A DNA stretch of 34,245 nt from an uncultured Verrucomicrobiota bacterium (lineage in GTDB: Bacteria; Verrucomicrobiota; Verrucomicrobiia; Limisphaerales; UBA9464), in the NCBI GenBank assembly GCA_903842505.1, contig CAIMMI010000209.1, positions 1 to 34,245 of the forward strand. Reading direction: 5' to 3'. The notes under the pieces were generated by a model. It searched no databases, had not been told where the DNA came from, and saw only the letters and a list, made by a program, of their open reading frames with translations. Below are positions 1 to 34,245 of this stretch, piece after piece (within the stretch, counting starts at the first letter, position 1; each line of letters opens with the position of its first letter). A program made the translations under genes and the position numbers.

Positions 1-7
1 ATGTGCA

Positions 8-135
8 GGATGAGGGGAGGGGACGGACAGGATGACGGGATTTGCGGGATGAGGGGAGGGGACGGACAGGATGACAGGATTTGCGGGATGAGGGGAGGGG
101 ACGGACAGGATGACAGGATTTGCGGGATGAGGGGA
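8..135. repeat. 39-bp tandem repeat, three copies plus a partial fourth
   Basis: Three consecutive 39-bp units begin at 8, 47 and 86, and a truncated fourth begins at 125. The units are almost identical; the first differs from the others by a G/A change in the GACGGGATT/GACAGGATT segment. Each unit contains ACAGGAT-type words that recall the short intergenic ACAGGATT repeats seen in many Verrucomicrobiota and Planctomycetes genomes. Because 39 is divisible by 3, one frame stays open and encodes a 13-residue repeat, but there is no sign that it is a gene. Positions 136-233 hold nothing else that I can recognise. Confidence 0.9.
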
Positions 136-233
136 CCTGTCGGTGTCGGCTGGTTGTTCCGGTCGGGTGCGGTATCAACGATCCCAGAAGGGCATGGATT
201 CCGGCGGCCGGACTGTGATTCCTTCTACAAGCC

Positions 234-2291
234 ATGGGTTCACGAACGTTCCTGATTTCCTGTTCCGCCATCCTGGGTGCGGCGGTGACGATCGGCCATG
301 CTGGGTCGTTGACGTTGTCCGGCGTGCAAACGGTGCCGCACGTGCAGTCCGCGGAAATGCGGTACCGTCAGAAGGCGGACTTCAGTCTGGGTGCGCGGGT
401 TGAGGTCTTCCTGCAGAACACCTCACCGGAGACCCTGGTGATTCCGCCGACGGCGGAGGTGCGGTTGCGGGGGCGGACTCCCGAAGAGTTGCTGCGATCG
501 GACGAGTGGGCGTGGCACGACCTCCCGAGTGCCTGGACGAACCAGACGCTGCGGCTCCCGTCGGGTGCGATGACCGTGTGGAGCTGGAACGGCAAGCGCG
601 CGCCTTGGGGGACCAACACGGCGGCCGAATTGACGGTCGCCACGTCCGGGGCGGGTGAGTCGGGTCGCCTTGAAGTCCGCATCGGAAGTCCGCAGGTGTG
701 GCTCTCGGCGGTGACCTTTCTGGGGACGACGACGAACGTGCAGCCGGACTCGATGGTCCTTCATGTCGTCAACCAGACGTCGGGGCCGCTGCGGTTCGAG
801 TCGTGTCGCTTGTGGTTGCCGGAGACTGGCGCCACCTGGAGGGCGCTCCTCCCCCAGCCCTGGATCAGCAATCGGGTCGAGCGATTCCCGACGGATGGGA
901 TGATTCCGGCGGGTGACCGGGGTGGTGCGCGGATTGGCACGGGGTTGTTGCCCCTGACCTATGGCGCGGTGGAAGTGCGGATGCGGGATGCGGGCGGGAA
1001 TCCGGTAACGGTGTGGACGCATCAGCGGATCAAGCGCGAGGTGTTCGACATCAGTGGGGGCTGGGTGGCGGGCGGTCTGGGCGGAGGCAACACGCTGCAC
1101 GCGGAGCCCTACCTGCAGACGTTGGCCCGGCTGTACGTCAATGCGGGCATGCATGAGCATGTTCCCGGCTATTCGGACACGCCGCTGTTCGAGAAGTATC
1201 CGCTCAAGTCCATGAACCGGTTGCAGCCGTTCGAGCGGTACGACACCGACGCGATGCTGCCCCGGATCCACGCCGTCGAATTCCTGGGCGAGCCGCAGTA
1301 TGGCGGGGGCAAGCCAGTGGCGCCGCAGGAATGCTGGAAGGCGTTTGCTCCCTATGCGGCCAGCCGGCTTCCCACCTCGGTCACGCACAGTGAGGAACGG
1401 ATCTGGCGTTTTTATGCCGGCATCTCGGATTACCCGCATTACGACGCCTATCGGGTAACGGCACCGTCGCCCGATGCCTGGAGCCAGTACGATCGGTGGG
1501 ACGGGCAGCGCCTGCGCTGGGGCGCGCCGTTGGAGACCATCGGAGAGATGTCGCGTTCGTTGCGTGAATTGAATCGACCGCGGCCGGTGGCCTACTGGTC
1601 CCAGGGCCCGCATCACGACTGGCGGGGTTATGGTGGGCGCAAGCGGGGTTCGCCGACGCCGGACGAACTCCGTCTGCAGGCCTGTCACGCCCTCGCGAGC
1701 CGGATCACGTCGCTTTATTGGTTCAACCTCAGCCTTCGGTCGCTCGTGGCCTACCCGGACCTGCTCGAGCCGATGACCCGGCTCGGGCGCGAGATCCGGA
1801 TGCTGGAGGACTTCTACCTGGAGGGCGATGCGATCCGCCACGAGCGCGTGCTGCGCGACGGCAAGCCCGACTGGGATCTCGACGTGGTGGCCGGTCCGCG
1901 CGGGGCGGTGCTGTTTGCCTTGGACCTCGCCTACACGCCCGATCCGGAGGAGAGGGTTTTCCAGTTCAGCCCGCCGCGGGAGGCGGAGTTTGGTTTTCCC
2001 CTTCCGGCCTACCTGCGCGTGCCGGCCGAAGTGTTCCGCGTCGATGCGGACGGTGTCGCCTCAGTGCCGTATCGGTTGGAGGGCGGCCGGGTGAACATCC
2101 GGGATCGGGCCAGCCGGGTGGCGATTTACGTGGCGGCTTCGAAGGTGGGCGAACGCGCCCGCATCGAGTTGCTTCGGCGGAGGTTGATCGAACGCGAGAC
2201 CGCCCTTGGCTTTGACCCGGGGAAAAATCCGTCGGACCTGGCGGTGTTGAGGCGATTGCTGGAGACGAAGAAGAATGAGAACCCGAACTGA
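234..2291 (+). CDS. Secreted protein of unknown function, possibly glycoside hydrolase-like
   Basis: This is a 685-residue protein. An N-terminal hydrophobic stretch (about residues 5-22, FLISCSAILGAAVTIGHAG) looks like a signal peptide, so export is expected. The first 250 residues read as beta-rich. The middle (about 280-560) is rich in Trp, Tyr, Asp and His and mentions no recognisable catalytic signature; it could be a TIM-barrel carbohydrate-active domain. The C-terminus (about 560-660) again looks beta-rich, like the accessory sandwich of glycoside hydrolases. I do not recognise the family. The stop overlaps the start of the next gene by 17 bases, so the two are probably translationally coupled and co-expressed, and that neighbour is GHL6-like. 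The start at 234 is the first ATG before the signal peptide; no clear ribosome binding site is visible. Confidence 0.8.
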   Translation: MGSRTFLISCSAILGAAVTIGHAGSLTLSGVQTVPHVQSAEMRYRQKADFSLGARVEVFLQNTSPETLVIPPTAEVRLRGRTPEELLRSDEWAWHDLPSAWTNQTLRLPSGAMTVWSWNGKRAPWGTNTAAELTVATSGAGESGRLEVRIGSPQVWLSAVTFLGTTTNVQPDSMVLHVVNQTSGPLRFESCRLWLPETGATWRALLPQPWISNRVERFPTDGMIPAGDRGGARIGTGLLPLTYGAVEVRMRDAGGNPVTVWTHQRIKREVFDISGGWVAGGLGGGNTLHAEPYLQTLARLYVNAGMHEHVPGYSDTPLFEKYPLKSMNRLQPFERYDTDAMLPRIHAVEFLGEPQYGGGKPVAPQECWKAFAPYAASRLPTSVTHSEERIWRFYAGISDYPHYDAYRVTAPSPDAWSQYDRWDGQRLRWGAPLETIGEMSRSLRELNRPRPVAYWSQGPHHDWRGYGGRKRGSPTPDELRLQACHALASRITSLYWFNLSLRSLVAYPDLLEPMTRLGREIRMLEDFYLEGDAIRHERVLRDGKPDWDLDVVAGPRGAVLFALDLAYTPDPEERVFQFSPPREAEFGFPLPAYLRVPAEVFRVDADGVASVPYRLEGGRVNIRDRASRVAIYVAASKVGERARIELLRRRLIERETALGFDPGKNPSDLAVLRRLLETKKNENPN

Positions 2292-4479
2292 TCGAAGCCT
2301 GGGCGCGTGGGTGCGTTGCCTGGGGGTGGCGTGGCTGTTGTCAGCGGTGGTTGGGGCGCTGGCGGCTGCGGAGGCACCCTGGTTTCAACGCGCGTTGGTC
2401 GGCATGGAGGTTGGGCCGACCGGAGCGCAGTTTGGTGGAGGCAGGCATGCGGCGGACTATGCCCGGAACTTCAATGGGGCGGAGATCGTGCGTCGCAGCG
2501 TGGCCGCGAATGCCGAGTACCTGGTGATCTGGGTGCGGGACGGTGACTTCACCTTCCACGATTCCCGGCTCGTGCCGAGGCCCGAGGGCCTGGGGAATCG
2601 CGACGTGTTGCGCGAGGCGGTGGACGAGGCCCGCAAGCATCGGTTGCCCCTCATCGCCTATTGCCAGATCCAGTATCCGGCCCACGAACTGCGACGGCAT
2701 CCCGAGTGGAAGATGCGGCAGGCGGACGGCAAGGCCATCGATCACCTCGTCTGCTTCAACTCGCCGTACACGAACGTCGTGAAGGAACTGCTGGCCGAGA
2801 TGGCCGGATACGGGATTGCGGGCTTCCATCTGGACATGGTGGACCAGGGCTTTGGAGCACCGCACGGTTGCTGGTGCGAGCATTGCCAGAGCCGGTTCCG
2901 GGCGGAGTACGGGCGTCCGATGCCGAAGGGTGTGAACTGGGGTGACGAAGACTGGGATCGCCTGATGGCGTTCCGCTACGCGACGAGCGACCGACTCGAG
3001 AAGATGCTGACGGCACACGTCCGCGGCATCGATCCGCTCGCGACGGTCGATTTCAATTACCACGGCAACCCGCCGTTTTCGTGGGAGGTCGGGCAGATGC
3101 CGGTGATGCATGCGGGCAACGGGGACTTCGTAACCGGTGAGGCGGGCCTGTGGGCCTTTGGTGCGCTTTCCGCGAGCTTCAACTCCGAGTGGTATCGCGC
3201 GGCGACACCGGGCAAGCCGTTCCAGGTCGCGGTGCAACGCGGGGTGCGCATGTATCATGACCAGACCACGCGGCCCCTGAACGACATGCGCTGGGAAACC
3301 TTCACGCTGCTCGCGCATGGAGCTTTCGTCACAATGATCGACAAGACGGCCTATGACGGCTGGCTCGATCCGGTGGCGTACGGGCGCATCGGGACCTTGC
3401 TGGGCGAGGCGCGCAGCAAGCGGAAGGAGTTCGGTCACGCTCCGGTGCGCGATGTTGGCATCTACTTCAGCGCCCGCAGTCGGGACGCCATCGGTCGCGA
3501 CAAACCGGCGCCGTGGTTCCAGGCCGTGCAGGGTCTGCACAAGGCCTGCGTGTACGAGCATCTCGGGTTTGGTTTCGTGTTCGACGAGAACGTGACGTTG
3601 GACGGGTTGAGACAGTTCCCGGTCGTCTGCCTGCCGAACGTCGGTGTCCTGACCGAGCGCGAGGTGGCGTTGTTCCGGCGCTATGTGGAGGACGGTGGCA
3701 AGTTGATCGTCACGGGACAGGGCGGACAGTTTGATCGGTTGGGACGGCCGCTGACGAACGGCGCACTGGAGGGACTGATCGGCGCGCGGGTCGTCCGACG
3801 CCTGGACGGTGCAGACCACTGGATGCGGTTCCCGAAGTGGTCGGGTTCATTCCCTGCATTGGGCCGGGGCATCCCGTCGGACTGGCCTATTCTGGTGCGC
3901 GGCCCGGCGACCGTTTACGAGCCAGGGACTGCGCGGGCGGTTGGCGAGTTGATGGACTCGCATCGTGCCGCCCTGGCAAAGCCCGAGAACTACAACGTCG
4001 ACTGGCCGCTGAGCGCCCGGGAGGCCGTCGGTCCCGCGGTGCTGGTCAACGCCGTGGGCAAGGGCACGGTGCTGACCCTGGCCGGATCACCCGACGCGGC
4101 GGTAGCCGGGGAGCACCATATGGTTGAGACCCGGAAGTTGCTGGCCAATGCCGTGCGTTTCCTGAATCCCTCGCCTCGGATCCGGATTGAGGCGCCGGCC
4201 AATGTCGAGGTGGTGGTGACCGACGACGCGCCGTCGCGGATCTTGCGGGTCCACTTCGTGTCGTACAACGCGACGCCGCAAACGACCCCGGTGAAGGAGC
4301 GTCCGTATGTGCTTCCCGGGTTGATGGAGGACGCACCGATGTTCCGGGCTGTGATTGAGCTTCGGGAGGGGCTCAAGGGGGCGAAGGCCATCGGCAAGGG
4401 AACGGTGTTGAAGAAGCGCGGCAACCGGGTGGAGGTGACCATTGCCGACGTCCACGAAGTCATCCAATGCCGGTATTGA
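2275..4479 (+). CDS. Secreted GHL6-like putative glycoside hydrolase with GH42-like trimerisation domain
   Basis: This is a 734-residue protein with a signal peptide (about residues 1-32, ending ALAAAEAP). Residues 40-330 resemble the hypothetical glycosyl hydrolase 6 family, a TIM-barrel group. Supporting segments are AEYLVIWVRDGD (80-91), a line describing travel of a substrate cleft AYCQIQYPAHE (128-138), GFHLDMVD (183-190) and the Cys-rich CWCEHCQSRF (199-208). Residues about 420-500 (VVCLPNVGVLTERE, DGGKLIVTG) match the flavodoxin-like trimerisation domain of GH42 beta-galactosidases. A beta-rich tail follows. Likely role: extracellular or periplasmic hydrolysis of a glycan, with unknown substrate. 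The start is supported by GGAG about 11-14 bases upstream and by the overlap with the preceding gene. Catalytic residues cannot be assigned from sequence alone. Confidence 0.8.
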   Translation: MRTRTDRSLGAWVRCLGVAWLLSAVVGALAAAEAPWFQRALVGMEVGPTGAQFGGGRHAADYARNFNGAEIVRRSVAANAEYLVIWVRDGDFTFHDSRLVPRPEGLGNRDVLREAVDEARKHRLPLIAYCQIQYPAHELRRHPEWKMRQADGKAIDHLVCFNSPYTNVVKELLAEMAGYGIAGFHLDMVDQGFGAPHGCWCEHCQSRFRAEYGRPMPKGVNWGDEDWDRLMAFRYATSDRLEKMLTAHVRGIDPLATVDFNYHGNPPFSWEVGQMPVMHAGNGDFVTGEAGLWAFGALSASFNSEWYRAATPGKPFQVAVQRGVRMYHDQTTRPLNDMRWETFTLLAHGAFVTMIDKTAYDGWLDPVAYGRIGTLLGEARSKRKEFGHAPVRDVGIYFSARSRDAIGRDKPAPWFQAVQGLHKACVYEHLGFGFVFDENVTLDGLRQFPVVCLPNVGVLTEREVALFRRYVEDGGKLIVTGQGGQFDRLGRPLTNGALEGLIGARVVRRLDGADHWMRFPKWSGSFPALGRGIPSDWPILVRGPATVYEPGTARAVGELMDSHRAALAKPENYNVDWPLSAREAVGPAVLVNAVGKGTVLTLAGSPDAAVAGEHHMVETRKLLANAVRFLNPSPRIRIEAPANVEVVVTDDAPSRILRVHFVSYNATPQTTPVKERPYVLPGLMEDAPMFRAVIELREGLKGAKAIGKGTVLKKRGNRVEVTIADVHEVIQCRY

Positions 4480-4599
4480 GTGTGGACGGTCACGGGACAT
4501 ACCCGTCTGGAGAGCAGGAGAGAGACAAGCCCGTTCAGTCGGTTCCCGCATGGGGGGAGCTTGATGGAAAGCGAACGGAAGAAAGGAATTTCCGGCCGA

Positions 4600-4675
4600 T
4601 GGTGGAGCCGAGGGGATTCGAACCCCTGACCCCCACAATGCCATTGTGGTGCTCTACCAACTGAGCTACGACCCC
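4600..4675 (-). tRNA. tRNA-Ala (anticodon GGC)
   Basis: On the minus strand the 76 bases fold into a full cloverleaf. The acceptor stem is GGGGTCG/CGGCTCC with one G-U pair, the D arm is GCTCAGTTGGTAGAGC, the anticodon stem is CCACA/TGTGG around the loop ATGGCAT, and the T arm is AGGGG-TTCGAAT-CCCCT. Position 33 is T and positions 34-36 are GGC, which reads alanine codons GCC and GCU. The terminal CCA is encoded. It lies antisense between two plus-strand protein genes, so it must have its own promoter on the minus strand. Confidence 0.97.
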
Positions 4676-4813
4676 AACGACCGGAAAGCGGGGCGCACTT
4701 TAGGAACCGTTGCAGAAGAGTCAAAGGCTTTTCCTGAGAATCCTGCATTTGGTCCCAAAATCCCCCAGCGGTGCCTTGCCACCCTGAGGACCGAACATAT
4801 CCTGCCCGTCCGT

Positions 4814-7800
4814 ATGCCTTGGATCCACCAGATGAAGTGGCGCGTTGCCGTTGTTCTTGCCGCCGCTGCTGCCGTTTCGGCCCGCGCCCAGCACCAACTG
4901 GGACCGCAGGGTCAGTTCGAGTCGCCGAAGATCGCCGCCGCGTCGGACGAGGGTGAGAAGAACCTCAAACGGTTCCGTCTGCCGCCGGGGTGGAAGGGGC
5001 AGTTGTTCGCCGCGGAACCCGAGGTGGCGCACGGTGTGGCCTTCGACGTGGCCGACGACGGACGCGTGTTCGTGGCGCAGACCTTCCGCGCGTGGCGTGG
5101 CGTTCCCGACATCCGCGGGATCATGGACTGGCTCGACGAGGACCTCGCCTGCAAGTCCGTCGAGGATCGGCTTGCGATGATGCGCCGCCACCTCGGCGAG
5201 AAGGGAATGAAGGACTACTACCAGAACACCGAGCGAATCCAGTACCTGCGCGACACGAACGGGGACGGACGCGCGGATGTTTCCAAGGTATTCGCCGAGA
5301 ACTTTGCCACCCCGTTGGACGGTGTGGCGGCGGGTGTGCTGGCGCGGGGCAAGGATGTCTGGTTCGCCAACATTCCGAACGTCTGGCACCTGCGCGACGA
5401 GAACCTCGACGGCGTGGCCGACGCCCGGCGCAGCATCAGCTACGGACATGGTGTCCGCGTGGGTTTCCTCGGCCACGACCTTCACGGCCTGAACTTCGGT
5501 CCCGACGGCAAGCTGTACTTCTCGATCGGTGATCGCGCTTCCGTATTGAAGACCGAGGGACGCGTCGTGGGGACGCCGGATGCCGGCGCGGTGTTCCGGT
5601 GCAATCCGGATGGCACCGGAATGGAGATGGTTTACAGCGGCCTGCGCAACCCGCAGGAACTGGTGTTCGACGAGTGGGGCAATCTCTTCACCGGTGACAA
5701 CAATTCCGACGGCGGCGACCAGGCCCGATGGACCTACCTGATCGAAGGGGGCGACAGCGGTTGGCGGATTGGATGGCAGTTCCTGGAAGGGGCGGATGCG
5801 CCCATGCCGCGCGGGCCGTGGAACGTCGAGAAGATGTGGGCGCCGCAGAACGACGCGCAGCCCGCGTACATCACGCCGCCGATCAAGAACATCACCGCGG
5901 GGCCGTCCGGCAATGCCTACTATCCCGGCACCGGAATGGGCGCTGACTGGAACGGGACCTTCACCCTGTGCGACTTCCGCGGGTCGGGTGCGAACTCGGG
6001 CATCTGGAGCTTCCAGCACCGGGCCAAGGGCGCTTCCTTCGAGATCACCAACGACAAGCAGTTCATCTGGTCGATCGAGGCCACGGACGGCACGTGGGGA
6101 CCGGATGGTGCGTACTGGGTGTTCGACTGGGTGGACGGCTGGGAAGGCGTGGGCAAGGGTCGGCTCTATCGGTTCTTCGATCCCGCGCATGTCGGTTCCC
6201 CGATCGTGAAATCGACCCAGAAGCTGCTCGCGGAAGGATTCGCGAACCGCAGCGAGAAGCAGCTCCTGGCCGATCTGGAGCACCCGAACTTCCGTGTCCG
6301 GCAGAACGCGCAGTTCACGCTCGCCGGGAAGGGCGAGACGGTCATTCCGACCCTGTCCAAGGCCGTCAAATCCGCGAAGTCCCTCCACGTCCGCCTGCAC
6401 TCGGCCTGGGCGCTCGGGCAGATCGCTGAAGCATCGAAGGCCACCCGCGCCGGGGCACGCTCCGAGGCGTTGGACGTCCTCATCCCGCTGCTCGGCGACG
6501 CCGAACCGAAGATCCGTGGCAATGTCGGCCGCATCCTCGGGGATGCCCGTTATGCCCGGGCCTTCGATGGACTCGTGAAGCTGACGGCTGACTCCGACGC
6601 GCAAGTCCGCGCCCTCGGCTGCATTGCCCTTGGCAAGCTGGGTAGGCGCGAATCCCTGCAGGCGCTCTTCCAGGTGCTTCGCGAGAACGACAATCGCGAT
6701 CCGCATCTCCGTCATGCGGCTTCGTTCGCGGCTTCGATCTCGGGCGACCTCGATGATCTCCTCGCCGCGGCCAAGGATCCGTCCGAAGGCGTGCGCATGG
6801 GCGTCCTGTTGGCCATGCGCCGTCAGGAACGCAGCGAGATCGCACTGTTCCTCAAGGATTCGAGCCCGCGGATCGTCACCGAGGCGGCCCGCGCCATCAA
6901 CGACCTGCCGATTGCCGGTGCCATGCCTGACCTGGCGGCATTGATCGATGGTAGCCTGCCTGCGGACTCGACCCCGGCCCTCGTCCGTCGCGTGGTCAAC
7001 GCCAACCTCCGGTTTGGCACGGCGGACACGGCCAAGTCCCTCGCGGCCTTTGCCGCCAAGGAAAGCTCCTTCGAAGCCGCCCGTGCGGAGGCCCTCGTTT
7101 CCCTCGCCGTCTGGCCGAAGAACGGCGGACGGGATCGCATCACCGGGCTCTGGCGTCCAACGGCCTCGCCGCGGGACGTGAAGCTGCCTTCGGATGCCTT
7201 GCGTCCGGTCGTCAATGGCCTGCTTTCCTCCGCGCCGAATCCGGTGCGTCGGGCGGCGGCGGCGGCGGCGGGCAACCTTCGCATTGAAGAGTCGGCTCCG
7301 GTCCTCGCGGACCTCGTTGTCGGTGGCAAGGCGGATGACAACGTCCGTGTGGCTGCCCTGCAGGCGTTGTGGGAGATGGGTGCGGCCGAACTCGGTGCCG
7401 CGCTCGAAGCCGGTGCCAAGGATGCGTCCGAGAAGGTCCGCAAGGCCGCGGCCAAGCTGAGCGTGCAGGCATCTCCTGTGGCGCGCCGTGGCGCAGCGCC
7501 GGCCGTTGGCGCGGGCAGCGACAAGATCGCCAAGCTGGCTGCGATCCTCGAGTCCGGAACCCTTTCGGAGAAGCAGAATGCCTACGCGACCCTTGCCGGG
7601 GTCGAAGGTGCGGCCGTCGATACGCTGATCGGGGACGCGCTCGCGAAGCTGAAGGCCGGCAAGGTGCCGGCGGAACTGCAACTCGACGTACTGGATGCCG
7701 CGGCGAAGCGCCCCGGTCTCAAGGGTGCCCTGGCGGCGATCGAGGCGGGGCTTGATGCCAAGGATCCCATCGCCCGCTGGCGGGTGTGCCTGTCCGGCGG

Positions 7801-8215
7801 CAACGTCGAGGAGGGAAAGAAGATCTTCCTCGAACGCGCCGAGGTCAGCTGCGTCCGTTGCCACAAGGCGAACGGCGAAGGGGGCGAGGTCGGGCCCGAG
7901 CTGACCGGCCTCATCAAGAAGCAGGACCGCGCCTATGTCCTCCAAAGCATCGTCCAGCCCAACGCGGCGATTGCTGCCGGATTCGAGAACGTGCTCGTCA
8001 CGCTCAAGAACGACACGACGTATGCCGGCGTGATCAAGTCCGACACCGACGCCGAGTTGGAGATCAACTCGCCCGAGGACGGGTTGATGAAGCTCAAGAA
8101 GTCGGACATCAAGACCCGCGAGAAGGGACTGAGCGGCATGCCCGAGGGCTTCGCGGACCAGTTGTCGCGGCAGGACCTGCGCAACCTGGTCGAGTTCATC
8201 GCGAGCCTGAAGTAG
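4814..8215 (+). CDS. PVC-type heme-binding protein: dehydrogenase-like propeller, HEAT repeats, cytochrome c
   Basis: This is a 1133-residue exported protein. A signal peptide (MKWRVAVVLAAAAAVSARAQ within residues 7-26) is followed by a beta-propeller of the 'putative membrane-bound dehydrogenase' type (about 45-460, with GVAFDVADDGRVFVAQ and GLRNPQELVFDEWGNLF). About 470-980 is a long run of HEAT-like helical repeats. The C-terminal domain is the Pirellula/Verrucomicrobium-type heme-binding domain with CVRCH at 1013-1017 and GPELTGL after it. This architecture is largely confined to Planctomycetes and Verrucomicrobiota; it is thought to carry out periplasmic sugar or alcohol oxidation, but substrates are mostly unknown. 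The open frame extends back to 4646, inside the tRNA gene, so that start is rejected. ATG 4832 (MKWRVA) is an equally good alternative start. Confidence 0.92.
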   Translation: MPWIHQMKWRVAVVLAAAAAVSARAQHQLGPQGQFESPKIAAASDEGEKNLKRFRLPPGWKGQLFAAEPEVAHGVAFDVADDGRVFVAQTFRAWRGVPDIRGIMDWLDEDLACKSVEDRLAMMRRHLGEKGMKDYYQNTERIQYLRDTNGDGRADVSKVFAENFATPLDGVAAGVLARGKDVWFANIPNVWHLRDENLDGVADARRSISYGHGVRVGFLGHDLHGLNFGPDGKLYFSIGDRASVLKTEGRVVGTPDAGAVFRCNPDGTGMEMVYSGLRNPQELVFDEWGNLFTGDNNSDGGDQARWTYLIEGGDSGWRIGWQFLEGADAPMPRGPWNVEKMWAPQNDAQPAYITPPIKNITAGPSGNAYYPGTGMGADWNGTFTLCDFRGSGANSGIWSFQHRAKGASFEITNDKQFIWSIEATDGTWGPDGAYWVFDWVDGWEGVGKGRLYRFFDPAHVGSPIVKSTQKLLAEGFANRSEKQLLADLEHPNFRVRQNAQFTLAGKGETVIPTLSKAVKSAKSLHVRLHSAWALGQIAEASKATRAGARSEALDVLIPLLGDAEPKIRGNVGRILGDARYARAFDGLVKLTADSDAQVRALGCIALGKLGRRESLQALFQVLRENDNRDPHLRHAASFAASISGDLDDLLAAAKDPSEGVRMGVLLAMRRQERSEIALFLKDSSPRIVTEAARAINDLPIAGAMPDLAALIDGSLPADSTPALVRRVVNANLRFGTADTAKSLAAFAAKESSFEAARAEALVSLAVWPKNGGRDRITGLWRPTASPRDVKLPSDALRPVVNGLLSSAPNPVRRAAAAAAGNLRIEESAPVLADLVVGGKADDNVRVAALQALWEMGAAELGAALEAGAKDASEKVRKAAAKLSVQASPVARRGAAPAVGAGSDKIAKLAAILESGTLSEKQNAYATLAGVEGAAVDTLIGDALAKLKAGKVPAELQLDVLDAAAKRPGLKGALAAIEAGLDAKDPIARWRVCLSGGNVEEGKKIFLERAEVSCVRCHKANGEGGEVGPELTGLIKKQDRAYVLQSIVQPNAAIAAGFENVLVTLKNDTTYAGVIKSDTDAELEINSPEDGLMKLKKSDIKTREKGLSGMPEGFADQLSRQDLRNLVEFIASLK

Positions 8216-8221
8216 GTTCGG

Positions 8222-8305
8222 GAGTTCCCAAGTTTTCAGTTTCAAGTTTCAAGACGGCCAGGAGGAGGCTGGCTTGAAAACGGGGATCCTGAAGGTTGGG
8301 AACTC
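8222..8305 (+). repeat. Hairpin repeat, TTTCAAG family (copy A)
   Basis: The element starts 7 bases after the preceding stop codon. It is bounded by a perfect 10-bp inverted repeat, GAGTTCCCAA (8222-8231) and TTGGGAACTC (8296-8305). Inside lie the family words GTTTTCAGTTTCAAG and CTTGAAAAC. It could fold as a long imperfect hairpin at the 3' end of the transcript. Degenerate flanking sequence from 8306 to about 8350 (CGTGAG, GAGCCG words) resembles the second module seen in other copies. The remainder up to 8456 shows nothing recognisable. Confidence 0.8.
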
Positions 8306-8456
8306 TGCTCCGTTCGTGAGTCGATTTGCTCCCAGGTTGGGGATGCGATCTGGGCGTCAGAATCGCTGAGCCGACAAAAAAGCCTCCAAAGGTTCCATTG
8401 TCTCCGATGGGAAGGCGTGCATCCTCGGGGCGCGCATCTCCACAATCGGATTTCTC

Positions 8457-9371
8457 ATGGAAACCCTACTTGGCATTCTCGGACTGGTATTCAACGCGGT
8501 GGCCGTGGGCTGCACGATCTGGCTGGCGGTCCTGGCGGCACGGGTCGCGTGGTGGTGGTGCCTGATCGTGATCTTCGGTTGCGGAATCGGGAGCATCGTT
8601 TTTGCGGTCCTGCACTGGGATCGGGCGAAGCGTCCCTTCCTGATCGGGTTGGCGGCTGCAATCCTGAGTGGAGCCTGCTTCGGCATCGCGTCCGGCATGG
8701 CCGTCAAGCACGCCATGGAGGATGGCACGCTGAATATGGCAGAGGGTGAGAGTGGGTTGCCCGCCTTCGAGAAGGAGATCGCCGAAGCCCGCAAGGCGGC
8801 CGAAGCAGCCGGGAGTTCCGCCGCCGCAGGCAATGTCCCTGCCCGGGCGAATCCGGCTCTTGCCGCCGCGCCCGCCCCTGCGCCGGCCGAGGAACCCATT
8901 CCTTTTACTCCGACCGCCCGTCCGAAGCCGTTTCCGTACAAGGAAGCGCCGCCCGTCCGCACGACGACCGCCGCGGTCGATCCTGCTGCCGGTGAATCCG
9001 CCGGGGAAGCTCCGGCGGCCGGTCAGGTTCCGGTTCCCGCTGAAGCTCCGCCGGCACCGCCGAAGCCGAAGATCGAGGTTGCTTCCGCCACGCTCGCCCT
9101 CGACGAGGGCTCCGGCACGATCCAGATCGAACTCAACAACGCCGCGCCGAAGGCGGTCACCGAAGTGAAGCTCTCCGTCACCTATCTCGACACCCGAGGC
9201 ATCCGGATTGGCACCTGGACCACCACCCGGCGTGGGGATCCCCGTCTCGCTCCGGCGTCGGGCTCCGGCAAGTTCAAGGAACTTGCCATCCGCATGCCCA
9301 GCGCCGCCCGCAAGGTCGATGTCCAGGTCGTGGGCGCCACCCTCGAGGACGGCACGCAGATCGAGTACTGA
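8457..9371 (+). CDS. Membrane-anchored protein with Ala/Pro-rich linker and C-terminal beta domain
   Basis: This is a 304-residue protein that I cannot assign to a named family. Three hydrophobic segments are visible: about residues 3-27 (LLGILGLVFNAVAVGC), 30-52 (WWWCLIVIFGCGIGS) and 60-81 (FLIGLAAAILSGACFG). A low-complexity Ala/Pro-rich linker spans about 105-205 and contains repeated PAPAPAEE- and PAEAPPAPPKP-like stretches. The last 100 residues (KIEVASATLALDEGSGTI onward) look like a beta sandwich with a TYLDTRG motif. The layout suggests a small membrane anchor that displays a beta domain through a flexible linker. It is transcribed alone and converges on the DsbD-like gene. The ATG at 8457 lacks a strong ribosome binding site. 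Confidence 0.8.
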   Translation: METLLGILGLVFNAVAVGCTIWLAVLAARVAWWWCLIVIFGCGIGSIVFAVLHWDRAKRPFLIGLAAAILSGACFGIASGMAVKHAMEDGTLNMAEGESGLPAFEKEIAEARKAAEAAGSSAAAGNVPARANPALAAAPAPAPAEEPIPFTPTARPKPFPYKEAPPVRTTTAAVDPAAGESAGEAPAAGQVPVPAEAPPAPPKPKIEVASATLALDEGSGTIQIELNNAAPKAVTEVKLSVTYLDTRGIRIGTWTTTRRGDPRLAPASGSGKFKELAIRMPSAARKVDVQVVGATLEDGTQIEY

Positions 9372-9381
9372 CCCTGAAAAC

Positions 9382-9450
9382 GGCAGTCGGGTTATCCACC
9401 GATTTCACCGATGGACTGGAATGCGAGGCCCGCCGCATCGCTGTTTCCAA
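9382..9450 (+). repeat. CACCGATTTCACCGAT-type intergenic repeat (short copy)
   Basis: Beginning 11 bases after the stop at 9371, this stretch shares about 65 bases with the copy at 32282: GGCAGTCGGGTTATCCACC, GATTTCACCGATGGACTGG and the trailing TGTTTCC. It lacks the 9-base TACACAGAT present in the other copy and has no matching second arm. This class of repeat is common downstream of genes in Verrucomicrobiota and relatives. The rest of the gap to 9483 has no other feature. Confidence 0.8.
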
Positions 9451-9483
9451 GTCACCCGCGGAGGCCGTTGAAAACGGGCCCCC

Positions 9484-11607
9484 CTATCGCGCTGCCCAGT
9501 CGAGTGCCTCGTGGATCTCTGCCGGAGTGAAGACGGTGGGGAGCACGCGGGGCGGTTGGTTGGGATCCTTCGGGTAGACGAGGACCAGAGGAACGCCGCG
9601 GCGGCTGTAGCGCTTGAGTTCAGCGGCGATGTCGGAGTTGGCGTCGGTGAAGTCACCGGCCAGCGTGACGAAGCCACCCTTGCGGAGGCGTTCGATGGTG
9701 GAGGCGATCTCGATCGAGCGGACCAGGTTGAACTTGCAGTTGGCGCAATTGTCGGCGGTGAAGTCGACGAGGACCGGGTGACCGGCGGCGCGGGCGGCGT
9801 TGACGGCGGTGGGGGACCAGGCCTGCCAGTTGATTTTCGGGTGGCGTTCGCTGGCCGGGGTACGCCAGTCGAGGGCGCCCTCCATGAGGCCGAAGTATCC
9901 ACCGGCGAGGAGGGCGAGGGCCGTGAGGCCACCGACGAGAGGGCGGCCGGCGCGTTGCCCGAATTCTCCCCAGGCCCAGGCGGCGGCGGAGACAACGACG
10001 AGGAAAAGGCCCAACCAGAGGACCCCGGACCCGCCCATGCGGGTGGCGGTGAACCAGAAGATCCAGATGGCGGTACCCAGCATCGGGAAGCCCATGGCGA
10101 CCTTGAAGCGGACCATCCAGTCGCCCGGCCGGGGCAGGAGCTTGAGCCACGCGGGTTGCCAGCACAGCAAGACGAAGGGCAGGGCGAGGCCGAGGCCGAC
10201 CGTGAGGAAAATGAGGATGAGGACGAGTGGCGGTTGGGTGAAGGCGAAGGCCACGGCCGTTGCGAGGAACGGTGCGGTGCAGGGCGTGGCGAGCACGGCA
10301 GCGAGCACCCCGTTGAAGAACGCGGCCCCGGGGCCTTCGCGCCGGATGATCGCGGTGGCCGAGGTGATGGCCTTGCCTTCGAGGGCGACTTCAAACACGC
10401 CGAAGAGGTTGAGGGAGACGAGGACCATCAGGATGCAAAGCAGGACCCGGAAGGTCGGGCTCTGGAAGGCGGTGCTCCAGTTGGCGTCCTTCCCGGCGGC
10501 CTGCAGTCCGAGCAGCACGAGCGCGAGCACGAGGAAGCTGGCGAGGACGCCAAGCCCGTAGACGATGCCGAGCTTGCGGACGCGGGCCGGGTTGCTTCCG
10601 GACTGGCGGACAAAGCTGAGCACCTTGAGTGCGATCACCGGCAACACGCAGGGCATGATGTTCAGGATCAGGCCGCCCAGGAGCGCGGCTCCCAACATGG
10701 GAAGCAGGGCGGTCCATGAGAACGGGACGGCCTCCGAAGCGGCTTCCGTGGTGGGAGCCTGGATGGAGAGTTCCACCTCGAATCCCTTTTGGTTGGCCGT
10801 ATTGGGTTCTGCCACGAGCAACCCGGTGACCTTCGTGGGCCATCCCGTGTCGCCCTTGTTCACCTTCTTGCGGATCCGGATGGTTCCGGCGGGGGTTCCT
10901 CCGGGACGTTCCGTCCGGGCGAGCACCTCGGCCTCGCTGGTCTCGTAGGCGTAGAAGTCGGCTGTCTTGGCCGCGGTGGTCCAATCGATGAGGAGGGCGC
11001 GTTCCTTTTCGGTGGTCTCGCCTTCCCAACGGGCGACGGCCGTGGGTTTGGGGTCGCTGGCGGGAAGCAACGAGCGGGCCTGGACGAATTTCGGGGCGTC
11101 GACGGAAGGGGTGACCTGGCTGCCGATGCGGAGTCGGGCGCGGACCTCGGTCTGGCCCGGGACGCATTCTTCGTGGCATTCCAGCCACGAGACCCGGCCG
11201 ACGATCTCGATCTCGCCGGGAGGCGAGTTGGAGGCTACGTGGAGCGGGATGAGGAGGACGGTGACCCCTTCGAAGATCTGGGTCACGCCAGCGGCTTCCT
11301 CCAGTTGCTTTGGGACCGGCCATAGGATCGGGTCGGCCGTGATCCCAGCCGGCAGGTTCCATCGGATCCGGGTCGCCAGACCGGCGCCGCCGGATTCGCT
11401 GGGGTTGCGCCAGTACGTGTGCCACTCGGGGGCCATGGTCAGCTCTACGGCGGCGTCGAGGGACGAGCCGGGCGGGGTCTCCGAACGTTCGAGGAGGAGT
11501 CGGGCCTTCGTCTGGGTCTGGGCGGTGACCCTTGGGGTCAGGATGCCGGCAAAGAGGAGGCAGAGGACGACGGAACGGGCGAGCCAGATGGGTAAGGAAA
11601 ATGGCAT
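9484..11607 (-). CDS. DsbD-like thiol:disulfide interchange protein
   Basis: This 707-residue protein probably moves reducing equivalents from cytoplasmic thioredoxin across the inner membrane to periplasmic thiols. A signal peptide (1-30, ending RVTAQ) precedes an N-terminal periplasmic domain (about 35-290) with WLECHEEC (141-148), the region homologous to DsbD-alpha. The membrane domain (about 300-580) carries the two family motifs NIMPCVLPVI (Cys320) and ATPCTAPF (Cys443). The C-terminal thioredoxin-like domain (about 590-707) has the active site CANC at 621-624 in DFTADNCANCK. All three redox centres are present. The open frame runs up to 11994, but the extra 129 residues are low-complexity and overlap a better small ORF; ATG 11607 directly precedes the signal peptide. 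Neighbouring cytochrome c-type proteins are plausible clients. Confidence 0.93.
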   Translation of the reverse strand: MPFSLPIWLARSVVLCLLFAGILTPRVTAQTQTKARLLLERSETPPGSSLDAAVELTMAPEWHTYWRNPSESGGAGLATRIRWNLPAGITADPILWPVPKQLEEAAGVTQIFEGVTVLLIPLHVASNSPPGEIEIVGRVSWLECHEECVPGQTEVRARLRIGSQVTPSVDAPKFVQARSLLPASDPKPTAVARWEGETTEKERALLIDWTTAAKTADFYAYETSEAEVLARTERPGGTPAGTIRIRKKVNKGDTGWPTKVTGLLVAEPNTANQKGFEVELSIQAPTTEAASEAVPFSWTALLPMLGAALLGGLILNIMPCVLPVIALKVLSFVRQSGSNPARVRKLGIVYGLGVLASFLVLALVLLGLQAAGKDANWSTAFQSPTFRVLLCILMVLVSLNLFGVFEVALEGKAITSATAIIRREGPGAAFFNGVLAAVLATPCTAPFLATAVAFAFTQPPLVLILIFLTVGLGLALPFVLLCWQPAWLKLLPRPGDWMVRFKVAMGFPMLGTAIWIFWFTATRMGGSGVLWLGLFLVVVSAAAWAWGEFGQRAGRPLVGGLTALALLAGGYFGLMEGALDWRTPASERHPKINWQAWSPTAVNAARAAGHPVLVDFTADNCANCKFNLVRSIEIASTIERLRKGGFVTLAGDFTDANSDIAAELKRYSRRGVPLVLVYPKDPNQPPRVLPTVFTPAEIHEALDWAAR

Positions 11608-11620
11608 GGAATGGGCGGTG

Positions 11621-11770
11621 TTATTCGAGTTCCTCGGACTGGAGACGCTTCGGTCGGGCTTGGATCCGTTCGCGGGCGGGTGCGGCGGCATCATGTCCGC
11701 CGGGTGTGGCCGCTCCGGCATGCAGGGCTTCCATGAGCGCCAGTCGTTTGAGGAGTTGCTTATCGTCCAT
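11621..11770 (-). CDS. Small ORF (49 residues) coupled to the DsbD-like gene
   Basis: A short ORF on the minus strand, too short for most ORF listings, ends 13 bases before the DsbD-like start. It encodes a charged, helical-looking peptide starting MDDKQLLKRLALMEAL, with a central ATPGGHDAAAPARERIQAR and a final QSEELE. The pattern TPG..AA..AR.RI..R recalls a helical motif found in some small bacterial proteins and DUF2786-like segments, but this is only a resemblance. An in-frame ATG at 11782 would add four residues (MAAG). The tight spacing suggests translational coupling with the reductase gene. Whether it makes a functional protein, or acts only as a leader, is unknown. Confidence 0.5.
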   Translation of the reverse strand: MDDKQLLKRLALMEALHAGAATPGGHDAAAPARERIQARPKRLQSEELE

Positions 11771-11854
11771 GCCTGCGGCCATTTGAGCCCAAGGGAGGCG
11801 CCGTCGCCAGAGGAAGTTGGAGACGGGCGGATCTTGGCACGGCCACCCAGAACT

Positions 11855-11938
11855 GGTGGGGAGAGACTCCGTCTAGCCGCCCCGAGGCTGGGAATTCCGA
11901 GCTTCAGGCGCGAAGAAAGAGGGAATTGGCTCGTGAGC
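11855..11938 (+). repeat. Degenerate mosaic repeat (copy E)
   Basis: The 25 bases at 11855-11879 (GGTGGGGAGAGACTCCGTCT then AGCCG) match the module at 15763-15787 with two differences. They are followed, as in that copy, by a purine/pyrimidine-symmetrical stretch (GGGAATTCC and GGGAATTGG) and then CTCGTGAG. The element lies between the 3' end of the PQQ-dehydrogenase gene and the small ORF upstream of the DsbD-like gene, and reads antisense to both. It appears to be an eroded member of the family at 15688, 18073 and 27666. Confidence 0.6.
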
Positions 11939-11996
11939 AAACCCGCTTCACCCCTCGCCGGCGGCAGCGTCCAGAGGTGGCCGTTGGGTACCATGG

Positions 11997-14621
11997 CTAG
12001 GGCTCAAATACCCGGACGCGGAAGAACCGGTGCCGGCCGTCGGTCGGGAGAGGAACCTCGGCCTCGGTATCCGTTGCAGAAAAGGTCACGCGGTTGGCGG
12101 GGTGATCCACCGGGAACCAGTATCCGAGGCCGACGGCCTCCGTCATCTCCACGACGAATGCCCGGTTGGCCTTCCGGGTGAAACGCAGGGTGACCTCGGC
12201 GCCGGATCGGGCGATGCGCGCCTTCCAGACATCCGAGGGTTCGAGTGGGTCGGTGCCAAGGAGGTATTCGCGGTAGTTGGGGTCCCCATCGTTGTCCGGG
12301 TCCGCGGATGGGAGCGACTGGATGGGGTCGGGTTCCTCGAAGCGGGTTCCGACCCAGTTGGTGTAGGAGACTTGGGCTGGGAGACTGTGGGTGATCCAGC
12401 GGTCGAGGAGGCGGACGGCCTGGTCATTGCGCAGGAACGTGCCCAGGGGCGGCATGTGGAGCAGTCCCAGGCTGTCGACACGCTGGTACAGGGCGGAGTT
12501 GGTGGTGGCACCTGGGTCGACGAGTTTGATGGAGTCGCCCTGCTGATGGAGCGTCGGGATGCCGATCAGGTTGCGTTCGGATTGGGGGGTGAGGAAGCGG
12601 GCGTCCCAACTGGCGCGGGTCGGGCCGCCGGGTTGATGGCATGGAGAGCAGTTGGCGGCGAAGTAGCCCGCGATGCGGTGATCCACGCTGACGGATTCGT
12701 CGGCGATCGAGGGGAGGGCTGGAAGCAGGTTGGGGTGGATGTCGGGCTGATCCTCGAATACGCCGGCGTGGGCGAGTTCCAGCAGTTGGTTCGTGCCGCT
12801 GCCGCCCGGGCGGTTGAGTTGGGCGGTGTTGAAGGAGAGGGAATGGCCGCCGACGGGGGTGTGGCAGGAGAGACATTCGTTGCGGCTGGGAAAACGCCAT
12901 TGCTGGGTCCGGACGGTGGGCCCGTCCTGGTAGAGGATCCCTTCATTCAGGCCGCCTTCCGGGACGAGTTCCGCATCCGAACCGGTACGATCCCATCGGT
13001 AGGAGGCGCCGTAGATGCCGTTGGTGGTCCGGACCAGCACCCGTGTTTCGAGGCGTCGGGTGAGGGCCGGGTTGGCCGTGGTCCAGTTGTGGTCGAACTG
13101 CTTGATCCAGACAGTCCCCGGCGGCGCGTCCCAGGGTTGTTCAGCGGAGAACGTGACCTTCGTGTCCCCTGGGGGCAGGGCGAACCACCGTCGCTTGATT
13201 GTGTTGTCAGACCAGAACGGTTGGTTGACCTCGTAGGCGATGACGCCCGGTGCGGGAGTCAGGCGGACCATGTCCGAGTAGATCCCGGCGCCCGAGAGCC
13301 ATTGGGGCAGGGGTTGACCGGGTTGGACGACGCGTTGGAGTCGGTGAACTCCCACGCCGCCAATCAGGATTTCTCCGGTGGCTGGATGAACGCCGAGCGT
13401 GATGGCGGTCGATTCCCACGCGAGGTTCTCCTGCGGTGCGAAGCCTGAGGGGCCCACCCGACGGAGGACGGAGAGTTGGCCGGAGAAATCCGTGAACAGG
13501 TAATGACCGTTGAGTTCAGGGTAGAGACTTCCCCGGTACAACAGGCTCCCGGTAATGGCGAGCCTGCCCTCCGTGTGCTCGTATTCGTAGGCGGGATCGA
13601 TGAGTCCGGAGGGAATTCCGAATGGCCAGGGCAGCGTCCCTTCCTTCATGAACCATCCGTAGTGACCGCCCGGCACGACGATGTTGACCTCTTCACGGGA
13701 GGCGACACCGACATCGTTGACGTAGAGCGTTCCCAGCAATGGATCGAAGGACATCCGCCATGGATTGCGGAATCCGACTGCCCAGAACTCGCCTCGAAGG
13801 TGCTCCGGACGAAACGCGTACTCGATCACGTTGGTCCCGACCAGGTGTTGGGTCCGACCGAGGTAAGGGTTGTCCGCCGGAATCAGGTATGCGCCCGGAA
13901 AAACGGCGTCGTGTGGGGTGGGAAGGACGTTTCCTGGGCGGCCATCCACGTCGATCCGCAGGATGCCGCTGAAGAAGTTCTGATCGTACAGGCCGGCATT
14001 CTGGTAACCGTATTCTTCTCCTTCGTCGCCGAGGGAGACGTAGAGGTAGCCGTCCGGTCCGAAGTGCAGGTCCCCCGAATTGTGCCAGGGATGGCGATCG
14101 AATTGGCTGATGAGCGGTTCCTCCGAGTCGGGAGAAGCGAATCCCGGGTCGTCCGGATCCACGTGGAATCGGGAAAGACGGTTGAAGATCCGATCCGTGC
14201 CGGGTTGCCGCCACGAATAGAAGACGAAGAACAGGCCATTGGTCGCGTAGCCCGGATGAAAGGTCAGGCCGCAGAGGCCGTGCTCGCCCGCGAGTTCGAG
14301 GTGAACCTTGGCGGACAGGTCGAGGAAGACCGGTGCTTGCCCGGAGTCGGGATGGGAATGGACGCGGATGAACCCGTTCCGTTCGGCGATGAAGAGTCGC
14401 GTGTCTCCCGGAGGGGAAGTCAACGTGACGACCGGGTTGGTCAGGACACCCGGCAACAGCCGGACCTCCGAATAACCGGTGGTCGGAATGACAGCTGGAA
14501 AATTCAAGGCCGCCCTCACCCAGCCCGTGCAGAGCTGGAGGATTAGCAAGGACGACCCAATCCAGGCCGGCACCGATTGAATTCGTCGAAGGTTTCCTGT
14601 GTGTTCGCTTTCGTTTCGCAA
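11997..14621 (-). CDS. PQQ-type sugar dehydrogenase fused to diheme cytochrome c
   Basis: This is an 874-residue exported protein. After a signal peptide (hydrophobic 20-38, ending GWVRA) residues 45-430 form a six-bladed propeller of the glucose/sorbosone dehydrogenase type, with LFIAERNGFIRV (76-87), GLTFHPGYATNGLFFVFY (118-135), DLHFGPDGYLYVSLGDEG (184-201) and AVGFRNPWRMSFDP (281-294). Residues 440-750 resemble the SO2930/TIGR03806-type cytochrome module with CLSCH (583-587) and CSPCH (658-662). A Ca-binding-like DPDNDGDPNYREYLLGTDP (774-792) and a short beta domain close the protein. Likely role: oxidation of a sugar or alcohol in the periplasm with electrons passed to the attached hemes. 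The start is a TTG with no good ribosome binding site; an alternative is GTG at 14573. Confidence 0.88.
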   Translation of the reverse strand: MRNESEHTGNLRRIQSVPAWIGSSLLILQLCTGWVRAALNFPAVIPTTGYSEVRLLPGVLTNPVVTLTSPPGDTRLFIAERNGFIRVHSHPDSGQAPVFLDLSAKVHLELAGEHGLCGLTFHPGYATNGLFFVFYSWRQPGTDRIFNRLSRFHVDPDDPGFASPDSEEPLISQFDRHPWHNSGDLHFGPDGYLYVSLGDEGEEYGYQNAGLYDQNFFSGILRIDVDGRPGNVLPTPHDAVFPGAYLIPADNPYLGRTQHLVGTNVIEYAFRPEHLRGEFWAVGFRNPWRMSFDPLLGTLYVNDVGVASREEVNIVVPGGHYGWFMKEGTLPWPFGIPSGLIDPAYEYEHTEGRLAITGSLLYRGSLYPELNGHYLFTDFSGQLSVLRRVGPSGFAPQENLAWESTAITLGVHPATGEILIGGVGVHRLQRVVQPGQPLPQWLSGAGIYSDMVRLTPAPGVIAYEVNQPFWSDNTIKRRWFALPPGDTKVTFSAEQPWDAPPGTVWIKQFDHNWTTANPALTRRLETRVLVRTTNGIYGASYRWDRTGSDAELVPEGGLNEGILYQDGPTVRTQQWRFPSRNECLSCHTPVGGHSLSFNTAQLNRPGGSGTNQLLELAHAGVFEDQPDIHPNLLPALPSIADESVSVDHRIAGYFAANCSPCHQPGGPTRASWDARFLTPQSERNLIGIPTLHQQGDSIKLVDPGATTNSALYQRVDSLGLLHMPPLGTFLRNDQAVRLLDRWITHSLPAQVSYTNWVGTRFEEPDPIQSLPSADPDNDGDPNYREYLLGTDPLEPSDVWKARIARSGAEVTLRFTRKANRAFVVEMTEAVGLGYWFPVDHPANRVTFSATDTEAEVPLPTDGRHRFFRVRVFEP

Positions 14622-14711
14622 GGCAATGGTTGGTATTGCGCTCTACACAGCAGAGAGACGTACGGCGAAGGGGATCGGTTGCAAAGATTTCAATCCGTCA
14701 ATTGCTGGGGT

Positions 14712-14752
14712 CTGGCCAAGGAAGGACCGGGGATGGGTCTTGGGTTGGCCAG
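14712..14752. other. Inverted repeat in the divergent PQQ-DH/GT2 intergenic region
   Basis: CTGGCCAA (14712-14719) and TTGGCCAG (14745-14752) are perfect inverted arms separated by 25 bases that themselves contain GGACC and GGGTCT. The site is in the 208-base region between two divergently transcribed genes and could be a regulator binding site or a hairpin in the GT2 leader. No convincing -35/-10 pair was identified here. Confidence 0.4.
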
Positions 14753-14797
14753 TCCTTTCCCCGTCGGACACCTCGGATTGGTGTCGGCGATTGCCAT

Positions 14798-14829
14798 TCC
14801 GGCCCGGGCCGGATTGCATCGGGCCCGAT
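14798..14829 (+). promoter_or_regulatory. Two perfect palindromes abutting the GT2 start codon
   Basis: A 16-bp perfect palindrome TCCGGCCCGGGCCGGA (14798-14813) is followed four bases later by a 12-bp perfect palindrome ATCGGGCCCGAT (14818-14829). The second ends directly at the ATG at 14830. The GGGCC cores of the two can also pair with one another. There is no purine-rich ribosome binding site between them and the ATG. They could be operators or RNA hairpins that hide the translation start. Confidence 0.5.
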
Positions 14830-15702
14830 ATGTCGGACCAACCGCTGAGCATCGTCGTCCGGACGCTGAATGCCGCGCCGCAGTTCCGCGAACTGCGGGC
14901 GGGCCTGCGGTTGGAGCCTTGCGACGAGTTGATCGTCGTCGACTCCGGTTCCACCGACGGCACACCCGATATCGCCCGGGCGGCAGGTGCGACCGTGGTG
15001 ACGCTGGCGAAGGAACGGTTCACCTACGGGCGTTCGCTGAACGTCGGTTTTGCCGTCGCCCGCAACCCGTGGATCCTGGCGTTGAGCTCGCACGTGGTGC
15101 CGGTGCGGGCGGACTTCCTCGACGTTTACCGGCAAGGAATCCGGCGGTTTCCGGCGAATGTCGTGGCGGCTGCGGGCCCGCTCGTCCGGAGCGACGGGGA
15201 GCGCGGCATGACCGGTGGAATCACGCTCTATGAAGGGGAGGACTTCCTGAAGGGATTCGAATTCGGCGCGGGGAACCCCAATTGCCTGTACCGCCGGGAT
15301 GTCTGGCAGGCCCGACCGTTCGACGAGGAGTTGGGGGGAGGCGAGGACTGCGAGTGGTACGTTTGGGCGATCGTCGCCGGCCACGCGCTCGCGGCGGTGC
15401 ATGCGGCGGAGGTGTATTACCGGTTCAAGCGCTCCTGGTCGGCCTTCGTGTACAAGGGACGCATCGATTACCAGGTGACCCACCGCTACCTCGAAGTCCA
15501 CCAACCCAAGCTGTCGGGCCTCGCGATCCGGGGTGCCAAGCTCGGACTTTATGCGGCGATGGGTCGCGTGGGGTGGTCGGACGTGAAGGCCAGCATGGGA
15601 CACTGCTGGGGATCGTATCTGGAGGCACGCGCGACACGGACGAAGGGAATTCCCGGCGGACAACTGGCGAGGGAGTTGCGGGCTGCGAAACTTGAATCTT
15701 GA
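14830..15702 (+). CDS. Glycosyltransferase family 2 protein
   Basis: This is a 290-residue cytoplasmic GT-A fold glycosyltransferase that adds a sugar from a nucleotide donor to a surface glycan; donor and acceptor are unknown. Signature segments are LSIVVRTLNAAPQF (residues 6-19), ELIVVDSGSTDGTPDIAR (about 33-50), FTYGRSLNVGFAVARNP and the acceptor-side GGGEDCEWYVWAI with the catalytic-type Glu-Asp. The usual DxD position reads LSSHVVPVR; SxH in place of DxD is typical of a GT2 subfamily with FTFGRSLN motifs. The frame is open upstream to 14599, but MSDQPLSIVV at 14830 is the natural family start. The last codons (KLES and stop) are contributed by the repeat starting at 15688. It converges on the GT4 gene. 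Confidence 0.92.
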   Translation: MSDQPLSIVVRTLNAAPQFRELRAGLRLEPCDELIVVDSGSTDGTPDIARAAGATVVTLAKERFTYGRSLNVGFAVARNPWILALSSHVVPVRADFLDVYRQGIRRFPANVVAAAGPLVRSDGERGMTGGITLYEGEDFLKGFEFGAGNPNCLYRRDVWQARPFDEELGGGEDCEWYVWAIVAGHALAAVHAAEVYYRFKRSWSAFVYKGRIDYQVTHRYLEVHQPKLSGLAIRGAKLGLYAAMGRVGWSDVKASMGHCWGSYLEARATRTKGIPGGQLARELRAAKLES

Positions 15703-15864
15703 AACTCGGGACTCTGCACCGACTCGTGAGGACACTCGCCCCACCGAATGGGATCCTGTCGGGGTGGGGCGAGACTCCGTCGAGCCGTTCCGAAGTTTGA
15801 AGTTTTCCGTTTCAGGTTTGAAGCAGGAGCCGGGCTTGAAACTTGAATCTTGAAACTTGGGACT
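15688..15864 (+). repeat. Mosaic hairpin repeat (copies B1 and B2) between convergent glycosyltransferase genes
   Basis: B1 (15688-15714) is a half-element, AAACTTGAATCTTGAAACTC then GGGACTC, and overlaps the end of the GT2 gene. It is followed by a second module containing a perfect 11-bp inverted repeat, CTCGCCCCACC (15735-15745) and GGTGGGGCGAG (15763-15773), then ACTCCGTCGAGCCG. B2 (15792-15864) is a full copy with AAGTTTTCCGTTTCAGG on one side and CTTGAAACTTGAATCTTG on the other. The same order of modules recurs at 27666-27907. Confidence 0.85.
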
Positions 15865-15887
15865 CCCTCCCACCTCGTGGACGATCC

Positions 15888-17060
15888 TCAGGATCCTCCG
15901 TCACCGGGGTGTCCTGCTGACCGGATCACCCGGGCCAACCGTTCCAGGTGGGCGTCGAGACCGAACCGCTCCAGGCTGGCGCGGCGGAAGCGCAGTCCGT
16001 CTTCCGACCGGGCGACCTGTTGGAGCGCGGCGGCCGCGGCAGCGGGATTCTTCGGTTCGACCAGTCCCGCGTACCCGGCGGGAAGCATCTCCGGGATTCC
16101 ACGCCATCGGGTGGTCACCGGAGGCAGGCCGTGGGCCATGGCCTCGATCAGGTTCAGGGGTTGGCCTTCGTTGGCAAAATAGCTGGGGAAGAGGAAGAGG
16201 TCGGACTCCCGCAGGCACCGGGACTTCGCTTCGCCGGCGACGAACCCGAGCAGTCGGACCCGGTCGGCCAGGTCGGGACGGGCGATGCGTTCGCGGACAG
16301 CGGATTCCTCCTCGGCGGTGACGAACGAACCGGCGACATCGATGTGGAAGTCGAGTCGTGTCGAAGCGGGAACGGCAGCCTCTGCCGTGTTGGCGAGCGC
16401 GATGGCTTCGAGGGCATCGAGGACGCCCTTGTCGCGGGTGCAATGAGCGAGGAACAGGACACGGACGATCCCGGCTGACCGACGGGCTTCGGCCCGTTGA
16501 ACGCGTGTCGGCGCCAACGAGGCATCGAAGTCCGGGCAGGGATCCGGCACGCCGTTGGCGACCACCTCGGTGCGCCGGGGGTGGAAGCACCGAGCGTCGG
16601 GCGAATTGAACTCCGACAGCGTGATGGCCAGGTCGGCGCGGCCCAGGACTCGATGGCTGACCCACCGTTCCCAACCGCGTGCATCGGTTTCCAGCCAGTT
16701 CCCCAGACCGACGGCATGCCAGTGGAAGATCGTCCGACGGAAGAATGGCCGGACAAGCAGGAGCACGACGCAGTCGCGGTAAAGGCTGTTCCGCTTGGGA
16801 GGTGAGGGGACGTAGTACCACGTCGTGGCGCCGGTGCGGAACCGGGCGCGAATGGCCTGCCAGCAATAGCCGAGCAACCGGGGCAGCTTGCCGCCGCGCG
16901 CGCTCCCGACATCGGTCAGGTCGTCGGACAGGCGCGCATCGACATGCTCCACCGCGATGCCGAGGTCCGGTCGACGGCGGAACCCTTCGACCAGGTACTG
17001 GACCATCTGGCTCTGCCCGTGGTGCGGGGGCGGGACGTGGGCGAAGACGACGAGCTTCAT
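15888..17060 (-). CDS. Glycosyltransferase family 4 protein
   Basis: This 390-residue protein has a GT-B fold. The N-terminal half starts MKLVVFAHVPPPHHGQSQMV, where the GQS loop is the family's usual acceptor-side glycine loop. The C-terminal half contains RVLFLAHCTRDKGVLDALEA and the donor-binding EX7E region ANEGQPLNLIEAMAHGLP (Glu residues seven apart), followed by VTTRWRGIPEML. It presumably builds an extracellular or capsular glycan with the convergent GT2 gene. Its ATG lies 7 bases after the stop of the upstream Gfo/Idh/MocA gene, so the two are probably cotranscribed. The open frame extends 22 residues further, but the extension is Arg/Pro/Ser-rich and overlaps the upstream gene's stop, so MKLVVF is preferred. 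Confidence 0.9.
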   Translation of the reverse strand: MKLVVFAHVPPPHHGQSQMVQYLVEGFRRRPDLGIAVEHVDARLSDDLTDVGSARGGKLPRLLGYCWQAIRARFRTGATTWYYVPSPPKRNSLYRDCVVLLLVRPFFRRTIFHWHAVGLGNWLETDARGWERWVSHRVLGRADLAITLSEFNSPDARCFHPRRTEVVANGVPDPCPDFDASLAPTRVQRAEARRSAGIVRVLFLAHCTRDKGVLDALEAIALANTAEAAVPASTRLDFHIDVAGSFVTAEEESAVRERIARPDLADRVRLLGFVAGEAKSRCLRESDLFLFPSYFANEGQPLNLIEAMAHGLPPVTTRWRGIPEMLPAGYAGLVEPKNPAAAAAALQQVARSEDGLRFRRASLERFGLDAHLERLARVIRSAGHPGDGGS

Positions 17061-17067
17061 TCTGGGA

Positions 17068-18033
17068 TCAGGGCCGGTGGCCGGCCTTGCGGAGGACCTC
17101 GGCGAGCGTGACCTCGGCACCGCCACGGCGCTTGCTTTCGTCCGCTGCCTCCATGAACGCGAGGATCTCGAGGGTCTCGGTTGGATTCACGGGCGCGACC
17201 TTGGTCTGGAAGAACCGGACGATCTCCGCGACCAGCGGAGCGTATCCGTCGTAGGAACCGACGGGGCTTTCGCCTCGGCTGCCCTTGGCGGTGCCGTTGT
17301 AGCCCTTGCCCTCGGAGAAGGTGCCGGTGCGGCCGCCGGACCAACGCCCGGTGACGCGGATGCCGCCGGTGTCGTTGGTGTCGCGCTTCACGGCGATGCA
17401 GCCGGGGCCCAGGACGGTGAAGAGGGATTCCACGCCATGGATGCCGTACCAGAAGAGGTCGGGGTGGTGAGGTTCGAGGTGGGCGGGGCTGGAGGTCGTG
17501 GCGTTGGTGACCACGCCGATGGAGCCCGCCCGCACGGCGAGGGTGTTGGAGGCGAAGCGGAGCGAGGAGGCTGTGAAGAGGGGGACCTTGGCCTCGGCGG
17601 CGAGGCGGAAGATCTCGATTCCGTCCTTCAGGGTGCCGGCGAGGGGCTTGTCGATGTACAGGGGTTTGCCGGCGGCGATGACGGCGCGGGCCTGGGCGAG
17701 GTGAGGGCGGCCGTCGACGGACTCCACCAGCACGGCATCGACGTTCCGGCAGAGTTCCGGGATGGAGTCATACAGCTTCACTCCGTGCTTGGTGGTGAGT
17801 TCCTTGCTGTACTCCTCGACGCGGGACCAGCTGGACTCGATGTCCGGGCTGCCTCCCTTGAAGGCGGCGACCACGCGGGCGCCGGGAACGTGCCCCTTGG
17901 CGGCGGGGTTGTTGAGGATCTCGGTGAAGGCCGTGACGTGGGAGGTGTCGAGACCGATCAGGCCGAGCCGGAGTTCCGCGGCGGCGAGGGTGGCACCCAT
18001 GAGGATCGGGAGGAGGAGCAGGAGCCGTTGCAT
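17068..18033 (-). CDS. Exported Gfo/Idh/MocA-family oxidoreductase-like protein
   Basis: This 321-residue protein begins with a strong signal peptide (MQRLLLLLPILMGATLAAAE), unusual for a family that normally uses cytoplasmic NAD(P). The Rossmann start reads LRLGLIGLDTSH (21-32), where the family normally has GxGxxG; the first two glycines remain and the third is absent. The family lysine motif is present as GKPLYIDKPLAGT (122-134), as is a candidate catalytic His in YGIHGVESLF (196-205). Secreted relatives are common in Verrucomicrobiota and Planctomycetes. Substrate is unknown; a sugar is likely from context. It sits upstream of the GT4 gene on the same strand. Confidence 0.85.
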   Translation of the reverse strand: MQRLLLLLPILMGATLAAAELRLGLIGLDTSHVTAFTEILNNPAAKGHVPGARVVAAFKGGSPDIESSWSRVEEYSKELTTKHGVKLYDSIPELCRNVDAVLVESVDGRPHLAQARAVIAAGKPLYIDKPLAGTLKDGIEIFRLAAEAKVPLFTASSLRFASNTLAVRAGSIGVVTNATTSSPAHLEPHHPDLFWYGIHGVESLFTVLGPGCIAVKRDTNDTGGIRVTGRWSGGRTGTFSEGKGYNGTAKGSRGESPVGSYDGYAPLVAEIVRFFQTKVAPVNPTETLEILAFMEAADESKRRGGAEVTLAEVLRKAGHRP

Positions 18034-18072
18034 CCCGTGATTTCCCGGCAGGACGGCTTCGGGAGCAAGGGG

Positions 18073-18200
18073 GATTTGAGTTTCAAGTTTGAAGATTCAA
18101 GTTTGAAGGCCCTGGACCAAGACTCGGGAAGTCGACGGTGACATCGCGACCCCGTTGGTTGGGCTTCAAACTTGAAACTGAAAACTTCCCACTTCCCACT
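18073..18200 (-). repeat. Hairpin repeat, TTTCAAG family (copy D)
   Basis: Read on the minus strand, the element starts at the kinase stop codon and runs GAAGTTTTCAGTTTCAAG, then TTTGAAGCCC, a spacer of about 60 bases, and CTTCAAACTTGAATCTTC, then AAACTTGAAACTC. The half-elements lie at about 18170-18200 and 18073-18110. It has the same orientation relative to its upstream gene as copies A, B and C. The rest of the 166-base gap up to the Gfo/Idh/MocA start has no other recognisable feature. Confidence 0.8.
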
Positions 18201-20506
18201 CAGCCCTTCCCCGGATCCCGGGACGAGAGGTCGATGCGGAGGGTGGCCTCGGCTTCGGAAGGCGGGCGCGAGGTCTGGGGGCCGGGCGAGCGTGGCGGGG
18301 TGGGCTTGACGTGTTCGGACCACCATGCGGCGCGGAGTTCCGCGGTCCAGGAATGGGCCCTGGGACAATGCTCCAGGCGATCGAGGAAGTCGGCCATGCC
18401 ACGCGGGCGTTCGGCGGGGTTCTTGGCCAGGCAGGCGAGGATCAGGGCCTCGAACTCGGGGCTGAGCGGACCCGGGGCGCGGCGGCTGGGTGGAACAGGA
18501 ATGGAGTGGGTGTGCATCTCCCACGCGAGTTCAACGGATCCGGCGCTGAAGACCGGTTGCCCCGTGACGAGCAGGTAGGCGACGGCCCCCAACGCATAGA
18601 GGTCGCTGGCGGCATCGCCGTGGCCGGGTTGGCGGATGGTCTCGGGGGCCATGTACAGCGGCGTGCCAACGAAGCGGGACGAGCCCCCGGCATGGGCGTC
18701 GGTGGACGTCGACTGGCTGATGTCGCGGACAAGGCCGAAGTCCAGGACCTTGAGGGTGTCGGGCATGCCGCCGCGTTCGCAGAGGAAGAGGTTGCCGGGT
18801 TTGATGTCGCGGTGGATGAGGCCGGCGGCATGCGCTTCCTGGAGTGAACCCGCGGCCTGTCGGAGCAGGTGGATGGCCCGTTCCTCCGGGACCGCACCGT
18901 GGACATCGGCGAGGTCCTGCAGGGTGAGTCCTTCCAGCAATTCCATGGCGTAGTAGAAGATGCCGTCGGCGGTGTGGCCGTAGTCGTAGACCTGGATGGT
19001 GTTCGGGTGCGTGAGTCTGCAGGTCAGCTGGACCTCGTGTTCGAACTGGAGGATCAGGTCTTCGTCGGCGCGATCTGGCAACAGGAGCTTGACCGCGGTC
19101 TCGCGCCGGAGCAGGGCGTGCCGGGCCCGGTAGACGACGCCCATGGCTCCTTCGCCGATCCGTTCGATGAGGGTGTACTGCCCGAGTTGCCGGGCGCGGA
19201 GTTGGGCTTCGTTGAATCGGCGGCGCCAGGTCGAACCGATGTGCGAGGCGACGACACCGGCGACGGCGGCCAGGATCACAAGGAGAAGGAGGATCTGGAA
19301 GATCAGGCGAAGGACGCGCAGGGGCTGGAAGGCTTCCGAGGCGTCGATCTTCGTGACCACCCCGAACTGATGGTCCTCCATCCAATGCCACGCGCCCACG
19401 ACCGGAACGCCGCGGTAGTCGCGGGCGGGCACCACGCTGACGCCCGCGGGCTCGGCGATCGCTTCGGCGACGAACTGCATCAGGGCATGGGTCGAGGCCG
19501 GATCGGGCAGACGGTATCCACGGGTGAGGTCGCCACCGGGATCGTGCAGGACGAGGTTGAGGGCGGAGGAAGCGCCGGGCGCGTTGGTGAGCAGGCCGAG
19601 TTGGCGGAGTTGGTCATCGAATCGGCTTTGCGAAAGCAGTCGTCCTTCGGGATCGAAGGCAAAGGTCTCGCCGCTCGCGCCGGGCCGTGCGACGGAGAGG
19701 ACACGGGTGAACTCAGCCTCGGGACGGAGGATGACCGCCAGCACGCCGCTGACGTTCCCGGCCGCATCGTGGACCGGGGCGAGGACCTGCATGACCTGGA
19801 GTTCACCACGGGCGCCGTTGGTCCCACCCACCACAGGAACATCCGGTCTCATTGGTCCCATGGAGCTTCCCCCCCCGCCGGGACCTTCTCCACGTCGTCC
19901 ACCGGATCCACCGCGGCCCCGGGGCCGGACCGGCTTGAAGGGTGTGACCAACGCGGGTTTGCCGTTGGTGAGGACGCGGTGGAAGAGTTCGGCGTGGTCG
20001 GCGGGAACAGCAGTGCCGGGGCGCAGGCGCAGGCGCCCTGAGGAGGCGACGACACGGCCGTTGGTGCCCACGAGGACGGCGGCCTGATAGCCGGCGATGG
20101 GCAGGCGTTCGTCGAGGGCGCGGGCCAATGCGGAGGTTGTGGGATCCGGCGATCCGAAGCGTCCTCCTCCGGGACCGTTGTTGGCCGCTGGGGGATTCAG
20201 GCGTGTTTGTTCGAGGACCGCGTTGGCCGGGTCGCGGATGGTGGGATCGGTCGCGAGGAGCGTGGCGGTGCGGAGTTGCGCGTGGATCCAGAGGTCGAGT
20301 GCGGTGACGTTGGCCTCGATTGCCGTCCTGAGTTCGTTTCGGAGGTTGTCCTCGAGGGTGCGGCGCACGGCGTTCTGGCTCCACCAACCGATGGAAAGGA
20401 TGAGCGCGGCGGCCGCCAGTGTCGTGAGCAGCAGCGAACGGTGACGCAGCAACGTCCGTTTCGTCCAGGTTGTGCCCGGAGTGGAGTTCTGGAAGTCGTT
20501 CGTCAC
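18200..20506 (-). CDS. Membrane Ser/Thr protein kinase with N-terminal extracytoplasmic sensor
   Basis: This 768-residue protein has a transmembrane helix at about 24-42, a dCACHE-like extracytoplasmic sensor (about 50-390), a second helix (about 400-420) and a C-terminal Hanks-type kinase (444-710). Kinase motifs are complete: GEGAMG (451-456), the ATP-binding Lys in TAVKLL (473), HRDIKPGN (565-572), DFG (589-591) and APE (620-622). The sensor holds a Gly/Arg-rich insert (about 195-222). Most bacterial Hanks kinases have the kinase first and the sensor after the membrane helix; here the order is reversed. It should phosphorylate cytoplasmic targets in response to an external ligand. The ATG at 20506 is the first reasonable start. 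The stop touches repeat D. Confidence 0.92.
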   Translation of the reverse strand: MTNDFQNSTPGTTWTKRTLLRHRSLLLTTLAAAALILSIGWWSQNAVRRTLEDNLRNELRTAIEANVTALDLWIHAQLRTATLLATDPTIRDPANAVLEQTRLNPPAANNGPGGGRFGSPDPTTSALARALDERLPIAGYQAAVLVGTNGRVVASSGRLRLRPGTAVPADHAELFHRVLTNGKPALVTPFKPVRPRGRGGSGGRRGEGPGGGGSSMGPMRPDVPVVGGTNGARGELQVMQVLAPVHDAAGNVSGVLAVILRPEAEFTRVLSVARPGASGETFAFDPEGRLLSQSRFDDQLRQLGLLTNAPGASSALNLVLHDPGGDLTRGYRLPDPASTHALMQFVAEAIAEPAGVSVVPARDYRGVPVVGAWHWMEDHQFGVVTKIDASEAFQPLRVLRLIFQILLLLVILAAVAGVVASHIGSTWRRRFNEAQLRARQLGQYTLIERIGEGAMGVVYRARHALLRRETAVKLLLPDRADEDLILQFEHEVQLTCRLTHPNTIQVYDYGHTADGIFYYAMELLEGLTLQDLADVHGAVPEERAIHLLRQAAGSLQEAHAAGLIHRDIKPGNLFLCERGGMPDTLKVLDFGLVRDISQSTSTDAHAGGSSRFVGTPLYMAPETIRQPGHGDAASDLYALGAVAYLLVTGQPVFSAGSVELAWEMHTHSIPVPPSRRAPGPLSPEFEALILACLAKNPAERPRGMADFLDRLEHCPRAHSWTAELRAAWWSEHVKPTPPRSPGPQTSRPPSEAEATLRIDLSSRDPGKG

Positions 20507-20616
20507 GGCATGGGGACAGACTTGTCGACGGGGGGCGCGGCTACAGGGTTTCCATTCGGCAGGGATCCTTCAGCAAACGGCGTCGCGGGTCGGTAGGCCC
20601 CCGACGAACCTCGGGT

Positions 20617-21237
20617 TCAGGTGCCGAAGAAACGATCCCCCGCATCGCCCAGGCCGGGGACGATGTAGCCGCGGTCGTTCAACCGACGGTCGAGTGCCGC
20701 CGTGAGGATGGGGACATCCGGGTGGGCCCGGGTGACGCACTCGACGCCTTCAGGCGAAGCCAGCAGGCATACCAATCGGATACGCCGGGCCCCGTGCTTC
20801 CGGAGGAGATCCATCGTCGAGACCGCGCTGCCGCCCGTCGCAAGCATCGGATCGAGCACGAACACGTCCGCCTTTTTCACGTCGGGCACCTTGAACAGGT
20901 AGGTCTCGGGGTGAAGGGTCGCTTCGTCCCGGCGTTGTCCAACGAAGCCGATCGAAGCCTCGGGAAGGAGTTCCCGGAACGGATCGAGCAGGGCCAGTCC
21001 GGCGCGGAGCACGGGGACGAGGGTCACGGGTCGCTTCAGTTCCACGCCGGAGGCCAGGGCGAGCGGTGTGCGGACCCGGACAGGACGGGAATCGAGGAAA
21101 CGCGTCGCCTCACAGGCGAGCAGGCGCCCGCATTCCTGCAGGTGATGACGGAAGGCCTGCGGCGGGGTCGATTGATCCCGAAGCCGGGTCAGGGCCCGCG
21201 CGAGGAGTGGATGTTCAATGACGGTCAGGTTCTTCAT
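20617..21237 (-). CDS. upp: Uracil phosphoribosyltransferase
   Basis: This 206-residue cytoplasmic enzyme makes UMP and pyrophosphate from uracil and PRPP in pyrimidine salvage. Its length is normal for the family. Diagnostic motifs are VPVLRAGLALLDP (74-86), the PRPP loop VLDPMLATGGSA (127-138) and the uracil-binding C-terminus YIVPGLGDAGDRFFGT (191-206). The start MKNLTVIEHPLL matches the family; an extension of 15 residues further upstream is not expected. It follows the ung gene by 87 bases on the same strand and may be cotranscribed with it. A short GAACC/GGTTC hairpin around the stop is too weak to call a terminator. Confidence 0.96.
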   Translation of the reverse strand: MKNLTVIEHPLLARALTRLRDQSTPPQAFRHHLQECGRLLACEATRFLDSRPVRVRTPLALASGVELKRPVTLVPVLRAGLALLDPFRELLPEASIGFVGQRRDEATLHPETYLFKVPDVKKADVFVLDPMLATGGSAVSTMDLLRKHGARRIRLVCLLASPEGVECVTRAHPDVPILTAALDRRLNDRGYIVPGLGDAGDRFFGT

Positions 21238-21324
21238 GGAGTCGGCGGTGGGAGGATGGACGGTCGGTCGGACGAGTGCCACTGCGGAGGTACGGAGACG
21301 CGGGATGCCAGCCCTGGCCTCGGG

Positions 21325-22047
21325 TCAATCGTTGAACAGATTGCCCTGGCGGGGCGCAGGCCCGGTCGATTCCGGCACGGTCCAGTCGATGGCGCGGTGG
21401 CCGGCCTCGATGAGGTGGCGATTGATGGCGGAGAAGCACCGGCAGCCGAGGAAAAGACGTGCCGACAGGGGCGACGGGTGGGCGTTGACGATGACCCGAT
21501 GCAGTTCGGTCGGGATCAGGGGCAGCTTCTTTTTCGCATCGTTACCCCAAAGGACAAAGACCACTCGATGAGGCAGTCGGGTGATGGAATGGATGAGGGC
21601 GTTGGTGAACGTTTCCCAGCCGCGTCCCCGGTGTCCGGCGGCATCCCCGGCAGGAACGGTCATCACGGTGTTGAGCAGGAGCACGCCTTGCCGGGCCCAG
21701 GACTCGAGGCAGCCGTGGGAAGGCTTGCGGAAACCGGGGATGTCCGACTCCAGTTCCCGGTAGATGTTCCGCAGGGAGCCTGGAATCGGGCGGACCTCCG
21801 GACGAACCGAGAAGCAGAGGCCGTGGGCGTGGCCCGGGGTGGGATAAGGATCCTGGCCGAGGAGCACGACCCGGATGCGGTCGGGCGGCGTCAGTTCGAG
21901 GGCTCGGAAGATCTCTGGGGCAGGGGGCAGGACTTGCTGGCCGGAGGCGGCGGCCTGTTCGAGGAAGGCGTCCAGTTCGTGAAAGTAGGGCTTTTCGGTC
22001 TCTGGACCGATCAACGGAGCCCAGGCGGCGGGGACGGGAGGAATCAT
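21325..22047 (-). CDS. ung: Uracil-DNA glycosylase, family 1
   Basis: This 240-residue enzyme cuts uracil bases out of DNA as the first step of base excision repair. The catalytic motif GQDPYPTPGHAHGL (64-77) contains the water-activating Asp66. The DNA-intercalation region HPSPLSA (190-196) is intact, and LLLNTVMTVPAGDAAGH (123-139) carries the uracil-recognition Asn. The C-terminus ends QGNLFND, where QGNLF resembles the QxxLF beta-clamp-binding pentapeptide. The family normally has no such tail (inference). The gene follows the DUF6580 gene by 15 bases and precedes upp. Confidence 0.96.
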   Translation of the reverse strand: MIPPVPAAWAPLIGPETEKPYFHELDAFLEQAAASGQQVLPPAPEIFRALELTPPDRIRVVLLGQDPYPTPGHAHGLCFSVRPEVRPIPGSLRNIYRELESDIPGFRKPSHGCLESWARQGVLLLNTVMTVPAGDAAGHRGRGWETFTNALIHSITRLPHRVVFVLWGNDAKKKLPLIPTELHRVIVNAHPSPLSARLFLGCRCFSAINRHLIEAGHRAIDWTVPESTGPAPRQGNLFND

Positions 22048-22062
22048 GGATCAGCCGCCGGG

Positions 22063-22704
22063 TCAGGCCGTGGCTTCCTCGGCCTCCGGTTCGGATCCGG
22101 CGGGGGCCTGCTCCTCGCCCTTGTCGGCGGGGGATTCCGAGGCGGTCAGCTTGCAGGATGCGGCGAAGAGGGCGGTGAAAAGGCCGCTGCTGAGGAGCGT
22201 GTTGCGGAAGAACGTCCACGTCTCGGGATAGCCACCGGTGCCCTTGGTCAGGGCGGTCAGCCAACCCTGGAGCGTCTTGATGTACTCCGGATTGCGGAAG
22301 GGGTTGATCCACCAGGCGGCGGTGTTGGTGACGACGTAGAACACGAGCGCTGCCAGGATTCCTCCGCCGACCAGCGTGATCCAGCGGGAGGACGGGCGGA
22401 ACCGGCGCCCCATGGCGAAGAGGATGGCGTAGGCGGCGTACTGGCCGGCGAGGTACAGCCAACCTCCAGCCGTGAACACCTCGTAGCCCTTGCCGAACTG
22501 GTAGTACGCGTTCAGCGCCATGTCGGTCGCGAACAGGATGCCGAAGGTCACGCCGGTCCCGATGCGTCCACGCAGGTAAACGCCCGCGCAGAACATCAGG
22601 GCATAGGCAGCGCTGAAGTTCGGGGGCATCAGGCCAGGCCAACGGGATGCTGCGAACAGCACCACGAATACCCAAGGCAACAGACGATGGACGGTCTCCC
22701 GCAC
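22063..22704 (-). CDS. DUF6580-family membrane protein
   Basis: This 213-residue integral membrane protein has about five hydrophobic helices: residues 7-23 (LLPWVFVVLFAASRWPG), 33-47, 50-66, 82-96 and 110-126 (WITLVGGGILAALVFYVV). The segment NFSAAYALMFCAGVYL and the TAAWWINPFRNPEYIKTLQ loop are characteristic of the DUF6580 putative transport family, which is related to small ECF-like substrate-binding membrane proteins. The C-terminal 30 residues are acidic and low-complexity. Substrate is unknown. It is the first gene of the minus-strand run toward ung and upp and is divergent from the CCA enzyme gene. Confidence 0.85.
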   Translation of the reverse strand: MRETVHRLLPWVFVVLFAASRWPGLMPPNFSAAYALMFCAGVYLRGRIGTGVTFGILFATDMALNAYYQFGKGYEVFTAGGWLYLAGQYAAYAILFAMGRRFRPSSRWITLVGGGILAALVFYVVTNTAAWWINPFRNPEYIKTLQGWLTALTKGTGGYPETWTFFRNTLLSSGLFTALFAASCKLTASESPADKGEEQAPAGSEPEAEEATA

Positions 22705-22726
22705 ACCCGGACTCTATCGTCGCCTC

Positions 22727-22760
22727 GGGACCGGGGCCAGTGCCCAGATTGGTCGGTCCC
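22727..22760. promoter_or_regulatory. Inverted repeat in the DUF6580/cca divergent region
   Basis: GGGACCG (22727-22733) and CGGTCCC (22754-22760) are perfect 7-bp inverted arms with a 20-base centre that contains GGCCAGTGCC. The site is in the 103-base gap between divergent genes, where both promoters must lie. It may be an operator, but the evidence is only symmetry and position. Confidence 0.3.
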
Positions 22761-22807
22761 TTGCCGGCGTTTGCCTGCAGTTCGACGCTGTGAGAGGGTC
22801 TGGAACA

Positions 22808-24205
22808 GTGATCGATCTTCTGCCACGGCGTCTCCGCGAGGTTCTGGCCGGTACGCCCGAACTGGCGCGTGCCTTCCTGGTGGGAGGCTGCGTGCGGGAT
22901 GCCCAGTTCGGGCGGTCTGTGAAGGACTTCGACATCGAGGTGTTCGGCGTCGACTACCCGGTACTGCTCCTTGCGCTCGCCCGTTGGGGCAAGGTCGATG
23001 CGGTGGGCCGTTCGTTTGGCGTGGTCAAACTCTCGCTTCGGGATGGCGAGCAATACGACTTCTCGCTGGCGCGGCGGGATTCGAAGGTCGGCCCCGGGCA
23101 TCGCGGATTCGAGGTGGAATTTGATCCTTCGATCACGCCCGAAGAGGCATCCAGCCGACGGGATTTCTCGATCAACTCGCTGATGTTCGATCCGCACCGG
23201 GGCGAGATCCTGGATTTTCACGGGGGACTCCGCGACCTGCAGGATCGGCGGTTGCGCCACACCGGGGCGGCCTTCATCGAGGACCCCTTGCGCGTGCTGC
23301 GGGGCATGCAGTTCATCGGGCGGTTCGACCTGACCGCGGATCCGTCGACGATCGAGTTGTGCCGATCCATGGCTGGCAGCCAGCCGGAGTTGGCGGTCGA
23401 ACGGATCCGGGAGGAATGGTGGAAGTGGGCGACCCGATCGATCGCACCCGGCCGGGGGCTGCAGTTCCTTTCGGACTGCGGTTGGTTGGGATATTACCCC
23501 GAGTTGGCAGGGATCCATGGCATATCGCAGGACCCGGAGTGGCATCCGGAGGGGGATGTGTGGAAGCACACGCTGCATTGCCTGGATGCATTGGTTGACC
23601 AGCCGGGCTGGATCGGGGCGGACGAGTCGACGCGGGTGGTGTTGACCTTCGCGGTGCTGCTTCACGATGTGGGAAAGGCGACGACGACCGTCCGCGAACT
23701 GCGGGGCGGGCGGGAACGGATCGTGTCGCCGGGGCACGAGTCGGAGGGTGGGCCGATGGCGGCGGATTTCCTCGCGCGACTGAAGGCACCGCTGGCCTTT
23801 GCGCCGCGGGTGGTGCCGCTGGTGGAGAACCACATGGCCCATCTCCAGGCGCCGTCGGCGCGGGCCATCCGGCGATTGGCACGGCGTCTGGACCCGGCGC
23901 GGATCCTCGAGTTGGCGGAGGTGATGACGGCGGATGCCTCGGGCCGGCCTCCGCGGCCGCGCGGTCGACCGGCGGCCGTCGATGCGCTGCTGGAAGGAGC
24001 CGCGGCGTTGGACCTCCAGGCTTCAGCCCCGAGACCCATCCTGCTCGGGAGACATCTGGTCGTCCGTGGCCTGCATCCGGGGCCGGCGTTCAGTGGGATC
24101 CTGAAGTCCGCGTTCGAGGCCCAGTTGGACGGCGAGTTTCACGAAGAGGCGGGCGCGTGCCAATGGCTGGATGCCTGGTTGGAAAGCAGGGGCCAGCGCG
24201 GTTGA
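22808..24205 (+). CDS. cca: CCA tRNA nucleotidyltransferase / poly(A) polymerase family protein with HD domain
   Basis: This 465-residue enzyme adds or repairs the CCA end of tRNAs, or adds poly(A) tails; the two activities cannot be told apart here. Class II nucleotidyltransferase motifs are present: VGGCVRD (25-31), the metal-binding DFDIE (40-44), SRRDFSINSL (116-125) and EDPLRVLRG (158-166). A C-terminal HD phosphohydrolase domain carries LLHDVGKATT and an EGGP/HMAHL segment. The tRNA-Ala in this window encodes its own CCA, so for that tRNA the enzyme would act in repair. The GTG at 22808 has a purine-rich GAGAGGG about 9 bases upstream; the more upstream GTG (22790) lacks one and is less likely. 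Confidence 0.93.
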   Translation: MIDLLPRRLREVLAGTPELARAFLVGGCVRDAQFGRSVKDFDIEVFGVDYPVLLLALARWGKVDAVGRSFGVVKLSLRDGEQYDFSLARRDSKVGPGHRGFEVEFDPSITPEEASSRRDFSINSLMFDPHRGEILDFHGGLRDLQDRRLRHTGAAFIEDPLRVLRGMQFIGRFDLTADPSTIELCRSMAGSQPELAVERIREEWWKWATRSIAPGRGLQFLSDCGWLGYYPELAGIHGISQDPEWHPEGDVWKHTLHCLDALVDQPGWIGADESTRVVLTFAVLLHDVGKATTTVRELRGGRERIVSPGHESEGGPMAADFLARLKAPLAFAPRVVPLVENHMAHLQAPSARAIRRLARRLDPARILELAEVMTADASGRPPRPRGRPAAVDALLEGAAALDLQASAPRPILLGRHLVVRGLHPGPAFSGILKSAFEAQLDGEFHEEAGACQWLDAWLESRGQRG

Positions 24206-24217
24206 GGAAATCGGACT

Positions 24218-25369
24218 TCAGCAGCCCTCGCTGCCGCTGCGCATGGAGTCGGGGTCGATGCCCGACGCGCGGCACCAGTCGACGTAGGCCAGAGGCGAGA
24301 TTTCGCTGGGCTTGATCTCGCTGCGGCCTCCCCAGAACACGTTGGTGTAGGAAAGCGGGATTCCCAGTTCCGCGAGATGGGCGTCGATCGCCGCCTTGTG
24401 CGCGAGGACCATCTCCTTGTCAGTCCCGTGCGCCACACCCATGACGTTCACATTCCGGAACTCGGCTCCGCCCTCGCGCCAGTAGGCATGGGTCATGATG
24501 TGGTGTCGGCCCACCTCGCGTCCGGCCTCGACCTCCCGCCCCGGTGGGACTGCCCAGTGGAAGAGGGCGTTGAAGCGGGTGACCCTTTCGCCCGAAGCCA
24601 GCGGCTTGACGTGTTCCAGGAACGTGCTGAAGCGGCCGATCACCTGACGCCGCACCAGCGCCTCCGAAACCTGATGGAACTCTTCGATCGGAACCCCGGC
24701 CTCCGCGGCACGTCCTGCCCAGGGGTTGGCGACCAGTTCGTCGGCACGGAACTCGCGCTTCAAGGCGGTGAGGACGCGCCACTCCAGCTCGGAGAGTTGA
24801 ACCACCTGCACGTCGATGGCATCGGCCGGGACATCGGCCCGGCTTCCGGGTTCGAGCCCGCGCCGCCGCACATGGCCGACTCCCAGGGCAAAGAGTTTCC
24901 GGGCCGGCATCAGGCGATGGTGTTCGGCACCGATTCGTCGGGCCAGATGCGCGGCATGCTTCGTCAGCGAAAAGCCCTGCGGAACCTTCAGGGTGGTCCA
25001 CAGTCGGTAGTTGGACCCCGGGGTTGCGGCATCGGTCGAACGGATCACCACGTGCCCGCTGAAGGGATCGTCCCGGTAAAGGTGGTCGAAGGCCTCGTCG
25101 AGTCGGCCTGTGGGAACCTGCCAGGCGCACAGGGCGCCCTCAGCCAGACTGGTGGCGAGCAAGGTCTGTCGGATCCGCCGGATCACGCCGGCTTCGAGCA
25201 GGGCGCGCAGTCTTTCAAGGACCTGTGGCAGGGGAATCCCAGCTTCCGAGGCTATCGCCGCCAGCGGATCCCGGCTGTAGCCCTGGATGCGATCCTCGCT
25301 CACGGCGAGGATGCGCGCGTTGATGGGGTCCGAGGTCGTGATCGGGGCCTTTTCAGGATTCTCAGGCAT
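24218..25369 (-). CDS. Two-module AsnC/Lrp-like protein, possible fused siroheme decarboxylase (AhbA/AhbB-like)
   Basis: This 383-residue protein has two copies of an HTH + AsnC-ligand-like unit. Unit 1 has an HTH at about 18-70 and a sensor-like domain at 75-165; unit 2 has an HTH at about 190-250 and a sensor-like domain at 262-345. The architecture matches the siroheme decarboxylases of heme d1 and alternative heme synthesis (AhbA, AhbB, NirDL fusions). GSNYRLWTTLKVP (118-130) corresponds to their YNxWFT segment, and MTHAYWREGGAEFRNVNVMG (292-311) to their SHxY...YNxFxM segment, both diverged. It could equally be a transcription regulator. It converges on cca with a 12-base gap and is divergent from the NusG paralogue. 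Confidence 0.75.
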   Translation of the reverse strand: MPENPEKAPITTSDPINARILAVSEDRIQGYSRDPLAAIASEAGIPLPQVLERLRALLEAGVIRRIRQTLLATSLAEGALCAWQVPTGRLDEAFDHLYRDDPFSGHVVIRSTDAATPGSNYRLWTTLKVPQGFSLTKHAAHLARRIGAEHHRLMPARKLFALGVGHVRRRGLEPGSRADVPADAIDVQVVQLSELEWRVLTALKREFRADELVANPWAGRAAEAGVPIEEFHQVSEALVRRQVIGRFSTFLEHVKPLASGERVTRFNALFHWAVPPGREVEAGREVGRHHIMTHAYWREGGAEFRNVNVMGVAHGTDKEMVLAHKAAIDAHLAELGIPLSYTNVFWGGRSEIKPSEISPLAYVDWCRASGIDPDSMRSGSEGC

Positions 25370-25461
25370 CGTGGAACGTTCAGCGCGCAGGCCAGAATTT
25401 CAAAACGGGAATTTGCCCCTTGCGACAGGTCGTTGCGGGGCGTAGGGACGCGGTCTTTCGC

Positions 25462-25983
25462 ATGGACGAAGCGTCAGCCATTCCGGATCCCGCACCCACG
25501 AGCCCTTCGTGGCTGGTGGTTCACGTGCTGGCCCGGTGCGAGAAAAAGGTCCGCGAGTGGGCGACCCGGGAGGGGATTTCCTCGGAGCTTCCAACGTACC
25601 GGACGGTGCATCGTTACCGGGGCAAGGTCGTCCACTTCGACAAGGTGTTGTTCCCGGGATACCTGTTTCTCCGCGCTTCGGGTTCCCTGAGCCAGAAGGT
25701 CTCCCAGCACAATCAGGTCGCCCGGGTGCTGGTGCCTCCGGACATGGAGGAGTTTCACCGGCAGATCACCGACATCCTGACGGCGATCGACTCCGGGATC
25801 GATCTGCGTCCGGCGTCGGGCATCCAACCCGGTGTCTTGGTGGCAATCACGGGAGGACCGCTCCGGGGCATGGAAGGACTCGTGGAGCGTCGGGATGGTC
25901 CGCTGGACGTGGTCCTGCGGTTGGACTTCATCGGGCAAGCGGCCTCCATCCGGATGGCGCAGGTGGACGTCGAGGTCCTCTGA
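25462..25983 (+). CDS. NusG-like transcription elongation/antitermination factor (paralogue)
   Basis: This 173-residue protein has an NGN domain (about 15-112; SWLVVHVLARCEKKVREWA, DKVLFPGYLFLR) and a KOW domain (about 122-150; PGVLVAITGGPLRGMEGLV). NusG-family proteins bind RNA polymerase and control pausing or termination. The housekeeping nusG normally sits with secE, rplK and rplA; those are absent, so this is more likely a specialised paralogue of the RfaH/UpxY/LoaP kind. Such paralogues often serve long surface-polysaccharide or secondary metabolite operons; its target is unknown. The longer frame starts with a TTG at 25420, so ATG 25462 is preferred. A 101-base gap separates it from zwf. 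Confidence 0.88.
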   Translation: MDEASAIPDPAPTSPSWLVVHVLARCEKKVREWATREGISSELPTYRTVHRYRGKVVHFDKVLFPGYLFLRASGSLSQKVSQHNQVARVLVPPDMEEFHRQITDILTAIDSGIDLRPASGIQPGVLVAITGGPLRGMEGLVERRDGPLDVVLRLDFIGQAASIRMAQVDVEVL

Positions 25984-26084
25984 GAGTTGGGACGCGGGTG
26001 GGCAGAGACGGGAGGTGGGTCCTTTTTCGATGGTGAATGCCGGTTGATCCCGCGTCCGGCCGCGACCATCTTACGCCCTCGTTT

Positions 26085-27647
26085 ATGAACGATGTGCAGC
26101 AGCTTGATGAACTACTCGCCTCCCGCCTCGACCAGGCCCGCCGGCCGGTTGAACCGTGCACCGTGGTGATCTTTGGGGCGTCCGGAGACCTGACTTCCCG
26201 CAAACTGATTCCCGCGCTGTACCATCTGGCCCTGGAGCGACTGATGCCCCGGCCGTTCCGCATCATCGGCTTTGCCCGCCGGGACAAGACCGACGAATCC
26301 TGGCGCACCGAGTTGAGGGAGGCGCTGGACAAGCTGTCCCGGACCCAGCCCGTGAAGGACGATGTCTGGGCCGAGTTTGCGTCGAGCATCCACTACTGCC
26401 AGGCGGATATCTCCGATGCCTCGGGTTATGAGAAGCTGAAGGCCATGGTGGCCGGATTTCCGGACGAAAAGCTCCGTCGAAACCTCCTGTTCTACCTCGC
26501 GACCAGCCCCAGCCAGTTTGCCGAGGTCACCGCCCATCTCAGCGCGGTCGGGATGTTGCAGAAGGCCGAGGGCGGGGCGACGCCGGAACGGGTCGTGGTG
26601 GAGAAGCCGTTTGGTCACGACCTGGTCAGCGCCCAACAGTTGAACGGCGAGCTGACCCGGTTCTCCCACGAGAAGCAGATTTTCCGCATCGACCATTACC
26701 TCGGGAAGGAGACGGTCCAGAACATCCTGACCTTCCGCTTCAGCAACGCCATCTTCGAACGGCTGTGGAACCGCGAGGCCATCGATCACGTCCAGATCAC
26801 GGTTGCCGAGAAGCTCGGGGTCGGTTCCCGGGGTGGATACTACGAGGAGGCCGGGGCGATGCGCGACATGCTCCAGAACCATGTCCTCCAGGTTCTGGCC
26901 CTGATCGCCATGGAACCCCCGGCCTCGCTCGAGGCGGAGAATGTCCGGGATGAGAAGGTGAAGCTCCTCAAGTCGATCCGACCCATGACGCCGGCGCAGG
27001 TGGCCGAGAACGTCGTCCGGGGACAGTACTTCGCCGGTGAAGTCGAAGGGGAGTTGCGCCCGGCCTATCGATCCGAGCCCAAGGTGAAGCCCAACTCGAG
27101 CGTCGAGACCTTCGTCGCCATGCGGTTGCTCATCGACAACTGGCGCTGGTCCGGCGTCCCGTTCTACCTCCGCACCGGAAAGAACCTCCCGCTGTCGGCC
27201 TCCGAAGTCCGCATCCAGTTCAAACCGGTGCCAAGCATCCTCTTCAACGCCCAGCACGGAACACGCCTGGATGCCAACTCGCTGACCCTCCGCCTCCAGC
27301 CCAACGAGGGCATGACGCTCCGGTTCAACGGCAAGGTCCCCGGCGGGGCCACGGAGTTGCGTCCGGTCCGCATGAACTTTTCCTACGATACCGAGTTCGG
27401 AGCCTACACGCCCGAGGCCTACGAGCGGCTCCTGCTCGAAGCCATGGCCGGCGATGCCACCCTCTTCATCCGTCGGGACGAGGTGGAGGCGGCCTGGGGT
27501 ATCGTCGATGCCATCCGCAACGCCTGGATCGGGAAGCCCCTGACCAACCGCGAATTCTATGGCGCGGGAACCTGGGGGCCGTTTGCCGCCGATGACCTGG
27601 TCGCTCGCGACGGGCGCGAGTGGAAGAATCCCCAGAAGCAGAAGTAG
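26085..27647 (+). CDS. zwf: Glucose-6-phosphate 1-dehydrogenase
   Basis: This 520-residue cytoplasmic enzyme oxidises glucose 6-phosphate to 6-phosphogluconolactone, making NADPH at the entry to the oxidative pentose phosphate pathway. The coenzyme-binding motif is FGASGDLTSRK (30-40), EKPFG is at 173-177 and the substrate-binding RIDHYLGKE at 201-209. Downstream, MRDMLQNHVLQVLALIAMEP and FYLRTGKNLP are typical of the family. Length is normal. An in-frame ATG at 26037 would add 16 residues; MNDVQQLDEL at 26085 is the more natural start, although neither has a good ribosome binding site. pgl and gnd are not adjacent. Confidence 0.97.
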   Translation: MNDVQQLDELLASRLDQARRPVEPCTVVIFGASGDLTSRKLIPALYHLALERLMPRPFRIIGFARRDKTDESWRTELREALDKLSRTQPVKDDVWAEFASSIHYCQADISDASGYEKLKAMVAGFPDEKLRRNLLFYLATSPSQFAEVTAHLSAVGMLQKAEGGATPERVVVEKPFGHDLVSAQQLNGELTRFSHEKQIFRIDHYLGKETVQNILTFRFSNAIFERLWNREAIDHVQITVAEKLGVGSRGGYYEEAGAMRDMLQNHVLQVLALIAMEPPASLEAENVRDEKVKLLKSIRPMTPAQVAENVVRGQYFAGEVEGELRPAYRSEPKVKPNSSVETFVAMRLLIDNWRWSGVPFYLRTGKNLPLSASEVRIQFKPVPSILFNAQHGTRLDANSLTLRLQPNEGMTLRFNGKVPGGATELRPVRMNFSYDTEFGAYTPEAYERLLLEAMAGDATLFIRRDEVEAAWGIVDAIRNAWIGKPLTNREFYGAGTWGPFAADDLVARDGREWKNPQKQK

Positions 27648-27665
27648 GACGTCCGGAACGGGTAG

Positions 27666-27907
27666 GGCTCGACCTCCGTCGAGCCGTGGCGGAGTTCGAA
27701 GTTTTCCGTTTCAAGTTTGAAGCGGGGGCCGGCCTTGAAACTTGAATCTTGGGACTTGGGACTCCAACGCGGCTCGTGGGGACACTCGCCCCACCGGTGT
27801 GGGAGCAGTCGAGGGGTGGGACTCGACTCCGTCGAGCCGTGGCGGAGTTCGAAGTTTTCCGTTTCAAGTTTGAAGCGCTTGAAACTTGAATCTTGAAACT
27901 TGGGACT
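27666..27907 (+). repeat. Double mosaic hairpin repeat (copies C1 and C2) after zwf
   Basis: The cluster starts 18 bases after the zwf stop. First comes a perfect small hairpin, GGCTCGAC (27666-27673) and GTCGAGCC (27678-27685). Then come C1 (27694-27764), a second module with CGTGGGGACACTCGCCCCACC-type sequence and another GACTCCGTCGAGCCG, and C2 (27847-27907). C1 and C2 share GTTCGAAGTTTTCCGTTTC, then AAGTTTGAAG, on one side and CTTGAAACTTGAATCTTG on the other. They differ in the centre, where C2 has only CG. In C2 the bases 27863-27890 are a 28-base palindrome with one mismatch per arm. Confidence 0.88.
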
Positions 27908-27998
27908 TACCCCTCATCCCACTGCCCCACCCCAGCTTTGTTTCCCATGCCGGTTTGGTGATTCAAAGGTGCCGTTTCAGACAATTTCGTTGACCGCC

Positions 27999-28025
27999 CC
28001 GAAACGTTTCGGCAGCGTTCGAACG
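27999..28025. promoter_or_regulatory. LacI-type operator-like palindrome pair upstream of the large secreted protein gene
   Basis: A perfect 14-bp palindrome CCGAAACGTTTCGG (27999-28012) has the AAACG|CGTTT-like core with central CpG typical of LacI-family operators. It is followed three bases later by a perfect 10-bp palindrome CGTTCGAACG (28016-28025). A TTGACC hexamer at 27990-27995 is a possible -35 element, but no convincing -10 box is spaced from it. Both sites are about 120-150 bases before the start codon at 28146. Carbon-source control is inferred, not shown. In the leader, GGGTAC/GTGCCC (28086-28101) can form a small hairpin. Confidence 0.5.
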
Positions 28026-28131
28026 ACTCCAATTATCTGGCTGATGAAGCTTCGCGTAGCTTTGCGCAAAAGTTCTCATCTTTTTGGGTACGGGTGTGCC
28101 CTTAGGTGATTCGTGCGCAGCTTCGGCAGCC

Positions 28132-28140
28132 GGGGAAGAG
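28132..28140 (+). promoter_or_regulatory. Ribosome binding site deciding the start at 28146
   Basis: GGGGAAGAG ends five bases before ATG 28146 and is the clearest Shine-Dalgarno-like sequence in the window. It rules out the earlier codon at 28113 and places the signal peptide at the N-terminus. Confidence 0.7.
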
Positions 28141-28145
28141 TACCT

Positions 28146-31100
28146 ATGCGACAACATAAAACATGTCAGTGGTGGCGGGCTTTGGCCCTCGCCTTGGCGG
28201 GTGCCGGATCGGTGGCCCAGGCCGGTGTCACGACGATCAACTTCAACAGCGATCCAGCGGCAGCCAGCCTGTATCGCGAACTCGGTAACGGTGCTGCCGA
28301 ATGGCGCGCCTCCGGTGGCGCCTCCGGCGGCGCTACGGACGGTTACCTGGCCCTGAACGACGCCAAGGGCGGCCAGCAGGCTACCTTGGTGTTCAAGGAC
28401 CTGGAAAGCGGCTTGGTCGTCAAGGCGTTCAAGTTCGAAGTCGACCTCCGCATCGGCGGCGGTACTGGCCAACCGGCAGACGGCTTCTCGATCAACTACG
28501 TCCGCGGCGGGGATGAACTCCTCTCCAACGCGGACCAGGACATCGATCCCAGCTACCTCAACTTCGCTGGCGCCGACGGGGCGGCCTCCCTCCCGGAAGA
28601 AGGTTCCCGCACCGGTCTCGGCATCGGTTACGACACCTGGCAGTCCGGTGGTGCCGGCGCTGGACATCCGGGCGGAATCACCGACGTCGTCGGTATCTCC
28701 GTTCGCGTCGATGGAGCCCTGATCACCCAGCTCCCTGTTCCCCTCCGTCCAGGCAACACCTTCCCGGGCGGTACCTACGACGAAGCTCCCTACCGCAACC
28801 TGCCTGCTGCCAGCGCGAACTACGCTAGCTCGATGCAGACCGGTGCGCTGAGCGACGTCGACCTGAACGACGACGGCGTGGTGGATGGCGGCGACGCCAA
28901 CACCCCGCAGCCTGTCCTCGCCGATGTGGGCGCGGAAGTCTGGGGCAAGTGGATCAAGAATCTCCGCTGGGAGAAGTTCGTTGCCGAGTTGACCGAAGAC
29001 TCGAAGGTCAAGATCTCCTGGAAGGGCGTCGAGCTGACCCCCGCCGGCGGTCTGTCCGTGGACTTCGGGCCGAGCTCCGGCCGCATCGTGTTCGCCGGCC
29101 GTACCGGTGGCGCGTGGGAAGCCCACCACATCGACAACATCGTCCTGACGACGGTGGCCTCCGACAAGATCGTCGTTGGCACGGCCGCTTCGAACCCGAT
29201 CGGGTTCACGCTCGGGATCGAAGACTCCGGTGCCTCCGTGCTCAATCCGAGCTCGGTCGTGCTGAAGCTCAATGGCGCTGCGGTCGACGGTTCGAAGGTC
29301 ACGACCGCGAAGACCGGTGCGACGACCTCGATCAACTACCGCAACCTGGCGGCGCTCCTTCCTATCGGTTCGACGAACACGGTTGAGGTCACGGCCCGCG
29401 ACACCCGCAACCTCGCGGTGACTGCGACCCGCACGTTCGTCGTGGCTCCGTACACGGTGCTCGGGTCTGACCTCGCCGTGCCGAGTGCCAACCTCTCCCA
29501 GCCCGGCTTCGCGCTGCGTGTTAACCAGATCGCCACCGGCCAGGGCAACGACATCCTCCGCGCCGAGCGCCAGCTCCATGGGGATCTGGGTGAGAACATC
29601 TCGTTCGAGCCCACCTCGGTCGAGACCACCACGATCAACTACAATCAGGACGCTCCGGCCAACGCGGGCAACTTCAACGCCGGCAACGGTGCTGAAGACC
29701 GCGCGATCCCCGGCGTCGACACTGTTACGAACTCCGACAACATCGCGATGGAGATCCAGACGGTGCTCGAGTTCAACGAGGCCGGTGTCTACACCCTGAT
29801 CTTCAACTCGGACGACGGCTTCCGCACGACCTTCGGCAAGAACTCCCGCGAGCAGATCACGGGTCTGATCGCTTCGCAGTTCGACGGTGGCCGCGGTGCG
29901 TCCGATACGGCCGTGACCCTCGTTGTTCCGACGCCGGGCTTCTTCCCGGTCCGCTCGGTCTGGTTCGAGGGCGGCGGTGGCGCCAACCTCGAGTGGGTCG
30001 TCATCCGTGACGGCAAGCCCCGCGCGCTGGTCAACGACGGCACGCCGAACTCCGTTCGCGCGTTCCGCTCTTCGACCGCTGCGGTTCCCCCCGGTGTCGT
30101 GTTCGCCTATCCGGCGCGCCAGACCGGCAACCCGTACCTCGCTGACCTGCCGATCACCCTCGACATCGCGGACGGCTCGGCCGCCACGGTGAACGGTGGT
30201 TCGATCGTCCTGAAGGTCAACGACACCACGGTGACGCCGACGATCTCCAAGGCCGGTACCACCACCACGGTGCGCTACGCCGCCCCGGGTCAGTTCCCCT
30301 CGGGCACCACCAACAAGATCGACCTGGCCTTCACGGATTCGGCCGGTGGTTCCTATGCCGGCACGTACACCTACAACGTCGCCTCCTACACCACGATCCC
30401 CGTCAGCTTCCGCCTGCCGGCTTCTGCGGTAGACGCGACCAAGCCTGGCTTCATCTTCAAGCCCATCCAGACGGATCAGGGTCTTGAGAACCGCGTTCGC
30501 CGCGCTGACCTCCACACCCGCGGCCTGTACGGCCTGCCGAACTACGCCGACCTGTCGGCTGCTGATACGACCGGTTCCTTCGTCATCACGGACGTAATCA
30601 ACTTCGATCAGGGTCCGGGTAACGCGGGTGCCTTCAACGGCAACAACGGCTTCCCTGAAGTCGGCATCCCGGGCATCCCGGGCACGGTGCTGCCCAATGG
30701 CAACACCTCCACCGACAACATCTCGGCGGAAATCCTGACGGTCGTCGAGTTCCCCACCGCGGGTCTCTACACCTTCAGCTTCAACTCGGACGACGGCTTC
30801 GGAACCTGGTTCGGTCACCCGAAGGATCAGGCCCGCATGCTCGTCGGCCAGTTCGACGGTGGTCGCGGTGCGAGCGACACGTTCTACAGCGTGCTCATCA
30901 CCCAGCCGGGTCTGTACCCGGTCCGCAGCGTCTGGTTCGAAGGCGGCGGCGGCGCGAACCTCGAGTGGTACACCCGCAAGAACGGCGTGAGCGCACTCCT
31001 GAACGACTCCGCCAACGGCGGCCTGAAGACCTACCAGTACACGGGCGCCACCGGCCCGACCTGGGTCAAGAAGCTCACGCCCGCCAACGGCGCGAACCGC

Positions 31101-32123
31101 GTCTCGCTCAATGACCCGATCGTCGCGGTCATCGCGGACGGCACTGGCTCGGTCACCCCGGCCTCGGTCTCCATGAAGCTCAACGGCGTTGCGGTTCCTG
31201 CGACTGTCAACAAGTCCGGCACCGAGACCACGGTCTCCTACAAGCCGTCCCTCGTTGCGGGTTCGACCAACACCGTCGAAATCGCCTTCGGCGACCGCAC
31301 GATCACCAGCTCGTTCACCGCCGGGGACCTCCCCAGCGTTGCGTTCTTCATCGAAGCTGAAGACTTCAACCACAGCAGCGGCCAGTCCGAGGCCGCCGCG
31401 AGCGACATGGCCAACTACCGCGGTGGCGCCTACGGCGGCAAGGCTGCCGTCGCCGGTGTTGACTACAACCGCGGCAACGAGGGCGCCTCGCCCTTGTACC
31501 GCATCGGTGAAGACCCGCAGGTCCCGATGGACGTGAACTACTCCGAGGCCTGGGGCCGTGGCTTCACGGATCTGGAAGTGAACTTCAAGATCGGCTGGAT
31601 CGGTGCGGGTCAGTGGTACAACTACACCCGGACGATCCCGGCCGGTAAGTACAACGTCTACGCCGGCCTTTCGCACGGTGAGTCGCTCGCCGGTCAGCTG
31701 TCGGGCAGCCTCCAGAAGGTCACGGCCGGTGCCAACACCGCGAACCAGACCCTCGAAGAACTCGGCACGTTCACCGGTCAGGGAACGGGCGGCTGGGGTG
31801 TCAATCGCCTCGTGCCCCTCCAGAACGCGGGCGGCGAGAACGTGGCCCTCGACCTCGGCGGCGTGACCACGCTCCGCTACTCCACCACCAACGGTGACTT
31901 CGACTTCCTGATCCTGACGCCGGCTCCGACCGAGCGCCCGATGTTCACGAAGACGACGCTCAACGCCAACGGCACGCTCACCCTCGAGTGGACCGGCGGC
32001 GGCACCCTGCAGGCGGGCCCGTCCATCAGCGGTCCTTGGGCGCCCGTGGCAGGTGCCACCAGCCCGTACACGTTCACGCCGGATCCGGCTGTGGGCCAGC
32101 TGTACGGCCGCATCGTCCGCTAA
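28146..32123 (+). CDS. Large secreted multidomain protein: lectin-like, Ig-like, two PA14-like and CBM6-like domains
   Basis: This 1325-residue protein has a signal peptide (1-27, ALALALAGAGSVAQAG). Residues 28-335 resemble an L-type lectin/ConA-like sandwich (DGFSINYVRGGDE; Ca-site-like DLNDDGVVDGGDAN at 239-252). Then come an Ig-like unit (about 340-435), a PA14-like unit (440-640), another Ig-like unit (650-745), a second PA14-like unit (750-965) and a third Ig-like unit (970-1058). A CBM6-like domain follows (1065-1258; FIEAEDFNHSSGQSE, WYNYTRTIPAGKYNVYAGL). The C-terminal TLEWTGGGTLQAGPSISGPW motif is common in Verrucomicrobiota exported proteins. No catalytic domain is seen, so it is probably a carbohydrate-binding adhesin or scaffold. 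Strong codon bias toward C-ending codons, a good ribosome binding site and a perfect terminator suggest high expression. Confidence 0.9.
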   Translation: MRQHKTCQWWRALALALAGAGSVAQAGVTTINFNSDPAAASLYRELGNGAAEWRASGGASGGATDGYLALNDAKGGQQATLVFKDLESGLVVKAFKFEVDLRIGGGTGQPADGFSINYVRGGDELLSNADQDIDPSYLNFAGADGAASLPEEGSRTGLGIGYDTWQSGGAGAGHPGGITDVVGISVRVDGALITQLPVPLRPGNTFPGGTYDEAPYRNLPAASANYASSMQTGALSDVDLNDDGVVDGGDANTPQPVLADVGAEVWGKWIKNLRWEKFVAELTEDSKVKISWKGVELTPAGGLSVDFGPSSGRIVFAGRTGGAWEAHHIDNIVLTTVASDKIVVGTAASNPIGFTLGIEDSGASVLNPSSVVLKLNGAAVDGSKVTTAKTGATTSINYRNLAALLPIGSTNTVEVTARDTRNLAVTATRTFVVAPYTVLGSDLAVPSANLSQPGFALRVNQIATGQGNDILRAERQLHGDLGENISFEPTSVETTTINYNQDAPANAGNFNAGNGAEDRAIPGVDTVTNSDNIAMEIQTVLEFNEAGVYTLIFNSDDGFRTTFGKNSREQITGLIASQFDGGRGASDTAVTLVVPTPGFFPVRSVWFEGGGGANLEWVVIRDGKPRALVNDGTPNSVRAFRSSTAAVPPGVVFAYPARQTGNPYLADLPITLDIADGSAATVNGGSIVLKVNDTTVTPTISKAGTTTTVRYAAPGQFPSGTTNKIDLAFTDSAGGSYAGTYTYNVASYTTIPVSFRLPASAVDATKPGFIFKPIQTDQGLENRVRRADLHTRGLYGLPNYADLSAADTTGSFVITDVINFDQGPGNAGAFNGNNGFPEVGIPGIPGTVLPNGNTSTDNISAEILTVVEFPTAGLYTFSFNSDDGFGTWFGHPKDQARMLVGQFDGGRGASDTFYSVLITQPGLYPVRSVWFEGGGGANLEWYTRKNGVSALLNDSANGGLKTYQYTGATGPTWVKKLTPANGANRVSLNDPIVAVIADGTGSVTPASVSMKLNGVAVPATVNKSGTETTVSYKPSLVAGSTNTVEIAFGDRTITSSFTAGDLPSVAFFIEAEDFNHSSGQSEAAASDMANYRGGAYGGKAAVAGVDYNRGNEGASPLYRIGEDPQVPMDVNYSEAWGRGFTDLEVNFKIGWIGAGQWYNYTRTIPAGKYNVYAGLSHGESLAGQLSGSLQKVTAGANTANQTLEELGTFTGQGTGGWGVNRLVPLQNAGGENVALDLGGVTTLRYSTTNGDFDFLILTPAPTERPMFTKTTLNANGTLTLEWTGGGTLQAGPSISGPWAPVAGATSPYTFTPDPAVGQLYGRIVR

Positions 32124-32158
32124 GCGGATCGAGCGAAGCCAGACACGGCTGAAATCAC

Positions 32159-32188
32159 GGGCCGGGCACTTGTTGCCCGGCCCTTTTT
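32159..32188 (+). terminator. Rho-independent terminator
   Basis: A perfect 10-bp stem GGGCCGGGCA (32159-32168) and TGCCCGGCCC (32174-32183) encloses the loop CTTGT and is followed by five T residues (32184-32188). It lies 35 bases after the stop of the large secreted protein gene and isolates that gene from the FG-GAP gene. Confidence 0.93.
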
Positions 32189-32281
32189 CATTTTCTTGGT
32201 TCCCTTGTTCCTCCCGACGGCAATGCTTGGGCCTGTGTTCCCCGGAGGTGATCCAGTTCGAAGATCTGTGAACTTGAAGAA

Positions 32282-32430
32282 GGCAGTTGGGTTATCCACC
32301 GATTTCACCGATTACACAGATGGGCTGGAACGTGACGCCCCGCCTCATGGGTGTTTCCGTTTCAGCAGCGAGGTGAAATCAGACCCTTTCCCAGCCGCCT
32401 TCCAATCTGTGGAATCGGTGTAATCTGTGG
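32282..32430 (+). repeat. CACCGATTTCACCGATTACA-type repeat with inverted second arm
   Basis: The left arm (about 32295-32321) reads CCACCGATTTCACCGATT then ACACAGATG. The right arm (about 32403-32430) reads AATCTGTGGAATCGGTGTAA then TCTGTGG, an imperfect inverted copy differing at only a few positions. About 80 bases separate them. The left part is shared with 9382-9450. The element fills most of the 327-base gap between the terminator and the next start codon, so any promoter of the FG-GAP gene lies in or beside it. Confidence 0.85.
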
Positions 32431-32450
32431 CCCTAACCGTGCTTTCCAGG

Positions 32451-34245
32451 ATGAACTCCACCGCGCCTTTCCGGCTTCCCGGATGCTGGGCTTCCTGCCT
32501 CGCCGCGTGTCTGACGACGGCTGCGCTCCAGGCCGATGGCTTCACCCGCCTCGATGCCGTTGCTGCCGGGATCGGCTTCACGAACCGCATCGCCCCCGAG
32601 CGTTACCTGACCAACCAGATCCCCCTCAATGGAAGTGGCGTTGCGCTGGGCGACGTCGATGCGGATGGACGCACGGATGTCCTCTTCGGTGGACTGCAGG
32701 GCACTGCGGGACTCTATCGGAATCTTGGCGGATGGAAGTTCACCAACGCCACGGTCAGCGCCGGTTTCGATTGGGCCGGGGTGGACCTCACCGGCGTGGC
32801 GTTTGCGGACCTCGATGGAAATGGCTCGTTGGACCTCGTCGCCAACTCGATCGGGGCTGGGACAACGATCTGGGCGAATGACGGCAAGGGCGCGTTCGCA
32901 CGCAGAGCGACGCTGAATCCCCGACGCGCCGGAATGAGCACCGCGATCGCCGACCTCGACGGGGACGGAGACCTCGACCTCTACGTGACCAACTACCGGA
33001 GCGTCACGGTCCGGGACGAACCCGGCGGAAGGTTCTCTGTACGCGACGACGGCCAGGGACCCCGTGTGGTCCAATACAATGGTCGACCGGTCACCGATGA
33101 GGACCTCGTCGGACGCTTCACGGTTGGCCCCGGCGGTGTTCGCGAAAATGGGGAGCCCGATGGACTGTTCTTGAACGACGGTCAGGGACGATTCCAGGCG
33201 GTGTCCTGGTCTGATGGAACCTTCCGCGACGAAGGCGACCAACCACTGGGGGGGGCGCTCTTCGACTGGGGGTTGAGCGTCATGGCCCGGGACTTCACGG
33301 GGGACGGTCTGCCCGACCTTTACGTCTGCAACGACTTCGAGTCCCCGGACCGTTTCTGGATCAATCGGACCCAACCCGGTGGCCCGCTTCGGTTCCAGGC
33401 CGCCCCGATCCTGTCCCTCCGCAACACGAGCGCGTTCTCCATGGGGGTGGACGCGGCCGACGTGGATCGGGACGGCCACGTGGATTTCCTCGTGCTCGAC
33501 ATGCTCTCGCGGGATCACCGGATGCGGAACCTGCAGGTCGCCGGCTTGCCGCCGAGCATGGCGTCGGTCGGGGTGTTCGAGGATCGGCCGCAATTCTCGC
33601 ACAACACGCTGTTCCGTGGACGGGGCGATGGAACGTTCGCCGAGGTCGGGCGCCTCGCCGGCGTCAGCGCCAGTGAGTGGTCGTGGACTCCTGTCTTCCT
33701 CGATGTCGATCTGGACGGGTTCGAGGATCTGCTCATCTCGAACGGCCACGAACTCGACATGATGGACATCGACGTCAGTGACGAGGCTGAAGCGTTGAAG
33801 TCCCGGAAGCGCCTGAGCCCCCGGGAGCAACTGGAACTGCGACGGGGATTCCGTCGGTTGAACGCGCCCAATGCCGCCTTCCGGAACCGCGGTGGATTGC
33901 AGTTCGAGGATGTCTCGACCGCGTGGGGATTTGATGTCGCGGAAGTCGGCATCGGCATGGCCGCTGGCGACCTCGACAACGACGGCGACCTCGACAACGA
34001 CGGCGATCTCGATCTCGTGGTCAACAATCTCAACGCCGCGCCGACCCTCTATCAGAACCAGGCCACCGCAGCGCGCCTTCCGATCCGCCTTCAGGGTCTC
34101 GGTTCCAATCGCCACGGGATCGGCGCGCGCATCCGGGTCACAGGCGGTCCTGTTCCGCAGTCCCAGGAGATGATCGCTGGGGGGCGCTACCTGTCGTCGG
34201 ATCAGGCAATGCGCGTCTTCGCGGTGGGAACGGCGCAGGAATTGG
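32451..34245 (+). CDS. FG-GAP/VCBS repeat protein with ASPIC/UnbV domain (partial, runs off the window)
   Basis: The first 598 residues are present; the gene is cut by the window end. It starts MNSTAPFRLPGCWASCLAAC, a signal peptide with cysteines that may be a lipoprotein-like or Sec signal. At least seven Ca-binding FG-GAP loops follow, including GDVDADGRTDVLFGG, ADLDGNGSLDLVAN, ADLDGDGDLDLYVTN, RDFTGDGLPDLYVCND and LDVDLDGFEDLLISNG, as expected for integrin-like propeller blades. Near the end, LQGLGSNRHGIGARIRVTGG and GGRYLSSDQAMRVFAVG match the ASPIC/UnbV domain. Such proteins are extracellular; function is unknown, perhaps in cell-surface adhesion or as binding partners of degraded glycans. 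Confidence 0.93.
   Translation, partial: MNSTAPFRLPGCWASCLAACLTTAALQADGFTRLDAVAAGIGFTNRIAPERYLTNQIPLNGSGVALGDVDADGRTDVLFGGLQGTAGLYRNLGGWKFTNATVSAGFDWAGVDLTGVAFADLDGNGSLDLVANSIGAGTTIWANDGKGAFARRATLNPRRAGMSTAIADLDGDGDLDLYVTNYRSVTVRDEPGGRFSVRDDGQGPRVVQYNGRPVTDEDLVGRFTVGPGGVRENGEPDGLFLNDGQGRFQAVSWSDGTFRDEGDQPLGGALFDWGLSVMARDFTGDGLPDLYVCNDFESPDRFWINRTQPGGPLRFQAAPILSLRNTSAFSMGVDAADVDRDGHVDFLVLDMLSRDHRMRNLQVAGLPPSMASVGVFEDRPQFSHNTLFRGRGDGTFAEVGRLAGVSASEWSWTPVFLDVDLDGFEDLLISNGHELDMMDIDVSDEAEALKSRKRLSPREQLELRRGFRRLNAPNAAFRNRGGLQFEDVSTAWGFDVAEVGIGMAAGDLDNDGDLDNDGDLDLVVNNLNAAPTLYQNQATAARLPIRLQGLGSNRHGIGARIRVTGGPVPQSQEMIAGGRYLSSDQAMRVFAVGTAQEL
33969..34004 (+). repeat. Exact in-frame 18-bp tandem duplication
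   Basis: The unit GACCTCGACAACGACGGC occurs twice without a break (33969-33986 and 33987-34004). It adds six residues, giving DLDNDGDLDNDGDLD, inside a calcium-binding FG-GAP loop. Absence of any substitution between copies suggests a recent slippage event. Confidence 0.9.

Follow-up and report, generated by a model that had tools for sequence, protein, structure and literature searches.

An uncultured Verrucomicrobiota bacterium encodes a probable glycan-binding surface protein with an old Ig-PA14 duplication and a shared C-terminal tail

What does a bacterium do with a protein that strings together several lectin-like folds, carries an Ig-PA14 module twice, and ends in a tail found on many other proteins? 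The locus comes from an uncultured Verrucomicrobiota bacterium of UBA9464 (Limisphaerales; assembly GCA_903842505.1), and the window analyzed here is the whole of contig CAIMMI010000209.1, 34,245 nucleotides. In our judgment the product is likely to be secreted and non-catalytic, a multivalent surface protein that binds glycans, probably in a Ca2+-dependent way.

The frame and its domains

The open frame at 28146-32123 (forward strand) encodes 1325 residues. An alternative in-frame start, a GTG at 28113, lies 5' of the ATG at 28146; the ATG was chosen because a signal-peptide-like N-terminus, read by eye, comes right after it. Third-position GC of the frame is 0.85, inside the range of the other frames in the window. 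The features are as follows, with the basis of each in parentheses.

28146..28223, + strand: signal-peptide-like N-terminus, residues 1-26, ...SVAQA/G (read by eye)
28227..29159, + strand: L-type (legume-like) lectin domain, residues 28-338 (AlphaFold model m32cf120c4296 and ERGIC-53 match)
28860..28895, + strand: lone EF-hand/dockerin-like loop DLNDDGVVDGGD at residues 239-250, lying within an insert in the lectin domain (alignment)
29166..29453, + strand: Ig-like domain 1, residues 341-436 (all-beta region of the model; domain HMM built in the analysis)
29454..30089, + strand: PA14 domain 1, residues 437-648, with NSDDGF at 554-559, FDGGRGASDT at 579-588, and WFEGGGGANLEW at 606-617 (homology to unit 2; PA14 in rows of alignment A2; Foldseek matches to Epa and MpPA14)
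30105..30386, + strand: Ig-like domain 2, residues 654-747 (model me7bee17b4a13; domain HMM)
30387..31043, + strand: PA14 domain 2, residues 748-966, with NSDDGF at 880-885, FDGGRGASDT at 903-912, and WFEGGGGANLEW at 930-941 (Pfam GLEYA 7.1e-7 and PA14 3.1e-6; structural matches)
31065..31313, + strand: Ig-like domain 3, residues 974-1056 (Big_5 E 0.012, below cut-off; model)
31329..31940, + strand: CBM6/CBM35-like domain, residues 1062-1265 (profile matches in rows of alignment A3; CBM-bearing chains; alignment)
31947..32120, + strand: C-terminal module, residues 1268-1325, a tail common to other proteins (profile searches)
32159..32183, + strand: intrinsic-terminator-like hairpin 3' of the gene, 10 pairs (9 GC) followed by TTTTT (hairpin scan)
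32427..34244, + strand: FG-GAP_3/UnbV_ASPIC gene, truncated by the contig end (FG-GAP_3 2.7e-43)

The earlier note on this DNA had described a non-enzymatic protein with lectin-like, PA14-like, and CBM6-like folds. Scans of the protein with Pfam and NCBIfam indeed found no catalytic family. The PA14 folds are upheld by both profiles and predicted structures (Pfam; models compared with the PDB), the L-type lectin fold by predicted structure and by profile matches in some relatives, and the three Ig-like domains by profiles and models. The CBM6-like fold draws support from the profiles of relatives and from predicted structure, less strongly than the lectin and PA14 folds. A sequence search of the PDB returned no match with either the whole protein or alignment A1 as query. 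For the C-terminal half, the top Foldseek rows were multi-modular enzymes (a xanthanase and a rhamnosidase), but with TM values of 0.08-0.12 and rmsd >20 an enzyme identity was rejected; other enzyme rows in the structure comparison align via the model's PA14 or CBM portion.

The model of the lectin domain matches ERGIC-53 at Z 18.5 and rmsd 2.6 over 193 aligned residues, as a legume-lectin-like beta sandwich. ERGIC-53, VIP36, and legume lectins all share this fold (Z 17.4-18.5 over 173-202 residues) but only 10-17% identity, and the Verrucomicrobia domain has an extra insert with a Ca-loop-like motif. PADG and D-x-W are invariant in the lectin-domain alignment, and we take them to resemble legume-lectin motifs. 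Pfam PF18483 matches 5/25 rows of A2 (the N-terminal half), the window's own row not among them, and a 21-row profile of the domain found no L-type lectin among PDB sequences, its sole weak row being congerin (E 0.62). The top Foldseek row for the N-terminal half is the ligand-binding region of SraP (4m00; E 1.4e-8), although the match is not full-length and has an rmsd of 34 across the whole alignment. SraP is a surface protein of a Gram-positive bacterium in which beta domains come after an L-type lectin.

For PA14, domain 2 is placed by Pfam matches above the cut-off, and comparison of its model with Flo, Epa, and MpPA14 chains gives Z scores of 10.5-12.7; domain 1 is placed through homology and Foldseek. 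Pfam PA14 appears in 18 of the 25 rows of A2, the window's own row having no match, and in that scan the window's N-terminal half, PA14 domain 1 included, has no Pfam family at E 0.5. Ig-like domain 2 gives a HYR hint (E 0.052, below the HYR cut-off). In alignment A3, CBM_6 matches 3/16 rows (best 5.6e-4) and CBM60 5/16, with the window's own row in neither, and F5/8 type C matches as many rows as CBM60 (5/16). The CBM-like domain model reaches Z 7.5-8.4 against CBM-bearing chains, close to the background of Z 7-8, and contains a low-confidence insert (pLDDT 40-50).

Predicted calcium sites and what the protein may do

When 34 PA14 units are searched as a profile, MhPA14 (6m8m) is recovered at 6.2e-7 and MpPA14 at 1.2e-5. 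MhPA14 comes from a bacterial adhesin and is a PA14 domain with glucose bound; the roles of its site residues Asp136-Asp137, Asp181, and Gln182 (a sugar contact) are taken from PMC6650083. DD556-557 of unit 1 and DD882-883 of unit 2 align to Asp136-Asp137, the D-cis-D Ca pair of loop 1; the first Asp is conserved in 33 of the 34 units and the second in all. E608 and E932 align to Asp181, the acidic ligand being kept as Glu; this position is Glu in 23/34 units and Asn, Gln, or Ile in the other 11. Gly stands at the positions of MhPA14 Gly183 and Ala185, giving loop 3 its backbone-ligand positions alongside the third acid, and Gly also takes the place of Gln182.

The protein shares with the RTX-adhesin domains MhPA14 (MhLap, 6m8m) and MpPA14 (MpIBP; 5j6y, 6x-series) the PA14 fold, small loop residues, and, in the Ca site that binds sugar, the Asp-Asp pair and a third acid (here Glu). 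It differs from them in the Gly at Gln182, in having two Ig-spaced PA14 copies together with L-type lectin and CBM-like domains, and in showing no RTX family among its Pfam matches. Similarly, the A domains of yeast Flo/Epa adhesins have the PA14 fold and the Ca-pair motif in common with it, whereas the window's protein is bacterial, with glycine-rich loops and no counterpart seen to the GPI anchor by which the yeast adhesins are held. Each fold is of a known kind; the arrangement is new.

The chain runs from the signal-like N-terminus through the L-type lectin and two PA14 lectins, each preceded by an Ig spacer and bearing a predicted Ca2+ site of the Flo/Epa/MpPA14 type, then through another Ig spacer and the CBM6/35-like domain to a C-terminal module whose probable role is to route or anchor the protein. 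Polysaccharide or cell-surface sugars would be held via Ca2+ at the two alike PA14 sites, and by two further glycan-binding folds. Avidity from the multiple sites would strengthen the hold, and the outcome would be attachment of the cell to polysaccharide, or its capture. The analysis itself establishes the domain order, the predicted folds, the conservation of Ca-ligand positions, and the age of the duplication; from these we infer sugar binding, surface display, and adhesion or capture.

Glycan capture had been suggested beforehand, and is compatible with the supported lectin-like and PA14-like folds and the weaker CBM6-like one. The scaffold role suggested with it found no specific support, as the EF-hand/dockerin-like loop is single. 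A capture scaffold, holding substrate or binding secreted hydrolases for a degradation machine and docking through this loop, strikes us as unlikely. Four glycan-binding-type folds without an enzyme, the dockerin-like Ca loop itself, and a GHL6-type protein encoded elsewhere in the window would all suit it, but the GHL6 gene is ~24 kb away, the gene neighbors of relatives differ, and Pfam scans of a few proteins found no cohesin family. A dockerin type I identity was rejected, since two Ca-loop/helix repeats are required and one Ca-loop is present. Dockerin_1 matches 2/25 rows of A2 (best E 0.067), and the loop is missing from the more distant alignment rows.

Less probable again is a structural layer or matrix protein (S-layer-like), in which the lectin folds would serve stability and not sugar binding. 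The chain is long and Ig-rich, acidic (pI 4.7), and Cys-free beyond residue 27, and there is a weak Foldseek match to the S-layer protein SbsC (TM 0.1); yet the Ca/sugar-site loops are among the best-conserved parts of the PA14 units, for which a loss of function would not account. A glycan-binding surface protein remains our preferred reading.

The age of the duplication

Two Ig-PA14 units with shared cores had been claimed at about residues 340-640 and 650-965, and this is confirmed at closely agreeing limits: unit 1 (341-648) and unit 2 (654-966) are 39% identical over 309 columns (E 9e-60, far above chance), and both cores occur in each, FDGGRGASDT starting at residues 579 and 903 and PVRSVWFEGGGGANLEW at 601 and 925. 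Module copy number in orthologues, a check proposed with that claim, varies, with 1 to 3 PA14-type matches per relative. A tree built from 59 units places first copies and second copies in separate clades (support 99/88 and 98/98), and the duplication is therefore old. A recent tandem duplication, or homogenization by gene conversion, could explain the exact repetition of peptides of 10 and 17 residues, but is very improbable and was rejected on the unit tree and codon differences: overall identity between the units is 39%, like-numbered units elsewhere are closer (up to 67% for unit 1 and 77% for unit 2), and a 147-nt core is identical at 100 positions, with differing codons at 8 of 31 shared residues. 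By alignment, the near-identical cores map onto the Ca2+/sugar-site loops of MhPA14; they are predicted site loops, and not the mark of a recent event.

The shared tail and its neighbors

The final ~56 residues of the protein are found again at the very C-terminus of secreted-looking proteins of the order that otherwise differ. A sample of 97 genomes from the order contains the tail in 77 (the other 20 have no match), versus 11 of 145 across the phylum. Searches with it showed no match in Pfam or NCBIfam and a best E of 0.11 in the PDB. By eye it has no hydrophobic end, terminating ...GRIVR-stop.

T9SS tails, PEP-CTERM, and GlyGly-CTERM are C-terminal sorting modules, and likewise short modules ending otherwise unrelated secreted proteins; the Verrucomicrobia tail differs in its want of an NCBIfam match or, by eye, a hydrophobic end. 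A PEP-CTERM substrate was rejected on that NCBIfam result and on a C-terminus seen by eye to be without PEP motif or transmembrane helix. As for T9SS, no NCBIfam tail model matched, and a SprA_N search was silent, but so were its 14 controls.

In the window, an operon with the FG-GAP gene was rejected, as the terminator-like hairpin and ~300 bases lie in between; terminator-like sites of the hairpin's class are not in excess (3 found versus a shuffle mean of 3.8). The neighboring gene fragment matches UnbV_ASPIC at 0.0049, below the cut-off. A general FG-GAP linkage of orthologues was likewise rejected, an FG-GAP frame like the window's occurring in just 3/35 loci (L076, L087, and L093), a count that covered fetched flanks only, with many contigs short. 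In a count over eight genomes, the tail itself lies near FG-GAP/UnbV propeller genes in 11 of 47 clusters, versus 1.3 expected by chance. Three of the 14 rows of the tail model had originally been found beside FG-GAP genes, and the excess held with a model rebuilt without those three.

The tail may serve as a signal, particular to this lineage, for sorting or anchoring. A bolder and more tentative reading is that it could be a C-terminal label, borne by ~10-40 proteins in many genomes, that directs them to an undescribed export or surface-anchoring route of the order; the large FG-GAP/UnbV propeller proteins encoded next to some of them would be partners of this surface system. Among the matches listed for literature on Verrucomicrobia lectins, surface proteins, and sorting signals (titles and abstract starts), protein and tail are undescribed.

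With its L-type lectin, two Ig-PA14 units, and CBM-like domain, the protein contributes a further lectin architecture to those of bacteria, here in uncultured Verrucomicrobia, and its predicted Ca-site residues are open to immediate testing. Of the two leads, the shared tail has the wider consequences. Should it prove to be a sorting signal, much of the order's surface proteome could be listed from sequence alone, and the tail would direct attention to an export or anchoring machine not yet known.

Domains, repeat and predicted sugar site

The window is one complete contig of a draft assembly (5.2 Mb, 362 contigs). Five of its features matter here:

28146-32123, forward strand: open frame of 1325 residues, encoding the putative surface protein
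28860-28895: single EF-hand/dockerin-like loop, DLNDDGVVDGGD, inside an insert of the lectin domain; close relatives retain it and distant relatives are without it
31947-32120: the tail, the last ~56 residues of the protein
32296-32430, intergenic: inverted repeat with arms CCACCGATTTCACCGATTACACAGATGGG and CCAATCTGTGGAATCGGTGTAATCTGTGG, 86% complementary and 77 nt apart
32427-34244: neighbouring gene with FG-GAP_3 repeats, cut by the contig end

The earlier note described a duplicated Ig-PA14 module in this protein, and the duplication is real: both core peptides recur exactly, at residues 579/903 and 601/925, and the two units (341-648 and 654-966) align over 309 columns with E 9e-60 and 39% identity. 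Its reading of the whole as lectin-like, PA14-like and CBM6-like binding domains is right in substance, with PA14 and lectin supported by profiles and models, and the CBM part supported more weakly, at Z 7.5-8.4.

In Pfam, the complete protein passes the cut-off for GLEYA (7.1e-7) and PA14 (3.1e-6), most strongly in unit 2. We also ran each half separately. Among 25 N-terminal-half rows, PA14 was found in 18, GLEYA in 17, L-type lectin PF18483 in five (best 4.1e-6) and Dockerin_1 in two (best 0.067); the window's own row matched no family at E 0.5. The 16 C-terminal-half rows gave GLEYA (10), CBM60 (5), F5/8 type C (5), CBM_6 (3, best 5.6e-4) and PA14 (2). The F5/8 type C matches may arise because ~150 additional residues separate CBM from tail in some relatives.

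Mean pLDDT of the AlphaFold models is 83.5 over residues 28-657 and 73.8 over residues 652-1325, where an insert in the CBM is of low confidence. By VIA-align, protein residues 28-339 (model 1-312) superpose on ERGIC-53 (Z 18.5, rmsd 2.6, 193 aligned) and also match legume lectins, and the second PA14 matches KpFlo2, Flo1 and the Marinobacter and Marinomonas PA14 lectins at Z about 12 to 12.7; the CBM part finds CBM35 and CBM-bearing chains at just the Z values cited. Foldseek places the first PA14 with Epa9 and MpPA14. A giant frame of ~3800 residues in the same genome (L055, on contig C198) includes a CBM-like domain that shares 58% identity with the one in the window protein, and frames of ~3600-5100 residues in several related genomes match this domain.

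A PDB search with a profile of 34 PA14 units returned MhPA14 (6m8m, 6.2e-7) and MpPA14 (1.2e-5). In the printed profile alignment, read by eye, the Asp-Asp of NSDDGF is paired with MhPA14 Asp136-Asp137 and the Glu of WFEGGGG with Asp181, and FDGGRG covers the region near Asn154. In the MhPA14 study (PMC6650083), Asp136/137 are the D-cis-D pair, Asp181, Gly183 and Ala185 are further ligands of the sugar-holding Ca ion, loops 1, 2 and 3 form the cleft, and Asn154 is mentioned in docking. Taken with these site residues, the alignment identifies the repeated cores as loops of a predicted sugar site. The predicted Ca-ligand positions are retained in both units (556-557 and 608; 882-883 and 932), and, of the Asp pair, the first residue is conserved in 33 of the 34 units and the second in all 34. 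The match to MhPA14 is imperfect, however, with Gln182 replaced by Gly and Asp181 by Glu in the window's units; at the latter position the 34 units have Glu (23), Asn (7), Gln (3) or Ile (1).

The protein is probably a Ca-dependent, multi-lectin, glycan-binding surface protein, built of known domains in a new arrangement.

Relatives and age of the duplication

A tree of 59 PA14 units groups 23 first units in one clade (support 99/88) and 20 rows in a second (98/98). The second clade comprises 17 second units and three that carry a first-unit label solely because the gene is broken into several frames (L077, L078). The other 16 rows fall outside both clades, mostly as more distant sequences, several on long branches. 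Unit 1 of the window is at most 67% identical to any other unit, its closest being a first unit, and unit 2 at most 77%, its closest being a second unit. Separate clades, and higher identity to same-numbered units than between the window's own two (42% in this comparison), show that the duplication predates the species compared.

Architecture was counted over 35 titled loci, several on the same contigs as loci from other genomes searched. Both units are present in 17 (14 whole, L070 truncated where its contig ends, and L077 and L078 with broken frames). Three have one unit followed by the CBM (L074, L076, L093), three have three PA14-type matches, partly incomplete (L079-L081), five are readable only to a contig edge before the second unit (L068, L072, L073, L086, L088), three show the lectin but no PA14 match (L082-L084) and four are distant relatives (L089-L092). 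L041, a paralogue from another genome of the genus, keeps the modules behind an N-terminus without a lectin match. The broken genes of L077 (6238-14972, two split copies in tandem) and L078 (4925-11581), from two genomes, reflect either decay or assembly error.

Titled relatives are mainly Verrucomicrobia, many from lakes or groundwater; other titles are Akkermansia muciniphila (3), Pedosphaera/Pedosphaerales (2), Planctomycetaceae (1) and plain "bacterium" (2 loci, one bin). The copies in L065, L072, L088 and L083, three labelled A. muciniphila and one Planctomycetaceae, are close to those from uncultured lake Verrucomicrobia, and the bins behind them may be mislabelled. Among the loci searched, only L060/L040 (one contig) share the window's upstream G6PDH.

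A shared C-terminal tail and its FG-GAP neighbours

The tail model covers the last 56 residues of 14 sequences, three of which (L109, L119, L120) are other proteins found beside FG-GAP genes. The window's own genome has 14 matches at E <= 0.1, of which 11 are at E <= 1e-3. Of the 13 non-window matches we checked the ends of 12, leaving out that on contig C124: ten stop 0-3 residues before the stop codon, including L109, itself a row of the model, and the exceptions are L144 (a partial match, 23 residues before the stop) and L143 (129). The bearers are L109, L136-L142, L145 and L146; signal-like N-termini were chosen by a simple hydrophobicity rule, which is not proof of secretion. Pfam on nine own-genome tail proteins found LamG, PA14, Ig-like, fn3 or NAGPA in seven and no family in two. 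Own genome included, the tail (E <= 1e-3) occurs in 77 of 97 genomes of the order, with a maximum of 42 per genome, and in 11 of 145 in a phylum-wide sample. All 20 hand-picked order matches, a non-random sample from the high-scoring printed part, end within 3 residues of the stop codon. The tail is a C-terminal module common to otherwise different proteins of the order.

Longer relatives of the neighbouring FG-GAP gene also pass the UnbV_ASPIC cut-off, and contig C269 starts with a 46-residue piece identical to the gene's end, with more FG-GAP frames behind. Large FG-GAP (often UnbV_ASPIC) proteins of ~1200-1500 residues, partly in tandem arrays, recur in these genomes (the window's gene; L108, L110-L112, L117-L120), some near tail-bearing genes. 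A terminator-like hairpin lies between the two window genes; in the inverted repeat there, a 24-base pattern from one arm fits the other with 3 mismatches, and shuffles gave no match.

Across eight genomes, a tail match lies within 5 kb of 11 of 47 FG-GAP clusters (expected 1.47 by random placement; 0/20000 simulations as high) and within 3 kb of eight (expected 1.04). With the three biased rows removed, the rebuilt model again gave 11/47 (expected 1.33; 0/20000) within 5 kb and 8/47 within 3 kb. A stricter count also removed contigs with PA14-lectin genes, at the cost of one further tail match each in genomes G023 and G029, and left 6/47 within 5 kb (expected 1.16; 28/20000) and 3/47 within 3 kb (expected 0.81; 910/20000). 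The PA14-lectin genes themselves therefore account for about half of the signal, and what remains is moderate; G023 and G029 show no adjacency. These figures should be read with the knowledge that related genomes are not independent, that clusters were merged by hand and that the placement model takes no account of contig edges or of the clustering of genes.

The tail matched nothing seen in Pfam or NCBIfam and is without PEP-CTERM features, although the genome encodes exosortase twice. We regard it as a candidate sorting or anchoring signal, and as the part of this protein worth following.
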